A stretch of DNA of 64,000 bases from Simmondsia chinensis (Eukaryota; Streptophyta; Magnoliopsida; Caryophyllales; Simmondsiaceae): contig JAGTTD010000010.1 in the NCBI GenBank assembly GCA_018398585.1, positions 1,815,501 through 1,879,500 on the forward strand. Reading direction: 5' to 3'. The notes under the pieces were generated by a model. The model was not told the DNA's origin. It saw nothing but the letters and a program-made list of their open reading frames with translations, and searched no databases. Positions 1 to 64,000 of the stretch are shown piece by piece. Both the position numbers and the translations under genes were made by a program. Position 1 is the first letter of the stretch; each line of letters begins with the position of its first letter.

Positions 1-279
1 TAGAAGAGATGTATAAAACAAAGTCCTTGCCATATACTCTGACATATGTTCTGCAAGCAACGGATACTCAATTCCCGCAATCAAGCCTTTCCTAAGGATT
101 ATGTGTGGAGGCTCCAAATACCGCATGCCAATCAAAGACATCATGCGGTCAAAGTGGTAAACTTCTGGAACATGAGCAGGACATAATCGACCATGCTCCT
201 TTAATGCTGTTGCCTCAAAATACGCACACTCTTTGGTCATCGGCCATGACTCTCCCATGCAACGTATGTATGGAAGAGC
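1..279 (-). CDS. MTK: 5-methylthioribose kinase, exon 2 (partial, runs off the left edge)
   Basis: The minus strand reads as kinase sequence starting [17 protein letters not shown] and continuing through [20 protein letters not shown] to the window edge, 93 codons in all. This matches plant methylthioribose kinase just after the first intron. The enzyme phosphorylates 5-methylthioribose in the cytosolic methionine (Yang) cycle, recycling the methylthio group left by ethylene, polyamine and nicotianamine synthesis. The exon begins at 279 after an intron ending in ATATAG. The phase is 0, so exon 1 ends on the Gln codon and exon 2 begins with Ala. The frame has no stop and no break. The catalytic loop and the rest of the gene lie outside the window. 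Confidence 0.93.
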
Positions 280-1227
280 CTATATCATGTATATTAGCAA
301 TCCATGTTAGAGCAGAACTCCTTGTTAAAGGTTTCATGAATCCCATACTTAAATGAAGAGTCCCTTCCTGAATATAAGTTCTACAAATGAATTGCACTTT
401 CCTAGTACTAATATTTCACATCATTCAAGCTAAAAAAACAATCCTATTAGGTTCATACTTAGCCAAAGTTGAGGTTGTAGTAAAGCATATGATATGAGAT
501 TACGATGCAAGAAGTTTTCTCCTCTATTTAGGAAAATCTTTTCCCCTTTCGGCAAGGAACGTCGATTTCCCTCAACGAAGGAAAACATAATCTATATTTG
601 TGGTTGTCACTATAATGTTATGAAAAGAAAAAATACAATTGAGTCGAAAATGTTCTCCATCAAAACAGACAGAGCCAAAAGGCAAGACAGCATTAGACAT
701 TCAACATAAGAAAATGTGCACGCACTTTCTCCATACCCGAATTAGCTTTAGCTTGGTAGTTCCATTTCAGCTCCATTAAAAAAGCTTCAGTAACTAACAT
801 CAACAAATTGTTGTATGCTTACATGATGTAATTTATTCTCACTCTAATCATTGGCAAACAGTCTACAATTGCAGTGCACTGAGAATTAAAACAACCCCTC
901 TGCAATCGATGTAACCATGGAAGCACTCCGGTGATTACTGATAACTATAGCCAAACAAACAAGTTCTATTGATCATACTGAGTAACTTTCTGCAATCAAT
1001 TTGCATAAACAAGTTGTTCTTTGAAAAGAACAAGAGAAGCAAAACAGCATCCACATTCTGCATCTCCATTCAAGTGGAAAAAGCATTTACAAGTCCTCAA
1101 ACAAGTAGAATCGACCAATTCTTAGCTTCATGATAAATAGCTACATAAACAAGTGTAAATTAGCAGAGAACATGAGAAAAGGAGAGGAGACACTAACGTG
1201 GAAACTTTTTCCAGAAAAAAAAGGATA

Positions 1228-1505
1228 AATAGTGTTAAGAATCAACTATTCCAAAAGTTTAAGCTAATAAATGAAGGCTCAGGAATAGTTTTATATTCTC
1301 GCATGCCCCTTCACACAAATGTCTATCGAATTTTAAAGCATGGATAGTCCCAGCTCATAATTACATTAATATTGAAAGTAGGGCTTTTGGGATTTGAAAC
1401 TGTTACCTTTCAGTCAACAAGAATCAGCTACCATGTTAAGAAACCAACTATTCCAAAAGTTAAACTGACAGGTGAATGTCCAAGAATGGTTTTATACTCT
1501 ACCAA
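1228..1505 (-). mobile_element. TRIM family 1 element (short-LTR retrotransposon)
   Basis: Two direct repeats of about 75 bp (about 1230-1306 and 1434-1505) each begin TGTTAAGAA.CAACTATTCC. They flank about 130 bp with no coding capacity. In the opposite orientation the LTR is TGTTAGAGTATAAAACC...CTTAACA and is followed by a degenerate copy of the initiator-Met primer site TGGTATCAGAGCC. This is the layout of terminal-repeat retrotransposons in miniature. It lies in the kinase intron. Confidence 0.75.
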
Positions 1506-2365
1506 ACAGTATGCAGATTAAATTATTGCTTGATATCGAGGTGACCTCTTTTAACATGTACCAATTAGACCAAAAATTACAATTTTGAACGCATTTTAGC
1601 TCAATTATCAACCCAAATCGCATCCGCATCCATTATTTAATTAGATTCAATTGACCCTTCGCTATCACATTTCAAGTTCTCATAATTTAAGCTATATAGG
1701 AATTTAAAAGATCAAAAGGAACTGAACAATGGGGTTGCTTGTTTGCCAGGAAAGAACATAGAAATTCAAAATTCATAGAAACTGAGCATTTGCCTTCTTG
1801 TCCGGTTACTAGGAAATTTGTAGAACATGGGAAGTTTCAATTCCTTTGTTACACATGAATTAACTTATCTAGGGTGGTTAAGTAACTTATAATTCCTATG
1901 AAGCTCTATTTCTCATCTTGAGAACCAAAGATAAATACATACTTCTTGGGAAGTTACACACGAGAATTGAATTCCAAAGAAATACAACTTATCATTGGCA
2001 TTTAATCCCTGTGTTAACCAAACAAGGCTAATATAGCTTAATCAATACAACCTTGTTAAGACCACCCACAAACATCGAAACCCTAAATAGAAATATCAAT
2101 CACAAACGAAGGGAGCACAATAATTCCACTATAATTTTGAAAGATTACATGATACATCTCAACTCTCAACCTAATATTAACATAAACAATCCAAATGTAT
2201 ATTTAAAGCCACCCACACTACAACCGTAGTGTGTTAGGGGCCTAAATTGAATTGGCCGAACCTTATAAACATAAACCCAACAATTAATAGCTAAAAAACT
2301 CCTTTGATATAGTTCAAACTTGAGCTCCAGAAGTTTGTACGCATTTTCCATTTTGTGTCAGGGGG

Positions 2366-2770
2366 CATGTAAGACTATGAAACCACTCATGGGTATTGAC
2401 CCATCAACTTAAGCTTTTGGAATAGCTTTTCTTGACATGGTATCAGAGCTTTGTTGACCAAGAGTTCACAAGTTGGAATCCCAATAACCCCCACTTTCAT
2501 ATTAATATGATTTGAGTATAAGGCACAAGGGGGGTTTGTGCAATATCTACGCTTCAAGCCCAATGGGCATTTGCATAAGGAGGCATGTTAGAGTATAAAA
2601 CCAAATATGAGCCTTCACCCATCGACTTAAGCTTTTGTGAGAGTCGGTTCCTTGACATTGTATCAGACCCTTGTTAACCAAGAGCTCACGAGTTTGAATC
2701 ACTACATGCCCTATTTTCAATATTAACATGATTTAAGCACAAGGTATGGGTGAACATGTGCGATATCCAC
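2366..2770 (+). mobile_element. TRIM family 1, tandem LTR-internal-LTR-internal array
   Basis: The first LTR ends CTTGACA at about 2439 and is followed directly by the primer site TGGTATCAGAGC. About 140 bp of internal sequence ends in a purine tract (AAGGAGGCA). A second LTR starting TGTTAGAGTATAAAACC (2587) then ends CTTGACA (2660) and is followed by a second, mutated primer site and another internal domain. Such arrays arise by LTR recombination. The internal domain has no ORF. Confidence 0.75.
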
Positions 2771-2794
2771 GTTACAAACCAATTCTCGGTATTC

Positions 2795-2990
2795 TGTTAA
2801 GTTTCATTGGGTCTTAGTCTGACCCATGGAGTTAGAGCATAGTAGATCCACATATAAGTCCTAAATGACGATCCATCCTAAGACCAATTGGAATGAGATG
2901 GAGTACTCCTAGGCCTATATGTCAGTCTCTTTACTCTTCCAACTCCTACGTGGGATTCACATTAAGCTCACATGTAAAGTTCTTAACAGC
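2795..2990 (-). mobile_element. Solo LTR of TRIM family 2
   Basis: About 195 bp bounded by TGTTAAG... and ...TTCTTAACA. It shares the pattern of family 2 LTRs at 41421, 58145 and 62200, with phrases such as ACATATAAGTC and GACCAATTGG and a terminal AACA. It has no internal region. Confidence 0.6.
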
Positions 2991-3112
2991 GTTAATGAAC
3001 CAACTGTACAAAAATTTAAACCGATTAACGAAAGCCCATGAACTATTTCATACTATAACAATTAAAGATTGAAGGTACGAACAAAAGATAAAGGAGAAGA
3101 AAGCTAAATTAC

Positions 3113-3298
3113 TTGCTTGAGAACAAGAGAACCGGAAGATCCAACAATGATGAAGACAAAGTTGAGGTTGCCATCGCCGACCTCTCTTATCTGCAGATTA
3201 TCGAGGTTGCCCCCGAGTTGGGAGGAGAGAGAGGGAGTGGCCTTGATGTACTCCACCAGCGACTTCTCGTCCAGCGGCCGGAACTCCTCGAACGCCAT
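3113..3298 (-). CDS. MTK: 5-methylthioribose kinase, exon 1
   Basis: Sixty-two codons from the start Met (3298) encode [18 protein letters not shown], then [14 protein letters not shown] and SGSLVLKQ. This is the N-terminal nucleotide-binding lobe of plant methylthioribose kinase: the DGNLNFVF glycine-loop strand followed by the LVLKQ strand with its Lys. The donor GTAATT follows the CAA codon at 3113, and splicing to exon 2 restores KQ-ALPYIRC in phase 0. Without splicing the frame stops after two more codons. The ATG is the only one that gives the family N-terminus. The leader contains a (GA)n/(CT)n tract about 30 bp upstream. Exon 1 starts the gene, which is transcribed toward the left edge. 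Confidence 0.94.
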
Positions 3299-3299
3299 C

Positions 3300-3324
3300 C
3301 CTCCACGGCGGCGAGATCGCCGGA

Positions 3325-3361
<37 letters not shown>

Positions 3362-3671
3362 AAATGTGGGGTTTCAGGTTCCAATCACGGCCGCCTGAAG
3401 AAAATTTGTGCAACAAAGGGGAAATTAACAACTGGATAAAGAGCAGTAAAGTAGAGAGTGAATAAGATAATATCTTATTTTTATTTTGAATATATTAAAT
3501 TAAGAGGCATAAAAATAAATAAGTTATTTCTATTTAATAATTGTTTAAAAATTAAGTGTAAAAAAAAAATTATAGTTAAAATAAAGATTAAATTATCTAA
3601 AATTTTTAAAAACTTACCTTACTTTCAACTTGAGGGTTAAAGAAAAAGACGTAAAGGGATAGTAATAGGAG
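3300..3671. other. Upstream region of the kinase gene, no further gene seen
   Basis: After the CT-rich leader the sequence becomes strongly AT-rich. I found no clear TATA box and no coding frame. The promoter presumably lies here, but I cannot mark any element. Confidence 0.4.
3325..3360. repeat. (GA)n/(CT)n microsatellite in the methylthioribose kinase leader
   Basis: An uninterrupted GA run of about 30 bp lies just upstream of the start codon; on the gene's own strand it reads as a CT tract. CT-rich leaders are common in plant promoters. The other gene in the window has a similar tract next to its start codon. Confidence 0.85.
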
Positions 3672-4150
3672 GTAAGGCTCTCCGTAGTGGTACTTTATTT
3701 TTGAAGTCTTATTTTTAAAAAATAGAGCTTTATAAGAAAAGGGGGTTTCTCCTCTTCAATCATACCCCTTTTTAAAACCCCATTTTTTAGATATTTTAAT
3801 AGTTAATATTATTTATATTATTTTAATTAATTCAAGATAAAAAATAAATATAATTAACAAATAATTAATTATATTAAGTGAATGAATTAAAATTATAAAA
3901 ATTAAGATTTATATTGATAAAATATAATATAATATTAATAATTAAATAAAAAATACTCAAATTTAATATATAAAAATTTGTTAGTATTTAAAATTTATTT
4001 TTAAATAAAATTTAATATATTTTATTAATTAAAAATATAAAATTAAAATTAAAATAATAAAAAATTAAAATAGGGCTCTCTTTTGGAAGCCACATTTTGA
4101 GATTCTTTTCGGGTGCCCCAAAAAAACGGAGCACCATTGCATATGGCCTA
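3672..4150. mobile_element. MITE family C, copy 1 (TIR AAGGCT...AGGCC type)
   Basis: The left end TAAGGCTCTCCGTAGTGGTA and the reverse complement of the right end, TAGGCCATATGCAATGGTGC, are alignable imperfect inverted repeats. They flank about 450 bp of very AT-rich sequence without ORFs. A second copy lies at 43474-43946. The termini look hAT- or PIF-like, but I could not fix a target duplication. Confidence 0.6.
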
Positions 4151-5208
4151 AAGGGGGAGTAAGTTTTTACCCCGTTATCTCTTTTAATATTTTATCAAAC
4201 ATCATTACCTTGTTGTCAAATAGAATATTTTTATGTTATTTATTATAAATTTACTTAAATTAGTTTATTAATTTCTTTTATCTAAATAGTGTCAAATAGT
4301 TTTATTTTATATAAAATTAGGCAGTTCGTCTTTTAAGTTTTATTTAACTTTGGTTACTAAGTGGAAAAATAATTTCATTATAAAATAAATTATTAAAAAT
4401 CAGTTTATTCTAAACAAAAAAACAAAATGAGAAACTAATTTATATCAAATTATAAATATTTGGGATCAGTTTGAATAAATTTAATTAACATCAGGGACCA
4501 ACAGTGTAAATAGCTTTGTATTTTGCTTACTGCATTAGTTTAGTTTGTGAATTTTTAATTATGTTAGTGTGATCCACATATAATTAAAATTATTTTCTGT
4601 TTCAAATTTTGTGGATTTATAATTGAAATTATGATGCTAATTAACACTTGTATGTGCTTTCCACAAAGAAATTAGTACTTGTTTATCCTTTGGTTAATTT
4701 ATAATTGAAATTATAATATTATCAGTCAAAAATTAACATTAATTTAAAGAATATATTTGATTGAAATAATTTAAATTATAGAATAACTAAATTGATAAAA
4801 TAAACAAAGTATGATACAATAAGCAAAATAAAACGACTAATGGTATAAATATATCATGCAAATCCAGACTGGGCCTATTTGACTAAGTTGTAAAAAAGCT
4901 GCTCGTTTTAACAACACTTCCTGCTGAAGCAATTCAATAGAGATATTTTGTACGCATTTTTTCTTTGTTTTTGCTTCTAGTTTTGTTTTAAAAGAGAAAC
5001 TTTATTTTTATGCTACTGCTTAAAAATAAAAAAATACTTTATACTTTTATTTTAAAATATTTTTCTTTGTAAATTAAGCATCATCAGATCTTGGAGAAAA
5101 TATATTTTTCCCTAAAAAATTCACTTTCTTTTCCTAAAGCTCTTAGACTTGTTTTATTACTATTAGATTTGAAATATATATTATTTTTTATTAGCATGAA
5201 CACCAATT
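4151..5208. other. AT-rich intergenic sequence
   Basis: I see no gene or recognisable repeat between MITE C and the 5S-headed SINE; short ORFs here have no coding character. Confidence 0.5.
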
Positions 5209-5453
5209 GTGTAAAAAGAAACATATCCAGTGCCTCAAGGGCTTCCGCCCACGCAGGGTCTGGGGGGGCGGATGTACGCAGCCTTCCCCCTTCAAGGTGT
5301 CAGCCTGAAGAGAGACTGTTTCCTAGTGCTCCCAAATTCTGAGGGTGAGAACTTCCCAGGAGGTTACCCATTTTGGTACTACTCTCGCCTAAGCACGCTT
5401 AACTTCAGAGTTCTAATGGGATCCGATGACGGCGTATAGGTACCCTCTTTGGT
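5209..5453 (-). mobile_element. 5S rRNA-headed SINE, copy 1 (245 bp)
   Basis: It is flanked by a perfect 13-bp duplication, ATGAACACCAATT (5196-5208 and 5454-5466). In the sense (minus) direction it starts ACCAAAGAGGG and then carries about 100 nt aligned with plant 5S rRNA (CGGATCCCATTAGAACTC, GAAGTTAAGCGTGCTTAGGC, GAGAGTAGTACC). A 3' body follows, with GAAACAGTCTC, AAGGCTGCGTACATCC, CAGACCCTGCG and GAGGCACTGG. It ends in a T-rich tail. The 5S internal control region is present. There is no ORF and no LTR. Confidence 0.9.
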
Positions 5454-6002
5454 ATGAACACCAATTACATGGGGAGGGGCAAATGAACTTCAAACTCAAG
5501 ATTTTTTTTGTTCGAAAATGAGTAGTCTATTCATTATATAAATTCTAAAAGCTCTATTATTACGTATCAATAGTCATGTATTATATAATATCGACAAATT
5601 TTATTGTTTTTGTAGAGCTATGATTAATAATTTAACTGTAAACCACGATTTGATTACATGATGTGAAGTTGTGAATAGGGTAGAAGAGATGTTGAATGTG
5701 GACGGGGTTGTGGACATTGTAAAGAATGAGATTCCCCTAACTTTACCTTTTATTATTTTTATTTTTTTGTGTAAAAATATAACTTTTAAAATGATGTCCA
5801 TAGTGAACAAGTTTAATTGTAGTACTTATTGTATATATATTTAATAGAATATTTTTATTTTAAAAAAATAAAACAATACTATTCTACTTGTACTTAAAAT
5901 CAGAAAAATAACTTTAACTTTTATTCAAAATATTTTTCCGAGTAAAACAACCTTATATCCAAGAAAAACTATTTTTTTTCACTTTTTTCTTAAAAGAGAA
6001 GT
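5454..6002. other. AT-rich intergenic sequence
   Basis: I see no gene or clear element here beyond the target-site copy of the neighbouring SINE. Confidence 0.5.
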
Positions 6003-6290
6003 ATTGTTTATACCAGAGGTCCCTGTATTTTTTTTATTCTATCAATTTAGTTTTTATACTTTTAATTATGTCAATTTAGTCTCTTCACAATTAATATAGT
6101 GTCAATTTAGTTCTTTTGTCAAATTCAATTAAGTTATTGGCAGAATCGCGTTAGATACAAGTAATCCACTACAAATTCACTGATTGCGTCAATTCAACAT
6201 AACTCATTACTGAACTATTAAAAAATTCATTAAGGATTTAATATAGATTTAACTTTAAGGATCAAACTAATATAATATTAATTATACAGG
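6003..6290. mobile_element. MITE family D, partial copy abutting the LINE 3' end
   Basis: The stretch matches the left three quarters of the MITE copies at 35283 and 59580, with phrases such as GTCAATTTAGT and CAATTAAGTTATTGGC. It stops at ATTATACAGG, exactly where the LINE tail begins. The missing end of the MITE is not visible on the far side of the LINE. Confidence 0.6.
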
Positions 6291-6594
6291 AAACAACAAC
6301 AACAACAACAGTCCTAGTGTCTTGCGGCTCCCGCAGAAAGCAGGGTCTGGGGAGGGTGGTGTACGCAGCCTTACCCCTTCCGGGTGGAAAGGAGGCTGTT
6401 TCCGAGGACCCCCAACCTGAAGTAATTGAGTACCTGCAAATAAACCACCAATTAATTACCCATGAATTATGAGGAAAAAGAAGAAGAAGAAAAGAAAAAA
6501 GAGAAAGAAGAAGAAGAAGAGGAAGAAGACGAAGCATGATCGGAGACTAAACTAGCCTAAGGGTCTTAAACTACCAGTCCCTCCCCGCACTAAT
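6291..6594 (-). other. 3' UTR and tail of the RTE LINE, homologous to the 5S-SINE body
   Basis: After the LINE stop codon there is a (TTC)n-rich stretch (about 6478-6537). A conserved block follows, reading in sense CAGGTTGGGGGTCCTCGGAA, ACAGCCTC, GGTAAGGCTGCGTACA, CCAGACCCTGC and GCGGGAGCC, and it ends in a (TTG)n tail at 6291-6311. The block is homologous to the 3' half of the six 5S-headed SINEs and resembles the 3' region of Au/TS-type plant SINEs. There is no target duplication around 6291-6420, which favours this block being the LINE's own 3' end rather than a separate SINE. Confidence 0.7.
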
Positions 6595-9534
6595 CTACTC
6601 TGCCACCTCTACTACCCTTATGCTAGCCCTCCATCGTGCCGTATCTGAGGCCATCTCCTCTCTCAGGTTTAGGTGGGTTAGGTCGTGACGGATCGTCTCC
6701 AGCCAACTCTTCTTTGGTCTGCCCCTCCCTCTTCTGCCTAGCGTCGTGTGAAGCTGTTCACACCTCCTGACTGGGGCTGTAGTCGGTCTCCTTCTAATAT
6801 GTCCAAACCATCTTAGGCGGTGCTCCCTCATTTTGTCCTCGATAGAGGCTGCACCCAACTTTCCTCGTATCACATCATTCCTAATCCTATCCTTCATTGT
6901 GTGACCACACATCCAACGTAACATCCTCATCTCTGCCACCTTCATCCTCTGTGTTTGATTTCGTTTCATTTGTCGACACTCTGCCCCATATAGCGTAGCC
7001 GGTCTTACTACCGTCCTATAGTATTTTCCCTTTAACTTTAGTGGGAACTTTCTATCACACAACACCCCTGATGCCATCCTCCACTTCTGCCAGCCTACTT
7101 TAATCCTGTTGCTGACATCCTCATCCACTTCACAATTCTGGTGTATCATGGATCCCAGATATTTGAAGCTCTCCTTACTCGGTACGGTTTCTGATTCGAT
7201 CTTAACCTCCTCTGTGCTAGTTGCAGTGGAATGGTTGAATTTGAATTCCACATACTCGGTCTTAAATCTGCTAATCCTTAAACCCCTCGATTCTAAAGCA
7301 CCCCTCTACAATTCCAGCTTCTCGTTTATGTCCGCTCGGGATTTCCCTACTAGAACTATGTCATCTGCAAAAAGCATATACCAAGGTACCTCCCCTTTGA
7401 TGTGTCTAATGAGCTCATCCATCACTAGAATGAACAGGAAGGGACTCAAGGCAGAGCCCTGGTACACCCCAACTGTAATAGGGAAAGTATCTGTCTCCCC
7501 TTCCCCTGTGCGTACATTAGTAAGTGCCTCTTCATACATATCCCTAATGACCCGAATATAAGGCAATGGGGTGCCTCTCCTACCCAACACCCTCCACAGT
7601 ACTTTTCTTGGCACTCTATCATATGCCTTATCAAAATCAAGGAAGACCATGTGGAGATCCTTTAGTCTCTCCCTATATTGCTCTATCGTTCTCCGTAAGA
7701 GATGAATGGCTTCCATTGTTGACCTCCCAGGTATGAACCCAAACTGGTTTTCGGTCACTTCCGTCCGTTGTCTTAGTCTCCTTTCTATGATTCGCTCGCA
7801 CAACTTGAGGGTGTGACTCATTAGTTTGATACCCCGGTAATTGGCACAGCTTTGAATGTCGCCCTTGTTCTTGTAGATTGGGACCAGTGTGCTCTTACGC
7901 CATTCGTCCGGCATTTTGTTCCCCATAAAGATTTGGTTAAAGAGTTTAGTCAGCCAGCTAATGCCCATCTGTCCGAGGCATTTCCATGCCTCAATGGGTA
8001 TCCCATATGGACCAACTGCTCTTCCCCTGCCCATATGTTTTAGGACGTCCTTGATCTCCTCTGGGGTAATTCGCTCGCAATAGCATTCGTTCTGATCCTC
8101 CCCCGTTATCGGGAGATCCCCTAGAGCTATTGCTGCGCTTTCCTGGCTGTTGAACAGATCGTAGAAATAGGTTTTCCACCTAGCTCTAATTAGATGCCCT
8201 TCCACTAGCACCTGTCCATATTCATCTTTTATGCATTTCACTTGCTCCAAGTCCCTCGTCCTCCTCTCTCTTGCTCTGGCGATCTTGTATATATCCTTGG
8301 CTCCCTCGTTGGTATCCAACCTCTTGTAAAACTCCTCATATGCTCTTGATTTTGCCTCACTGACTGCTTTCTTTGCTTCCTTCTTGGCCTGTTGATATTG
8401 CCGTCTCTTTTCCTCTTCTCTGCTACGCTCCCACTCCTTAAACAAATCTCGTTTTTCCTTAATCCTCCGTTGGACTTCCTCGCTCCACCACTAGGACTCT
8501 CTGTTGATCATTGCCCCACCTTTTGACTCTCCCAGGACTTCGCGTGCCAGTCCCCTAATCTTTTGGGCCATTTCATTCCACATTCGGTTTGTGTCTCCCT
8601 CCCCATCCCAATCGAGCTCCAAATCCGCTCTTTCCTTGTAAGCTCTATATTTTTCTCCCTTCAAATCCCTCCATCGGGTATGTGTCTGAACGTATTTCCT
8701 GCTTCTTCTGACCCTCTTCCTGACCTTTACATCCACGCACACCACCCGATGTTGTTTAGACAGGTCCTCTCCTCGGATGACCTTACAGTCCCTGCATTCT
8801 CTTTGCGCCCTTTTCCTCAGTAGTATGTAATCAATCTGCGTCCTCGCCCCTCCGCTTTGATACGTGATGAGATGCTCGTCACGCTTTTTGAAGACAGTGT
8901 TCACAATTGTTAGGTCATAGGTGGCCGCAAAATCTAGAAGAGATTTCCCCTTTGCGTTCCTAGTTCCAAATCCAAATCCCCCATGGTGTGGCACATATCC
9001 ATCCTCTGTCGCGTTAACATGCCCATTGAAATCCCCGCCAATCACCACTTGTTCGGCTTGTGGTATGCTTTGCATCATTTTGTCTAGCTCCTCCCAAAAT
9101 GTAGCCTTCTCATCTTCTGGTAGTCCCATCTGTGGTGCATAGGCACTGATGATGTTCCATACCTCCCTATCTGTTATCATCTTAATGCCTATGATCCTAT
9201 CCCCCGTCCTTGACACTTCGACTACTTTGTCCTTAAGACTGTTATCAACGATAATGCCCACTTCATTCCTCTCTCCGGTTTTGCCCGAATACTACCATTT
9301 ATATCCTTGCACATCCCTTGCCTTCGTGCCCACCCATTTAGTCTCCTGCAGGCAAAGGATGTTGATCCTTCTTTTCATTATCATTTGGACCAACTCATTG
9401 TTTTTCTGTGACAATGTCCCGATATTTAATGTCCCTATTCTTAGGTTTCCCTCCCTCTTTGGCTTCTCTCTCCTCCTCCCCACCCCCTGTATAGATGACC
9501 TCACATTCTGAGTTCCATATCTAGTATCGTTCAT
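6595..9534 (-). pseudogene. RTE-clade LINE ORF: endonuclease plus reverse transcriptase, three amber stops
   Basis: One frame of 980 codons runs from Met 9534 to the TAG at 6595. The N-terminal third is an apurinic-type endonuclease (RIGTLNIGTLSQ, LCLQETKW, ISAYAPQMG, VIGGDFNGHV, TQIDYILLR). The centre is reverse transcriptase (STLVPIYKNKGD, NYRGIKLMSHTLK, NQFGFIPGRSTMEAI, VFLDFDKAYDRVPR, QGSALSPFLF, LFADDIVLV). The C-terminal region contains RPATLYGAECR and RLRWFGHIRRRP, typical of RTE/BovB-like LINEs, with no RNase H domain. The frame is interrupted only by TAG at 9292-9294, 8491-8493 and 7306-7308, each where the family context suggests Trp (TGG). There are no frameshifts, so the insertion is young. 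It has lost coding capacity in this copy unless the stops are read through. Confidence 0.93.
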
Positions 9535-10390
9535 GCAGCGTTGTCCCTATAAATATGTCCACTATCAAGACGAAAATAAAAATATAAAATAAATGAAATA
9601 CATAAAATAACTAAAAATAACTAAAACTAAAAATAAATAAAAAGTAAAATAAATAAAATGAATAGAAATAAATTTACCACTACTCACGAAAGCAAATGAA
9701 GTAGAAAGGAGTAGAACTCAAATCTGGGGCCGACCGATTTTCGCTTACCTTGGTCGGTCGGTTGGGATTTTGCCGCTGGGTGGTTGTGGTTGGTGGTTAC
9801 CCCAGGTTGGGGTGGAGTTGTGGTGGTGGTGGTGGTGGTGGTGGTGGTGGTGGTGGTGGTGGTGGTGGTGCTGTTGGTGGGTGGGCGTGTTGGAGGTTGG
9901 GCGTGGTGGAGGTGGTTGTGGGTCCCAGAGGGTCCGGGAGAGGTGGTGGTGCTCGGGGAAGTGGGTGGGAGGTCCGGTGTCCGAGGTTGGTGTGGTGGTC
10001 GGTCGGTCAAATGGGTCGAAGAGGCGGGTGTGGTGGTGGTGGGTGGGGTGGGTGTTTCGGTGTCAGTGTCGGTGTTTGGTTCGGTGGGGTGGTGGGTGGT
10101 GGTGGTGGGTGGTGGTTGGCTGGTTTGGTTGGGGTTTGGGTGGGTGGGGTTCGGGGTGGGTGGTGGTGGGTGGTTTGGGTGGGGTTAGGTGTCAGTGGGG
10201 TTCGGGGTGGGGCTGAGCTGCGGCGCGTGTCCGGCGTGGGTGGTCTCCGTCGCTGTTGCGTAGTCGGATGGAGGTTAGTCGGCCAGGTGGCTGACAGTAT
10301 GGCGGCGGACGCCGGGTGCAGAGACCGAGAGAGAGAGAGCGGCGAGGTGGGGCAGAGACCGTTGCCTCTCGCCGATATTCTATTACTGGA
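9535..10390 (-). other. Probable 5' UTR of the RTE LINE with (CCA)n tract
   Basis: Upstream of the LINE start the sense strand is unusually C- and A-rich, with an uninterrupted (CCA)n run at about 9821-9869, CCACC-rich sequence to about 10210, and a GC-rich CT-repeat block at 10200-10380. Base composition falls back to AT-rich around 10400-10500, which I take as the approximate 5' end. I could not find a target duplication. A minus-strand Pro/Thr-rich ORF (9684-10010) is only a reading of the tract. Confidence 0.5.
9821..9869. repeat. (TGG)n/(CCA)n microsatellite
   Basis: About sixteen perfect GGT/TGG units on the plus strand. All frames stay open through it, which creates several spurious Gly-, Val- or Trp-rich ORFs. 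Confidence 0.95.
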
Positions 10391-10399
10391 CCGTAGCTT

Positions 10400-12687
10400 T
10401 CATTGTTGACACAGTGTTGGGCCGGTCCACTTTCAACTTGACCCAGAGAATCTTTGCTCCTCTTAGCCCATTAGTGTTGGGCCTTGTTCCGAATTGATCC
10501 AGCCTAATTTCCTATCAAGATTGTCAAATAATAATTAATCTGGCCCAAGCAAAATCAAATTCCGATTGAGGTTTTCCATTTGTTTAAATGGCAGAAATGG
10601 TTCCACCTTATAATATACCTTATTTGTTTCGAAAGAAATCATTTTTTGCGAATCATCCCGTACTAACTAGATTCTTGAAAGTAACGAGATTCTTTGCTCA
10701 TTTTGTTCATGTAGCAGTGAATTGTACAAACATCTTTTTCTTACTTTTGGGACCATATTGAGATGGTGGGACTCGCATTCCCGTGCCCAAGCAATTTGAG
10801 GGCCTCTTCCAACAGTGGAAATTTTCCTTCTTCAAATGTTCGACCAAGAAAGCCTAACTTATGTCATTCTTTGCCATCTTTAATGCAATTTAGGATTCTA
10901 GAAATGCCTTCATTTTCAAAGACTCTTCACTTGATCGGGATTGCATATATATGGTAAGATTGAGGATCATCACTTGGTTCTAAAACTTAGTTCTTTGCCC
11001 TGACATCTCCATCCATTATTGCATGGAGAATCCTCAAAGATTAACATCCACAGGCACTTCTAGACCCTGCAAAATCTGTCTACAACGAACCCCTTAGATT
11101 CGGACAATACTGATTATAACTATATACTGATTATAGCTAGACTCTGATTAGTTTTATCCCCTCTAATATCTAGTTGTAGTCAATTCCATCACGAACAATA
11201 TTCAAAGCTAGGCCGTCGTAGATCAGGCTTTGAGCATGATGCACAATTCAGACTTTCATCCTCGTATTACTTACATAAAAAAAAATAGATTGCGCCTTTC
11301 ATAGCGTTGAAGCATCATAGGATTTGGGTTACTTTAACCCTAAAACTTTGTAAGTTTCGATTTGACTTGAAAGTCATTCAGACTCATATTTGACTTTTGC
11401 TCGCCTGCCGGCTATTTGCAGAGGCAAATCGACACTTTTCTTTAAACCAGCCACATCCCGACTTAATCTTAATAATCGGGTTCCTCTTTATACTAGCAAC
11501 AATAATTCACACGGGATTGTGAATGCCCCTATTGAGAGGTCCCCATCTTCTAAGTAAGACCGTGCGTATATCGCACTAATATTTTAATACTGTATGGTCC
11601 CGCTGTTCTAAGTTTTTATTTTCCGATACACTATATAGAGAAGTACACGGGGCTCAGTCTTTATTACAATAACAACTTTATCCACCTAGACATTCTTAAA
11701 GACTTGTCTACCGTGACTCACTGAGGTTCATATATATCGCTTCAGCCCTTTTCATGCTTTATGGGATTTATCTTTAGATGCATTATGTGAACACAGACGA
11801 GAAGTAATAAGGGGGAAAAGAACAAAAAACCTTGATGAAGATAAAACAATTTTTATGCCGAGATTTGCATAGATTGAGGTTTGGCGGGCCCCGACGACAC
11901 CCGGTGGGACCGGGTACGAACAGTGCCTTTCAGCCACAAGAAACAATGGATGGCTGCTGTGAAGTTACGTGCATTTCTTTGGTATTTCGCGTTTGAATCG
12001 CCAGAGGGTCTTGGACCCACCTTACATGCACAAATGTCAAAAAATATTTAGAAAACACTGACATGATATTTACTGTATATATACAAGAAATAATATGTTT
12101 TGAAAAAGAGAACGAGAACGACAATGTGTTTAAACATGTTAAATATTTGATAACTGTAGTCAAAATTCGGGCAAAGGATCAAGGTAAAAAGTGCAAGTTT
12201 TTAAACAAAGAGAGCGAAACTCACAACAAAAAGGCAAAGGAAGAACTCGAAAGTACAAAACTGTGATCAACATATTGCACACAACGGACAACTTAGAGGC
12301 TCGCTAGAAAATGAACATTCAAAAGCCGATCAATGACAAAATTCTAGAATCATTAAACTTGGACAGATAGACAATGAGAGGAAACTACCATGCAGTAGTC
12401 AAATTATACTACAAGATGATCATACAACCAGCACCAAAAAAGACAAACATGCTCCCAAAACAAAAACAAGACCCGAAACTTCGAAAAGCCTCTTCAACCA
12501 AACGAACGCAACTCACGGAGCCTAATTAGAGCGTATACTTCATAATCGGATGATAAGAGGGAGTGATTAGATGAGAAGATGATGTGTCGACTGTAAAGAT
12601 GGCGTGGCATGGATAAGGAAGTCAAAGCTCTTCTTGTTTTTTTTTTTTTTTTTTTTTTTTAAACGACATGTTGCCCTTTTGTTTTTT
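10400..12687. other. Intergenic sequence without recognisable gene
   Basis: No coding frame longer than about 77 codons and no match I can name. A T run of 24 (about 12639-12662) could be a reversed poly(A) tail of a decayed retroposon lying to its right or left. A short GC-rich patch lies at 11881-11935. Confidence 0.45.
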
Positions 12688-13228
12688 TAGGCTTTTTTTA
12701 CTAAAAATCACCTACATTTTCGGTGCAGTTTGAGAAAATCACCTAACTTTTCTAGTTTTTCAAAGTTACACCTCAACTTTTCAAAAAATTTTCAATGTCG
12801 CACCTAATGCTACAACTGTTAACTTTTCATCAAATGAAACGCTGCGTTTTAGAGTATAATTGCATCAAAACCCCAAGTTTAACTGAATTTAATTAAATTA
12901 TATTAAGTAATGTATTTTTTAAATAACAATATTACCCTTCACGTCTGAATTTGTAAAATTGTTAAGGGTTTGGAGCGCTGCTACAATCTTTTGCCACTAA
13001 AAAAATTTAGAAATATTTTCTAGTTGTGAAATTGTTTATAATTCATTGATAAAAAGCAAGTTTTATTGAGGGTAGTTTAGTAATTTCATATTTATTTTAA
13101 CGAAAAGTTAACAGTGTCAACATTGGGTGTGACTTTGAAAAATTAAAGAAGTGAAGTGATTTTCTGAAACCGCACCTAAAATATGGGTGGTTTTCAGATA
13201 AAAAAAAAAGAGAACCTTTTTTTAAACA
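12688..13228. mobile_element. MITE family B, copy 1
   Basis: The left arm (AAAAATCACCTACATTTTCG, then CACCTAACTTTTCTAG) and right arm (GTGATTTTCTGAAACCGCAC, then ATGGGTGGTTTTCAG) are inverted copies of each other. Paired inner blocks (CACCTCAACTTTTC; GTTAACAGTGTC) complete a long imperfect palindrome. The copy at 58777-59478 has the same arms. Confidence 0.7.
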
Positions 13229-13505
13229 GGTTCATTGTATGTTCTTTTTGTTTTGTTTTTCTCAAACATAGTATCCCTTTTTAGTTATTTTTTTAAATGC
13301 ATAAAAAGCTTAGGGAGAGTAGAATAGTATAATATAGTATAAAAAGTTTAATCATAAAAATTATTAACGTTAACAATTAAGACTTTAGTAACTACAACCC
13401 AAAATACGAAGCCTCAAGCGGTTACTTAGATTGGTTGGGGTTACGTCCGACCATCTGTGTGACTATCAACCTCTGATCCCGTACTAGCACATGTTGCATA
13501 GAAAT

Positions 13506-13620
13506 GCGATGCCGGTCTCCAGTTTGCCCTAATAGTTGGAATGGTAGTTGTCCAAAATCCGGGACGTGGCTTCAAATTCCGCATTCCCCTTCCCTACACT
13601 TTACCAGTGTAAAAAAAATA
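13506..13620 (+). mobile_element. Short tRNA-type SINE (115 bp) with 14-bp target duplication
   Basis: It is bounded by ATGTTGCATAGAAA on both sides (13492-13505 and 13621-13634). The insert has an A-box-like block (TAGTTGGAATGGTAG), a B-box-like block (GTGGCTTCAAATTCCGC) and a short poly(A) end. No ORF. Confidence 0.75.
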
Positions 13621-13651
13621 ATGTTGCATAGAAAAATGACATCAAATATTT

Positions 13652-13815
13652 ATCCCCCCGGGCTTTGTCTCAGCGATAGAGTATTGCTTTAGGCCAAAAG
13701 GCCTGGATTTCGATTCCCCCCTTGAATCTCTCCTCGAGAAATCCTTGACTTAACTCACTTCTATGGTGTGTTATGATTTGGGGTTTACCGGATAACCGGA
13801 TTCCTCGATAGCAAA
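13652..13815 (+). mobile_element. tRNA-derived SINE
   Basis: A tRNA-like head has an A box (TCTCAGCGATAGAGTATTGC) and a B box (GGATTTCGATTCCCC), followed by a body containing TTTACCGGATAACCGG and a short A-rich end. Imperfect flanking repeats GACATCAAA and GATATCAAA (about 13638 and 13819) are the likely target duplication. Confidence 0.7.
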
Positions 13816-14045
13816 AAGGATATCAAAATTTTTTGATAATATAGAAATTTTTTTAAAAAATTATATGAAATAATATTAAATATTAATTGGATACTTTATT
13901 ATCACCATTAAATTCACACCCAATATCTGTTCAAAAAATAAATTCACGCCCAATAGCCTTACAATAATATATATATATATACCCAATCGAATTTAATGCC
14001 GTACAGAGCTATTTATACAGTTTGGTAGTTGAAAGAACTCAAAAG

Positions 14046-14054
14046 CCAAAATTA
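14046..14054. repeat. 9-bp target duplication, left copy (MULE)
   Basis: CCAAAATTA, repeated at 18365-18373 on the other side of the element. A 9-bp duplication is the hallmark of Mutator-like transposition. Confidence 0.9.
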
Positions 14055-14350
14055 GAATAAATTACCAAAGTGACACCTTTTGCAAAAAAAAATACCAAAA
14101 TGGCATAGTTGAAAAAATATTTACCAAAATGACACACCTTACTGTAGCGTCAATAGGAAACGCCGTTTGAAACGGCGTTCGTTGAGCAGTGGTTTACGTT
14201 ACCTAACGGCGTCCCACACACGTCGGTGTACGCACCTCTGTCATTAGAAACGGAAAAAATTTAGTAATAATAGATTATTTAATGTATAAAGTAATAAAAA
14301 AGGAAAAAATGCACTGTAATAATAAATTACAAAAAAATAAATAACGTAAG

Positions 14351-16591
14351 TTATGGTACAAAACGTGACGTCGATCTACGACGAGGTTCACCACGATGCT
14401 GTGAGGGTGAACCTTCCATATGAACTGAAAAACTATATCGCGGACGTTCACGTGTACTTCCTTCTGGAGGTTCACCACGATGCTGTGAGGGTGAACCTTC
14501 CATATGAACTGAAAAACTATGTCGCGGACATTCACGTGTACTTCCTTCTGGAGGGTCACCACGATGCTGTGAGGGTGGAGCACCAAATGAACGGTAGTCA
14601 AACTCTTCTTCTTGCATAGCCTGTTCAAATTGATGTCGTTCACCTGCAACATCTATTGCAGTACTGCAAGCAGTTAGTCATTCTGTAGGTACAGACTCTA
14701 CAGTGTGGCCAACAGTATTACGTATCCTTTGAACTGCCATTTTAGCATGCTTTTTAAGAACATCGACCTAGAAAATAGTACATTCAAATGTTAACGAAAC
14801 ATATTGTGGAATAAGTAAAGAGACAAATGTTGTAAAAGTGCTTACTACACGTTGAATTTGGTTGCCACTTGGATCATAACGAAGCCGTGATGGACGCTGA
14901 ACATGCACTTCACGCCGTACTATATAACGCCTAGTGATAGAGTTGTACCAACACATGTAATCTGTAGGCGATGTAGGAGGGTGATGTATGTTGGCGATAT
15001 AATCCATTCGTGTGTTCCATACCTCAATCCAGTTCGAATGGTAGACCTCCCAATTCTCGTCCCACCTGCCCGAACGAGATGTATTGTGCAAGGAGTCAAG
15101 GGTGTCGATGTGATCCGGGATATGTTGCGTTAATCCAAACTGACGCAACACTCTATCAGGGCAATGCAGCTCTACAATGCCAAAGCATATTATTGGTCCC
15201 TGATATCGCCAGATATGACGACCCTCGACAAAAATCGCGGGCAAGGTGCTTAACCGAGATTGCCTGTAAGGCGTCCATTGAACCTAAGTGCAGGTAAAAT
15301 AACTTAGTTATTACATTAAATATTAACAATATGTAATTGTGTCTGTTTTTATGTATATACCTGATGTGGCTCTTGGATATCAAGTTGGTCCCTATAGAAG
15401 GATTGGCATTGCCTTGGATTCTCGCGGAATGTCAAGGACGCAACCCAGCTGATCAAGTACAAAATAAATTATTTTAATATATATATAATATTACATATAC
15501 ATTAAATCAAGATGTACAAAATATTTTCCCTTACTGAGATCCCAAAGGCGGCAACAGATCATTGACTGCAGGTGGAAGTGGACGGGGCGCGGATATAAAC
15601 GGTCGACCAATATGTAAATGTTCCCATGACCACAACTACACATGCAATGGCACATACGAATTAGGGATTTAATACATTAAAGAATTAAACATTAATATAA
15701 GTGACCGTTCATACCTGGAGCAATAAAACACACCCGCCGATTTGGGCGCGGCCTGCCATGCAACACTGGCACATTTGTCTGTATAGATTGGCAAGAACAG
15801 CTGACCCCCAGTTGTACTCACTACACCCCTCCATCGTCCCAAGCAAAGGAAGATAGACCATTGATGTCCAATTACCAGTGCTGTTGGTGAACAATAGGGA
15901 GCCGAACAAATTAAGGATGTAGCGTCTGGTGTGTTGTAACAGCACTTGCTCATCAGCGTAAGATGGGGGGGGGGGGGGGGGGGGGGCTTGTGCACAAAGT
16001 TGCGCCAACCATGTACTTCTTACTAGGCTGCCCTTTAATGCTGATTCTAGGGGGGCTACACCCAATAAATAATGACAGAGGTCCTGCCAATTGTAGGTAG
16101 TGCTACCAGTGACTGCTCGACCGTCTATACGTAGACCTAGTAAGACGGCAACATCCTGTAGTGTTGGTGTCATATCACCAACAAGTAGGTGGAATGTATG
16201 GGTCTCCCGCCTCCACCTCTCTAACAAAGCCCCAATCAATGCGTTATCAATCTGGATGTGACCTATTTGGGCCACTCCAATGAATCCACCTTGTACGACA
16301 TAAGGTCGTATTTGTGGGCGAAGGGTTGATGGATGGTGAATCCTCACCCTGATCTTATCATTGCCCTGTAACACAAAGACATTAAATATATTAATCAACT
16401 ATTTGAATAATTATAATTCAAAATTATATGACAAATATCGATTAATAGCATACCCTTTCATTCCAAACATCCTCTGATCGATGACGCTCCTGAAGACGCA
16501 ACACAGACCTGTCATCTGGACCTGAATTTTGCTCGCCATACGGAGCAGTCGAGGTCGAAGTCGAAGCATGTCCTCCTAGTGTTCTTACCAT
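14351..16591 (-). CDS. Plant mobile domain (PMD/MAIN-LIKE type) protein inside a MULE, six exons, C-terminal stop
   Basis: Splicing joins six exons in frame: 16591-16454, 16365-15715, 15635-15535, 15448-15361, 15283-14846 and 14767-14351. All have GT..AG borders. The product matches the plant mobile domain: HTFHLLVGDMTPTLQDVAVL, LLGLRIDGRAVTG, YILNLFGSLLFTNSTGNW, SAVLANLYRQM, then EPHQ-VQWTPYR, IWRYQGPIICFGIVELHCPD, DYMCWYNSITRRYI. Host members act in meristem maintenance and silencing; the family is also common in transposons. A TGA at 14678-14680 would end the protein at about 501 residues. The frame stays open past it for about 109 codons, including 28-residue repeats, so the TGA is probably acquired. 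The start Met at 16591 is the best guess; an upstream in-frame Met exists at 16645. The second exon contains a poly-Pro run from a 22-G tract. Confidence 0.82.
14385..14600 (-). repeat. 84-bp in-frame tandem repeat at the PMD gene 3' end
   Basis: Two and a half units spaced exactly 84 bp (starts near 14385, 14469, 14553) encode 28-residue repeats with SPSQHRGEPPEGSTRE and RYSFSVHME. The period is a multiple of three, so the frame is preserved. Confidence 0.9.
15965..15986. repeat. 22-base G homopolymer
   Basis: It encodes part of a poly-Pro stretch on the minus strand inside the PMD gene. The coding frame continues correctly on both sides. Confidence 0.95.
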
Positions 16592-17035
16592 ATCTCTAAA
16601 AAAACTGAAAATAGTAACCAATGGGCTAACAATAAAATTACACATATTACAACATTCTTATCAAGCACAACACAAGAAAGAAATTATATTTATTATTATT
16701 ATGTAATTACAAATTCGAATAATTTTAAAATAATCGTTATACATATAAAAAATAAAATTACATCCATAAATTGCTCAAAATATAGAATTTAAATATTTAC
16801 AAAATTTGTAATATATATAACTTTCTAATAATTATGTAGTCAATAATAAGTGAGTATTAATTGTGTTATATTACATTGAAATAAAACATAAATTTTATGA
16901 TATACTATTATATATAATATATTCTAGCAACCTCTTATTTAATATTATATTCATAAATATATTTTATAATATGCCATTATATATATTGTAATTATTACAT
17001 TAATATTACTAAACAAACCTAATAAAATATATTCT

Positions 17036-17453
17036 AGGGTAAATTACAGAAAACACTCCTGTCTTTTACTTCAAAAATAGAAAATTCCCTTACAAATAAA
17101 AGCACTCACAAAACCCCCTTACTTTTAAAAATTTATCACTTAACCCCCATGTAACTTATTTTTGACCATTTTGCCCTAATGTTTAATTTTATTTTTAGAA
17201 AAAAGTTTTATATTATTAGACAAAAATTCAATATTTTATATTTTTAGCAAAAATAAATTAAGAAAATTTTCAATATTAATAAAAATATAATTATTTTAAA
17301 ATTTTAAGAAAAAAATATTATGAGATAAAACATAATTTGGGGGCAAAGTGAAAAAATTTTCAAAAGTTAGGAGATTTAGTGAGTGATTTTATTTGAAAGG
17401 GGGTTTTCTATTTTTGAAGTAAAAGTCAATGAAATTTTCTGTAATTTACCTTA
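17036..17453. mobile_element. MITE family A, copy 1, nested in the MULE
   Basis: Termini GGGTAAATTACAGAAAA and TTTTCTGTAATTTACC are inverted repeats that extend inward (TTACTTCAAAAATAGAAAA pairs with TTTTCTATTTTTGAAGTAAA). Flanks share TATTCT on both sides. About 420 bp, no ORF. A second copy is at 52650-53133. Confidence 0.8.
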
Positions 17454-18449
17454 TATTCTATAATCATGTCAGATAATATTTTTTCTGACAATTCTTAATA
17501 TATATATATAAAATAAATTTACATCTCTAAAGTGCTCAAAATATAGAATTTAAATATCTACAAAATATTTTAAATACATAAAGGTATCACAACAGTTAAA
17601 ATTGCCATATAATTAAGTTTAACACAGAAAAATAATATAAGCTACAAAAAATTACGAATATATTGAAATATAACATAAAATATACAATTAATAATTTTTT
17701 CAGTATAATATTATTCAATATTATATTAACAAATAAATTTTTTAATTTGCTATTATATATATTATAATCACTATATTAACTTTACTAATCAATCTAATAA
17801 TATTACTATAATAACAAATTCCTATAAATAATATGACATTATAATATAAAAGTATTAACAAATTTAAAAATGACAATAATAACGACTTACATAACTGTGA
17901 AAATGAAGTGGAGATTGAAAGTTTTTTTTGAGAGGATAATAAGTTGAAAGATGTATTTATGTAATTGAGTGTTGTGAAAAATATTGAAGAAATTGGTGGT
18001 ATTTATAAAGGCAAAAGTGAAGATGAAGGGGATGAAGAAGATGAAAATGGAGGAAAAAGAGTAGGTCACGGGTTGAAGAAGAAGATGAAAATGGAGGGAA
18101 AAAAAGCAGGTCACGGATTCAAAAAGGGCAGTCACGGGTAGGCGTACGGAACGTCTATGGGACGCCGTTGCCGTTTCTAACGGCGTCCGTACGCTGTTTC
18201 TGACGGTGTCTGAAAGGTAACGTAAACCACCGCTCAACGAACGCCGTTTCAAATGGCGTTTCCTATTGAGGCTATAGTAAAGTGTGCCATTTTGGTAAAT
18301 ATTTTTTCAACTATGCCATTTTGGTAATTTTTTTTGCAAAAAGTGCCACTTTGGTAATTTATTCCCAAAATTAACAGTTGGCTTACCTGTCAGATATAGC
18401 CATTGATGGCTTACATGTCAGATAGGACTAGACGGGATGGTGACACTAA

Positions 18450-18985
18450 GACGGGTAGGATTAACGAACCGAACGTTCTATGAACTACTCGTGTTCGACA
18501 TTGATTAGGGCTCGTTCGTGTTTATTACGAGGGCTCAATAGCTTATCGAGTTGAGTTCGAGTAGGCTTGATAAGCTTTATGAGCCGAGTTCGAACAGGGG
18601 TTGGTTGGCTCACTAATGTTCATGAACAGTTTGATAAAGGCTCAATAAAAGCTCGTTAAGGGCTCGATATGAGCTCGTTAAGGGTTCGTTATGAGCTCTA
18701 TAACAGTTGGTATTGGTTAAAAAATGGTTCGATAAGGGCTCGATGATAACTTAAAAAGCTCGGCTCGTTAATAAGCTCGCTAGGATGCGAGCTTGTCTGG
18801 GTTTTAAACTCGATTGGACTCGGTAATGAGCTCGACTCAACTCGATAGCCTAACGAACTGAGCTGAGTGTCGAGCACACGATATTCTTATCGAACCGAGT
18901 TCAAACAAGGGTTAGATATGCTCGATAAGAGTTCGGCTCGAACTCGAGTTCGAAGAAGGGGGTGCTTGGCTTGTACTCCCACTGC
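18450..18985. mobile_element. hAT-type non-autonomous element, GAGCTCG-repeat family, copy 1
   Basis: The stretch is built from degenerate repeats of GCTCGTTAAGGGCTCGATA and its inverted form, with AACGAACCGAACG at one end. This subterminal repeat style is typical of small plant hAT elements. I could not place the exact ends. Confidence 0.5.
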
Positions 18986-19000
18986 ATCACAAACTCTCAC

Positions 19001-19735
19001 TAGAAGTGTAAATGAACTGAATGTTTAATGACCTCCTTGTGCTCGAAATCGATTATAGCTCATTCGTGTTCAACATGGGGGTTCGATAGATTATCAAGGT
19101 CAAGTAGGTTTGATAAGATTAACCAACTAAGTTTGAACATGGTGGTGCTTGGCTCGTTGACATTTATGAACAATTTGATAATGGCTCATTAGCTTGTTAA
19201 GAGCCCGTTAAAAGCTCATTAAGATCTGACTAACAGTTAATAGCTAAAAAATGGTTCGATAATTGTGCAAAAGTAACTAGAATAACTCGGTTCGATAGCA
19301 AGCTCGGATTGAAAACACGTTTGGCTCGGTTATTAGCTTGATATGACTAAATTTGTTCCGCTTGTTATAGCCTAATCGCGCCGATTCGAACTCAACATCA
19401 AACCAAGCCGTGCTCATTATTGAGCCAAATTGAACTCATAACAGAGCCGAGCTCACTTTCAAACTGAGCTATTTGTGTTATTATTGAGCCATTATTGAAC
19501 TAATTTTAAGCTAATACTATTTGTTAATGATCTCTACAAACTTCTAATGAGCTCTTATCAAGTCCACAACCAACTCTTATCAAGCCCTTAACAAGCTTTA
19601 ATCAAACTGTTCGCAAATATTAACAAGCCGAGCAGCCCCTTCTTTGAACTCGTCTCGATAAGCTTATTGAGCTTATTCAAACTCAGCTCGATAATCTATT
19701 AAACCTCCATAACGAACACGAACGAGCTATGGAGA
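19001..19735. mobile_element. hAT-type non-autonomous element, GAGCTCG-repeat family, copy 2
   Basis: It begins TAGAAGTGTAAATGAAC, a hAT-like terminus, and ends near ACGAACACGAACGAGCTATG. The two arms carry GAGCTCG-type repeats in opposite orientation. Confidence 0.55.
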
Positions 19736-19875
19736 ATGGTGTACAGGAATACCTGGTTGCAATAGTACATAAACGTAGTTATGGCGAAACAGAATTCTGT
19801 AGGGTCATAGTCCTTATTGTACAACATAAAATTATAATATCAAGTTAAAAAAGGTAATTGAGGACAAAGAAAAGC

Positions 19876-20805
19876 AAATCAAATGGTACAAACGATCACC
19901 TTTGTCCAATTTTGTGGACACAAACAAGTCACAACTATTACCACATTGTATCGTGTTAGTAAAATACAGTACGAAAATTAAATAAGATTTAATATATATG
20001 TGCATTATTCGGTTATATATCTGAAAGTTTTTGTCAAAACTTTGTTGGCTTTTTTTTTTCCGATAAATTGTGACAAAGTTGCTAAATAAGCCGGCCACTA
20101 GCTAGACAAGGCCAAAGTCCTACCGCAACAGTACGGGGAACAAAAGCAACAAACACAAAATAAGAAAACAGGAACAAAAACGCTCTCCCCAAGACACAAC
20201 ACAACAACCAACAGGCACAGGACCAGACAAGACGCGGGGACAAGAAACAACGGCGTGCGCAGAACCAACATACACAGTGATCCGAGTTGAAGAAGAACCA
20301 GAAGTTCAGCACAAGACCCTGGAATGGGACTGAAGCCACACCCCACACCGAACCCATATCATTGGGCAAGAATGTCTGTCACCATAGCCGGGTCAAAACC
20401 ATCAACTTTGTTGGCTTATAAATGCAGAAGATAGTGCTATGGCTACAAGAGTGGTGGCAGAAATATAATATATGGTAAAGATCCACGTAGATTGATTTCA
20501 AATGGTACGAAAAATCACCTTTGTCCAATTTCGTGGACACAAACAAGTGACAAGTATTACCACACTGTGTCGTGTTAGTAAAATATGGTACGAAAATTAA
20601 ATAGGATTTAATATATATGTGTATTATTCGTTTATATATATATATATATATATATGAAAGTTTTAGTCAAAACTTTGTTGGCTTATAAACATAGAAGATA
20701 GTGCTAGCTACAAGAGTGGTGCCCGTCTCCTTACGGATGTCCTAAGCCTCGCTTTGGTTGAGTGGCATATCTTATATATATATATATATATAGTAAAGAC
20801 CAAGG
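19876..20805. repeat. Tandem duplication of a unit of about 270 bp, one unit interrupted by a SINE
   Basis: The block CACCTTTGTCCAATTT.GTGG, then GTCGTGTTAGTAAAATA, AAACTTTGTTGGCTTATAAA and GAAGATAGTGCTA occurs at 19896-20490 and again at 20514-20810. After removing the SINE at 20052-20403 the spacing is about 270 bp. The second unit has a short extra piece at about 20731-20770 and a TA run. Confidence 0.75.
20052..20403 (-). mobile_element. Poly(A) retroposon family P, copy 1 (352 bp)
   Basis: It is flanked by a perfect 14-bp duplication, AACTTTGTTGGCTT (20038-20051 and 20404-20417). In sense it starts GATGGTTTTGACCCGGC and ends TTTGTCACAATTTATCGG plus poly(A). The copy at 44617-44980 starts and ends at the same positions, so the 5' end is defined, as in a SINE. 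It has no real ORF. Its head is not obviously tRNA- or 5S-like. Confidence 0.8.
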
Positions 20806-20819
20806 TAGATTGATTTCAA

Positions 20820-21094
20820 ATTCCGTCCACAGATCTTGCCCCAGACCTAGATCGACTGTATCATATTCTGGTGCTCATTCTAATGCCTCATCTACTCAGA
20901 TTAGATCCTGGTCTAGAATGCACACTCCCCGTGCTCCATAGTTCTCTTTGTAGATTTCGCGCTCTTAGCATAAGAATTTTCTTTTTGATTTGTAATTTCT
21001 TTTTGTTGCTTGTTTTTTGATGTAGTCACTTTTTGAGACTATCTCTTATGTACCTTCGATGATTTTTTCCCACTTAATTATTAAAAAAAAAAGT
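20820..21094 (+). mobile_element. Decayed poly(A) retroposon
   Basis: A T- and C-rich sequence ends in an A run at 21082-21092. Part of it (GATCTTGCCCCAGACCTAG, CTCATTCTAATGCCTC) resembles 29410-29700. It may be a 5'-truncated LINE 3' end or a SINE. Confidence 0.35.
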
Positions 21095-21099
21095 TTGAC

Positions 21100-21342
21100 G
21101 GTGCATTGGGTTGGTGGGCTGCCGGTTTTCTTCATTGGCTATTGATGCTGCAGGTACGAGGTTGTGCCCCATTTTGGCTAAGTTTTGGTGTCAGGACTCT
21201 GGTATCATTCTATCTTATTGTTTTGCATTGAGTATTATTTGTTTTTTGTTGGATATTTCATTTTTGTTGTTTGTTCTCTTTTGTTTCCCGAGACCCTACT
21301 TTGCACTCGCAGCTCTTGCTCATTAGTTATCGGAAAAAAATC
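21100..21342 (+). mobile_element. Poly(A) retroposon, family P-like
   Basis: A G/T-rich sequence ends AGTTATCGGAAAAAAA, the same terminal motif as family P. The 71-codon ORF inside has no recognisable domain. Confidence 0.4.
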
Positions 21343-21521
21343 AATAATTTGAGAGTTATATTCAATTATCGTTTATTTATTAATTAATAGTAGGGCCAGA
21401 CAAGCATGCAATACATGGTCTTGGTTAGTCGCCGCTGGAAATGCAAACGTAAACGCGTCTTTGCCGCTGGAAATGACGGAAACAACAGCGTTTTTGCACA
21501 TGGAAAATTATGCATCATCGA

Positions 21522-22081
21522 TAGGGTGCAAACGAACAGAATATTTAGTAAACTATTCATATTTAAAATTAATTAGGGCTCGTTCGTGTTCATTATGAGA
21601 GCTCGATAGCTTATCGAGTTGAGTTTGAGCAGGCTCGATAAACTTAATGAGTTGAGTTTGAAAAGGGGGTGTTTGGGTTGTTAACATTCGCAAACAGTTT
21701 CATAAGAGCTTGTTAAGGGGCTCAATAAAAGCTCTTTAAAACCTAACTAAAGGCTCGTTAAGAGCTTGTTAACAGTTAATACTAGCACGAAACTGGCTGG
21801 ACAGTAACTTGAAAAGCTTTGCTTGGTAGCGAGTTCGACTCACTAGCAAGTTCGGCTCGGTTTTAAGCTCGATAAAGAAGCTTGTCTTGGCTCAATAAAA
21901 ATCTCGACTCAACAAGATAACTGTAATGAGCTGAGCCGAGCCGAGCCTACTATCGAACCCCTCAAACAAGGTTTGGAAACGCTCGACAAGAGCTCCGCTC
22001 GTACTCGAGCTTGATAAGCCTTATTGAGCTCGAGTTCGAAAAAGGGAATGTTCGGCTCGACTCGGCTCGTTTACACACCTA
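21522..22081. mobile_element. hAT-type non-autonomous element, GAGCTCG-repeat family, copy 3
   Basis: Termini TAGGGTGCAAACGAAC and CGGCTCGTTTACACACCTA are inverted repeats of hAT type. Subterminal GAGCTCG-like repeats fill both arms. Flanking bases share only ATCA, so the 8-bp duplication has decayed. Confidence 0.65.
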
Positions 22082-22199
22082 ATCACAAGATCGGTCCTGC
22101 ATTTCGGAACCTCAAAATAAAATACCAAATGGGGTCCTTCATATACAGGAAATTATAATAACTGTGACCATAAAATTTACGGATATTAAAAATTGATAC

Positions 22200-22764
22200 T
22201 GTTAGGATATGTCTCAAATTCATTGGATTTATGAAGAGGCTTGCCGTGCGAAGGCCGATCGATTGGGAGTATATCCGATCGTTCGGAAACAGCGCTGTAG
22301 AAGATCCGCTCCGGCAGAGGAGCTAATCGATCGGCATAGTGCCGATCAATCGGGACCTGGTCCCCCACGTGTGTTTTAGGTCACGCCGTGCATATATATA
22401 TAGAAGAGGGACTTGAGACTTTTTGCATTGAGAGCAGCCGCATGTCAATTTAGAGAGAGAATCCAATCAAGAGAGAGCGCAGTCATTAAGAATTGAGAGG
22501 AAGTGATTTTGCAATTCTTCCATGGAATTCGTTCAGATGAAGTGCCTTTGTAATTCTTCCATTATTTTAATCAATAAAGAATCTTCATCTCCGCTCATAA
22601 CTTTTTCCTTCTCGATTGAAGATGGGTTTTCCACGTAAATCTCTGTCTTCTTCATTTGTTCTCTTTTACCTATTGTTTACTTTTATTTGTATGTTGTAGT
22701 ATTTGATTCGAATCCAGTTCTTAGGTGTTAAGTTCCGCATTAGGAAGATATTACTTCCTTTACA
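22200..22764 (+). mobile_element. Solo or remnant Copia-like LTR (about 565 bp)
   Basis: It starts TGTTAGGATATGTCTC and ends CCTTTACA, followed by a primer-site-like TCGGTATCATAGC. Inside are a TATA stretch (CATATATATATAGAAGAGG) and the Copia-style leader TTTTCCACGTAAATCTC. No second LTR or coding domain follows. Confidence 0.6.
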
Positions 22765-22962
22765 AATCGGTATCATAGCATATCGGATTTGTCCAGATTC
22801 CCAATAAATTGGTATCATAACATATCAAATTGTTCTAGATTTACTTACAAGTACTTTAAAAACGACAACCCCAAAAGTTTAGGGCTCCTAAAATTTGAGG
22901 GTCCCAAATGGTTGCGTAGATTGCTTAGGATTATGTCGAGTTATTTACGCCGTTGGTCTTAT

Positions 22963-23260
22963 GTTTCTAATTTTATTCAAATTGATCTCTGATCTTTTTA
23001 AAATTGTTAAAATTAGTCCCTCATCTTTTCTTTTATTCAAAATAGTCCATTATGTTTTATTTTATTACAAAATTAGTCCCTAATCTTTTTAATTTGTACC
23101 TATTTTGGTCACAATATAGGGGACTAATTTGTCAAAAAATAAAATATAAGGGATCATTTTAAACAAAAGAAAAGATAAGGGATTAATTTGAAAAAATTTT
23201 AAAAGTTGAGGAACCAATTTGAACAAAGTTATAAAAATGAGGGATTAATTTTAAAATAAA
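22963..23260. mobile_element. MITE family F (long imperfect inverted repeat)
   Basis: The left arm (TTAAAATTAGTCCCTCATC) and right arm (AAGGGATTAATTTG) are inverted, with repeated AGTCC/GGACTAAT blocks. No ORF. Confidence 0.55.
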
Positions 23261-23334
23261 AACGAATGCCTAATTTAAACAAACTTAAAAAGATAAGGTT
23301 GGACCCTATTGCATCATATAATAAACACACACAC

Positions 23335-23337
<3 letters not shown>

Positions 23338-23371
<34 letters not shown>
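23338..23371. repeat. (TA)n microsatellite
   Basis: An AT dinucleotide run of about 30 bp. Confidence 0.9.
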
Positions 23372-23374
<3 letters not shown>

Positions 23375-23853
23375 AATGTCGAACTAATTCAGCGACTTTG
23401 TACTGAAAGGAGTAAATTTTCACTTGAATATGTTTATAGTTGATGCCAAAATAATTATATATATCAAGACAAAAAGTAGACGACACTCAAACAGTAGAAT
23501 GTATTGTTCGAAACAAAAACACGAAAATAAAACCCAATAGCACGAAATACAGACAAAAAAATTGCAGCAAAGTAATAACCCACGAGGCTCGATCTCTAGA
23601 TAATGAGCACTTGGAAGGAGAACAACTTCAGAATCTACCAAAATATTGAACTATACAAAAGCAAGCTCCCGAACAGCCACCCACAGAAGTAGCGTTACAT
23701 ATTTTTAATAATCACAAAACCGGCCACCGAAGAAAGCATCGAACATATTGCCGTAAAGTTATAAGAAGACTATCATATTCAAATTGAAGAAACATTCGCA
23801 GCTCGCCGAGCGCAAGGAGAGGGACTAAAAACTAAACCAACACATATGTAAGC

Positions 23854-26198
23854 TGTTAGGAACTGTGCCCTGAAATCCAAATTTATTCTGAATATATTAT
23901 TTTAATTAATAAATAAAATTGAAGTTCCAATCGTTTTCTAGTTAAATTTGTGTATTTAAGCATTTATACTGCATGTGATTTTCTTTCGGGAGGCATCCAT
24001 GAGATTTATTCTGGTTGTTGCTGGGGTTTCCGTGCTTGTTGGTTTTGCTCCGGCTCCTTTGTGGTTTTTGTGTTTTGTTTTGTTTGGCCGTTTGTCTGCG
24101 TGCTTTCCAAGTTTGCCGTTTCGGTTGTTTGTCTGGGTCTTTGTCTTCTTTGGGTCCGCTTGCATCGTTTGTTTTGGCTGTGTTGGTCTCCTATCGGGTC
24201 TTTGCCTCTCCGTGTTCCTTTTGCTTCGTTTGAGGTCCTGTTTTTTCTTTTTCTTTTGTTGTTCTTGTTTTTTGGTCTTCTTTCGGCTAGCTTCAGGCTA
24301 GCTTCAGGCCTCGTTTTTTCGAGTTTGCCTGTCTTATATCGGCACTTCGGTGTCACTTATGGAAAAAAATGAGATGGGTGTAGTTCTCAGACTACAATTT
24401 ACATGTTTGTTCTAAGTGGTTTATGAGACTAAGCCACAGATAGATTTGGAACAAATGATATGGATTGTTGTTTGAAAGACTCGTAGTCGAAGACAAGTCT
24501 GGACCACTTGTATGTTAAGACTATAACGAGACACTTTAGATGGCTTGTCTTGGTCATGTGGATGGAGATTCAAAAGTGTTAAGTTAGTGTGTTTGACACA
24601 CTGAGTTGGACCATATGGGTTACTTATTTCTAGACTACTATCGGAGGTGAGTGATTCACGTTGTACTGTTTGATGACGACTCTAAATCCTGAGGGTATTC
24701 TGGACTTGTGCATGGAGCGTTAGTTACTTTGGTGTACTATAAATAAGGTCTAAAACGAATGACTGAAATCCCACGTACACTGGGTAGCGGCGTGAAGTAT
24801 GACAAGGATTAGGTATTCTATAGGGAATCTACAATCTCTTATGAGATACAGATGTCCCCTTAGTTGATTCGCAAATATTTGAATAGTTCGGAAGCTTTGG
24901 CCAAAGTATTCTAAGTGTTTGACATTTGGAATTTATACTGTGAATATGTTTAAATATAAGTGAATTATTCAGTGAAGGGCGAGTCGGTAATTAATGGAGA
25001 AGCTGTGAGAAGGATAATGGTAGTGGTTATATTCATCCTTTATCATGAAAATCTAGTGGATGGGTCGTTGTCATCAATATAGTATATTAGGGAGATATCG
25101 AATAAATAATTTAAGTCTGAAGTGCAGTGAGATTTATTTAGTGGAATTAAGTCTCATTAAATGGTAATTAAATTAATATCATAAGATGATTTAATTTTAC
25201 CCGTTTGGAGCTAGATTTAAATTGTCCCTGAGGTTCTTGCACAAGCCTCTGTATTTTATTGCCATTAGAAAAATATTAAAGAATTCATGAGTTGAATTAT
25301 TTATCCATAAGATGGGTAAATTAATTTTGCAAAATATTATTCATGAGATGAATAAATATTAAAAAATTATAAAATAAAATAATTTTTGAAAATTAAAATT
25401 CATAGGATGAATTTTTATATGTGGGAAAAAAAAAAATCGCGTTTAAAACCTACACAGTAGCGATCCGGGTGAACCGGATCCAACGAACCAGCGCTCGACA
25501 CGTGTCACGCCCTGGGACGCCCACCTAGGCTATCGGCGTCCCCACGCGGGGACCAATCACGCGTTGACACATGTCATGCGTTTTGAATTTAAAACTAACG
25601 CTATTTTGAACAGTAATTAAACGACACGTTTTAATTGCTTTTGTAATTAAACGTTGCTTTTTGACTTAAACTGCGAATCCATATAATTAGATTTTTTCGC
25701 TCCAGTATATTTCTATAAATAGAGGGGCTTATTCCGAGGTTTTGGCGTCAGAGTTCAAAATAATTCTTTAGGGTTTTTAAAATTGTTTTGGAGACCCAAT
25801 TTAATAGTTTTCAGAGCCCACCCTCCGGGCAGTTCGAGGTCATTACGTAGAAGGTCTTGGGGTCTCGATTTTGAAGAAAATTATTTTCTTTCTGGTTCTT
25901 CTTTTATTGGAGCAACTCCAGGTATATTCTTCTTTCCTTCTTCTTTTAGTTTCGCTTTTCTATTTATTTATATTATTCGTTATTATGCCCGTTTAAGTTT
26001 ATGTATTGTTATGAATGTATTAGAGTAAAAGGCCTGTAAATCTAATTTAAGAATTTAGATCTGATGATTTAAATTATAAATTTAAGTTAGTAGAATTAAA
26101 ATTAGAAATTTTAAATCAACCCTAGGTTTAGAGTTATGAATTCTAAACCTGTTCCGCTGCGTAATCTTTAAGGAGAATATTTGAAATTCATCCCAACA
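23854..26198 (+). mobile_element. Long solo LTR (2345 bp) containing a retroposon
   Basis: It starts TGTTAGGAACTGTGCCC and ends ATTCATCCCAACA, giving the inverted ends TGTTRGGA. A promoter-like TATA (CTATAAATAGAGGGGC) lies at about 25716. The downstream bases show only a weak primer-site resemblance and no internal domain was found, so this reads as a solo LTR or fragment. The expected 5-bp duplication is not visible. A retroposon at 24008-24367 interrupts it. Confidence 0.6.
24008..24367 (+). mobile_element. Poly(A) retroposon nested in the LTR
   Basis: A G/T-rich insert ends TCACTTATGGAAAAAAA. ATGAGAT occurs at both ends (about 24000 and 24368) and may be its target duplication. The ORFs through it have no domain. 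It resembles family P in style, but I could not align it well. Confidence 0.45.
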
Positions 26199-26394
26199 AC
26201 CGGTATTAAGGCAAAAGGTTTATAGAGATAAGCTTATTCCCGGGAACTCTGGCACGTGAGGTGTCACGAAGTGTGACTCTCCGACCGGGGGCTTAGGTAA
26301 AGCGAAGAGTCTCATACTCTAAGTGCTCTAATAGGTGCCTATGTTGTGACCATAGTTGAGAACTATGAACCCAATAGTCGGCATCAGAGTTTAT

Positions 26395-27780
26395 TTTTCA
26401 ACAAAATTTATGTTTTTTCCCAATATAAGCACAAAAAAAAAAAAGGGAAGCGACAAGCTTTAATAATTTCTCTGCCTAAAACTGAACGCAAATCTTTTGT
26501 TTTTTCTAATCGAGGTGTCACGAAGCGACAAACTTTTGTTGTTTTTATGGGATGTCAATTTTTGTATTGCGAATTTGATCACTTATTATCAAAAAAAAAA
26601 AAAAAAAATTAGAGTATACACTCGATCAAGTTAAAATTGAAATAAAATATACGATATAAAATCACAATAGAAAACATTTTTCCCCAGTGTGGGAAAATGT
26701 TTTCTCCTAGACTTTGGAATGTACAGGCTGTCGTATTAAAAATGTAGGGTTGTTGGACTTGTATTCAGCATACTCACATGGGTTGCATTGCTTGATTTTT
26801 GGGTAATTTTTGTAAACTCTTTTAATGTAAAATTATTTTTTTACATTTACAAATTTAATTTTTTGTTACGATAGCGTTTTATATTTTTTGATACTTAGCG
26901 AACAAAGTTCATTACAGAAATCAGCATCCCGCAAATGTCGGAAAATCACGCTGAAATGTGACAGAACCAAAACGTACAGTACTAAAACAGGATCCGAACA
27001 AAAAAAATATATCCACCATCGACTGAAAAATCAAAACCAAAGTGATTGGCTAAGCGAACGCCCAACCTCCAATTTGTGAATAATTTTATCTATAATTTTC
27101 ATTATTATTATCTCTTTATTCAATTGTGAAATAAGAATTATTTATATGTACTCTTTATTAAATATATTCAAATGAAGGTACGACTCTCTTACTATATCCA
27201 TCTTTATTCCTCTTTACCATCCCCTTCTTTCTACTCGCCTCTACTAAATGCCAAACAAAATTTTAGTTAAATGTATACTATCTTAACTTTATAAGATTAT
27301 TAACTATATTAAAAATATATATATATAATATTTTATTTAGTGTATTTCTTTTTCTTTTATTTTTGTTTCTTTTTCACTTTATTGAGTTCTTTCGAGCCTT
27401 GACTTTACGGATATGTCGACTTTTGTATTACAAGTTTTCTCGCTAAAAAAAATTAATTCCGCTTTTGGTGTTATTGTCTATTTTGGATTTTTTTGAGAGG
27501 TTTGCCTTATGTAGTATTGTTTTCAGGTATTTTTATATTATTTTTTTATACTTATTTATTTTTAAATCTTCTGTTATGAGTTGTCGGTTTTTATATTAGG
27601 AGTACTATTGCTACTTACCTACGAAAGGAAAAATCAAACGTGCCAGCTAGAAAGAGTTGAAGTACTGTTGAAGTTATGATTGTTCAAAACAAAAGTTTTG
27701 AATGTTAGTGTCCTCGTATTATTTTATATTGTTTTATTTATATTGTATATGAAATTAAATGTCAAATAAATAAATTATCT
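26395..27780. other. AT-rich intergenic sequence with poly(A) retroposon traces
   Basis: An A run of 18 at about 26590-26608 may mark a decayed retroposon tail (26395-26608). From 26610 to 27780 I see no gene or named element. Confidence 0.4.
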
Positions 27781-27784
27781 CAAA

Positions 27785-28066
27785 AGTTTAAGCTGATGAG
27801 TAAAGATGTAGGACTGATTTTATATTCTAACATGCCTCTTCACGAAAATATTCATTGGGTTTTAAGTATGGATATTACACAAGTTCACACCATACTTTAT
27901 GTTTAAATTATATTAATATTGAAAGGGGTGCTTGTTGAGATTCTAATATATGATCTTCTAGTCAACAAAACTCTGTTACCATGTTAAGAAACCAATTATT
28001 ACAAGAGCTTAATTAAGTTGATGGTAAAGTATCAAGATTAGTTTTATACTCAAACATAAAATTCAT
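27785..28066 (-). mobile_element. TRIM family 1 element
   Basis: Two LTR-like repeats (27785-27832 and about 27988-28066), each with AAGCTGAT/AAGTTGAT and TTTTATACTC/TTTTATATTC blocks. They flank an internal region ending in TCTGTTACCATG, the reverse of the primer site. Partly decayed. Confidence 0.6.
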
Positions 28067-28231
28067 AATAATTTTTGTGTAGCTCCATCGACCATCACAT
28101 GGAGAATCATCGATGAGTAACACAAACAGCTACTTTCAGATACAAGACACCACGGACAGATTCATCTCCTCAGATTGGACTACCTTTACAGTGCCAGATT
28201 GTTATTACCATCATGACTGATATTTATATAT

Positions 28232-28486
28232 ACCAAAGAGGGCACCAACATGCTGTCACCGGATCCCATTAGAACTCCGAAGTTAAGGGTGTTTGGGCGA
28301 GAGTAGTACTAGGATGGGTGACCTTCTGGGAAGTCCTCATCCTCAGGTTGGGGGAACTGGAAAACAGCCTCTTTTCAGGTTAACACCCTGAAAGGGAAAG
28401 GCTGCGTACATCCCCCCCCCCCCCCCCCCCGGATCCTGCGTAGGCGGAAGCCCTTGAGACACTGGGTATGTTTCTTTTCCTTTTTT
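28232..28486 (+). mobile_element. 5S rRNA-headed SINE, copy 2
   Basis: It starts ACCAAAGAGGGCACCAAC, then the 5S block (CACCGGATCCCATTAGAACT, GGGCGAGAGTAGTACTAGGA, TGGGTGACCTTCTGGGAAG). The body has ACAGCCTC, GGCTGCGTACATCC, GATCCTGCGTAGGCGG and GAGACACTGGGTATG, then a T-rich tail. A 19-base C run (28412-28430) expands a shorter C run of the family. A clear target duplication is not visible; TTACCATCAT and TTACCACCAT are possible remnants. Confidence 0.88.
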
Positions 28487-28965
28487 ACCACCATAGCGAG
28501 CCATTTTCAAATATAATTGAGTTACTTTGAGATTAATTACTCTAATTTTTTTGAAAATTAATAATCAAAGTCGTGATACAAAATGAATGTACTTTGTAAG
28601 GACGAGATCTGAAACAGTACACATAAAAGCGTGTAGAATACCCAAATTGTTACGAATGAGATTCTCCCACGTTGCGACACCCTTTTCTTATAATAATTCA
28701 ATAATTAATTAGTTTGTACCAATGGTATAATTCTTGACTTTTTATAATAAATGCCAATATATCCACCGACTCTAGATTGGTACATTTGAATGTTAAAAGA
28801 CATTAAATGTTAGTTATTATTTTGATTTTAATTCTATTAGAATAGTCGTATTTATATAAATACTAATGTCCATTCACTACTGCATGGAGGAAGATAATTT
28901 TAAATGCCAATTTTAAATTACTTGGATGACTAAATGAGATTTCAGTTAAGAGTTGAGTGATCAAA

Positions 28966-29210
28966 AAGGAAAGGAACATACCCAGCACCTTAAAGGCTCC
29001 CGCCTACGCAGGGTCTGGGGGGGGGGTGAATGTAAGCAGCCTTCCCCCTTCAGGCTGTTGACCTGAAGAGAGGCTGTTTCCCAGTGCCCCCCAACTTGAG
29101 GGTGAGGACTTCACAGGAAGTCACCTATCCTGATACTACTCTCGCCCAAGCACGCTTAACTTCGGAGTTCTAATGGGATCCGATGACGGCGTCTTGGTGC
29201 CCTCTTTGGT
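28966..29210 (-). mobile_element. 5S rRNA-headed SINE, copy 3 (245 bp)
   Basis: The flanking duplication AGTTGAGTGA(T/C)CAAA (28951-28965 and 29211-29225) differs at one base. The insert has the same 5S head and the same body, ending in sense ATGTTCCTTTCC plus T. It lies inverted to copy 2, 479 bp away. Confidence 0.92.
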
Positions 29211-29219
29211 AGTTGAGTG

Positions 29220-29385
29220 ACCAAATTATCTAAAATTTAAGTTTGGTGACTAATTTGTCCAATTTTAAATGACTTTAGTGACCAAATGTAACTTTTTTAA
29301 GAGTTAGGTGACTAAAACTTTCAAATTTTGAGTTGGGTGACCAACTTGTCTATTTTTTATCATTTCGGTGACTAAAATGGGACTT
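29220..29385. repeat. Decayed repeat of GGTGACTAA blocks
   Basis: Repeated phrases GGTGACTAA and GTGACCAA every 30-50 bp, continuing the sequence in which 5S-SINE copy 3 landed (28920-28965). Probably an old MITE; no ORF. Confidence 0.4.
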
Positions 29386-29739
29386 TTGTCGCTTGGAGGA
29401 CCTTCGCAGACTGATTTTCAGTCCCATGTCCAGAATTAAACTCATACCTAGATTGGCTGTAACACATGTCACTCAGACATCTGATGCTCATTCTCATGTA
29501 CGGTCTCCTCGTATTGAATTCTAGCCCATATTATTCAATCCTTGTGTTTCACATCTTTCCTCCTAAAAAGCGTCCCCAGGTACGGACCATGGGTAGAGCC
29601 GCCAGAAAGTTCCCCGGCTTTGTCTATATTGCGCTCCCAGTATATTCTGATCTGCCATTTTCTTCCTATTGCTTTTTTTTTTTTTTTTATGTTATTGCAC
29701 TTTTAAACTATGCTAATGTACATATAAAAATTTTATCAT

Positions 29740-31130
29740 CTTAATTATTAAAAATAAAAAAACATACAATGATGGTCTCCGATCTTGGAAGAAAGAACAG
29801 TAGACAAAATGTAACCATTAACGCATAAGTTTTCTCATTGTCTTGAATCTTTCTTATAACTTTCACATAGCATAATTTTCTAAACCCGAATCTACTTGCT
29901 CTCACCCTCGTCACTACCAACGTTCCTCCCTCAATCACAACAATGTCAAAGGAATCAATTCTGTCAAAAACTTAAACCGATTGGTAAAGGTATAAGAATG
30001 ATATTGCACTCTAAGAATGTAAGAAGCAAAACCTCGCCGAGCCCCTAACACTAAGACTTTGACGCCTCACCACTAGCCCAACAGACTTGGCTCATCTCTT
30101 GTTAACCGTATATTACTTTTATAGACGTCTTAAAAAACACCATTTTACTCCTATAGGAGGAGTTCTTAGACATCGATAAGATTACTTTTAATTAAGTACT
30201 TTATTTTGAGGTTCGAACCCTATTAAATTTTTAGCTTTGGAGGTCTCAATTTCAAATGATTGGATGCAACAAGTTGAAAAAAAGTAGTTGAAAATATATT
30301 AATTTTTGTTAGCAATTTATTGGGTATAAAGCAAAACATGCACAAAACATTATTTTAAAGAAAATATCACTGGGGCATAACAAGTTTCAAAATTTTATTA
30401 ATTAAATACCACTTTATCGTAATTTGATAGTTTCTTGTTCAAAAATGCTAAGACGAAACTTGATTCCTATAATACATAAGCATTTGTACCGAGAAATGGT
30501 AATACGACAGGTGATTTTGATAATATACTGGTAGTTCACATTGAAATCCGGTTAACTTTTTTTTTCGATCAAAAAAAAAAAAACTGATGTTAACATTTTC
30601 TATTAAAATTACTCAAATTCTTGCACAAATTGATCAAGTTTTGACAATATTAAAAAATTAAAATATCTTATTCTATATATTAAAATATCAAAATATTTAG
30701 ATGATAAATGTTCAAACATAATGTTACTTAAGTGATAATTTTTCTTATTTTATATTCTATTTATATTTTGCTTTAATATACTATTATATTAAAGTTTAAA
30801 TTTTTTTTTTTTAATAGCAGTAAAATTTTATTTAAGTAATATTGAATTAAATATAGTGGTTGCCCACTTCTGAATAATAATGATGTTATGTTTCCAGTTT
30901 TAATTTGCTAATCTACAGCTTATAACAATAATAATAATTAATTTTATCAAAAATGAGAGAAAATGACAATGCCATTTGATTGTTTTTTTAATTTAAATAT
31001 TTAATTCTTTCATCTTGTCATCACCGTTGAAACAAACATACTTTGAGCTGTCAGCTCTCAAAATTATTCTGACATTTGATTTGGATTTTTGTTTTATTTA
31101 TCGGGATGACTCGATTATAGTTAAGTAGAT
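29740..31130. other. AT-rich intergenic sequence; possible MITE E fragment
   Basis: No gene. 30330-30710 has phrases (GGTAGTTCACATTGAAATCC, TCTATTAAAATTACTC) that loosely resemble MITE family E. Confidence 0.35.
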
Positions 31131-31374
31131 CGTAAAGTAAGGGTAATGAAACTTGTCGGCCGTCGCTTATTATTCGTTAGTGTTTCGGAGCTTCACTTTG
31201 AGTTCTTAAGCTTGGAAGTTTCTCCCTTTGTTTTATTTATGTTGCTTATTCAGAGGCGTTTGTATTTTCGTTGTTTATATGAAAAGACATTACGTATTTT
31301 CTTAAAGATATTCTTTACTCTCCATACTTATCAGAAAAAAGTTTCTCCCTTTATTTAATCCGAGGATCGCTATT

Positions 31375-32178
31375 GGTATATGTGCCCACTTTAGTGGGTT
31401 TGGAATTTCGTTCGTATCCCCTAGATTCGTCTGTCTTTTTTTCTTTTGATATTGTTTGCTTTTTCTATTGTACGCTTTCCATGTGTGTTAGCTTATACAC
31501 CGCTCTAGTGGGTGCGTCTAGAGGTGTTCACGGTTTGGTTAACCGTAACCAAAATACTTATAAATCTCTAACCGTTACCGTAATCGAAAAGACTGGTTAA
31601 CCGACTTTCGATAAATCAGTAATTCGGTTCGATTATGTCGGTTAACCGGTAACCGGAAAAGTAATACAACTCCTCTTTTATGTTGTACGATCTATCTTCT
31701 TAATGGTTTATAAATGTCCAAAAAATACATTAAACGTGAGAATATTCAACAAATTATGAGTTTATAGTACAATTCTAAAAACTTAAACGTATAATATCTT
31801 ATTTTAGCCAACATTTGAGCAAGGGAGTAGCACTAAATTATGGCAACGTAATGCTTAATTAGTATTTGGGATATAACAATGAGGTATAAATACTCCATAA
31901 TAGAAGATGAACTAAGAAAAAAGATAAAGCTAAACACGCTTTATAGAAAGGTCATTTATATGGTAGAAAAACATACTTAGTAAACAATATAATATTATAA
32001 CACGTGAAAATATATAAATGATATATATTATTTCGGTAAATCGGTTAACCGAACCAAAAATTCGGTATGGTTAACTGCATTTTTAGGTCGGTATTTTGGG
32101 ATTTCGGTTACGGATTTTTTTGAACACCCCTAGGTGGGTCTGTTTATGCATCACGACTTTGTCGCAATTTATCAAAAA
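31375..32178 (+). mobile_element. Poly(A) retroposon split by a hAT insertion
   Basis: The right end, ACTTTGTCGCAATTTATC plus poly(A), matches the family P terminus. The left part lies at 31375-31518 and is joined across the hAT element at 31519-32132, whose 8-bp duplication falls inside the retroposon. The 5' end is uncertain. Confidence 0.5.
31519..32132. mobile_element. hAT-type non-autonomous element (614 bp) with 8-bp duplication
   Basis: Termini TAGAGGTGTTCACGG and TTTGAACACCCCTA are inverted. The flanks GGTGCGTC (31511-31518) and GGTGGGTC (32133-32140) are an 8-bp duplication with one mismatch. Subterminal GGTTAACCGGTAACCGG-type repeats occur in both arms. No transposase. Confidence 0.88.
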
Positions 32179-32179
32179 A

Positions 32180-32780
32180 AAAAGCGATTTTAATAAGAAA
32201 TTGCATATACAACTAGTAAAAGGGGAAAAAAAATCAATATAAAGCCTAGTCGATTATTATATCTATAACACAGATTAGTTTTAGGATGAAACCGTATTTA
32301 GACTTATACATGAATCTTATTTATACCAACTATGCAAGTCTGGTTCAAGACTCGATGAAATTTCACACGAAAAAATTTGACAATTAGGAAAGCGACAGTT
32401 TAATTATATATTAATAGCTAGTGCATAACAACACATCTATATAATACACTCGATACTTATCACACTTGTTATGTGTAGCATGGACCACGCAAAATAATTG
32501 AAGACACTCATATCGCGGCTCCAAATATTAAGCACTCGGTATAATTAATACCTGTAAATCTGAAAATTTAAATTGTAGGCAAAAATAATATCCATAAATT
32601 TGAGAAACGGATAATTTGATGTACATCTATACCAGACAATTAGGGTACTAAACAGTACAAAAATGATCACTTCAAGTATATCTGGTTAGTAAAAGTTTGT
32701 ATATCGGCTTGGGTACAGATGTCACTTTCAGATACACAATTTTAAAATATAAACCATCTTACTCATGAAAGAATAGGATG
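32180..32780. other. AT-rich intergenic sequence
   Basis: No gene or repeat that I can name. Confidence 0.4.
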
Positions 32781-32784
32781 AAAC

Positions 32785-32999
32785 TGTTGTGTATAAAACT
32801 ATTCCCGGGCCTTTACCCATAAGATTAAGCTTTTGAGACCGATGGTTCCTTGACATGGTATCAGAGCCTTGTTGATCAAGAGGTCACGGGTTCGAATCCC
32901 AACAGCCCCCACTTTCAATATTAATATAATTTAAGCACAAGGTATGAGGTGGCATTCACTTATAAGCTTAAGCTTTTGGGATAGATGGTTCCTTGACAG
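32785..32999 (+). mobile_element. TRIM family 1 element with truncated 3' LTR
   Basis: The 5' LTR (TGTTGTGTATAAAACTATTC to CCTTGACA) is followed by a perfect primer site TGGTATCAGAGCC (32858-32870). About 100 bp of internal sequence with GGTTCGAATCCC follows, then a shortened second LTR ending CCTTGACA at 32998. Confidence 0.8.
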
Positions 33000-33429
33000 A
33001 AACACATGAAAAATACCGAGGTTAAAAATTTTGGACAAAAGTTTTACATGGTATTCCGAGTTTCCAAAATATAAAGAAAATTAGAAAAGTGCTTTTTAAA
33101 CAAAATTTCCACTTTTTTCAAAAACATCAAAAAAATAAAAAAAAATTCTCTATTTTTAAACAATCTCTTTTATTTTCAAAATGTTACAATATAACTACAG
33201 TGTCATCGTTTTGGGACCAGACAAAAACGTTATCATAAGCTTGTATTATCTAACCCGACTTCTAATCTATTATTTTCCCCTTTTGTTTTCAACTGGTCGA
33301 TTTTAATCTGATCCAAGTCTAAACTGATGATGACTCGAAGACTATTCACTAAAAGGACTACAAAGAAAAAAACAAAAGTGATAACTACAACACCTCGTTG
33401 GAAAAATATTCCGCTAGGTAAAATATAAA

Positions 33430-33960
33430 ACTAATAAAGGACATCATCTTAAAGTTTGAGTTTTATTATTTAAGTAATATAATATTTTAATATATACAAT
33501 AAAGTATTAAGAGATTTGAATTTTTTATCACATATGTATCCTTTATTAGAATTTGATAAAATTTTGTAAGAATCTAACCAATTTTCTATAAGAAATGCTG
33601 ATTTAATACATAATTGTGCTAATATGTAAAGGTTATATCCATGCTTTTTGTTGAAATTCAATGAATTATGACAAAATATTAACCGAATTTTGATATAAAC
33701 TACCTATATATCAGCATGAACTGGATTTGTGTTATTGTTGTATCATGTGTCGTATCAGCATATTGTTTTTGTAAAAAAGTTACCAAATTCTATTGCAATC
33801 ACTTATATATTGTTGGAATCCTGTTCCACTTTAAAATTTTTCGACAAAAATCTGTCGAATTTCGACAAAAAAGGTATCTAATTGATAAAATTTTTGATTC
33901 TCAAGAAGGCCCATTTTATATATGCAAACATCAGAATACCTAAGTAATAAAAATTGTTTC
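33430..33960. mobile_element. MITE family E, copy
   Basis: Shares AATATTTTAATATATACAAT, TGATAAAATTTTGTAAGA and ATGATACC-like phrases with copies at 43975, 54400 and 57350. The outer arms are inverted. No ORF of note. Confidence 0.55.
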
Positions 33961-34514
33961 TGAAATATTTTGTATTTTAATTTTAATCTTATATTACTTA
34001 CCTGAATAAAAATTAATAAATGGTGTAAAATAAATAATGCCAAAAAAAAAGACGACTAAATCAAAACAAGAATCAAATTATGCTTGATTCGCACAAGAAT
34101 ATCAATATGGCATCTCCATTCAGATGCCTTAATTATTTTATTTTTGTCCACAAAAATATTACATAAAATATCTATAAATTATACTACAAGGTACAAAGCA
34201 GAAGTAAAAATTAAACAAATAACTTAACGAAAATTACTTATACACAACATGGGGGGAAGCAAAACTCCCAATTATTGTGCCCTAAATTACACACACAACT
34301 TTTTTACTTTTCTTTTCCAAAGTGATATTCTACGTAGAAAAAAAACCGAGTTTAACGCTTTCATCTTAAGTCGGGGATTCAATATTTTACAACATCCATA
34401 AAAAGAGGAGCCCATTGATAAAATTTCACAAGGTGTTATATGGGTTTTCTGTCTTATTTAATACCCGTGTTTTAAAATACCAAATGCTCGACTTATCGAA
34501 TACGGAAGGTTGTA

Positions 34515-35003
34515 CTAGTGTCCATTGATCTTAGATATGGTTACTGATTCAAGGCTTTTCTCTATTGTCTTACTGTTACAGGTTATGTTGGTAGAACTGA
34601 TGATAGAGATGCTCCGTTGTTTGATCTCATCCACAAAGGCTTGGATATTCTGCTCAGAGGAACCGCCCTCGGACACCGCCTTCTCCGCAGCTGCCTTCCA
34701 CCTGGCGGCGTTCTCTCTCATTGCGTCTGCCTTCGGCCCTATGGTGGCCTCACGGAGACACTGCTCCACTTCTGTCTTGGGAATGATTTTGTCATCGTGC
34801 TCGCCCCTGCATATCCGAATCCCGACTCCAAACACATCAACTAGAAACTTGGCGTCGGTGACTTGGTCGCCCCACTGGGGGAAAGCCAATATCGGTACGC
34901 CAGAGGAGAGGGCCTCCATTGTCGAGTTCCACCCACAGTGAGTCATGAAACAAGTGACTGATGGGTGGGCTAAAACCTGCTCTTGTGGGCTGTATTTCAC
35001 CAC
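34515..35003 (-). CDS. UGT84-type UDP-glucosyltransferase, exon 2 (PSPG box and C-terminus)
   Basis: The exon begins with GTG after the acceptor TTCATCAG and encodes VVKYSPQEQVLAHPSV to the stop, 162 residues. It carries the 44-residue plant secondary product glycosyltransferase box, which grips the UDP-sugar: HCGWNSTMEAL at box positions 19-29 and FPQWGDQ ending at Asp43-Gln44, the glucose-contacting pair. Position 1 of the box, nearly always Trp and stacking on the uracil ring, is Tyr (residue 355). The C-terminal helix with NAARWKAAAEKAV and GGSSEQNIQAFVDEI is typical of group L UGT84 enzymes. The last 30 residues are poorly conserved. Confidence 0.93.
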   Translation of the reverse strand: MVKYSPQEQVLAHPSVTCFMTHCGWNSTMEALSSGVPILAFPQWGDQVTDAKFLVDVFGVGIRICRGEHDDKIIPKTEVEQCLREATIGPKADAMRENAARWKAAAEKAVSEGGSSEQNIQAFVDEIKQRSISIISSTNITCNSKTIEKSLESVTISKINGH

Positions 35004-35282
35004 CTGATGAACATCAATACACATAAGTTATATGCAATTTAGATATAATAAAACTACAGTTACGACAATTTTATGACTATTATTCTTTATAAGTCACATT
35101 ATTAATATCGATCATTTTACGTAGTGGACCACTAAAAATTTGAAAAAAATACGGTGAGGATAATAAATGTAAGCAGGGTATAACATTAAATTCAAGTTTG
35201 GCAGTCCACTCCATTATTATCCAATTAATTATATGGCTAAAATAAATGCTGGATATAAATTCATTAGCTTATTGAAAATAAG

Positions 35283-35668
35283 GGTTATTTATGTCAGAAA
35301 TTCCTATACGTTATTTATTATATTAATTTAGTCCTTATACTTTTAAATCTGTCAATTTAGCCCCTATATGATTCAAAATGTGTTAATTTGGTTCTTTAAG
35401 AAAAAAAATTATATTAAGTTTTTAATGAAATTTTTAATAGTTCAACCATAAATTGAGTTAAATTGAGTACATAAACAAATTTATGATAAATTACTTACAT
35501 CTAACATAAGTTTATTGTTCAAAATTACATCATTAACATAACTTAAATTTTACCAAATGACTAAATTGACATATTTTAAATTATACAGGGACTAAATCGA
35601 CACAATTAAAAGTAAAAAGACCAAATTGATATATAGACAAAGTACATGAACCTTTGACGTAAATAACC
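35283..35668. mobile_element. MITE family D, full copy in the UGT intron
   Basis: Left end AAGGGTTATTTATGTCAGAA and right end CTTTGACGTAAATAACCTT are inverted. The interior has ACTAAATTGACAT and ACAGGGACTAAAT. It matches 59580-59937 and the partial copy at 6003. Confidence 0.75.
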
Positions 35669-36221
35669 TTAAAAATAATTATTAAAAAAAAAAATGCATC
35701 AGCTTTGCTACAAGGTAAGAAATCATTATTTTTTAAAAAAATTTACAAAAGTAAATGTTGGAAATTGTCAAAGACAAGAACGACAACAACAGCAGCAAGT
35801 TAGTGTTTCAGTGAGGCTATATACAATCTTAATCTTATAGGATGTTACCCGATGAATTAATTTAATTCAAAATTCTATCTTATAAATGTTACATTATTGA
35901 AGTTGACATTTAAGTTAAATAATTATAATTATTATAAGCTTGAAATTAAATGATATTAATAATTGATCTCATAAGATAATGTGCTTGGAATGACACCACA
36001 CGCTTTGGGACTTGACCCCTTCCATTATAATTCTTGCGTGTTACACACACATTAGTCATTCATATCTCATATTACGGAAAATAATAATTATATACTTAAA
36101 AATATCTTTAACTGTTGTTATTATTATCAGAGTAAATAATATTATTATACAAATATTGTTATAAAAGTGCTATAGTCTTAAAATTTTTCTTCTACTAATA
36201 AAATTACCCAAAATTTTAATA

Positions 36222-36841
36222 TATGTGTAATCAAGTCGAGCCGAGTATTTCAGTACTCGTACTCGTACTCGATTTGAGTGGTTAATTTTGCTCGAACTTG
36301 AGCTCGATTAACCATTCATGTACTCGATTCGAGTACTCGTTTATTGTGCATATGTACGTTCAACAAACTAACTCCTTCATAATATTATTCCATAGACTCA
36401 AACATTAGTTACACTCAATTTGGATACTCAACTATTGCCCACATTATATTTTAATATATACAGCTATAAATTATTGATACATTAATAGCAAATATGCATC
36501 AAAGTTTAAATTTCAAAAAATACAAGCAAACCAAATATTAATTCTTTTACTCCGTCACAAATGTAACCTGTCAACTTTTATAAGGAATTCAATCTTCATT
36601 CTTTCATTCTACTCATAATGTCACAAGCCATCCATTTCAAAAGAGAATAATACACAAGAATTACTTCGTAGTCGAGTATTTAATCGAGTAACGAGTCGAG
36701 TAGTTCACTACTCTCGTACTCGTTTATTAATCGAGTATCTTTTGATACTCGAACTCGAACTCAGTTAATTCGAGTACGAGTCGAGTTTTATTCGAGCTAC
36801 TCATAAATTACTCGCGAGCGGCTCCAATCTTTTACACCCCG
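36222..36841. mobile_element. hAT-type non-autonomous element with GAGTACTCG repeats
   Basis: Ends TGTGTAATCAAGTCGAGCCG and CGGCTCCAATCTTTTACACC are inverted. Both arms consist of short repeats of CGAGTACTCG. The interior (about 36350-36650) is AT-rich and has no transposase. Confidence 0.6.
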
Positions 36842-37684
36842 ATATAACATATATTAAAAGGGCATTTATTACAATTTATTATGAAAAAAATTAATATTGT
36901 ATCCTATAATTCTGCGATAGGCAGTATTATTGTTTAGATATTTTTTTATTTAATGTCAATCGAAAAGCTTCTATTATTATCTAATGTTGACAAAAATTGT
37001 CCTATTAACAACACTAACCTTAATATACTACGTCCCGTATATATTTTAATACGAATATTAACGAGGATCATGCTCGAATTAGTCTCGAGCCTTCCCGACT
37101 AGCACATTACCCATGCCACATCATCGACCTATACTCTAATTAGTTAGTATAAATAGGGGTCATTAGTATTAGGAATAATAAGTTGAGATTAGCGTTTTAT
37201 GTGTTCTCGCACTCTCCCCTAAATTTTTCTATGTAATCCTTCCCTTTCTTCTGTTAATATAATATAATCTTTGCTTTTTTTTATGCTCGAATATCTTAAT
37301 CAATTAAGATTCGTAACATATATAAATATTTATTGCAATCATTAACATAAAATCTAAAATCAAGTGTCTACTGTAAAGTGCAATCAGTGCGTAAAAGTCA
37401 GTAATAATAGAAACGAAGCAAACATCCAAAATAGTAAAATTTGACTATTTAATATATGACAATTTTATATAAATTCATTTAAATTATATTAAAAAGCATA
37501 AATTATTATTCTTAAGTATACAATTTGTAATTATATATATATAATATAATAATTTGCATAAATTTTTTTGTGTTATTAATTTCACGGATAGGAATTAAAA
37601 TTAAAAAAAATAAAAATTATAAGCTTTTTAAAAAATAAATTACATGTCAAAATCATAGTTTGACACACGTACAATGCATCCACA

Positions 37685-37711
37685 TGGGGGGGGGGGGGGG
37701 GGGGGGGGGGG
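37685..37711. repeat. G homopolymer of about 25-27 bases
   Basis: An uninterrupted G run in the UGT intron between CACAT and AGATCCC. Confidence 0.9.
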
Positions 37712-38085
37712 AGATCCCGTCTCCTACCAAAATAACAGCACTGTAGCCAGTGAGAGAGTGAGAAGGGGAGGAAAGAGAATTTAGAATTTTTTTATTTTAA
37801 AATTTAATATATTTAAAAATTTATTAAAATATTATTTATTATATTATCATATTTCACAGAAAATTTGTGTAAAATATACGAATATAATAAATAATAATGA
37901 TAATATGTATAAATTATTTCAAAACTTTTAATAAAAATTTAACAAATATCTAAATAATAAATTATCAAATAAATAAATTTATATATTAAAATTATTTATA
38001 TAAATAATTTAATATTTTAATAACTTTTTAAATATATTAAAATTTTCTCTCTCTCTCTCTGCCTGCCACCTGCCACCACCAAGGG

Positions 38086-38487
38086 ACCCATAAAAAATAT
38101 TTAAAAAAGTAACCTCTTTTAATTCTTTAATTTAACAATCTAACCCACTTTGTCAGATTAAAGTGGGAAGGCGTCATTTTGAAGGTAAAAAATACATAGG
38201 CGCCGTTTGACATTGCGCCATTAATTGAGAGGTGCCGTTCCAAACGGCGCCTTTAGATGAGATATATATAAACGGCACCATTAGGTGAACACCACCTCTC
38301 CCCCCCCCAACTCATGGCGCCTCCCCTCCACACCTATGTATTTTTTACCTAAAGGTGCCGTTTGAAACGGCACATTCCCACTTTAATCTGACAAAGTGGG
38401 TTAGAATGCTAAATAATTTTTAAAAAAGGTTACTTTTTTAAATATTTTTTAAAATTGAGTCATTTTAAAAAAAAGTCCCACTAAGGT
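38086..38487. mobile_element. Palindromic element in the UGT intron
   Basis: Arms run from AAAAAATATTTAAAAAAGTA at the left to ACTTTTTTAAATATTTTTTA at the right. They include the long matched blocks CCCACTTTGTCAGATTAAAG / CTTTAATCTGACAAAGTGGG and GGTAAAAAATACATAGG / CCTATGTATTTTTTACC. The centre carries GGCGCCGTTTG and GCCGTTTGAAACGGC motifs like those in the MULE TIRs. No ORF; no certain target duplication. Confidence 0.75.
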
Positions 38488-39099
38488 GCTGTTGCCAGCA
38501 TTGGATCTTCTTCCATCGACATGGACACCATTTTAAAAATTATTTTTTGTAACTTATTTTTTTAAGAAGTTATTTATGTCATCGACTCTTGTACTTTACC
38601 TATTATTATAAATATTTGCTCCAAGACTTTTTATTTTATTAATTTAATTTTTGTATAACTTTTTAATTATAATCAAATATAAAGTTGAAATTAGCAATAT
38701 TTTCCCATTAAAATCATGACTGGTAATTAAAAGTAAAGGGTGTCCTTCAACCTTTCCCACGGGTGAAGGTGCCTTCTAAATAGTAATCAATTTTGTTTGA
38801 TTCGTCGTGGTCAAAATAATTATGTATTTTACAAATAATAAAAATAATAAAATTATTTTAATTATTATTATCTGATAATAATAATTTTATTCAGATAGTA
38901 ACATTAACATTTTATTTCAATGAAAAATTAACATTTGACTTTAATATTGAACTGTTCTCCGCATTATGTATCAATCGGAACTCAAGATGTCGTTTTTGTA
39001 TTAAGTTTTCTCACTACTTATTGAAACAAACATTAATATCAAAATTGATGGAAAACGTTGTAATAATAGATGCACTAAATTAACACAATTAAAACGCAC

Positions 39100-40152
39100 C
39101 TTGCCCTTATTGCCGGCCCGCTTGAAGAACCCATCGGGCAACCGATGAGCTGCCAACCTGGAATCCGGGTGAGGCGGCTTCATGACCCACAAAAACTCGA
39201 GGCCCGAGTTTAAGACCCCTTCCGCAATCTCCTCTATCTGCTCTTGCTTCAAGTGCACCACAGTCCCGAACGAAATATACACCACAGACCTCTCTTTCTT
39301 CCCATCCAACCACTCCATACACTCCATATCCGCCTTCATCGGGTCCGCCCGAACGCCAGATCCTGCGGTGTCCTTACTCTTAAACTGTGGCCCCACTGGC
39401 CTAATTGGACACAGCGCCGCTGTTTGCTCGATTGTCTCTCTCTCCAGCTCCTCAAACGTGTCCATCAACACACAAAAGGGTTTCGATAAGTTCTTGTACT
39501 GACCCAGAATCGCTCTTCTAAGAAACGAGTACGGCGTAGTCGGGTGCAAAAAAGTGGGTATTTCATCCCATTTAAGGGTCGGTAGAGTTGGGATTTTGAC
39601 ATCAATAAACGGGTCGGATTCAGTAGGAAAAGGAACCATTTTGTTGTGGTAGTAAAAGTAAGCCAAAAAGCACGCGCAGGACTGAACCCAGAGCATCGCA
39701 CTCGGCAACTCCAGCTCCTCCGCCACGTCGGACACCCACGGGATGAAGGGGTTGTTGATTAGGCAGGTGACGTGGCGGCCGAGATGGGCTTGGTGGGCCA
39801 CCATTTGAGGGATCTTTTGGCGGCCCATGAACTCCAATTGAGAGAGGTAGAGGTCAAGGTCTTGCCGGCGAGGGTCATCGGAGGGCCACTCGTCGTCGAA
39901 GAAGTCGAAACGGAGGAAGCCCGAGCCGAGGGGGAGAGGGGAAGAGGAGACGGAAGGGTTCGAGTTGCGGATGGGAGCGCCGAAGCTCTCGGTGGTGATG
40001 AAGGTGACGAGGAGGCCATGGGCAGCGAGGCGCTTAGCGAGGCGGAGGAGAGGGTTGATGTGGCCTTGCGCCGGGAAGGAGATCATGAAGATGTGGGGGA
40101 GTTGGGGAATTTGGTGGTGGTCGTGGTGGTGGTGGTGGTGGTCGGAACCCAT
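39100..40152 (-). CDS. UGT84-type UDP-glucosyltransferase, exon 1
   Basis: Exon 1 encodes 351 residues from Met 40152; with exon 2 the protein is 513 residues, normal for the family. UGT84 enzymes transfer glucose from UDP-glucose to a carboxyl group of hydroxybenzoic or hydroxycinnamic acids or related compounds (glucose ester formation) in the cytosol. The acceptor here is not determined. Visible motifs are HIFMISFPAQGHINPLLRLA with the catalytic His (residue 31), CLINNPFIPWVSDVAEELEL, LPSAMLWVQSCACFLAYFYY and SVVYISFGTVVHLKQEQIEE. The N-terminus is odd: a histidine run (DHHHHHHDHH) from a (CAC)n tract before the family start. The exon ends at GK before the donor GTGCGT. The reading frame is intact. 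Confidence 0.94.
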
Positions 40153-40185
40153 TTTTGGAGAGAGAGAGAGAGAAAGAGAGAGATG
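40153..40185. repeat. CT-rich leader of the UGT gene
   Basis: A GA/CT tract of about 30 bp directly upstream of the start codon, similar to the one in the kinase leader. More GA-rich sequence continues to about 40280. Confidence 0.8.
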
Positions 40186-40221
40186 AATATGGAGGGAGGA
40201 AGAGGAGGGGGAGGAAATGCA

Positions 40222-40233
40222 GGTTTTATATAG
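40222..40233 (-). promoter_or_regulatory. TATA box of the UGT gene
   Basis: On the gene's strand it reads CTATATAAAACC, about 70 bp upstream of the ATG. That would place the start of transcription near 40195 and give a short CT-rich leader. Confidence 0.65.
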
Positions 40234-40289
40234 TTGGGGGAAAGGGGGAGAGTGAGAGAGAGGAGAGAGAGGGGGAAGAAGGGGTAAAG

Positions 40290-40927
40290 GTAATGCTAAG
40301 TAAACTCTTACTCGATTTGATAAATTTTTGTCTTAGGTTTGCTTTGTTACGTAGGAAGTAAATATAAGAAGTAAAAATTTATAATAAGTATAGATTTGAG
40401 TTCTTTTTTGGTTGATAAGAAGTAGGGGGAATGCAGTAGGTGGAAATTACTTCAAAATATAGAAAATAATTTACCTAATTTCTTTGTTTTCAAATAATTT
40501 TTTTAAAGAAGTTCTATTTCCCATCTTGGCAACGAAATGGTTTTGGCTTACTTCTCGGGAAATTGACAAAGAAATTGAATTTCCATGAAATACAACTTTC
40601 CGCAGGATTTTAATTCATGTGACAACCAAATAAGCCCCTTGTGCTTAGCGACAGAGTAATGGGGGCAGGGTTGGACATAACTTTAAGCGATTCAAACAAT
40701 CGCTTGGGGGCTTTAAATTTGAGGGGCATCGAAATTTTTGGGATTTTAATTTTTTAAATATTAATTATTAATATTAGTAAATTTTATAATTAAAATTTTT
40801 ATAATTTGTTATATATAAAGGGGCTCATTTACTATTTAACTGGGGCCTAAAATGCCAGGTCCTGCCCAGAATGAAGAAAAGGGGTAAGAAGACTAACGAG
40901 TAATAAATCTTTACCTTCATTTGATAA
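40290..40927. other. Upstream flank of the UGT gene
   Basis: No gene. AT-rich sequence that may hold distal promoter elements; I cannot identify any. Confidence 0.4.
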
Positions 40928-41117
40928 GGAACATACTCAGTGCCTCAAGGGCTCCCGCCTACGTAGGGCCTGGGGGGCGGATGTACGCAGCCTTCCCCTT
41001 TCAGGGTGTTAACCTGAAGAGAGGCTGTTTCCCAGTGCCCCCAACCTGAGGGTGAGGACTTCCCAAGAGGTCACCCATCATGGTACTACTCTCGCCCAAG
41101 CACGCTTAACGTCGGAG
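40928..41117 (-). mobile_element. 5S rRNA-headed SINE, copy 4, 5'-truncated (190 bp)
   Basis: A perfect 12-bp duplication, TTCATTTGATAA (40916-40927 and 41118-41129), flanks it. In sense it begins inside the 5S part (CTCCGACGTTAAGCGTGC) and keeps the full body and tail. It therefore inserted already truncated, as LINE-driven reverse transcription does. Confidence 0.92.
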
Positions 41118-41420
41118 TTCATTTGATAAATTTTTTAAAAGGACCCTAAACGTCAAATTAGGAGTAAAGGGGATAGGGTAATTTTTAACAAAATTTAAAC
41201 AATTTTGTCTTTATTTTAACTATAAGTCTCTTTACTTTTACCTTTTTACTCAATTGTCAGCCAGAGTAACTCAGTTACCTCTCTTTATTATTACCCCTCC
41301 TAATTAGGCATATCTAAATAAGGGTAACAATAATACCTTACCATTTTTCTCTTGACCTAATTGTGAAACTAGGCTTAAGAGGTAAACGCCATTTTCATTG
41401 TTAATTTGGAGGAAAGAGGG

Positions 41421-41618
41421 TGTTAAATTTCACTGGGCCTTTCAAGCTCGGCCTACGTTATTGTAACATACGAGATTCACATATAAGTCTAAGTGAAGTT
41501 CTATCTTAAAACCAACTGATTTTAGATGGAGTAACCCATTATACTTATATGGTAGTCTCTTCTTTCTCATACTCTTATGTGAGATTCACAATCGACTCAC
41601 ATATGGAGTTTTTAACAA
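41421..41618 (-). mobile_element. Solo LTR of TRIM family 2
   Basis: Starts TGTTAAATTTCACTGGGCC and ends GGAGTTTTTAACA, about 198 bp. It shares CACATATAAGTC, CAACTGATTTTAGATGGAGT and GTGAGATTCACA with the other copies. Confidence 0.65.
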
Positions 41619-41749
41619 AAGGGGATGGTAAGTTTTTAAAAAACTTGGATAATTCGGTTCTATTTTTAACTATAACATTCTTTAATTCACTTATTTACCT
41701 CAGTGTCAAATAAAGATAATTTATTTACAGATATTTCTATACATTTTGT

Positions 41750-42235
41750 TTTTATATTAATTTACGCCTTGTTTGGTACTAGTAAATAGGTGCAGGAAAT
41801 CATAATTCATCGGATGTGAACATTTTCTCTCTTATTTGGTTACCAGAAAATTGACAGAATATAAAAAATAAAAATTTCATAACAATCTCCAATTTCTTTC
41901 AAATGTAGGAAATAACTTATCCAGTCTCGAGGTAAAATTCTATTAATTTTTTTGTTTTTACTTAGCCTCCTTAGGAAGTTCTATTTCCGAATCTGACTAA
42001 ACTCTATACCTACTTCCTAAAAAGTTAACACGGGAAATGAATTCGTAAAAATACAATTTTCCATAGAAATTCATTCCTCTGTTAACCAAACAAGACTTTA
42101 GTCTTCGGAAATTTATAACTTAAATACTCTAGTGTATGATCATGTATCAATTACAGCCCAAGTATATATATATATATATATATATAGTAGGGTATCTTCG
42201 ATTTCAGAAGGGCAATAAATGGCTAGTTAGTGATG
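41750..42235. other. Intergenic sequence with a (TA)n run
   Basis: A (TA)n run of about 28 bp lies near 42158-42186. No gene. Confidence 0.4.
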
Positions 42236-42239
42236 ATAA

Positions 42240-43230
42240 TCATATTTCGGTTTGACAGTTGTTGCACCCAATCACCACTTCCATATATCATTGACGATCC
42301 TCGGATTATTAAAGACCTGGATCTCAAAGTGGAGCATATCATCCGATAGGATGAATGTTTTTTTTTCGGTAATTTGCGGCAAAATAGCGAACACAAGCAG
42401 GAAACTCACTAGGCGAGCCCTGAGTCCGACCGCAACAGCACGGGGACCGATAGGATGAATGTGATATTCAAGAATTAATTAAAGTCATCCCACATTACTT
42501 TTCACTTATAATTTTGGGTATCTTGATACCTTGTCATTATCGGGATGATAAATTGTGCTTGGTATACTCGCAGATGATATATTTTCTTTCAAATTAACTT
42601 TTTGGCTCGCTCATGGCCACCAATGACAAGAGCGTAACAAACTGGCCTTTTAAAATAAATATGGTAACCGGTCCATCCGCTGATGATTAAAGTGTTTGTT
42701 TGGCAGGTTCATCATGATTCACACTCTTCAAGATCCAATTCATCAAGATAAGGTATGCGGTTTGACCCAATCTGTCTATTCTATGCGGAAAACGACAAAG
42801 AAGCTGGTCATATTTTTATGAGTTGTTGAATTTCCCAATCTAGTTTGGATGCTGCAGTATTGAGTAGATAGGTCGGGGTAAAACCTATGGCTGTTCAAGT
42901 TCAAACCTTGGGAAGCGTCCGGAGTTGTGATAACCAATACTAATTACAAAATAACCTTAGTTTATTTTTGTGCATTCCGAAAATAAGGAATGCAAAATTT
43001 TTTGGAGTGTGTCAACGAGAACACAATCAAATTACTCGTTGGACCTCAGTCTATTGAGATCGAATAGAGGCCTAAGCTTCAAGTGAAAGATAATCTCGCC
43101 GCTTTTGTAACTTGTCAGACGGGCGAACTAACACATAGTTAAATCCAGTGGAAATTCCATGCTACTGGATGATTAAAGTTGAATTTCGATGAATGACAAG
43201 GCGACATGTGTATATGTCATTATCGGGAAA
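42240..43230 (+). pseudogene. Decayed LINE remnant (zinc-binding and RNase H-like end), poly(A) tailed
   Basis: Broken plus-strand reading frames give CLFYAENDKEAGHIFMSC, a mutated form of the zinc-binding motif found at the end of plant L1 reverse transcriptases (Cys-x2-Cys with the second Cys changed, then His-x3-Cys). Further on, RWKFHATG and LKLNF resemble the start of a plant LINE RNase H domain. The stretch ends in A11 near 43226. Many stops and frameshifts. A truncated retroposon is nested at 42359-42446. Confidence 0.5.
42359..42446 (-). mobile_element. Poly(A) retroposon family P, 5'-truncated copy (88 bp)
   Basis: A perfect 16-bp duplication, CCGATAGGATGAATGT (42343-42358 and 42447-42462), flanks it. 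The sense strand starts GGTCCCCGTGCTGTTGCGG and ends TTTGCCGCAAATTACCG plus poly(A), matching the last 88 bp of the copy at 20052. Confidence 0.85.
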
Positions 43231-43473
43231 AAAAAAAACCATAACTTACCTTTTTCACATTTAATTAAAAATAACTAATAAACTATTTTATTAAATCCAA
43301 CCGATCCTACACATTAAATTTAAGACATAAATAAAATATAGTTTCAAAATTTTTTCTTTAAAAAAATTAGATGATAAATAGACAATTGCATCTAATTTAC
43401 TCTCTAAATTTAATTTTACTTAGGTAAATAAAGCATTTCTAAAATATTAAAATGGCAATGACCGTTAGGTAGC

Positions 43474-43946
43474 TAAGGCTCTTCTCAACGGGGCATCCAA
43501 AATATTTAAAAAATTGGAGCTTCAGAAGTGAAGCCCCATTTATATTTTTTAATAATTTTTTAATTAAATTTATATTTTTTGAATTAATAAAATATATTAA
43601 ATTTTATTTAAATATATATTTTAAATATTAATAAATTTTTATATATTGAATTTGAGTATTTTTTTAATTTACTTATTCATATTACTTATTTTTTATCAAT
43701 ATAAATCTTAATTTTTGTAATTTTAATTTTTTCTCTTAATATAGTTAATTATTTTTTATATTATATTTGTTTCTAGTGTATTTTTATATTTTATCTCGAA
43801 ATAATTAAAATATTATACATAATATTAACTATTAAAATAATAAAAATTTTAAAAGATGGTGTAAAAAAAGGGGCACGAGTGAAGAGGAGAAGCCCAATTT
43901 TTGATAAATGGGGCTTCAAAAATAGGGCACGATTGCAACTAGCCTA
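43474..43946. mobile_element. MITE family C, copy 2
   Basis: Ends TAAGGCTCTTCTCAACGGGG and, inverted, TAGGCTAGTTGCAATCGTGC; AT-rich interior matching 3672-4150. Confidence 0.6.
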
Positions 43947-43974
43947 ACTCTTTTTTTTTTTTTTTGAAAAATTA

Positions 43975-44462
43975 TCATTTCAATATGCAAATATTTGTTC
44001 ATTTATTACTCAGGTATTTGATTTTTTAATATATACATAATAATATATTTTAATATTTAAATAATTTATTACTTAAATATTTTAAAGTTTTAAAATTTCA
44101 TCACTCAGACACCCTTTTGTCAAATTTTGGCATATTTTCATTAGAAAATGCTAACATGAAACAAGATTCCGACCAGATATTAGTATGCTCATTAGATTTA
44201 TAATTTTTTGGCCAAAAAAAATACTAATATGACATATGATTTTAGCCATATTTAGGTAGTTTGTATCAACATTCAATTAATTTTTTATCATAATTTGTTC
44301 AATTTCTGTTAAAACATTAGCATGACTTATTTAAGTTATTATAATTATTTATACATTAGCATTTACTATATAAAATTGGTTAGATTTTCACAAAAGCTCA
44401 TCAAATTCCGACATAGGATACCTAGTGATAAAATGTCCAAACCTTAGGATGCATCATTAAAT
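43975..44462. mobile_element. MITE family E, copy
   Basis: Shares TTAATATATACATAATA, TTAGCATG and TGATAAAATGTCCAAACC phrases with the other family E copies; outer arms are inverted. Confidence 0.5.
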
Positions 44463-44616
44463 ATATTAAAATAGTAGTGTAGGAAAATTGACAAAGACAG
44501 CAGGGAAAAAGAAAAAACGAAAAATGGGAAATCGGAATAATAGCGCTAATTATGATGAGAAGATCATGGAAGCGGAACGAGTAATAGAGATAGGAAAAAG
44601 GGTGGGTCTTAATTTT

Positions 44617-44980
44617 GATGGTTTCGACCCACTTATGGGGGTAGACATACTTACTAAATAATGTGGATGGGTTATTTGTCGAGGCAATTCGGCAGCATTA
44701 GTCCTGCTCTCGGTTCATGTGCTGATCTTCTGTTTCAACTTCAGCTGAGGTCCCTGTCTGAGTTGTTCTAGCTCGCTGTATTGTCCTGTCTCTCTGTGTC
44801 TTGTCTGGACTTGTACTCGGTGTCTACTGTGTCGTGTTTGGGAAGAGCGTCTTTAGCTGTTGTTTTGTCCTTTTATTTTGTGTTGTCTAGTTTTGGTCCC
44901 CGTCTTATTACAGTTGGACTCAGGCCTCGCCTAGCAAATAGTATGCTTGTATGGCGACTATGTCGCAATTTATCAAAAAA
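44617..44980 (+). mobile_element. Poly(A) retroposon family P, full copy (364 bp)
   Basis: Starts GATGGTTTCGACCCACTTA and ends ATGTCGCAATTTATCAAAAA. It aligns along its length with the copy at 20052-20403. An 80-codon ORF near the 3' end has no domain. No clear target duplication. Confidence 0.7.
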
Positions 44981-44999
44981 TTATAGAACCTTGGTATCG

Positions 45000-46950
45000 A
45001 TGCCCAAACCTCAAGTTATCTAATTGATAATTTTATATTTTTATTATATTGTTGTTATCTCGTTAATTTGTATTTTATTTTGTTTTTGGAGTGTAAAAAT
45101 GTGATACGGCTCATATTTTTTTGACATTTCTTCAGCGTCATGTGGCACACAACAAATGAAAGTCAATTTATAATAATTGAAGTCAAGATCAATCAATATG
45201 TCCTATCCTCAAATACTTAAGTGGTCATCCACGTAGCTCAAATAGATCAGTTCGATATTATGCGCTCGAACAAAAATTACAGCGTAAATAATTGGAGAAA
45301 TTTCGCAATACATAAGCGTCTATAATCATCAACATATATGTATATTATTGGCATTTGACATCAAAGATCTTATCACTTCATATCGGCAAAGTCATGGCAA
45401 AGAAAAGGCTGTGACAAGTCATGTCTTGTCTCGTTTTTATTGGGAAAATATGCTAGTTAATAATTGAAAAATTGAACTCAAGCTAGATTATAGAAGACAA
45501 ACTAAACTAAAAACAAGAGACTTGAGATTTCGAACATAACAGATCCCGAACAATCCGATCTAAACCTTGGAAAAAGGCAACCTCAAGCTAGAACATCGAA
45601 CTAGAATTAGAACGACCTAGAACTTGTACTGAATCAAACTTGAGAAACAATAAAAACAGTCACGAACTTGATGGGTATAATTTTTTTTTTTTTTTTGGTA
45701 AGTATGATGGGTATAATTTGAAACTTGAACCCCTCAATCTAGAGCAAAAACGAAGAACAAGGATAATTTGTCAGTAGAAAAAAACAAGAAACGTTGAGTT
45801 AGAGATCAAGCCAAAGAATTTACCATATGAGAAAAACAACAAATGTGGAATTCACCAATATCCTAAGTCGTTTATGTGCTCCTCCACATCGATACAATAG
45901 GACCAACTGGCACCATAAGTCTAGACTCCAAGATTAACACGATTCTCACTGCTAAGATGTATTCTTAAGTGAAAAACTAGAACATGCCCCAATATGCTTA
46001 GTTATGGAAAAAGAATAACCTCAAAAAGAGAAGCATATTGAAGGACGTGGAAAGCTTTTGCGGCAAAGAGAGGACAGTAAATTCTACGTGCTTTCATGCC
46101 TCAAAAATCCAATATTTATACAAGGAAATCAACCGTTTAGTCCAACAAACAGTGGAGGATATGGAAGCAAAAAAATTATGCAAAGTGGCAAATATGACGG
46201 TGACCAAAAAAATTATTGCTGAATTCTTATCCACGTATAGAAATCCCGTGTTTTATTTTTTTATGTAATGGCTAAGTCTTATAACGTAGACAAATAAAAT
46301 CTCAAGTTAGAAAAAGTCCAAAATGCACGGGCGCGCATAGCCAAGGCAAACACAAGCGTGGCCTTCAAAACACACCCTGGGCTCTCAAGATTTTGCAAAG
46401 TTAAGAAAGAAGAGAGTATACTCGGTGACTCTCTCATATTTTTGATGTAAATCATTTCCAACATTCTTATCGCTCAAAACAGAAAGCCTTTTGCAATCAG
46501 TTCCATTTTAATTTATATTCTTCGTGAGACACTTATCGTTGTGGTATAGAAAACTTTTTAAAAGCAAAAGAGACACTCTCATAGGCCTATTTCACCAATA
46601 ACATCTCCCCTTCTTGAGAGGCTCAACTAGGAAGGCGTGGTTCATGACTTATTTTGCTGTCATCCATGCTATGTAGGACACCATGAACGCTCTCCTTTTT
46701 TTCTAGAACACAAACCTTGAATGGACTAGCATCCTTGACACTATCAAACCGAAGGTGATTTCTTGATTTCAAGCACTAATTGGCTCCACAAGCATATCCG
46801 TTCACCATTCTATGGAGGACCTACACAGATTAGTCACAACAGCCCCCCAGGTACAGGACGCAGCGCACATATCTGCTTTCATAGAAACAAATTATTCACG
46901 GACCATGTTCAAAGCGCCAGGCACTTTTTGCCGAGATTTGGTTATGGTGT
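45000..46950. other. Intergenic sequence, possible old LTR element
   Basis: No recognised coding region. The ORF at 46038-46268 has no domain. The stretch 45470-46560 has the texture of LTR sequence in the minus direction, but I found no paired ends. Confidence 0.35.
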
Positions 46951-46967
46951 ATATATATAAAGCTTTT

Positions 46968-47213
46968 ACCAAAGAGGGCACCAACACGCCGTCACCGAAT
47001 TCCATTAGAACTCCGAAGTTAAGCGTGCTAGGGCGAGAGCAGTACCAGGATGGGTGACCTCATGGGAAGTCTTCACCCTCAGGTTGGGGACACTGGGAAA
47101 CAGCTTCTCTTCAGGTTAACACCCTGAAGGGGAAATGCTGCTTACATCCCCCCCTCGCAGACCCTGCGTAGGTGGGAGCCTTTGAGGTATTGGGTATATT
47201 CCTTTCCTTTTTT
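46968..47213 (+). mobile_element. 5S rRNA-headed SINE, copy 5 (246 bp, best preserved head)
   Basis: A perfect 14-bp duplication, TATATAAAGCTTTT (46954-46967 and 47214-47227), defines both ends. It starts ACCAAAGAGGGCACCAACAC, then a 5S block with GAAGTTAAGCGTGCTAGGGC and CAGGATGGGTGACCTCATGG. The body has ACAGCTTCTC, GCTGCTTACATCC, CAGACCCTGCGTAGG and GAGGTATTGGG, and it ends CCTTTCCTTTTT. The A box, intermediate element and C box of the 5S promoter are all present with few changes. Confidence 0.94.
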
Positions 47214-47395
47214 TATATAAAGCTTTTGACAACTTTAGTAAGGAAAAGAATGTGGAAATCATTTATATTATGTATCTGGACCAAAAGTGTGAGGGCCAAA
47301 AGTGCCCCTCTAAGCAGCCTAAAGAGAAAATGCTTGATACATGGTATTTCATATTGTTTGAATCTTAATGATGATGTGTGGTAAAAAATATAGTC

Positions 47396-47517
47396 CAACA
47401 ACAACAACAACAGTCCCAGTGTCATAAGGGCTCCAGCATACCTAGGGTCTGAAGGGGTGGATATATGCAGCCTTTTCCCCTTTAGGGGATACCCTGTAGG
47501 GAGGCTGTTTTTCAGGA
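47396..47517 (-). mobile_element. 5'-truncated RTE LINE 3' end or related SINE fragment (122 bp) with (TTG)n tail
   Basis: The sense strand has AAACAGCCTCC, AAAAGGCTGC, GACCCTAGG and GACTGTTGTTGTTGTTG, the same block and tail as the LINE at 6291-6420. The flanks GTAAAAAATATAGTC (47381-47395) and GTAAAAAAAATAGTC (47518-47532) are an imperfect 15-bp duplication. Confidence 0.8.
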
Positions 47518-47639
47518 GTAAAAAAAATAGTCTTAATCGAGATGAATCGATCATTGTCAAGCAGATCGTAAGGATTGAATTAGAAGTTAAGTGCTGCATT
47601 TTCTTTATACACTAGGTGGAATAGATATAGTCGGCCTGC

Positions 47640-47920
47640 ATTCCTATGGGAGATCACCTACTTTCCCTGTCTTGTGTGTAGGCACGTTTTCTTTCTCTCA
47701 TGTTTTGTCCTTTCCACTGATGGCGAAGTCTTCTACCATTGTTTAACAATTTCCTCTTTTTTTTTTTCCTTTTTGATTTCTTTTTTTGGTTTTTTGGATT
47801 ATGATGTCGCTTTATATTATCCTTTTCTACTATGCACTTTTACATGGGTTGGCTAAGGCATTGCTCTTGCGGATATGTCTGTTTTGTGTTACAGCTTTTA
47901 TCGGTAATTATAGAAAAAAA
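47640..47920 (+). mobile_element. Decayed poly(A) retroposon
   Basis: A T-rich sequence ends GCTTTTATCGGTAATTATAG plus A10, similar in style to the family P terminus. The 60-codon ORF has no domain. Confidence 0.35.
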
Positions 47921-48045
47921 AAAGGAGTTGTGATGGTAAGATGTTCACTTACTTGAATAATTACTACATCAGTATTATCCAATGAAATTTTACTGGGTTC
48001 TTGTCAAGGTTATCTAAGTAATAAAATCTCATCTCGAATCATCCT

Positions 48046-48482
48046 CAAGGGGTGTTTATCAACCAAGCTAAACCCTACCTCGTGAGGCTCGAGGCTAGGC
48101 TCTTCAACATTTATCTCAGATGAAGCACGGCTTGAATCTTGCTGAGGTTGGAAACTTTAAGGTCAAGCTTTGCTCATCATAGGCTTCGCGTTAATTCAGC
48201 TCAACTAGGTTGAACTCGAACCCAACTTGGCAAGCTTCAGGTTAATTCATCTCACCTTATTTAAGCTTATTTAAGTTACATTTGGGCTTATTTGCACTTG
48301 TTTAAACTCGAGTTCTATGTAATTAGGCTTACTTAGATAGATTGGATATATTTATACTAATAAATTGTATTACGTGTACTCATTTAGGCTTGCAAGCATT
48401 CAAGCACAAGCTTCACTAGGCCCATACTCAGCTTGTTGAGCTAAACAAGTTGACTCGGCTAAACTTGGGTCGATCTCAAACC
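48046..48482. mobile_element. hAT-like element with GGCTCGAGGCT / TTAAGCTTATTT repeats
   Basis: Starts near AGGGGTGTTTATCAACC. The interior repeats short GCTTATTTAAG and GAGCTAAACAAG phrases in both orientations. The right terminus is not clear. Confidence 0.4.
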
Positions 48483-48831
48483 ATGATGATCCTTTTGTTG
48501 CTTTATGATCAGTCGCTTGGACATTCTGAAGGAGTTCTTAGTCTAAACCCCTAACTGTATCTAGTCCGAACCTATTTAAAATGGGGGAAAAACATCGTTT
48601 GAGACAATTCCGAGACAAGTTTTTTAGGTTACAGATTTCCACCATAAATCCTTCCTTTTCCTGTTTCAAAGTTTTCTGTAACTAATTTTCCACCATTCGA
48701 TTTAACAAGGACTCAAAAACTTTTTATCTCTAATTATTCATTTCCAGAAACACTTCTGTTAGTAGAACAACATTTCAGTGAATATGCTGTCAAATCTCAC
48801 GATACTTAAGAGATAAACTTTAGGGTAAATT

Positions 48832-49205
48832 ATATATTAGTACATTGAGGTTTGATGTATCTATTTTTTAGTCCACAAAGTATATGAAATAATTTTTTAA
48901 TCCAAAAATTTGCATGTATTTAATAAAATAGTCCAAATCATGGTTTGTAAAGGTGTAAGATAGGTCTTTTATTCAACTCATTTTTTATCGTAAGTGTTAC
49001 AAAGTTTCAATTTGTGCATAAAATGAGGAGAACATGCGAGGTTGCAGACAAATTATGACATATTTTACATCCTTTTGCACCGTTGTTTGGACTATTTTAT
49101 TAAATATATGCAAAAATCTAGATTAAAAAATTATTTTAAAAAATTTATGGACTAAAAATATTAATATATCAAACCTCAAAGTACTGATTTGAATTGAGAT
49201 GTTAA
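48832..49205. mobile_element. MITE family G
   Basis: The left arm (GTACATTGAGGTTTGATGTA, AAATAGTCC) and right arm (TATCAAACCTCAAAGTACT, GGACTATTT) are inverted over about 150 bp each. Confidence 0.7.
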
Positions 49206-49544
49206 TATACAGATAAATAGGTTGGCAAGTTTGTAAATGAATGGCGGAGATTCTAGAATTGATAAACTTGATTGCTCTACGGCTGCATGCATGTCACATT
49301 CACAATGTTATTATTATTATTATTATATTATAAAGTACAATTAATATATGCTTTTGAAAAGCTTATAATATACAATTGAATATGTTTGTTTCCATTTTCT
49401 TTTTCTAAAGCAAGTTGATCATGTAGTAGTTACGTTGAAAGTGCCGAAAAACATGTGAATTTTCCTGTGATTAAATCATTTAATTATAAATTATTGACAC
49501 TGTGGTTGGGGAAGCATCCTTGCTCCCTCTCACCTAATTGCACA

Positions 49545-49745
49545 TTGCAATCTTTTTCTTTTTTTTATCCGATAATTTAAATACAAGCGTAAGAAAATAC
49601 AGTAAAGTAGGACAGGACCCGAAGACAGATAACAAAAGGCACCCAAGGAAGATACGTACTCTGGAAGAACTGCCCAAGTGACAAACAAAATGATGAGGTC
49701 AGGAGGCAGAAAAGGACAAGACAACAACGAATTATAAAAACGTCA
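49545..49745 (-). mobile_element. Poly(A) retroposon, family P-like, decayed
   Basis: A T run followed by ATCCGATAATTTAAATACAA at the left is the reversed tail. The rest is C/A-rich on the plus strand like other reversed copies. No domain in its ORF. Confidence 0.4.
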
Positions 49746-49759
49746 AATTAGAATAGAAG

Positions 49760-52640
49760 CCGAAGACACTTTAAAATGATACGTCCACGAAAGGGATCGG
49801 GATAGGGAACTGACTTCAACTCACCTTATCTGACTTGGATAATTGTTAAAGACATGATAACTGTTAAACGTGAGTGGAAGCGTATAGGTTCTTAAATTTT
49901 AGGTAATTTTTTAGTTGTTGAAGCCATGATTGCGGAAAATTGTTGTTAAAGCTATAATGTCAAGACATGGGTTACGACAATTATGAATTTGCATCGAATG
50001 TGATAATGCAGTGGCGATCCAATGTACTTATGGAGAGTATTGTGCTCTAAAAGATTCAGAATATTGTTGAAGACATCATGATCTGTCTTTATTCTTTCAA
50101 ATGTAACAAGATCTCGATTAGTAGGAAGCATGCCAGACTATGAAAATCAGACACTCCCCGTGTGTTCGCTAAGTGGCATTAGTCTCATACTATAGTCAGC
50201 GCTGTATGTCCTTTTATCTAACAAGTTCAACTATTTCGTTTCTTAAACCGGTGCTTAGCACTTCTTCAAATTTTAAGAAGAATCCAATGCCTGATCAGAG
50301 TGGTATTAGGACCATAAAAGTTACTCCGTGTACTCTCTTTACGACCACATATGAAATAAACCTTTGACAGACTATCGAAGTATATCTCCCGACAACCTTC
50401 GCCAATGTCGTATAAGTTAAAACTCACAACACAAATTCTTTTGCTTTATTATCCGGACACAATAAAACATCAAAATTTACGTGTAAACACTCTCTCAATT
50501 ACAAGAAAACAGAACCACGAACAAATCGTGTATTCTTAGATGATTTGCAGCTACATCATCCATAAAATTAGTTAACTTATAGAAAACCTATAGCGGATGA
50601 AAATATATATAAAAGCAAAAGAGCGACTGCAAGAACAATTTAAGCAAGGAAAAAATATCCGAAAACAAAAAAAAATCGGTATCAGAAAACTAGGAACTTG
50701 TTGTTCGGAAGCTAGATTATTTGATCTGATACCATATCAAAGTTATTTTGCTAGATTACAAATCAACAACTAAGCTATTGCTATACCTATTACGTATTGA
50801 TTTTAGTATTTATAATGCGGAATAGAAACATAAAGTTTGAAATTGAGCATGTCAGATTTGAAGGTTAAACTCGAAATCCACCGAAAGAGAAGAAGAAACT
50901 AATTTGTTGAATGACAACAACCAGCCAAAACAAATGCAAAAGATAAAAGCGGTCCAAAAACACGGTTAGAGTCTGAATTTGGGGAAAACAGGTAGGGCTA
51001 GTGACAAAGTGATCGGAGTTGCATTGTTAGGTTCGAGAGCTTGGGTTTGACAAGTAACAGACTCGTAACTCCAAAAGTTACGATCGTTTGAAGTTGTACG
51101 TGCAAATTAGTGTTTCCAGCCCAACGGTTTAGATTTCTGGCAGTCCAATTGTTTCATAAACTCCTCGATTACTCATCCTACATCAATTTAAACGTCGCAC
51201 AATGTATATATAGATCTAAAAATTCTTAGATTATACGTAGGACGATAAAGTATGAGTTGCAAAATCCAACTAGATATCTTCAATTATTGACAATGACCTG
51301 CATAATTGATTTATAAATGTTCCTTGCGACAACGACAATTGTGGCATACATCCCTTGCAATTGTCCAAATTGGTGGGTAAATCGTGAACTAATATGTACG
51401 TGTATTATTTGGTTTTATACATGAAAATTTCATCGAGAATTCATTGACTTATAAAAGTAAAAGATAATATCTGTCACAATAGCGGTAGTAAAAGTATAAC
51501 ATATAGTAAATGACAAAAGACGCCCATACATATTTTTAAACTCATGTTTCAAGACAGAAATTTCCTATGAAAATCCACTAAATTTTTGCAAATAGCACTT
51601 GAGTAATAAAATTTTCCAATCTTTCAGTATTTAAATGATAAAATTTTTGAAAATCAAGTTATCATACTGTATTTATTGAAATGCCAGCATATCTAAACGA
51701 TGTAACAACGCCCCTTTTTCCCACTTTAATCAAATGTGTGTCTCATAATTCACCTTCTCATCTCTCACCCTCTAGTAAGAGTCATAGGGGAGAGTGAGAG
51801 ATGAGATAAGAGAATATAGACCATTAGATCTAAATTAAAGGCTCAGATTTCAAAATAGTTTTTACACCTCTTATCAAGGCTGCACATAACCCCAAGTAAC
51901 CCAAGTACTCGCTTGCAGCCTCCAAAATTTAAAGGCCCCAAATTTTAGAGGATTGTATTTTTAAAATCTTAATTATTAATATTAATAAGTTTTAGTGAAT
52001 TTTATTATATATGAAGAGCTCCATTTGAAATGTCCGCTTGGAAACTTGTCAAGACCAGCCCTGCCTCTTATTAGAGTCTGTGTCTCTTATCCTTTTATGT
52101 GAGTCATGCCATACACACATAAAAACATATATAGGCATTCTTATTAGAGGATGAGAGCATGAGCGGGGCAAATCCTGACCCTCCATTATAATAGACAAAC
52201 AAAATTTATTACATATTAAAAAAATAACAATTTAGGCCCCATACCCCATCATGGGGCAGAAAGAAACAAGGGCTAAGAAAAGGAAATTGTTTATTTTTTT
52301 TGAAGACTCAACAAATCTTAGCCGTAAATTGTTATTTTGTTTAATATTCAACAAATCTTGGCCGTTCATTATAATAAAAGGCTAAGATTCGCCCCTCTCG
52401 TATTCTCATTCTCACGTAAAAATGCCATCTTATATAATATATATATATATATATATAAGTTTTTTTTTATAGATGATACTATTCAAAGGCATGTATTGGT
52501 GACATGCTCACAAGTGATGAGCATGTGAGGTGGTATGAAATCTTGCCGCCGATTGTGCTCCTCGCATCAGTTTTCGTGCACATCACTAACTCTCACTCAA
52601 CATTACTGCCCCTCAACTCATGCCTTAGCAAAATACCAAT
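49760..52640. other. Intergenic sequence, no gene recognised
   Basis: GATCTGATACCATATCAAAG near 50716 is the reverse of a primer-site-like sequence and hints at an old LTR element. A (TA)n run lies at about 52436-52457. A palindrome of about 70 bp centred near 51780 (CTCATCTCTCACCCTCTA / GGGGAGAGTGAGAGATGAG) is also present. Confidence 0.4.
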
Positions 52641-52649
52641 TTGTAATAA

Positions 52650-53133
52650 TAGCGTAAATTATAGAAAATTTTTCTGATTTTTGTTTATAAATAAAATCAC
52701 TCACTAAACTCTCTAACTTTTGAAACTTTTTACTTTGCCCCCAAATAAATTTTTTTGACCATTTTGCCCCTCAACCAAAAAAAAGTTAAATTTTATCTCA
52801 TATTATTTTTTCCTGAAAATTTTAAAATACTTTTCATCTTCTGAACTGATATAATATTACTCTAATTAATTAAAATAATTATATTTTTATAAATATAGAA
52901 AATTTTCTTAATTTTATTTGCCAAAAATATAAAATATTTAATTTTTGTCTAATAATATAAAACCTTTTTCTAAAAATAAAATTAAACATTAGGAACAAAA
53001 TGGTTAAAAATAAGTTACATGGGGGTTAAGTGATAAATTTTTAATAGTGAGGGGGTTTTGTGAGTGCTTTTATTTGTGAGGGGGTTTTCTGTTTTTGAAG
53101 CAAAAGACAATAGGGTTTTCTGTAATTTACTCT
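52650..53133. mobile_element. MITE family A, copy 2
   Basis: Ends GCGTAAATTATAGAAAA and TTTTCTGTAATTTACTC; inner blocks CACTCACTAAACTC and GGGGGTTTTGTGAGTG. It matches 17036-17453 in the opposite orientation. Confidence 0.75.
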
Positions 53134-53599
53134 TAATATTATTATATGTTTGGTATCATTTTTTGTATAAACATTTTTTTGTATAAATATAATTGTTTTG
53201 ATAATTTAAATATAAATTCAAGAAAGCACAATGATGTAGGGTAAGAATTGAAGACAAACAAAAAAAAGCCAAAACGCTCAAAGCAATAAGCTACCCACAA
53301 CATGACATTAAAACAAACGAACGCTTTGACAAATGCTAGCCTAATATTAAAGACATCAAAATTGAAAACCAAAAGCAACGAAAATGAGCTACCTTAAAAA
53401 AATGTACTCAAGAAAGCCTACCCGATGACAAACGATTGTGGGAAAATATATATTGTAAATTATATATAGTCTATTTGTTTGCTTAAAAGGGTCAATTACT
53501 CCTGATTATTTTTCAATATTTTCTTGATTAATCTCTTTGCCCCCTATTTTCATATCTACTAAAAGAATAAAAGTTTTTTAAGGTTATATAGAGTTAGAT

Positions 53600-53690
53600 T
53601 ATAATTTTTTTCGATAAATAGCGTCGAAACGCAATACAAGACAGGCGCATTCACATTCGCGAGGCCTGAACTAGCCATTGAAGGCCAGTG
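53600..53690 (-). mobile_element. Short poly(A) retroposon fragment, family P-like
   Basis: TTTTTTTCGATAAATAGCGTCG at the left is a reversed family P tail; GCGAGGCCTGA recalls the CAGGCCTCGC block of the 44617 copy. Confidence 0.4.
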
Positions 53691-53699
53691 ATACACCAA

Positions 53700-54395
53700 T
53701 TTACATAACAATTTATTATCAGATTAGGTTGTAATCAAACAATATTATCAGCTTTCAAAATATTTTAAGTTGGTGAAGGCATTTCAATTCTTTAAAAAAA
53801 ATTTAAAGAGTAATTTTTCTAGTAACATAAACGAGAGAAATATACACCGGAAGAAATGATTAGAAACTTTGAGTGCTTTAAGAGTTGGATCCGAGACAGC
53901 AGGCTTCTAGTCTCTTGGGGTGTGTTGCTTTTAGCTTTGAGAGCTACTTCTTTTTTACTTGCTTTTGTCTCGCTCTTGTGGGCTTTATCGGACTCTGATT
54001 TGATGAGTGTGCCAGATTTGCTAGGATATTTATCTTAAAATTAAGGCTCCGTTTGTTTCGGGGGAAAATCACATTCTAGGAAGTGGTTTTTCCCTTTTTC
54101 TTTGTTTGGCGTGTCATTAACTCACGGAATAGGTTTCAAATGAGGAAAAATGACTTTCCTTTTAAAATGGGGGAAGTCGTGATTCTAAGTTGCTCAAAAA
54201 CCTTCACGGTTATCATCATGCAAATCGAGATTGAATCAAAATAAATCAGACTGCACTGCAAGCATTTAATATCAACACCGGACAAAAATTAGATTGAGTA
54301 ATTAAAAGCACTTTCGATATTATTTTGTTATTGTTGTAATATAACAACTTTAATCAAGTCGAATTGTTACATAATATTATAGAAAAAAATTATTT
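53700..54395. other. Intergenic sequence, no gene recognised
   Basis: AT-rich; the 60-codon ORF at 53856-54038 has no domain. Confidence 0.4.
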
Positions 54396-54399
54396 AGGC

Positions 54400-54850
54400 A
54401 ATATTTTAGCATTTAGTACATAGGTACTGTGATATTTTAGTAATATACAATGATATGTACCCTGAAGTTTAAAAATTTTTCCATAAATTAGGTATCTTTT
54501 GCTAAAATTTAGTATATTTTAAATGAAAACAGTAATCCATATGTATCTTATATCATAATGCAATAATTTCTTTTGTCCGAAAATACTAACATGATACATT
54601 TTTTGATAATATATAAGTAATTTTTGTTAGAATGTGAACAATCTTTTGATAATATGATATTTATACCACATCAGTTTTTTGGCAGAAATTAGCTTAATTT
54701 TAATAAAAATTCACCAGATTTTAACACAGTATATACACAAGTGATAAAATTTCTTATCTCATGACACCTCATTGTATATAATAAAATGACAGAGTATTAA
54801 CATAATAAATGCTCAAATTTTAGAATACCTAAGAAATAATTTTCTTCATT
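54400..54850. mobile_element. MITE family E, copy
   Basis: TTTAGTAATATACAATGATA at the left and AACATAATAAATGCTCAAAT at the right, with TAACACAGTATATACACAAG and TGATAAAATTTCTTA inside. Decayed. Confidence 0.45.
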
Positions 54851-55139
54851 TATACAGCTTTGATAGTTAACTTTTTATTTTGTTACTTTATATATGTTGT
54901 ATTATTACTTATGTTGTCCTATAAAATGATATAAAATGATTTGTGAAAAATATTTTTTTAAAACATACACGAAGACATCATAATTGGGAATTAAGTTTTC
55001 CTTTGAATCAAACAACGGAAAACCCCACTTGGAATTTATATTTCCTTGGAAAATATTTTCCGAAGAAAAATCAATTCCTAGATTCTACTTTTCCATCAAA
55101 ACAAACAGAGCCTAAATATTGATTTGATCTGATTTAGAT

Positions 55140-55690
55140 ATGATTTTGGGAGGATATTTGATATGATTTAGTTACATGATCACTAGGATGTAGAGCGTTG
55201 AGAAAAGATGTGAGTGCTTAAGGGTTTTGAAAGGGGTGCTCAATGGGCACCCGGATAGGGGAAGAAAGATTGAAAGGTACGTTGATTGAGAGCCGTTGAT
55301 GGGAGTTTATAACTTCCTCTATCCAAAGCTATGTTATGAGAGGGTTGGTGGCTCGCCGTGTAAAAGCTGCACTTTGAAAGGATTGGTGACTTACCTTGCA
55401 AAAGTCACATTGATGTTAATGATTGATTGATGATTGTATACGGGATTTGGGGATTATAATTAGATATTGTAATTCCTAAATTTTATAGTAGGTTGAGGCA
55501 CCCGTTTGAGTCCCGTGGTTTTTCCCTCTAGTTGAGAAAGGGTTTCCACATAAATACTAGTATTGATTGTTCAATATTTATGTTGTTTTATGCTTTAATC
55601 TATGCTTGAGTGTGAATTTTTCCGACAAAATTTTGCATCGAGAGTTTTCTATCGCAAACAGTTACTATATAGGAAAAGGTTTATTCTTTA
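55140..55690 (+). mobile_element. Copia-like LTR remnant
   Basis: Contains the Copia leader style GTTTTTCCCTCTAGTTGAG then GGGTTTCCACATAAATAC (55530-55560), preceded by a region like a U3. Ends are not clear and no coding part is present. Confidence 0.45.
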
Positions 55691-55833
55691 AGTTATCTTC
55701 TTTATCAATTTAATGGGCAAGCAATATCAATAAAGCTGAAGAGGACATTCCTCCAACTAAATGGAACCTCACTTGCTTGGACTTTTTTATGTCAAAAATA
55801 TATCCCACCAACTTTTTTTCTAACTAATTATAT

Positions 55834-55997
55834 TTTTTTCGGTAACGAGAGATTGGGTTGCTCCATCCAACCCCGGCCCATGAGAACATCCACAAAGCCC
55901 TTCTGAGCAGATAAGTCATGAGTATATCCTCAGCGAGAGTTTAACTCCTGACCCCTGTGTGGTGACCGCATGAATAGGAAATGCTACCAACTGAGAC
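55834..55997 (-). mobile_element. tRNA-derived SINE
   Basis: The sense strand reads AGTGTCTCAGTTGGTAGCAT (A box) then GGTCAGGAGTTAAACTCTCG (B box), a body with CATGGGCCGGGGTTGGATGG, and ends CTCGTTACCGAAAAAAA. Clear tRNA-like head; no convincing target duplication. Confidence 0.75.
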
Positions 55998-56009
55998 ACT
56001 CCATAATGT

Positions 56010-57000
56010 GCAATTATTCACCTAAATCATATAGTAAAAAACCATTAACTTTTGAAAAAAGTTAATTATATTTCGGTATCTCGAGATTACCGAGATTTAA
56101 TAAAAATAATCTTCAATACAAGAATTTTATGTTTAAATTTGTTGACATGTAAAGTGATTTTATTTTCTTTTTTTGAGCATAACTTTTTTCCATAATAAAC
56201 GAGAGAATTGGAATACAAATCAGGAGTACTCGAGAAGGCAGGACTGGAGCTAACACTCAAAGTATGTAGCATAAAATAAAAGTATCCCAAAATTTAAAAA
56301 ACACCCCCATTAATAATAGACACTACTGAATAAGATTAGCAGTTCATTTGTAACACCGTGGAGTTGGACTCAATCACTCCGATTGGAGGATCATTCGTTC
56401 TTCACTCTCTTGCTATTATCCGTAGGTCGTACCCGTATTCCCACTTTCAACACAAAAAGCCCAAATATAACATTATTGGTTGCTTTTTGAGGGGAAAAAA
56501 AATACACCAAGCAATAGAAAAGTATGAAAAGCGACTCTATCTTGTGTACCTGTAAAGGAAAAGGAGAAGTTTAAGGGGTGAGAGTAGTTTTTTTTTTTTT
56601 TGACAAGGTAAGAAGAAAGCGTTAGGAAGAACATAGAACAATAGATCTACCTAAAGTATCGTTACAAAGAATTTAAGAAATCTGTCTCGACAAAGAGCAA
56701 TCCCATTTCACATACGCATTAATCGAGTGAAAAATGTTATTTATCCAATCTGTTACTTTATTTCCTTCTCGAAGCACATGAGGAATGGAGCATCTGTCCA
56801 TGGAGTCTAAAGACGTTCTTGTATTCTTATTAATGTTAGGAATCTTCCAAGAGACTGAACCTTCTTTCTTTAGAGCCTATGTGTGTATTCCTAATCGTCA
56901 AATGGAAGATGAGGTTTGCTAGGGTTATACAACAAAGACCTTTTTTCAGTTAAATCGGCAACTTGAATGGCTTATCGAATTCTTTGTAGTATTAATATCT
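56010..57000. other. Intergenic sequence, no gene recognised
   Basis: The short ORFs at 56087-56290 and 56358-56555 have no domain. A T run near 56588-56601 may be an old retroposon tail (reverse). Confidence 0.4.
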
Positions 57001-57004
57001 AGAT

Positions 57005-57105
57005 TGAGGTCTATTGAGATTCAAAGTCGTCACCCCTTGATCAACAAAGATTTGATACCATGTCAAAAATCCGACAGTTCTAAAAGCTAAACTAATGGGT
57101 AACAT
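57005..57105 (-). mobile_element. TRIM family 1 fragment
   Basis: GATTTGATACCATGTCAAAA is the reversed LTR/primer-site junction, followed by LTR-like CTAAAAGCTAAACTAATGGG. Confidence 0.5.
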
Positions 57106-57132
57106 ATATGACATTTTTATTTTTCTATATTA

Positions 57133-57194
<62 letters not shown>
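57133..57194. repeat. (TA)n microsatellite, about 60 bp
   Basis: The longest simple AT run in the window. Confidence 0.95.
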
Positions 57195-57197
<3 letters not shown>

Positions 57198-57349
57198 TTT
57201 TGGGTTAAATCTATATTACTTATATTTATTTATAACAAAAAATAACGACTATGACTTTTGGAGTTATACATCACGGGCAAGTCATGAACTCAAAGCTGTC
57301 CCATGACACCATTTTTTAAATTATTATAAGGAAATTATCAGTTATGAGA

Positions 57350-57830
57350 ATTGAACATTTATCATTTAATTATTTTGACATTTTAATATATACAATAGAA
57401 GACTTTGAGGTTTGAATAATTTATCACTTAAGTATCCTTTGTCGGAAATTAATGAAATTTTATAAGACGTTGACCATTTTTATATAAAGAATGTTGATCT
57501 AATACATCACTATGATATTATACATACGTCATGCTAATATTTTTATAAAAAATTCAACAAATTGTGATAAAATATTAACTAAATGTTGATGTAACTACCT
57601 AAATATTGTCACAATTATTTGTCGAAATAGTGTTCAATTTTAATATTTTCCAACAAAATCTATTAGATTTTGACAAGCGGGAATCTAATTGATAAAACTT
57701 TAAAAAACTTAATGATACCTAAGTGATAAAATGTGCAAAACTCAAGGTACCCCGGCCATTGTATGGTTCCTAAATGATAAATGCTTAAACCTCATGTCAC
57801 TGAAGCAATAATTTTCCTAAATAATTATAC
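57350..57830. mobile_element. MITE family E, best copy
   Basis: The left arm (TTTAATATATACAATAGAAG, TTTGAGGTTTGAATAATTTA) and right arm (TAAATGATAAATGCTTAAAC, CTCATGTCAC) are partly inverted. The interior has TGACAAGCGGGAATCTAATT and TGATAAAATGTGC. Same family as 33430, 43975 and 54400. Confidence 0.6.
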
Positions 57831-58144
57831 ACATTGATACCCATTATTATACTCCGTGCTTCTAATTTGTCAAAAAATACTCTGAAAGCACTTTTTGTAT
57901 AAGTATTTTCATATAAAATACGTTCAATAAGAGCGCTTTTGTATAAAAAAAATTGAGCTTTTTCCAGTTCTGCTTGAACAAAAAAACAACTTCTATTCTA
58001 TTTAAATGATCTTTTTTTTTCATGCCGAACGCATTTATATTTTAAAAATAGTTTAGTTTTCTTTTTATTAAAAAAAAAGAATGAAAGGACCTTTTTCACA
58101 GAAAAAAACTGAATCATACACTCTAAGTCAAAATTAATAGAGTA

Positions 58145-58752
58145 CTTCATATGTGAGTCTAATAGAATCCCACATTAGAGTTATGAGAGAAAAAAGAAAA
58201 CAATATATAAGTCTTGTGGATTACTCTACCAATTGGTTTTAGGATGAGATCTCATTTGGGTTTATATGTGGATCAAATATATGCCAACTTCATGAGTCGG
58301 GTCTAGGACTGGGTGAAATTTAACATGGTATTAGAGCCGGTGGATGGTCCGTGACTCTTGTTTGATACACCGTGTCCTCGAAAAGTGAGGTGCATTTGAA
58401 TTTGTTGCAACAAGGATCTCTCCATTGAATGTTGGATCCAATTTGACGTAATTCAAAATTGGATTGGACAAAGTGGGAGGTGCGTTTCAAATTGACTCAT
58501 ATGTGAGGGAAAGTATAGAGTACTTCACATGTGAGTCTATCGTGATTTTTCGCTAATTATCGAAAAAACTCTACATATGAGTGTTATAGAATCCCACATT
58601 AGAGTTGTGAGAAGAAAATAGGACAACATATTAGCCTAGGATACTCCACCTAATACCAATTGATTTTAAAATAAAACTTCACTTGGACTTATAGGTGGAT
58701 TATATGTATGTCAACTTTATGGATCGAGCATAAGGTCCGATGAAATTTAACA
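58145..58752 (+). mobile_element. TRIM family 2, complete element
   Basis: The 5' LTR (about 58140-58325, starting TAGAGTACTTCATATG and ending GAAATTTAACA) is followed by the primer site TGGTATTAGAGCCGG. About 185 bp of non-coding interior follows. The 3' LTR starts TAGAGTACTTCACATG (about 58517) and ends GAAATTTAACA at 58751. The 3' LTR has an extra insert of about 45 bp (near 58545-58570). No ORF. Confidence 0.78.
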
Positions 58753-58776
58753 AACTAAGTGACTAACTATTTTTTT

Positions 58777-59478
58777 TTAGGTTTTATTTTTTTTAACTAA
58801 AAATCGCCTAATTTTAGGTACAGTTAAAAAAAACCACTAAATTTTCTAATTTTTGACACCTAAACTTTTTATTGTTTTTCAATGTCAAACCTTAATTGCT
58901 AATACTGTTAACATCCGACAGTTTTTCTAACGTGGCTTTGAAAAAAGTAATAATTTTTAAAAATTCAAATTTACATTTTAAAATATTTTAAATATCTTAA
59001 AAAACCTGTAAATATTTTTAAAATAATTTTTATATTTAAAATTAATATATTTTTTTTAAATACCACATCAACAAAAACTAACGAATGTTAACTGCGTTAA
59101 GATTAAGGTGTAAAAAGGCAACAAAAAGCAATATTCTCAGTGCCCCAAGGGCTCCCGCCTAGGTACGGTCTAGTGGGGTGGATGTACGCAGCCTTCCCCC
59201 TTCAGGGTGCTGTTTCCGAGAATCCCCAACCCGAGGGTTGTAACACGAGGACTTCCCAGAAGGTCATCCATCTTAGTACTACTCTCGCTCAAGCACGTTT
59301 AAATTCGAAGTTCTAATTGGATCTGATGCTTGGGTGTTGGTACCCTCTTAGGCATTAAGATTAAGGTGTGATATTAAAAAAATTTTAAAATTTTAGGAAC
59401 GACTTTGAAAAATTAAAAAATTTAGATATTTTTTAAAACCATACCTAAAATTTAGGTAGTTTTTAGTTTTAAAAAGAA
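58777..59478. mobile_element. MITE family B, copy 2, interrupted by a 5S-headed SINE
   Basis: Left arm CTAAAAATCGCCTAATTTTA and right arm CCTAAAATTTAGGTAG are inverted, as in 12688-13228. The SINE at 59112-59354 sits in the right half. Confidence 0.7.
59112..59354 (-). mobile_element. 5S rRNA-headed SINE, copy 6 (243 bp), nested in a MITE
   Basis: A perfect 15-bp duplication, TTAAGATTAAGGTGT (59097-59111 and 59355-59369), flanks it. The 5S head is more diverged (GAACTTCGAATTTAAACGTG) but GAGAGTAGTAC remains. The body lacks part of the CAGGTTAACACCCTGAAG segment and has a 12-bp extra piece. The tail is GAATATTGCTTTTTGTTGCC plus T. Confidence 0.9.
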
Positions 59479-59579
59479 TTTCAATATTTTAATGAAAAGA
59501 AAAGAATTAGATGGATCACGTGAAATTTTACGTTCTACTAGTCAAATGAAAAGAATTAGATATTTTACGTTCTACTTGG

Positions 59580-59937
59580 TTTATTTACATCAAAGGTCCC
59601 TATACTTTATTAATTGTGCCAATTTAGTCCTTATACAATTCAAAATATGTCAATTTGGTTCTTAGAGAAAATTCTAAGTTAAGTTTTTAATAAAATTTCT
59701 AATAGTTAGGTAGCAAGTTAGGTTAAATTGAGTAAATGGATGAATTTATAGTAAATTACTTGCATCTAATATAATTGTATCGTTCAAAATTACGTCATTA
59801 ACTTAACTTAAATTTGACTAAAGGACTAAAATAGACATATTTTGAATAATTCAGGAACTAAATTGACACAATTAAAAATACAGGGATTAAATTAATACAA
59901 TAAATAAACTATAAAGATTTTTAACATAAATAACCTT
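59580..59937. mobile_element. MITE family D, copy
   Basis: Left end GGTTTATTTACATCAAAGG and right end TTTTTAACATAAATAACC are inverted; interior as in 35283-35668. Confidence 0.75.
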
Positions 59938-60714
59938 AATTTTAATTAAAAGATACATGCAATGCAACCTACCCAATGACCCATTTATGTACAATTTTCC
60001 AATATTACTTGGCTTTTTTGGCGGGGCAAAAGGTAGGGGTGAGCATGGGTCGGGTACCCTATCCGAAACGCATATCGATTCGGGTATCCAAAACACTAAA
60101 AGCGTCAAAATTATTACCCATAATGTAATCTAAAAAGTCGGGTACCCAGATCAATCGGGTACCCCAAAGGATCAGGTCGAGTATCCGCCCGTTTAATTAA
60201 AATTTCTTATAAACTATTTTATGAAAGACACAAACAATTATCTATATTAAATCGTTTGGGAATATACTATAAAATTATTTTAACAACATTCCATTTGATC
60301 TTCGTAATTTAAAATTAAAAAAAATCATACACATAATTGTCATACTTTAATGGGAACAAATTATAAATAATCTTAAATGACCATAACATATTAATCAAAG
60401 CTTCATAAAAATATGAAAGTTCAAGGATTATATACAAAGAAATAGAGCATAACTAAAACAAAGTATTGATATTCTACTAATTTACTAGTACTGATTCATT
60501 AGTCTTTATTTTTTATACTGAAACTTTAAAAATCTTTAATATAAAAATAGAGTAAACTTTATTAAAAAAGAAAAGGAAAAAATACAGAGTCAGTTCCCAA
60601 AATAATGCAAAAAATAAAAAATAAAAAAAATAACGCTGAAAAAAAAATATTTCCAAATCTACTGTTGAACAGCGTTTACAAAACGCGTTTAAATTTCAAT
60701 AAAACCGGATCAAA

Positions 60715-60860
60715 AAAATGCGGTTATTTCAGTATAAACCGTGTTTAGTGAACGCAGTTCACTTCAACATAAACTGCGTCTACTAAACGCGGTTTACCCA
60801 TGAACCGCGTCTACTAAACGCGGTTTATCCATGAACCGCGTTTATAAAACGCGGTTTAAC
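60715..60860. repeat. Left hairpin array (CGCGGTT motif)
   Basis: Units of about 26-28 bp alternate AACCGCGT and ACGCGGTTTA. Each pair can fold into a small stem with a loop of 5-7 bases. Confidence 0.85.
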
Positions 60861-61194
60861 GCCAGGAATCCAAAATCCCCTTTTTTTTCACTTATACTTA
60901 CCATTATGCCGCAATTCTTCACTTTTTTGTTTGCTTATAGTTTTTATTATACCGCAATTTGTGATGATTATCATATTGATCCCATAATGGTAAGCTCCAA
61001 CATCATAAGTGGAGGTCACATAACTCCAATAATAGTACTTGAAAGATCTCTAGTGTATAAGCAAAAGAAAGGAGGAGGCAAACGACGTGACTAGTGGTGG
61101 GTTAACGAGAAAGAGGCAGAGAGACGGTGAGAGCAGCGGAGAGAGCACGAGTGAATGAATGGGCCGGGGTTTTTTAGATAAACCTAGTAAACCG

Positions 61195-61415
61195 GGTCCT
61201 AAAGACGCGGTTATAACAATTATAAACCGCGTCTTCATAACGCGGTTTTGGCATTAATAAAACGCGTCTTCGTGACGCGGTTTTAGTAATATAACCGCGT
61301 TTTCGTGACGCGGTTTTATTAATATAACCGCGTTATTAAAAGGCGGTTTATACCAATATTATACGCGGTTTATGGACGCGGATTATTAAAGTCGGGTTTT
61401 GTAAACGCGGTTCAA
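61195..61415. repeat. Right hairpin array (CGCGGTT motif)
   Basis: About twelve motif copies (GACGCGGTTTT, AACCGCGTTTTC and relatives) in alternating orientation, matching the left array. Confidence 0.85.
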
Positions 61416-61925
61416 CAGTAGATTTGGAAATATTTTTTTTTCAGCATTATTTTTTTAATTTTTTAGCATTATTTTGGGAACCGACTTAAAAATACATAAC
61501 TTAAAAAATGTTTGTTGGGATTTAAAATTAAACATGCAACCTTAATGTTTAGTAAAGATAATATGATTAATATTCTAAATAAATTAAAATTTTTTATTTA
61601 GGATAATATATACAAACTTCATATCAGGTCGGATCGGGTACCCGAAAGTTTTCCAAAATGATACTTGTAACCGAACCGGTATCCATAGTTCAGCGGGTCG
61701 GGTATACCCTAACTGGATATTTTCGAGTCGGTTACCCTAATTTTTCACATCTGTTTCGGTTCGATTTTTCGGGTTTTCGGGTTCTCGGGTACTTTTGCTC
61801 ACCCCTAGCAAAAGGTATCTTAGTTATCATTAGCATGAAAACTTTTTATAACGTTCACATGTCTTATACTAGGTTTTGGTTAGAGTTTCCGGGGCCCGTG
61901 TGGACTGTTAAAGACTCTACATGTA

Positions 61926-62197
61926 GTGTCAAGGAACCATCTGTTTCAAAAATTTAAGCTGATGGGTAAAGGCTTTGGGTTAGTGTCATACTCGGCATGT
62001 TCCATATTGGGGCTTGAAGCGTAGATTGTACACAGATCCACCTTATTACCTTGTGCTGAAATTATATTAATATTGATAAAGGGGTTGTTGAGATTCAAAC
62101 TTCATGACCTCTCAATTAACAAGGATATGATACTATCTTAAGGAACTAATTTTTTCAAAAGTTAAGGATGAAGACCCAAAATCGGTTTTATACTCTA
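61926..62197 (-). mobile_element. TRIM family 1 element, next to a family 2 LTR
   Basis: LTR-like copies at 61926-62000 (TGTCAAGGAACCATCTGTTTC) and 62135-62197 flank an interior with GGTTGTTGAGATTCAAACTT and a decayed reversed primer site (ATGATACTATCTTAAGG). Confidence 0.65.
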
Positions 62198-62378
62198 ATA
62201 TGTGAATCTAGTAAGAAATCTCATATTGGAGTTATGAAAGAAAATAAATCAATGTATAAGTCTAGTGGTTTACCCACTTAATATTAATTGGTTTTATAAT
62301 AAAATTTTACTTGGACTTATATGTGAACTTTGCATATGTCAGTTCCATAGGTTAGGCCAAAAATACGATGAAATGTAA
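62198..62378 (+). mobile_element. Solo LTR of TRIM family 2
   Basis: ATGTGAATCTAGTAAGAAATC through ACGATGAAATGTAATG matches the family 2 LTR. It directly abuts the TRIM family 1 copy. Confidence 0.6.
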
Positions 62379-62379
62379 T

Positions 62380-64000
62380 GTACATCAGCTAATTAAGATT
62401 GCATGCTTTGTATATTTGAAAGTTTTCTACGTGTAATAAGGTAAGTTATTATGGCCCCGAAGCTTAGTGGGCAGCCCTACATAAACATTCGCAACCGATG
62501 GCAATATTCAAGCCCGAATCTAGTGCTTCGTCATACGATATCCTACACAAAATTATTTAGAATAGTTTTAGGGCTTATTTGACCAATTTTTTTTGGAAAA
62601 AAACTTTTTCCGGACTTTAATAGTGCTTGGCCAAAAAATAGTGATTCTCCTTTTTATTAGAAACTAAAGCGAAAACTAAAACCTTTTTGGTCAAATTGAT
62701 ATATATGATTTTTGAATTGAATATATGATGCAACGCGTGAAATGAGTAATAGGGGTACGGGAAGATTCAACAACCTTCTCTTTAATTTTATTAAATAGGT
62801 AATAAAATAAAGAGGAAAAGGGATAACTCATTTCTCGCAACACGAGAAATCGAGAATCAAAACATAACAATTCAAATTCTAAAGAATAAGCTAACTCTAC
62901 TTGCCTCCTTTATATAAAGGAGATGTTATAAATTCAAAATTCAAATTTAAAATCAAATAAAGGAATGAAAAATCACAAGGAAATCAAAAAAACGGAAAGA
63001 AATTGAAGTCAAATTCAAATCCCGATTTTCAAGCCGTGAATCTCACCCTGAATTTGAATCCCACGTGTCCCGCCTTCAGCCTGCGCCTGTGAGCCTTGTC
63101 CAAGCCGTGCCGCCAACTCATCGCCTGCCACGTCTTGCCGTAGTCGGGTCGCGTACCATTCGTGCCACCAACCGGTCCTTGCCACGAAGCGATGCGCCAA
63201 TCACGGACGTGGTGCTGCCACTTCTCACCTATTCTTGGCGTTCTCTTCATGCCTATTCTGAGCTTCACCGTCTTGTTCTACATGACCGGCTGCATCAATA
63301 TATACGATATAAAAACATTAGATTATAAAAAAAATTAATATTATATTAGTTTTTTATTCTACATAATGTATAAGCCCGTTAATATAAGCCACGGCCTTAG
63401 CCCAAGACTAGTAACGTTGGACGAAACCTTAGCATTAATGGGCTGTCCATTTAGGGTACCTAATTATAGGCCTCATAGTTTACACATGAATTAAATTTCT
63501 GCAGGAAGATATATTTCCCGATAATTTATTTCATGCGTCAACTTTTCAAGAAGTAGGTAAAAAATATTTGGTTGTCGGGATAGGAAATAGAACTTCTTTA
63601 GAAAAGCTAGTTAAAAACGAAGGAATTAGAACTTATCTAGAACAGCTGCGTAAGTTACTTCACGTACTTTGAAGCAATTTCAACTTCTTAAATTTTGTCT
63701 ACCTTTTGCAAATCACCAAACAAGAGCTTAAATCCGATACTTCCCGTATACCAAACAAGGCTTAAATTAAAAAAAATTGATCAAACAGACTATGTTCGTT
63801 TGTCTTTCGTCTTTCGTATGGACTTCTATGTATGTTCCACCTAAACTTCAGGTTTAGTACTGTTTAGTTTAGGCCAAACTGTGAAAAAAAATATTTTTTC
63901 GGAAAAAAAGCTCTTTTGGAAAAAGTTTTATAAATAAGGGTATTCATGTTTGAGAATTTTTTTAGTTTTTACTTTTGTATTTTTTTTTAAAAGAGAAGGC
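62380..64000. other. Right-hand end: no gene recognised
   Basis: A GC-rich patch at 63050-63290 stands out from AT-rich surroundings. It has ORFs of 61-87 codons on both strands without any domain. TTTATATAAAGG near 62910 resembles a TATA box. This may be part of an LTR, but I found no paired end. Confidence 0.4.

Follow-up and report, generated by a model that had tools for sequence, protein, structure and literature searches.

Our data indicate that the genome of Simmondsia chinensis harbours a plant SINE family in which a 5S rRNA head is joined to a body that corresponds to the final ~120 nt of a LINE of RTE type, a reading in which we place high confidence. The evidence comes firstly from six copies in the window – the whole stretch of 64,000 nucleotides analysed here (contig JAGTTD010000010.1, positions 1,815,501 to 1,879,500) – and then from searches of the full genome (831 Mb, 35 contigs). 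The 5S head, the body derived from a LINE 3′ end and an insertion signature like that of RTE elements together point to a 5S-headed SINE, and not to Cassandra. A first-pass annotation, made from the letters of the window, had already read the repeats as a 5S-headed SINE in a plant, and the chimeric anatomy, the copy number and the long target duplications bear this out; the checks carried out since (building a consensus, searching the genome and counting duplications in sampled copies) all fit the SINE reading. What it missed is that the body is the 3′ end of a LINE, that such a LINE lies in the same window and that there are at least three 5S-headed types.

The copies, with the parts of copy 5 and a headless relative, are as follows (boxes were compared on the type A consensus).

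5209..5453, minus strand: copy 1, full-length type A, 245 bp; 5S score 57.6 bits; 13-bp duplication
28232..28486, plus strand: copy 2, type A, full-length, containing an extended poly-C run; 5S score 72.4 bits
28966..29210, minus strand: copy 3, full-length type A, 245 bp; 5S score 55.2 bits; 15-bp duplication with 1 mismatch
40928..41117, minus strand: copy 4, type A, 5′-truncated, beginning at element position 41; 5S score 26.8 bits
46968..47213, plus strand: copy 5, full-length 5S-headed SINE of the young type A, 246 bp
46968..47078, plus strand: head of copy 5, 5S-derived, with boxes A, IE and C
47079..47201, plus strand: body of copy 5, a type with homology to the 3′ ends of RTE LINEs; the T-rich tail then runs to 47213
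47405..47517, minus strand: body-only element, no 5S head, 5′-truncated, (TTG)n tail
59112..59354, minus strand: copy 6, older type B; 5S score 45.2 bits; 15-bp duplication

All six copies are present where the first-pass annotation had placed them, and its sizes (245 bp for copies 1 and 3, 246 bp for copy 5) are exact. The Rfam 5S_rRNA model aligns with every copy over model positions 1-120, and five of them, at 45.2-72.4 bits, exceed the gathering score (38 bits). Copy 4 (26.8 bits) falls below it and, because this copy lacks the first 40 positions of the element, its alignment to the model begins in flanking DNA. Copy 5 scores 62.7 bits over the same model positions, is 91.9% identical to the type A consensus and is flanked by a 14-bp duplication, TATATAAAGCTTTT; copy 4 keeps a perfect 12-bp duplication, TTCATTTGATAA, despite its 5′ truncation. 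Target duplications of 12-15 bp, claimed for five of the six copies, were thus recovered in copies 1, 3, 4, 5 and 6 (13, 15, 12, 14 and 15 bp); a search of the flanks of copy 2 found none. The anatomy given in the first-pass annotation needs some amendment. The ~100 nt assigned to 5S are indeed 5S-derived, the length in the young type being ~111 nt; the T-rich tail stands and the body is ~125 nt rather than ~130 nt. Copy 6 belongs to the older type (84.3% identity to the type B consensus versus 74.9% to that of type A) and retains the 3′ end of the 5S sequence, which type A has lost.

Two features of the bodies deserve mention. A poly-C run of variable length stands before GACCCTGC, and is long in copy 2 and at two sampled loci (L032 and L037). 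The 5′-truncated body-only elements with (TTG)n tails – that in the window at 47405-47517 (minus strand), and those at L025, L030, L039 and L058 – begin near CTCGGAAACAGCC, which could possibly mark a preferred truncation point or else another SINE family.

The window has other features as well. Pieces of UDP-glucosyltransferase genes occupy 34515-40152 (minus strand), and the piece at 39001-40152 belongs to the UGT84 (gallate glucosyltransferase) type. Its best matches are from Nepenthes (69%) and Ancistrocladus (67%); of the 15 best, all those with a species name are Caryophyllales. This one gene supports the plant assignment and makes a host of that order probable. A fragment of a plant mobile domain gene (PF10536) lies at 15709-16398 (minus strand), and tandem repeats of 31-35 bp containing ACGCGGTTT fill 60768-61349, unlike their AT-rich surroundings.

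A central issue is the nature of the head, which occurs in three types. Type A lacks ~7 nt of 5S near its 3′ end and carries a T-rich tail. Type B, known from six copies including copy 6 of the window (82-91% identity to their own consensus), keeps the 5S 3′ end in five of them (consensus GTGTTGCACCCCT, then CAGGTTGGGG), where it abuts the LINE tail; the copy at L028 is without it. The type B tail reads GTTGCTTT. Type C, whose consensus was built from five copies (L032 and L061 being one and the same), has a head nearer to the 5S gene and a (TTG)n tail. On the strength of greater divergence in these small samples, types B and C appear older than type A.

Comparison with the host's own 5S genes is instructive. 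Tandem 5S genes form two groups on contig 8 (G000:C8:4685657-4702430 and 6396691-6414603), spaced mostly ~420-440 bp apart; their variants differ at a few positions, and their box C departs from the canonical plant form. Identity to these genes is 90/119 for type A, 101/119 for type B and 105/119 for type C. It is unevenly distributed: with the boxes at their usual limits, box A (15/15) and IE (6/6) are intact in all three types and box C is nearly so (16/18, 17/18 and 16/18 in A, B and C), while nucleotides 25-49 are kept almost as well (24/25, 23/25 and 25/25) and nucleotides 1-24 are not (9/24, 12/24 and 16/24). Because nucleotides 25-49 are also conserved, the well-kept part of the head is nucleotides 25-97 and not the boxes alone – a point against the reading preferred here. 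Base 1 of types A and B aligns by length with base 1 of the host 5S genes, and that of type C does so with a one-base gap, even as nucleotides 1-10 themselves differ between A and B.

The heads of all three types share the motif CATTAG with the host's own 5S genes, at a position where the 5S of Arabidopsis reads CATCAG. Judged from this motif, the heads may have been born from the 5S of their own lineage. In box C the A and C heads have retained AGGATGGG, the form described as canonical for plants (PMC10853983), at the place where the host gene today reads AAGATGGG. That box C of these two types departs from the present 5S gene at two positions is a further point against the preferred reading.

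The origin of the body was revealed by a LINE within the same window.

6303..6420, minus strand: LINE 3′ end, homologous to the SINE body, ending in (TTG)n
6595..9261, minus strand: coding remains of an RTE-type LINE (open reading frames; Pfam PF14529 and PF00078)
8491-9261, minus strand: endonuclease
7306-8445, minus strand: reverse transcriptase
6595-7251, minus strand: C-terminal part

The C-terminal part (6595-7251) gave no Pfam family, and an NCBIfam scan of the LINE gave only a sub-threshold match to a group II intron reverse transcriptase. Several relatives of the endonuclease are named craniofacial development protein 2-like, a name linked to RTE/BovB elements. On the basis of these names, the two domains and the (TTG)n end we take the element to be a member of the RTE clade. 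In flowering plants, (TTG)n or (TTGATG)n is the reported terminus of RTE LINEs, and poly(A) that of almost every L1 (PMC3747384).

A genome search with the reverse transcriptase gave 108 scored matches, and the 3′ ends of 20 other LINE copies were compared with the SINE (all on the plus strand, from the best 108 of 11,280 first-look candidates). The SINE body found a match in all 20 (best E value per copy 1e-17 to 5e-6) and in none of 20 shuffled controls; the 5S head matched none of the same 20 ends. The homology mostly begins where the 5S sequence stops: in 16 of the 20 copies the alignment opens with TCAGG, immediately after the 5S end, in one it opens a base later and in three further in. 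An RTE-type copy met by chance (L060) has the same order as the other LINE 3′ ends. Body and LINE ends are ~71-77% identical in 19 of 20 cases (at L080 the match is in two short pieces), and the SINE body has a longer inner hairpin than the sampled LINE lineage; given both this level of identity and the hairpin, the direct partner of the SINE may be another LINE lineage. Folding was less informative. An RNAalifold consensus fold of the body holds three pairs only, helices set by hand are paired in most cells, with one helix misaligned for the LINE rows, and neither approach yielded covariation in the 3′ hairpins.

A different history for the body should be weighed here, namely that a SINE of Au/Angio type, already in existence, exchanged its tRNA head for one of 5S, in which case the body would have come from that SINE and not directly from a LINE. 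The junction with the LINE tail argues otherwise: TCAGGTTGGGGG, which stands just after the 5S end, is the same in most of the 20 fetched LINE 3′ ends, and types B and C keep the LINE-like ..CTCGGAAACAGCC, in type C together with (TTG)n. The T-rich end of type A counts against a LINE origin, as it differs from the (TTG)n end of the LINE; the tails of types B and C look like intermediates between the two. A tRNA-headed Au parent was also sought with an Au box-B junction, and this gave one genome match at up to three mismatches, a search that tRNA heads with other junctions would escape. On the other side of the balance, Au-like SINEs end in short T runs, as type A does (tables of PMC3747384), promoter exchange has been attributed to plant SINEs (Seibt 2020, as cited in PMC10853983), and a chimera of 5S and tRNA SINE has been published, HaSE3 from Helicoverpa (PMC3272025). 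Taken together we consider head replacement unlikely, and favour derivation of the body from the 3′ end of an RTE-type LINE.

The manner of insertion provides a further line of evidence. In a larger sample of loci the duplications found measure 9-24 bp. They lie directly adjacent to the element in 59 of 98 type A copies (48 of the 67 that are full-length, 11 of the 31 that are truncated), in 12 of 18 full-length type C copies and in two of four full-length type B copies. From this sample 18 matches without a 3′ end were dropped (14 of type A, 4 of type C), along with two at locus edges, and segmental duplicates such as L030 and L058 were both counted. Truncated copies are mostly without a detectable duplication: none was detected in 20 of 31 of type A, in 27 of the 31 placed with type C or in any of the 12 placed with type B, and LINE 3′ ends are among the latter two sets. 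A first sample gave 28 of 44 distinct copies with an adjacent duplication, compared to 3 of 865 mispaired flank pairs; with pairs at any distance allowed, 26 of the 865 reached the score.

The sequence around the duplications bears a known mark. Nakatsuka and Ohshima (PMC13295347) describe a T stretch and TA at the target sites of plant RTE LINEs and of SINEs sharing their 3′ ends. Upstream of 75 type A and type C duplications, T makes up 140 of 225 bases at positions -11 to -9 (62%), versus 367 of 1125 elsewhere (33%); these positions were chosen with the published 'about ten nucleotides' and the duplication table already in view. This enrichment of T, 9-11 nt ahead of the duplication, matches the published RTE signature. 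Of the 75 duplications, 46 begin with T; at the second base the 59 type A duplications have T in 26 and A in 21, with TA and TT at 15 of 59 each, a weaker fit to TA than that published.

These same observations bear on Cassandra, a TRIM common across plants that likewise carries the 5S boxes A, IE and C (PMC10853983); the repeats could in principle be its solo LTRs or fragments. The first-pass annotation had already dismissed this very improbable reading, and we reject it: the 5S sequence stands at the first base of the element and not in the middle of an LTR, the 3′ part is a LINE tail, and the duplications found are of 9-24 bp, with even the 5′-truncated copy 4 keeping one of 12 bp. The duplication search shows repeats of at least 9 bp, 5-bp repeats lying below its threshold; in the loci read no flanking pair of LTRs was seen.

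The family is large. The junction between 5S and body of type A has 11,472 matches in the genome at up to three mismatches, and that of the (TTG)n-tailed type C has 6,828 (no match to the control in either case, a reversed pattern for type A), so that A and C together account for ~18,300 junction-bearing copies. A 21-nt core of the body has 15,402 matches at up to two mismatches (reversed control 0), and the 17-nt 5′ end of the element 6,365 at up to one mismatch (control 6). Among the first 30 loci drawn by the body core, 18 extend to within 5 nt of the 5′ end, five start at positions 6-40, five at 41-97 and two are without a head; among those picked by the 5′ end, 29 of 30 extend to the 3′ end. 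These 60 loci lean toward young copies because they are exact matches on one contig. The 41 full-length type A copies among loci L001-L068 are 86-99% identical to their consensus. With a length of ~245 bp, dispersed positions and many copies, the elements have the properties of SINEs.

One near-intact 5S copy does lie outside the contig 8 arrays (G000:C29:34924734-34924852, locus L151), with a type A SINE beginning a few bases further on, and is perhaps a 5S retrocopy. That the family as a whole comprises such retrocopies landed beside unrelated repeats is the least credible reading of all, and was rejected on the grounds that one and the same junction recurs at thousands of loci (the type A and type C counts above) and that the duplications flank the whole chimera.

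With the SINE reading preferred, a plausible cycle can be outlined from the sequence features: transcription is probably by polymerase III, and insertion probably by the machinery of RTE elements. TFIIIA and polymerase III would read the internal 5S promoter (boxes A, IE and C), with transcription starting at 5S nucleotide 1 – the first base of the element – and ending at the T-rich tail. The protein encoded by the LINE would then recognise the LINE-like 3′ end of the SINE RNA, nick the target ~10 nt downstream of a T stretch and prime reverse transcription there. Such a process would leave 9-24-bp duplications and some 5′-truncated copies.

How the founder arose is a related issue. It was probably formed by a template switch, in which the LINE's reverse transcriptase, having begun at the 3′ end of LINE RNA, would have moved on to the 3′ end of a whole 5S rRNA. 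Types A and B differ from type C both at the 5′ end of the 5S sequence and at the junction, and it is therefore conceivable that an RTE-type reverse transcriptase fused 5S to a LINE tail twice. That the family is a plant SINE3 lineage of its own, born in this lineage from its own 5S and possibly twice, is a tentative suggestion, on which our view inclines somewhat to doubt.

What is known of related systems sets these findings in context. The 3′ region, with its T-ending or (TTG)n tail, appears similar to that of the Au-like SINEs and of the Angio-SINE superfamily, which is marked by a conserved 37-bp Angio-domain at the 3′ end. The described plant SINEs have tRNA heads according to one review (PMC9033089), whereas here the head is 5S rRNA. 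The TS SINE of tobacco is a comparable case: its 3′ end is held in common with an RTE LINE and has TTG repeats, as here, but its head is tRNA (PMC3747384). Legume SINEs likewise share their 3′ end with an RTE LINE and show the T-stretch signature (PMC13295347). The SINE3 elements of vertebrates, insects and fungi (including HaSE3 and AfuSINE3) have a 5S head with boxes A, IE and C (PMC3272025, PMC5063351); they differ in their animal or fungal hosts and in their tails, and the 5S part of the plant element has the CATTAG of its host. The present family is best classed as SINE3-like, with an RTE-type tail.

Thus 5S-headed SINEs are known from animals and fungi, and tRNA-headed SINEs with RTE tails from plants; the combination in a plant is new as far as the literature searched goes, and new too is the origin of the body from the 3′ end of an RTE-type LINE. 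A search of titles and abstract openings in open-licence papers found no 5S-headed plant SINE, consistent within that scope with the first-pass annotation, to which no described plant SINE of this build was known, and we think it likely that a 5S-headed, RTE-tailed plant SINE has gone undescribed so far. 5S heads are provided for in the classification used by AnnoSINE, a tool for annotating plant SINEs (PMC8825457), and such elements may therefore have been annotated without notice.

Cassandra, the plant retroelement that also uses a 5S promoter, differs in being an LTR element with its 5S sequence in the middle of the LTR and in having no LINE tail; the paper on it cites the acquisition of promoters by SINEs for animals (PMC10853983). 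It has been speculated that the 5S of Cassandra came from a SINE3 element (PMC10886601). If our reading is true, plant SINE3 elements would be the kind of donor so envisaged, which makes the idea testable in plants, although the present family looks far too young to have been the donor itself.

The closest precedent is the Ped-1 SINE of the springhare, which likewise combines a 5S head with the 3′ end of an RTE-clade (BovB) LINE (table 1 of PMC3747384). The likeness is one of build: Ped-1 has a rodent host, draws on the BovB lineage and is presumably of independent origin. A 5S-headed plant SINE of more than 10,000 copies, with a likely partner LINE, a readable junction and a promoter open to comparison with the 5S genes of its host, would mean that fusion of 5S to a LINE tail has also taken place in plants, as it did in Ped-1.
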